Source: Bacillota bacterium (GTDB taxonomy: Bacteria > Bacillota > Bacilli > Bacillales > Cytobacillaceae). From it: a stretch of DNA of 7,015 nucleotides. The position numbers and the translations under genes are program-made. The stretch covers positions 1 to 7,015 of the forward strand of contig JAUZPT010000154.1 in assembly GCA_030705745.1 (NCBI GenBank). Reading direction: 5' to 3'. Shown one piece after another: positions 1-7,015 of this stretch (position 1 is the first letter of the stretch; each line of letters opens with the position of its first letter). A model generated the notes under the pieces. That model saw nothing but the letters and a program-made list of their open reading frames with translations. It did not search any database and was not told the origin of the DNA.

Positions 1-53
1 AGATCCTCACGAAAGAAGGATTGGGACATCATCTTTGGGGCAATAGTAAATAA
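1..53 (+). CDS. C-terminal end of a YneQ-like hypothetical protein (partial)
   Basis: Only the last 16 codons are in the window, read from position 3 to the TAA at 51-53 (ending ILTKEGLGHHLWGNSK). From memory, the small YneQ family of bacilli ends in a similar way (an ILxxEGLxxH pattern), and yneQ lies just before yneR, pointing toward it, in Bacillus subtilis. The stop falls inside the stem of the terminator at 48-88, as expected for a gene end. The function of YneQ is unknown. Another + frame also stops nearby (TAG at 44-46), so the frame choice rests on the remembered tail pattern and on gene order; confidence is moderate at best. Confidence 0.45.
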   Translation, partial: ILTKEGLGHHLWGNSK

Positions 54-88
54 AAAGAAAAGCGGTAAAACCGCTTTTCTTTTTATTT
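48..88. terminator. Bidirectional intrinsic terminator between the yneQ-like gene and yneR
   Basis: A perfect inverted repeat pairs 48-66 with 70-88 around an AAA loop. The GC core is AGCGGT/ACCGCT and the outer stem is A/T-rich, so each strand ends in a T-rich tract. It overlaps the stop codons of both converging genes and can therefore end transcription from both sides. Confidence 0.85.
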
Positions 89-373
89 TTTATAATCAAA
101 AACTGGCTCACTGTGCTTTTTATTGAAATCGACGCTCAGGTCGTGTTGATCAAAATACCATAAATCTTTTTCTTCAATATAAAAGGTAATACCATTTTTC
201 TCTGTACCTACGCCGAGATCAACCGGCTCCTCATTTGAAACGCCTAAAGAAAATCCGCTCTGGACCGTGCTGCAGCCACCATAACGAACAAAAAAGCGCA
301 CATAATTCCCGCTAGCTAAATTCATTTCTGTTTGATACCAGTTTGCTGCTTCTTCACTAATTGTAATTTTCAT
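83..373 (-). CDS. yneR: HesB/YneR family protein (Fe-S biogenesis-type fold, single Cys)
   Basis: The product has 96 residues, matching the roughly 95-residue YneR branch of the HesB/IscA-like family. The family fold is that of A-type iron-sulfur carrier proteins, but YneR itself has no firmly known role, and cluster binding is not shown by the sequence. Visible features are the N-terminal MKITISEEAANWY segment, the RFFVRYGGCSTVQSGF core with the only cysteine at residue 34, and a C-terminal part rich in aromatic and acidic residues. The C-terminal Cys-Gly-Cys of true IscA is absent. Two adjacent ATG codons are possible starts; the inner one (371-373) is chosen because it lies 6 bases after the AAAGGAG site, while the outer one (374-376) would lie only 3 bases after it. 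It converges on the yneQ-like gene and probably has its own promoter. Confidence 0.85.
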   Translation of the reverse strand: MKITISEEAANWYQTEMNLASGNYVRFFVRYGGCSTVQSGFSLGVSNEEPVDLGVGTEKNGITFYIEEKDLWYFDQHDLSVDFNKKHSEPVFDYKK

Positions 374-445
374 CATGTGCTCCTTTCAAAACCTAGATGC
401 ATACACCTTAAAATAATAACAAGGTATTTTTTAAATTCCCATCTT

Positions 446-451
446 ATTATA
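446..451 (-). promoter_or_regulatory. Candidate -10 element for yneR
   Basis: The minus strand reads a perfect TATAAT here, about 73 bases before the yneR start. The best -35 at 17-base spacing is TCGATT (3 of 6 positions), so this is a weak candidate. The rest of 374-570 holds no gene that I can support; it is AT-rich and lies between the end of the CapA-family gene and yneR. Confidence 0.35.
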
Positions 452-570
452 AAAGAAATGCTTAAATAAATCGAGAAATGCTACCTACCAACACTCCTTC
501 AATCTATAAAAAGTGAAATTAATGGCGTACAAGTTAATTTTATACGTACCATTTGCGTTGTTAAAATCAA

Positions 571-1719
571 TCAATGAATCCATTGCTTCATAAAAGCTTG
601 TATTTCTCTATATTTCACATCAGCATGAGAAAGCCCATAAGATGCTGCTTTTTCAAGAGGAACTACTTTATAAAGTTTAAAATGCTTTTGTGTAACATAA
701 GTAGGATAAAATAAAGGGTTGGACAGCTGAATTTTATTCCCGTTTTTAGTTGTAGATTTCGTGATGTCAACAGTAGCCAAACCTCCTATATCTTTGTAAT
801 CCCTAACCTGACCGGAAAGGAAGTTGCCTAAAGAATAGACGGCCAATACCTTTCTCCCATCACGTGCGGTTATCCACTCCATGGGCTGCAAAACGTGTGG
901 ATGTGAACCAAAGATGATATCCACGCCTTCGTTTGCTAAAAAATGTGCCAATTCCTTTTGGGCTGCCGAAGGATACCGTTCGTATTCCTTACCCCAGTGG
1001 ATACTCATAATAACGACATCAGCATCAAGTCTTGCTCTACTAATCTCTTTTTTCATCAAATCTTTATTGATTATATTGACCAGGTAGCTTTTATTTGCAG
1101 GTATCCGGATGCCATTCGTTCCAAATGTATAAGCTAAAAATGCAACTTTAATGCCGTGGCTTTCAATCACTCTTAATGTGTTTCGATCTTTTTCACTCGT
1201 AAAACTTCCCACATGCTTTAAGCCGATTTTGTCTAAATAGTTGGATTGCGACTGAATTCCGCGTTCTCCTTTATCATAGGAGTGATTATTTGCGGTCGAC
1301 ACGATATCGACTCCAGAATCCATGACCGCATCAGCAACTTCCTGCGGGCTATTGAATTCCGGGTATCCTGAAATGCCCAATGCTTTTCCACCCAGTATAC
1401 TTTCTTGATTTGCAGTTACAAGTGCGGGTTTTTGAAGCATCCCCTTTACATTTTGGAAAATAGGGTGAAAATCGTAGCTGTTGCCTCGTTTTGCATCATT
1501 GTATATCCAGTCATGAATAAGCACATCCCCGATCGCACCAACAGTAATTTTTTCTGTTATTTCTTTCCCTGGCAACTTAATAGAACTAGTAGGGAGGTTG
1601 GTTGAAGCATATACTTTTGAATTTTCAAATGCACTTTGGTATTGTTGTATAATCAGCAGTACAGTAATAATTAAACAAGAACCTACAAACAGTGAGAAAT
1701 AAAAGGGTTTATTTTTCAT
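571..1719 (-). CDS. CapA-family (PgsA/YwtB-like) membrane-anchored metallophosphatase-fold protein
   Basis: The product has 382 residues, the usual size for Bacillus CapA/PgsA-type proteins, which take part in capsule or poly-gamma-glutamate export or synthesis. Residues 6-25 form one hydrophobic segment after a KNK start, so the protein is probably anchored with the catalytic domain outside. Family motifs run in order: GDVLIHD (64-70), ANQES (103-107, NxE-type), ANNHSYDKG (143-151), HWGKEY (241-246), GSHPH (271-275) and SLGNF (296-300). These His/Asp/Asn residues are the likely metal site of the calcineurin-like fold. The ATG at 1717-1719 is chosen because AGGAG lies 6 bases before it; an in-frame TTG at 1723-1725 directly abuts AGGAG and is unlikely. 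No capB/capC partners are present, so a poly-glutamate role cannot be assumed; a stand-alone enzyme acting on a cell-surface polymer is equally possible. Confidence 0.9.
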   Translation of the reverse strand: MKNKPFYFSLFVGSCLIITVLLIIQQYQSAFENSKVYASTNLPTSSIKLPGKEITEKITVGAIGDVLIHDWIYNDAKRGNSYDFHPIFQNVKGMLQKPALVTANQESILGGKALGISGYPEFNSPQEVADAVMDSGVDIVSTANNHSYDKGERGIQSQSNYLDKIGLKHVGSFTSEKDRNTLRVIESHGIKVAFLAYTFGTNGIRIPANKSYLVNIINKDLMKKEISRARLDADVVIMSIHWGKEYERYPSAAQKELAHFLANEGVDIIFGSHPHVLQPMEWITARDGRKVLAVYSLGNFLSGQVRDYKDIGGLATVDITKSTTKNGNKIQLSNPLFYPTYVTQKHFKLYKVVPLEKAASYGLSHADVKYREIQAFMKQWIH

Positions 1720-1766
1720 AGGCAACTCCTAGAATAAATGGTTTTTTAGATGATTGCTATATTTTA

Positions 1767-1772
1767 ATTATA
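1767..1772 (-). promoter_or_regulatory. Candidate -10 element for the CapA-family gene
   Basis: The minus strand reads TATAAT, 47 bases before the chosen ATG. No convincing -35 hexamer is seen at 16-18 bases. It overlaps the region used by the divergent HesB-like gene, so the two promoters may interfere with one another. Confidence 0.35.
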
Positions 1773-1785
1773 GTGTAAGATTCTT

Positions 1786-1794
1786 TGCTATAGT
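1786..1794 (+). promoter_or_regulatory. Candidate extended -10 promoter for the HesB-like selenoprotein gene
   Basis: TGC-TATAGT is an extended -10 element (TGn plus 5 of 6 consensus bases). Extended -10 promoters can work with a poor -35, and none is clear here. The start of transcription would fall near 1800, giving a leader of about 25 bases with the AAGGAG ribosome site at 1810-1815. Confidence 0.4.
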
Positions 1795-1825
1795 GAGAAA
1801 AATGTTTATAAGGAGAGTGATGCAT

Positions 1826-2116
1826 ATGTTTAAATTGACTGAGAGTGCATTCAATAAGTTACATGTGGCCTTGGAAAAGGAGAAAAAAGATCCAAATGAA
1901 GTATTATTCATTCGATTGACGATGGGTATTGGCTGAGGGGGACCAAAGTTAAATCTGTCTCTGGAAGAGCAGATACTGCAAGAAGATCAGCTTTATGAGT
2001 TCGAGGATTTAAAAATTCTTATTCATAAGCATGACAATGTTTATTTTGACCATACGAAGCTTGATTTTGTTTACGATGTATTCGGAAAAGGCAAATTTCA
2101 AGTATTAAAAATGTGA
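1826..2116 (+). CDS. HesB/IscA-like selenoprotein, Sec encoded by in-frame TGA at 1934-1936
   Basis: Read with TGA as selenocysteine, the product has 96 residues with Sec at position 37, in the sequence LTMGIG-U-GGPKLNLSLEE. The family has a conserved Cys in GxGCGGxxL at this place, so the TGA stands exactly on the key ligand residue. Downstream codons stay open for 59 residues and keep family character (an acidic stretch, ILIH near 64-67, LDFVYD near 79-84, a hydrophobic end) up to a TGA stop at 2114-2116. A SECIS-type hairpin follows the Sec codon. A-type HesB/IscA proteins carry iron or Fe-S clusters; HesB-like members are among known prokaryotic selenoproteins, but their function is unsettled. 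The C-terminal Cys pair of IscA is missing (GKGKF), and the protein has no other Cys, leaving Sec37 as the only such residue. ATG 1826 is 10 bases after AAGGAG; ATG 1820 (4 bases) would add two residues. A standard annotation would stop at residue 36. The alternative is a nonsense-mutated pseudogene. Confidence 0.85.
1953..1974 (+). promoter_or_regulatory. Bacterial SECIS element (selenocysteine insertion hairpin)
   Basis: The RNA folds as AUCUG paired with CAGAU (1953-1957 with 1970-1974), a single bulged U at 1958, then CUCU paired with AGAG (1959-1962 with 1966-1969), closed by a GGA loop (1963-1965). It lies inside the coding frame, with 26 bases between the Sec TGA and the loop. Known bacterial SECIS elements, such as that of E. 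coli fdhF, have a bulged U in the 5' side of the upper stem and a G at the start of a small loop, recognised by SelB about this far from the UGA. All of these features are seen here. Confidence 0.82.
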
Positions 2117-2156
2117 AAGCGGTCTATCCTATCGGGATGACCGCTTCCTTATTTAT
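2117..2156. terminator. Bidirectional terminator between the HesB-like selenoprotein gene and the 61-residue orphan
   Basis: AAGCGGTC (2117-2124) pairs with GACCGCTT (2139-2146), and the stem continues with ATCC/GGAT after one unpaired T, closing on a TATCG loop. A T-rich tail follows on the + strand. On the minus strand the stem is also followed by T-rich sequence, so it can serve both converging genes. Its start directly at the TGA stop of the selenoprotein frame supports 2116 as the true end of that gene. Confidence 0.8.
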
Positions 2157-2161
2157 TTCAC

Positions 2162-2347
2162 CTATTCAGTATCTGGTATTTGCTCAATGAAAAGTATCAA
2201 ATCCTCAAAATTGTTAATCACACGGATTGGCTCACCTATGCAGCTCAATCCATGTGAATATGGGTAAATTTCGATATTTAGTTCATTACCTGACTGTACT
2301 TCTGCAGTGGAAGCTGAGTAAACGAATGCGTAATCTTCATGTTTCAT
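2162..2347 (-). CDS. Hypothetical 61-residue protein, family not recognised
   Basis: The product is a small acidic protein of 61 residues with a single cysteine at position 36 in SHGLSCIGEP and a hydrophobic-acidic C-terminal segment (FEDLILFIEQIP). There is no signal peptide and no membrane segment. The start at 2345-2347 is well supported: AAAGGAG lies 8 bases before it. A TTG six codons upstream is in frame but overlaps the ribosome site. Good translation signals, a terminator just past the stop and an intact frame argue that it is a real gene. It converges on the HesB-like selenoprotein gene, which gives a location but no proof of a shared role. I can offer no function. Confidence 0.65.
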   Translation of the reverse strand: MKHEDYAFVYSASTAEVQSGNELNIEIYPYSHGLSCIGEPIRVINNFEDLILFIEQIPDTE

Positions 2348-2462
2348 AACTGATGCTCCTTTCAACTAAACATCTTTACAATAATTTTACAAAATAGAAT
2401 AGATAAATGGTGTTGTAATATATGAAGGTTTAGTGAAAGGAACCATTTTTTTACTTTGGAGA

Positions 2463-2504
2463 AAATAAAAAAAGCTAAAAGGAATTGGAGAATCCCTTTA
2501 TAGC
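2463..2504 (-). terminator. Intrinsic terminator of plsY
   Basis: On the minus strand GCTA, one bulged T, then AAAGGGATT pairs with AATTCCTTT followed by TAGC, around a CTCC loop. A run of seven T and then ATTTT follows. The stem begins inside the last codons of plsY and covers its stop. It separates plsY from the 61-residue gene further along the same strand. Between this site and the small gene (2348-2462) I see no gene and no clear promoter. Confidence 0.85.
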
Positions 2505-3085
2505 CATTTAATTTTAGGTTCTGTTTTATTTATTATCCGTTTAATATTTGCACGGTGCCTATATATGACGAAAAAAGTCATAAGCGAAACTACGATGATA
2601 AGCGGAAGGTCTTTATTGATGAAGACTGCGAAAATAATAGCAGATATACCCGCAAGCATCGAAGAAAGTGAAACATACTTTGTTATGTATAAGCAGAGGA
2701 AAAAAATAATAAGCATGGTTATAAACAAATACGGTGCGCAAAAAAGTAAAACACCGCCTGATGTTGCCACAGCCTTGCCGCCTCTGAAACCAGCAAAGAG
2801 AGGATACATATGGCCGACGACCGCAAAAACCCCCGCAATCAGTGGATTGATATTCGAATGAAACAACACAGGTAGTGATGCGGCAAGCGTTCCTTTTAGT
2901 ATATCTGCAATCGAAACAGCTAATCCAGCTTTTACTCCGAGTGTCCTGAACGTATTCGTTCCTCCAAGATTGCCGCTTCCATGCTCTCGAATATCGGTTT
3001 TATAAAACGTCTTTCCGATAATAAGTCCTGATGGAATCGAACCAAGCAAATAAGCAAGGACGAAGATGATAATTATTGTTGCCAT
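2498..3085 (-). CDS. plsY: Glycerol-3-phosphate acyltransferase PlsY
   Basis: PlsY moves an acyl group from acyl-phosphate to the 1-position of glycerol-3-phosphate, giving lysophosphatidic acid, the first membrane step of phospholipid synthesis in most bacteria; it works with PlsX and PlsC. The 195-residue length matches the family (193 in B. subtilis, as I recall). It is a multi-pass membrane protein. The three conserved cytoplasmic motifs are present: GSIPSG (15-20) leading into [16 protein letters not shown] (35-50), the ADILKG segment (60-65), and [13 protein letters not shown] (99-111). The ATG lies 8 bases after AAAGGAG. It is divergent from the ChrA gene and ends in its own terminator, so it is probably transcribed alone. 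In B. subtilis the same gene (yneS) sits on this strand between yneR and yneT. Confidence 0.96.
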
Positions 3086-3120
3086 GAAAATTTCTCCTTT
3101 TTAAATATTCCAGTTCTTTT

Positions 3121-3129
3121 ATTGTATCA
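3121..3129 (-). promoter_or_regulatory. Candidate extended -10 promoter for plsY
   Basis: The minus strand reads TGA-TACAAT, an extended -10 element with 5 of 6 consensus bases, 35 bases before the plsY ATG. No good -35 hexamer is seen at normal spacing. Confidence 0.4.
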
Positions 3130-3204
3130 TGTAATTGTGAAAACGCCATCCTTCTCTTAGCAGATTCCTTTGATGATTTCCTATAGTATTCATCACTTTC
3201 ATTC

Positions 3205-3213
3205 TGTTAAAAT
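3205..3213 (+). promoter_or_regulatory. Candidate extended -10 promoter for the ChrA gene
   Basis: TGT-TAAAAT is an extended -10 element about 30 bases before the chosen TTG start. The -35 region is poor. If used, transcription begins near 3220, downstream of the ATG at 3170 that the longest open frame would suggest, which supports the shorter gene model. Confidence 0.38.
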
Positions 3214-3244
3214 AAAACTTGAAAAAAGAAAAGGGGGATTTTCT

Positions 3245-4438
3245 TTGCCAGACCGCGGGTTAAAAAATACAAGTATACATAGATTAATGGAAATATTTTT
3301 GGTTTCGCTAAAGCTCGGGCTTACATCGTTTGGCGGCCCTACAGCACATTTAGGTTATTTTCACAATGAATATGTAAAAAAGAAAAAATGGATCGATGAA
3401 ACCACGTATGGAGATTTGGTTGCTTTATGCCAATTTTTGCCCGGTCCTGCGAGCAGCCAGGTTGGTATGGGAATAGGGATGATGCGTGCAGGCATTTTTG
3501 GTGGAATTTTATCTTTTCTTGGATTTACACTTCCCTCTATTTTATTGTTGTCTGCTTTCGCTTTATATATAAAAGATAAAAATATAGTAAATCAGGGATG
3601 GGTGTCAGGCTTAAAAATCGTTGCTGTAATCATCGTCTTCCAAGCAGTAATGGATATGGCCAAAAAGCTGGCTAATGGAAAGAAAAAAGGGAGTATTGCG
3701 ATATTATCTGCTGCTACAATCTTCCTGTGGAGTTCCAACGGAATGCAGCTCATTATCATAACTCTGGCGGGAATTGCAGGGTTTATATTTTTGAAAGAAG
3801 AAAAAGATCCTGATCAGAAAAGATTTCATATTCCCATTTCAAAGCGAACTGCCATGGGAGCTTTCATTCTTTTTTTGCTACTTCTATTTCTTCCTAATTT
3901 AGCGTTATTTATCAATAACTCAGAGTTAGAATTATTCGGTAAATTTTTTAGAGCGGGTTCGCTAGTTTTTGGAGGAGGACATGTGGTGCTTCCTCTACTT
4001 GAAAAAATAGTGGTTCCACAAGGATTAATAAGCAAGGAGGCGTTCCTTGCTGGGTACGGAGCCGCGCAGGCAGTACCAGGCCCTCTTTTTACCTTTTCTT
4101 CCTATTTAGGAGCTGTAATCGGTGGATGGAAACAAGTCATTTGGTGCACCCTTGCGATATTTCTTCCAGCTTTTTTATTAGTTGTTTCTGCGCTGCCATT
4201 CTGGGATTATTTACGACATAAAGCAGGGATTCAGGGAGTGTTACTAGGTGTTAATGCATCGGTTGTCGGAATTTTGCTTGCAGCGCTCTATGATCCACTC
4301 TTTGTGAATTCGATTACTAGTGGAAAAAATTTTGCTCTTGGAGCATTTCTTTATGGGCTCTTGGCAATCTGGAAGCTTCCTCCTTGGATGATAGTAATCC
4401 TGGGAGCAGTTGGTGGGCAGGTTCTTTTGCGTAATTAA
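3245..4438 (+). CDS. chrA: ChrA-family chromate transporter (two-domain, long form)
   Basis: CHR-family proteins export chromate from the cytoplasm; some members may move other anions such as sulfate, and the sequence does not decide this. The product has 397 residues, normal for the long two-domain form. The N-terminal domain shows GLTSFGGP (25-32) and CQFLPGPASSQ (62-72). The C-terminal domain repeats the pattern with FRAGSLVFGGGHVVLPLL (235-252) and AQAVPGPLFTFSSYLGA (274-290). Many hydrophobic spans lie between, with a charged loop near 184-201. The TTG at 3245-3247 is taken as the start because AAGGGGG lies 7 bases before it and the family usually begins shortly before this IFLVSLKLG segment. 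An in-frame ATG at 3170 would add 25 residues without a clear ribosome site. The gene sits between plsY and yneT, which I recall as neighbours in B. subtilis, so it looks like an insertion. No chromate reductase or chrB-type regulator is in view. Confidence 0.93.
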   Translation: MPDRGLKNTSIHRLMEIFLVSLKLGLTSFGGPTAHLGYFHNEYVKKKKWIDETTYGDLVALCQFLPGPASSQVGMGIGMMRAGIFGGILSFLGFTLPSILLLSAFALYIKDKNIVNQGWVSGLKIVAVIIVFQAVMDMAKKLANGKKKGSIAILSAATIFLWSSNGMQLIIITLAGIAGFIFLKEEKDPDQKRFHIPISKRTAMGAFILFLLLLFLPNLALFINNSELELFGKFFRAGSLVFGGGHVVLPLLEKIVVPQGLISKEAFLAGYGAAQAVPGPLFTFSSYLGAVIGGWKQVIWCTLAIFLPAFLLVVSALPFWDYLRHKAGIQGVLLGVNASVVGILLAALYDPLFVNSITSGKNFALGAFLYGLLAIWKLPPWMIVILGAVGGQVLLRN

Positions 4439-4468
4439 TAAAAAAATTAAATTGATTTATATATGAAT

Positions 4469-4504
4469 AAAACCAAAGTCCTTCTAAGTGGCTTTGGTTT
4501 TTTC
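4469..4504 (+). terminator. Intrinsic terminator of the ChrA gene
   Basis: AAAACCAAAG (4469-4478) pairs with CTTTGGTTTT (4492-4501), with possible inner CC/GG pairing, and the stem runs into a T tract. It lies about 30 bases after the TAA stop and separates the ChrA gene from yneT. Confidence 0.85.
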
Positions 4505-4534
4505 TATTTGCAATTTTATTAATTTAGTAAAAGA

Positions 4535-4564
4535 TTGTGAAAAAGTGTAAAAATCATGTAAAAT
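4535..4564 (+). promoter_or_regulatory. Candidate housekeeping promoter for yneT
   Basis: TTGTGA (4535-4540, 4 of 6) and TAAAAT (4559-4564, 5 of 6) are separated by 18 bases. Transcription would begin near 4571, giving a leader of about 40 bases. Confidence 0.5.
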
Positions 4565-4609
4565 AAGGAAGCACTAAATTACTTAAATCCTGGCATTGGA
4601 GGATCCGAA

Positions 4610-5023
4610 ATGACAATTGTAAATCCCTCAAGGGAAGAGTTGGGTTCCCTGTTAAAAAAATCAAAACGAATCGCAGTTGTGGGCCTAAGCGATAATCCTG
4701 AGCGTACTTCCTACATGGTATCTGAGGCAATGCAAAATGCTGGATATGAGATAATTCCTGTCAATCCTACGATCAAGGAAGCATTGGGCGTAAAAGCGGT
4801 CTCATCACTAAAGGAAATAAAAGGCCATATTGATATCGTCAATGTATTCCGTCGTTCTGAGCATTTAATGGATGTGGCCAAAGAGTTCATTGAAATTGAT
4901 GCCGACATTTTTTGGGCGCAACTCGGTGTTATGAATGAAGATGCGTATACATTTTTAAAAAATAAAGGATTTACAGTCGTTATGGATCGATGCATCAAAG
5001 TGGAACACGCATTAACAAAATAA
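4610..5023 (+). CDS. yneT: CoA-binding domain protein YneT (YccU family)
   Basis: The product has 137 residues, made up of a single Rossmann-like CoA-binding domain related to the N-terminal part of succinyl-CoA synthetase alpha. Visible family features are RIAVVGLSDNPERTSYMV (20-37, the nucleotide-binding strand and loop), EIIPVNP (47-53), DIVNVFRR (75-82), IFWAQLGV (100-107) and VVMDRCIKVEH (123-133). The precise role is unknown; binding of CoA is inferred from the family. The ATG lies 7 bases after GGAGG. It has its own promoter candidate and a terminator after the stop, so it seems to be transcribed alone. In B. subtilis yneT also lies just before parE on the same strand. Confidence 0.93.
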   Translation: MTIVNPSREELGSLLKKSKRIAVVGLSDNPERTSYMVSEAMQNAGYEIIPVNPTIKEALGVKAVSSLKEIKGHIDIVNVFRRSEHLMDVAKEFIEIDADIFWAQLGVMNEDAYTFLKNKGFTVVMDRCIKVEHALTK

Positions 5024-5033
5024 TTCATCATTC

Positions 5034-5065
5034 CGGCATGAGGACACCATTTCATGCCGATTTTT
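5034..5065 (+). terminator. Intrinsic terminator of yneT
   Basis: CGGCATGA (5034-5041) pairs perfectly with TCATGCCG (5052-5059) around a 10-base loop, followed by ATTTTTG. It begins 10 bases after the yneT stop and separates it from parE. Confidence 0.85.
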
Positions 5066-5159
5066 GTTGTTTACAGAAGAATCAACAAGTATGATGTGTA
5101 TAAGCCTATTTATTCGTTTTTTTAATATTACAATTTTATGTGGTTTTTACATAACGCAT

Positions 5160-5187
5160 TTGCCAAATTCAAATAAATCGATACAAT
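5160..5187 (+). promoter_or_regulatory. Candidate upstream promoter of parE
   Basis: TTGCCA (5160-5165, 5 of 6) and TACAAT (5182-5187, 5 of 6) are separated by 16 bases. Transcription would start near 5194, leaving a leader of about 170 bases before the GTG. This is the best two-hexamer promoter in the window. Confidence 0.55.
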
Positions 5188-5210
5188 ATTACATAGACGC
5201 TACATAAACA

Positions 5211-5219
5211 TGTGATAAT
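5211..5219 (+). promoter_or_regulatory. Candidate second, extended -10 promoter of parE
   Basis: TGT-GATAAT is an extended -10 element (5 of 6). Its start point would be near 5226, just ahead of the LexA-type box at 5230-5243, so a bound repressor would sit over the first transcribed bases. Confidence 0.4.
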
Positions 5220-5229
5220 ATAGGCATAG

Positions 5230-5243
5230 AGAACATTCGTTCC
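5230..5243 (+). promoter_or_regulatory. LexA (DinR) operator candidate before parE
   Basis: AGAACATTCGTTCC contains the symmetric GAAC-N4-GTTC core and fits 12 of 14 positions of the Bacillus consensus CGAACRNRYGTTYC. It lies just downstream of both candidate promoters, a normal place for a repressor site. I recall parE being listed in the B. subtilis LexA regulon, which would fit, but this is from memory. Confidence 0.62.
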
Positions 5244-5301
5244 TTAAAAGAATTTCATGCAAAATTAAAGGAAACTGATTTTACCGAAACGAATATATAA
5301 A

Positions 5302-5341
5302 ACGACTATTTGTCAGCAAATATGATTCGTATTTGCTTTTT
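5302..5341 (+). promoter_or_regulatory. Possible attenuator in the parE leader (alternative hairpins)
   Basis: AGCAAATA (5315-5322) pairs with TATTTGCT (5330-5337) and is followed by a T run (5337-5341), resembling a weak terminator 24 bases before the GTG. The same CAAATA can instead pair with TATTTG at 5307-5312 around a TCAG loop, with ACGA/TCGT extending the outer stem. The two folds exclude each other. The stems are AT-rich and no ligand domain is recognised, so a regulatory role is a hypothesis. Confidence 0.3.
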
Positions 5342-5365
5342 GTATGGACTGAAAGGGGTATTTTA

Positions 5366-7015
5366 GTGGCAAGAACTCAACAACCATTTGATTACAATGA
5401 TGATGCCATTCAAGTTTTGGAAGGATTGGAAGCTGTCCGCAAACGGCCGGGCATGTATATCGGAAGCACGGATGCGCGAGGTCTTCACCATCTCGTATAC
5501 GAAATAGTCGATAATTCGGTCGATGAAGCGTTAGGCGGGTTTGGCAATCAAATCATTGTCAAAATACATAAAGACAATTCGATTAGTGTGGTCGATAGAG
5601 GGCGTGGAATGCCAACCGGCATGCATAAGCTTGGCAAACCAACACCTGAAGTCATTCTAACTGTCCTCCATGCTGGAGGGAAATTTGGACAGGGCGGATA
5701 TAAAACAAGCGGAGGGCTTCATGGTGTTGGTGCCTCTGTTGTTAATGCATTGTCCGAATGGCTCGTGGTGACGATTAAAAGAGATGGCTTTGTTTATGAA
5801 CAACGCTTTGAGAATGGCGGAAAGCCTGTTTCCACTCTTGAAAAAATCGGTAAAACGAATCAAACCGGTACAACAATACATTTTAAGCCAGACCCAACTA
5901 TTTTTTCGACAACAGCTTATAACTACGAAACGCTGTGTGAAAGGTTAAGAGAGTCTGCCTTTCTTTTAAAGGGATTTAAAATTGAAATTATCGATGAACG
6001 ACATGATGTCAATGATGTATTCCATTTTGAAAGCGGCATTAAAGCGTTTGTCGAATATTTAAATGAAGAGAAAGACACCCTTCATCCAGTAGTCAGCATT
6101 GAAGGAGTTCAAAATAGTATAGAAGTTGACTTTGCATTTCAATTCAACGATGGCTATTCAGAAAATGTTCTTTCCTTTGTAAACAATGTACGTACAAAAG
6201 ACGGGGGTACACATGAAGCTGGATCAAAAACAGCGATGACGCGTGTGTTCAATGATTATGCCCGCAAGGTCGGACTGTTGAAAGAAAAAGATAAAAACCT
6301 TGATGGTGCAGACATTCGTGAAGGGCTGTCTGCCATCATCAGTGTAAGAATTCCGGAAGAGCTGCTCCAATTTGAAGGACAGACGAAAGGTAAACTTGGA
6401 ACGAGTGAAGCGAGATCTGCAGTTGATGCTGTCGTTTCCGAACATTTATCGTATTTTCTGGAGGAAAATCCCGATATCAGCTCTCTGCTCATCCGAAAAA
6501 GCATTAAAGCCTACCAGGCACGGGAAGCTGCCAGAAAAGCTCGTGAAGACGCGAGAAGCGGAAAAAAGCGAAAGCGTTCAGACGCGATTCTTTCCGGGAA
6601 ATTAACTCCGGCACAATCTCGTAATCCATTGAAAAACGAACTTTATCTCGTCGAAGGAGATTCTGCAGGAGGCTCTGCAAAACAAGGGCGCGATCGCCGT
6701 TTCCAAGCAGTACTTCCTTTAAGGGGTAAAGTTATCAATACGGAAAAAGCAAAACTTGCCGATATCTTTAAAAACGAAGAAATCAACACGATTATTCATG
6801 CGATAGGCGCGGGTGTCGGTGCTGATTTTAATCTTGAAGATGTAAATTATGAAAAGGTCATTATCATGACCGATGCTGATACGGATGGTGCCCATATCCA
6901 GGTATTGCTGCTTACGTTTTTTTACCGGTATATGAAGCAGCTAATCGAAGCAGGAAAAGTGTTTATCGCCTTGCCCCCTCTATACAAGGTAAGCAAAGGA
7001 TCAGGGAAGAAAGAA
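5366..7015 (+). CDS. parE: DNA topoisomerase IV subunit B ParE (partial, C-terminus beyond the window)
   Basis: ParE is the ATPase subunit of topoisomerase IV; with ParC it unlinks daughter chromosomes. The first 550 codons are present and open to the window edge; the B. subtilis protein has about 655 residues. The GHKL ATPase domain shows EIVDNSVDEA (46-55), DRGRGMP (77-83) and GGLHGVGASVVNAL (116-129), followed by the transducer domain with QTK (339-341). The Toprim domain shows EGDSAGGSAK (430-439) and DADTDGAH (503-510), the metal-binding residues. The sequence is close to remembered B. subtilis ParE, including the MAR start, and this separates it from GyrB. The GTG at 5366 is chosen for that similarity and for the AAAGGGG site 7 bases before it. 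parC probably follows outside the window. The leader carries a LexA-type box. Confidence 0.97.
   Translation, partial: MARTQQPFDYNDDAIQVLEGLEAVRKRPGMYIGSTDARGLHHLVYEIVDNSVDEALGGFGNQIIVKIHKDNSISVVDRGRGMPTGMHKLGKPTPEVILTVLHAGGKFGQGGYKTSGGLHGVGASVVNALSEWLVVTIKRDGFVYEQRFENGGKPVSTLEKIGKTNQTGTTIHFKPDPTIFSTTAYNYETLCERLRESAFLLKGFKIEIIDERHDVNDVFHFESGIKAFVEYLNEEKDTLHPVVSIEGVQNSIEVDFAFQFNDGYSENVLSFVNNVRTKDGGTHEAGSKTAMTRVFNDYARKVGLLKEKDKNLDGADIREGLSAIISVRIPEELLQFEGQTKGKLGTSEARSAVDAVVSEHLSYFLEENPDISSLLIRKSIKAYQAREAARKAREDARSGKKRKRSDAILSGKLTPAQSRNPLKNELYLVEGDSAGGSAKQGRDRRFQAVLPLRGKVINTEKAKLADIFKNEEINTIIHAIGAGVGADFNLEDVNYEKVIIMTDADTDGAHIQVLLLTFFYRYMKQLIEAGKVFIALPPLYKVSKGSGKKE

What the first reader, a model, noticed from the sequence alone, without database searches (positions are those of the whole stretch)
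1826..2116. HesB/IscA-like selenoprotein hidden behind an in-frame TGA
Seen: a 96-codon frame with strong translation signals, interrupted only by TGA at 1934-1936; the residues before (LTMGIG) and after (GGPKLNL) rebuild the family's GxGCGG motif with TGA in place of the Cys codon; the frame then stays open to a stop that directly abuts a terminator. Known: HesB-like proteins are among prokaryotic selenoprotein families, and Sec usually replaces a functional Cys. Inferred: this is a selenoprotein that standard gene finding would cut at 36 residues.
Basis: partly seen in the sequence, partly recalled or inferred. Interest (0 to 1): 0.93.

Follow-up and report, generated by a model that had tools for sequence, protein, structure and literature searches.

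The report
Overlooked cysteine-free bacterial selenoprotein
A small Bacillus-family gene carries an in-frame TGA codon, kept in all 58 relatives that one genome search fetched and followed by a conserved RNA hairpin, that is predicted to be read as selenocysteine, giving a protein with no cysteine at all that likely handles reactive sulfur; it matters because the function of this protein family is not known and ordinary gene finding would cut such genes short.

The parts
1826..2116 (+). Sec-HesB gene, 96 codons plus stop
   Evidence: Frame open but for one TGA; PF01521 31.8 bits, cut-off 26.3; predicted IscA fold; homologues in 58 loci of genome records
1934..1936 (+). In-frame TGA, codon 37, predicted Sec codon
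   Evidence: TGA in the window and 58 of 58 loci; 55 of 55 order matches with one TGA
1954..1973 (+). Predicted bacterial SECIS hairpin: 4-bp lower stem, bulged U (1958), 4-bp upper stem, loop GGA (1963-1965)
   Evidence: 8 pairs, 98.8% of cells paired, three pairs with change on both sides, 0 of 500 shuffles reach the covariation score; frozen synonymous sites; median z -4.17 against synonymous redraw
1810..1815 (+). AAGGAG, ribosome-binding-like site
   Evidence: Read directly from the sequence; not tested further
2117..2146 (+). Hairpin abutting the stop, likely terminator
   Evidence: -18.2 kcal/mol, z -4.64; mechanical scan lists no terminator
2498..3085 (-). plsY, the usual neighbour of this subfamily (context, not part of the gene)
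   Evidence: TIGR00023 218 bits, cut-off 137.2; PlsY within the fetched stretch in 56 of 58 loci
83..376 (-). YneR/PdhI-like paralogue with Cys in the RYGGC loop (context)
   Evidence: PF01521 40.1 bits; a relative within the fetched stretch in 36 of 58 loci

Best explanation
This is a selenoprotein gene whose in-frame TGA, conserved in all 58 loci of its subfamily fetched, is predicted to be decoded as selenocysteine by SelB acting at the conserved hairpin 18-37 bases past the TGA, and whose cysteine-free product, predicted to have the IscA fold, likely uses that single selenol to handle sulfane sulfur. Shown by sequence: one TGA in an otherwise open frame under purifying selection; a hairpin with frozen synonymous sites and covariation; co-occurrence with selB; no Cys. 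Predicted: the IscA fold, at high model confidence. Inferred (about 0.95): the TGA is read as Sec in living relatives. Inferred (about 0.3): the selenol at the tip of the beta-hairpin reacts with persulfide or polysulfide and passes on or reduces the sulfur, because the closest Sec sister group often lies in gene clusters of the persulfide-detoxification type. For the window's own copy, which lies beside plsY and not in such a cluster, the substrate is a guess by kinship.
Against: No tRNA-Sec in the window's own draft genome (85.68% complete, 566 contigs), and its selA frame carries a TAG, so this very strain may not decode Sec, or the draft is faulty. Five of 23 selB- family genomes and 3 of 218 selB- order genomes hold a TGA copy: G006, G079, G146 and G389 are fragmented drafts (G006 and G146 do have tRNA-Sec), but G171, G175, G452 and G523 are near complete and hold group-2 copies with sulfur genes around them, read here as transferred (for G452 no source was sought). 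28 of 170 selB+ genomes lack a strong match. The 51-nt stretch folds hardly better than shuffles (z -0.89). Two of the five shuffle measures are weaker: pairs with a change on both sides reached by 8 of 500, further pair types by 84 of 500. Seven of 17 group-2 family loci, 7 of 10 group-2 loci of other families, 6 of 9 group-3 loci and all 58 group-1 loci lack the sulfur cluster (group-3 and most control stretches are short). No direct evidence of Sec or of any activity.
Confidence: 0.85

Rival explanations
1. The TGA is a real stop and the gene is decayed, or the TGA is a sequencing error.
For: This draft shows no tRNA-Sec and its selA carries a TAG; four near-complete genomes without selB hold a TGA copy of the sister group.
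Against: 58 of 58 loci and 55 of 55 order matches share the TGA; equal purifying selection on both sides; hairpin under constraint. Error or decay would not give one shared codon in 147 genomes.
Confidence: 0.03
2. The TGA is read as tryptophan or another residue by a changed code or suppression, as the six database proteins with W at residue 37 would have it.
For: All six proteins found carry W there.
Against: The W proteins come from contigs of 513-1116 bases; two of the six were compared and are 97% and 93% identical to genes with TGA in named records, so W is likely TGA translated by another code; a constrained SECIS-type hairpin and the link to selB have no reason under suppression.
Confidence: 0.02
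3. The protein is a Fe-S cluster or iron carrier of the IscA/SufA kind, the selenol replacing one cluster ligand.
For: PF01521 and a predicted IscA fold.
Against: No Cys in the window's protein and none in 52 of 58 relatives; the other six have one each, not at a conserved place. NCBIfam scores are far below the IscA, SufA and ErpA cut-offs (26.7 of 150.6, 25.5 of 136.2, 27.2 of 117). That A-type carriers need several Cys is recalled.
Confidence: 0.12
4. It is a regulator that plugs a partner enzyme, as the paralogue YneR/PdhI plugs the pyruvate dehydrogenase E1 active site with what looks like the same loop that here bears Sec.
Against: The Sec loop has no Tyr; the sister group often lies with sulfur genes; no interaction was tested.
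Confidence: 0.15

Closest known systems
HesB-like selenoprotein (TIGR01911, motif UxGP; Methanococcus, Desulfovibrio and others)
   Same: PF01521 domain, Sec at the family's Cys position, UGGP fits UxGP (Table 1 of PMC13188914, passage); one member reported by 75Se labelling in M. maripaludis (PMC11097638, passage); function unclear there too
   Different: 23.6 bits against the model's cut-off 66.35; 0 of 193 family genomes pass that cut-off; no Cys elsewhere; no Cys-for-Sec version seen
NCBIfam NF038090 IscA_HesB_Se
   Same: Weak match over residues 1-83
   Different: 36.6 bits against cut-off 85; a group-2 protein has 38.1 and two group-3 proteins 46.7 and 47.1
IscA / SufA / ErpA A-type carriers
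   Different: No Cys ligands; below every equivalog cut-off listed
DsrR of Allochromatium vinosum
   Different: No Sec mentioned in what I saw; compared by fold only
YneR/PdhI of Bacillus subtilis
   Different: The window's paralogue has RYGGC where this gene has GIGUGGP (matched by eye); PdhI is an inhibitor of pyruvate dehydrogenase (PMC10090944, passages)

Membership tests
HesB-like selenoprotein (broad kind) | PF01521 domain | tested here: met
   31.8 bits, cut-off 26.3
HesB-like selenoprotein (broad kind) | In-frame UGA at the family's Cys position, motif UxGP | tested here: met
   UGGP at residues 37-40; motif from PMC13188914 (passage)
HesB-like selenoprotein (broad kind) | Bacterial SECIS after the UGA | tested here: met
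   against the model read; by sequence only, not by reporter
HesB-like selenoprotein (broad kind) | Sec machinery in the genome | tested here: inconclusive
   selB yes, selD yes with its own TGA, selA with a TAG, tRNA-Sec not found in the draft; the three congeners have selB, tRNA-Sec and selA, selD not searched there
HesB-like selenoprotein (broad kind) | Selenium in the protein | not testable with these tools
   Needs 75Se labelling or mass spectrometry
TIGR01911 HesB_rel_seleno (model) | Score over the curated cut-off 66.35 | tested here: not met
   23.6 bits; 0 of 193 family genomes over cut-off
NF038090 IscA_HesB_Se (model) | Score over the curated cut-off 85 | tested here: not met
   36.6 bits; not searched over genomes
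A-type Fe-S carrier (IscA/SufA/ErpA) | Conserved Cys ligands (feature recalled) | tested here: not met
   No Cys in the window's protein; 52 of 58 relatives none, six with one unconserved Cys
A-type Fe-S carrier (IscA/SufA/ErpA) | IscA fold | tested here: met
YneR/PdhI | Binding and inhibition of pyruvate dehydrogenase E1 | not tested
   Fold resemblance only

The most novel reading that the evidence does not exclude
A branch of the IscA fold has thrown out every cysteine and kept one selenocysteine that evolution did not swap back to cysteine: an obligately selenium-dependent persulfide-handling protein of Bacillaceae, with Sec sister subfamilies, hidden from annotation because there is no near Cys homologue to find it by, and a main reason why these bacteria keep the Sec machinery.
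Probability: 0.25. Interest if true: 0.75.

Novelty: new variant of a known kind. Interest (0 to 1): 0.6.

Why it matters
HesB-like selenoproteins were listed in 2005 and 2006 (passages) and a 2024 paper still calls the function of one unclear (passage). Here is a well-conserved branch with its sister group, together in 147 of 193 genomes of one family; part of the sister group lies inside persulfide-type gene clusters, which makes the function testable in laboratory Bacilli. [quoted passage not shown] a branch without a near Cys version could escape that strategy. In the plasmid table searched, the group-2 gene has no annotated feature in 4 of 4 records (that table is known to be incomplete), the curated model TIGR01911 passes in 0 of 193 family genomes, and two of six database copies with Trp look like mistranslated TGA. 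How RefSeq annotates the window's own group was not checked.

Tried and rejected

Rows dropped before counts: one search left out 13 of 58 loci; one search left out five of 58 (L041, L044, L047, L049, L069) and most duplicates among the other loci; the tree used 60 rows of those on hand; one search counted 17 of the 18 regions (L253 carries a group-1 type gene beside plsY) and 10 of the 15 regions (left out: L261, L269, L270, which lie beside plsY; L259, a group-2-like gene of G389 with yneR and CapA-like genes near it; L258, where my pattern found no gene), and not the plasmid loci L254 and L255. With L259 the second count would be 3 of 11.

Full report
Observation. The window (G000:C62:1-7015 of a draft genome of 3.33 Mb in 566 contigs, 85.68% complete, 4.9% contamination) holds a frame from ATG 1826 to TGA 2114-2116 that is broken only by TGA 1934-1936, codon 37. 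Read through, the product matches Pfam PF01521 Fe-S_biosyn over residues 2-85 (31.8 bits, cut-off 26.3). It contains no cysteine. The gene lies between a PGA_cap/CapA-like gene (PF09587) and a small convergent frame, with plsY and genes that look like chrA, yneT and parE (names recalled) further on.

The codon in relatives. An alignment of the product with six database proteins (all with W at 37, from short contigs) was used to find relatives. In genome records it found 58 loci, most titled Neobacillus, Bacillus sp., Cytobacillus, Mesobacillus, Robertmurraya or Peribacillus, one Pseudomonas sp. ISL-84; all 58 have TGA at the codon. In 193 genomes of the window's family, 147 have a match at E<=1e-20, counting this group and the sister group 2 together, and the best match of each shows TGA (the list is capped, and filled in the genomes it left open); one of these copies (G044) has a TAA as well. 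In 397 genomes of the order, 49 have a match at E<=1e-15, and all 55 matches have one TGA and no other stop. I saw no member of this subfamily with a sense codon there. The nearest with Cys are cousins of 32-43 bits (L138-L142, motif RKSC). The W in database proteins is likely TGA under another code: P0003 and P0007, the two compared, are 97% and 93% identical to TGA genes L018 and L042.

Selection and hairpin. Across 46 gapless sequences, median dN/dS over unsaturated pairs is 0.295 before and 0.292 after the TGA (48 and 141 of 1035 pairs). Counting the T of TGA as +1, codons at +25 to +39 are frozen although synonymous sites elsewhere vary widely (median pS 0.78 and 0.68): Ser TCT 59 of 59 (background 0.10), Leu CTG 59 of 59 (0.14), Glu GAG 59 of 59 (0.29), Arg CGG 30 of 30 (0.18). 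The Glu codon at +31 is the exception, with GAA 51 and GAG 8. These bases form a stem with one bulged U and the loop GGA in 59 of 59; pairs +22/39, +23/38, +24/37, +26/36, +27/35, +28/34 and +29/33 form in 59 of 59, +21/40 in 57 of 59, and +20/41 in only 1 of 59. On 21 distinct rows 98.8% of cells pair, three pairs change on both sides, and no shuffle of 500 reaches the covariation score; sliding the partner lowers it from 0.286 to at most 0.115; two counts are weaker (8 and 84 of 500 shuffles reach them). The hairpin is more stable than synonymous redraws in 59 of 59 (p<0.05 each; median z -4.17), with seven control windows between -0.14 and +0.46. Loop size, stem, G position, spacing (26 nt) and energy (-8.5 kcal/mol for 24 nt) fit the bacterial SECIS model in the legend of Fig. 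2 of PMC13188914 (passage). Group-2 genes form a hairpin at the same place (each of eight pairs in 15 or 16 of 16 sequences).

Machinery. In the window's genome, SelB scores 359 bits (cut-off 242). Contig C17 holds selD, itself with an in-frame TGA, a SelW/Rdx-like gene with a CxxU motif through TGA, and selA; selA scores 560.8 bits but has a TAG in frame. No tRNA-Sec passes the cut-off, and the six weak hits are on Ser, Leu, Gly and Phe tRNAs. The three congeners have tRNA-Sec (in G162 and G164 confirmed by ARAGORN and Rfam), selB and selA. Over the family, tRNA-Sec is in 172 and selB in 170 of 193 genomes. The gene is in 142 of 170 selB+ and 5 of 23 selB- genomes; in the order set in 46 of 179 and 3 of 218. 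Of the eight exceptions, four are fragmented drafts; the other four (G171, G175, G452, G523) are near complete, and their copies are group-2 genes with sulfur genes around them. G171 and G175 share identical DNA over the 901 bases aligned, and G523 is 93% identical over 9.5 kb to the plasmid copy G048:C2, which I read as transfer into hosts without Sec decoding; for G452 no source was sought.

Context. Group 1, to which the window belongs, has a fixed place: plsY within the fetched stretch in 56 of 58 loci, yneR in 36, the CapA-like gene in 42; three loci of other families lie beside plsY too (L261, L269, L270, though in L269 my pattern did not pick out the gene). That points to vertical inheritance and tells little about function. 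The sister group 2 (about 77-93 bits) is different: 10 of 17 family loci, three of them copies of one transferred stretch, and 3 of 10 loci from other families hold three or more of CstR-like, DsrE, rhodanese, TusA, glutaredoxin, MBL and TauE genes within the stretch, against 0 of 58 group-1 and 0 of 32 control loci (30 of the 32 control loci are only about 4.9 kb). On plasmid pBO1 (NZ_CP015507.1) the order is a metal-sensitive-type regulator, DsrE, two rhodaneses, TusA, glutaredoxin, DsrE, MBL, TusA, TauE/SafE, DsrE, a gene annotated peroxiredoxin but DrsE_2 by Pfam, then a stretch without a listed gene where the Sec gene lies, then rhodanese and, one gene on, CcdA. A cluster with such genes in B. 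licheniformis (yrkD to ydfQ with sqr and pdo) senses and removes sulfane sulfur (PMC9918477, passages). Group-3 genes, closer to TIGR01911, adjoin the same kind of cluster in three of nine loci checked, all three from one genus (L232, L234, L235; not L226, L233, L273-L276).

Mechanism. Ribosomes reach UGA 1934, and SelB with Sec-tRNA-Sec at the hairpin just downstream would insert Sec (inferred; the tRNA gene was not seen in this draft). The product is predicted to fold as a small IscA-like protein with a selenol at a turn. I infer that this selenol attacks sulfane sulfur and hands it on or reduces it, as sister genes sit with persulfide enzymes. The rival with most appeal is a PdhI-like plug: PdhI puts Tyr31 into the pyruvate dehydrogenase E1 entrance (PMC10090944, passages), and by eye that loop is the one that bears Sec here.

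Known or new. HesB-like selenoproteins are a listed family (TIGR01911, motif UxGP; PMC13188914, passage), one member was labelled with 75Se in M. maripaludis and its function is called unclear (PMC11097638, passages), and a 2016 survey counts 86 organisms (PMC5029168, passage). The window's protein fits the motif but falls below the cut-offs of TIGR01911 and NF038090, and none of 193 family genomes passes TIGR01911. I therefore file it as a new variant of a known kind: a Sec-only, cysteine-free branch.

Noticed in passing
L196 (G000:C17), about 3-980, - strand: selD of the same genome has an in-frame TGA in its KAG-TGA-GCKIG motif, so SelD is likely a selenoprotein too.
   Followed up: partly
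L196, 1112-1351, + strand: SelW/Rdx-like gene with CxxU through TGA (TIGR02174 68.3 bits, cut-off 34.2; PF10262) between selD and selA.
   Followed up: partly
L196, selA about 1480-2892, TAG near 1864: selA of this draft carries an in-frame TAG, while 12 other genomes of the 18 searched have selA over the cut-off without a stop. Error or real loss is open.
   Followed up: no
L226, L232-L235, L273-L276: A third TGA subfamily, closer to TIGR01911 (46-64 bits in the rows seen); the translated ones end in C or CC, and in L233 the frame ends TGC TGA TAA, so a second Sec cannot be told from a stop.
   Followed up: partly
L236-L238, L254, L257: A sulfur gene cluster with a TGA gene appears to have moved between genomes, including hosts without a selB match.
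   Followed up: partly
window 2162-2365, - strand: Small convergent frame of unknown family (no Pfam, NCBIfam or PHROGs match); two clusters of small frames that look alike by eye lie in the same place in 18 and 6 of 58 loci.
   Followed up: partly
L138-L142, L225, L230: Cys-type cousins without a stop (motif RKSC in L138-L142) lie at another locus; in L138 and L139 beside a SelO/YdiU-like frame (name recalled).
   Followed up: no
L272, 5985-7350: In G164 tRNA-Sec is followed by an integrase-like frame (by eye), as if the tRNA gene served as an integration site.
   Followed up: no
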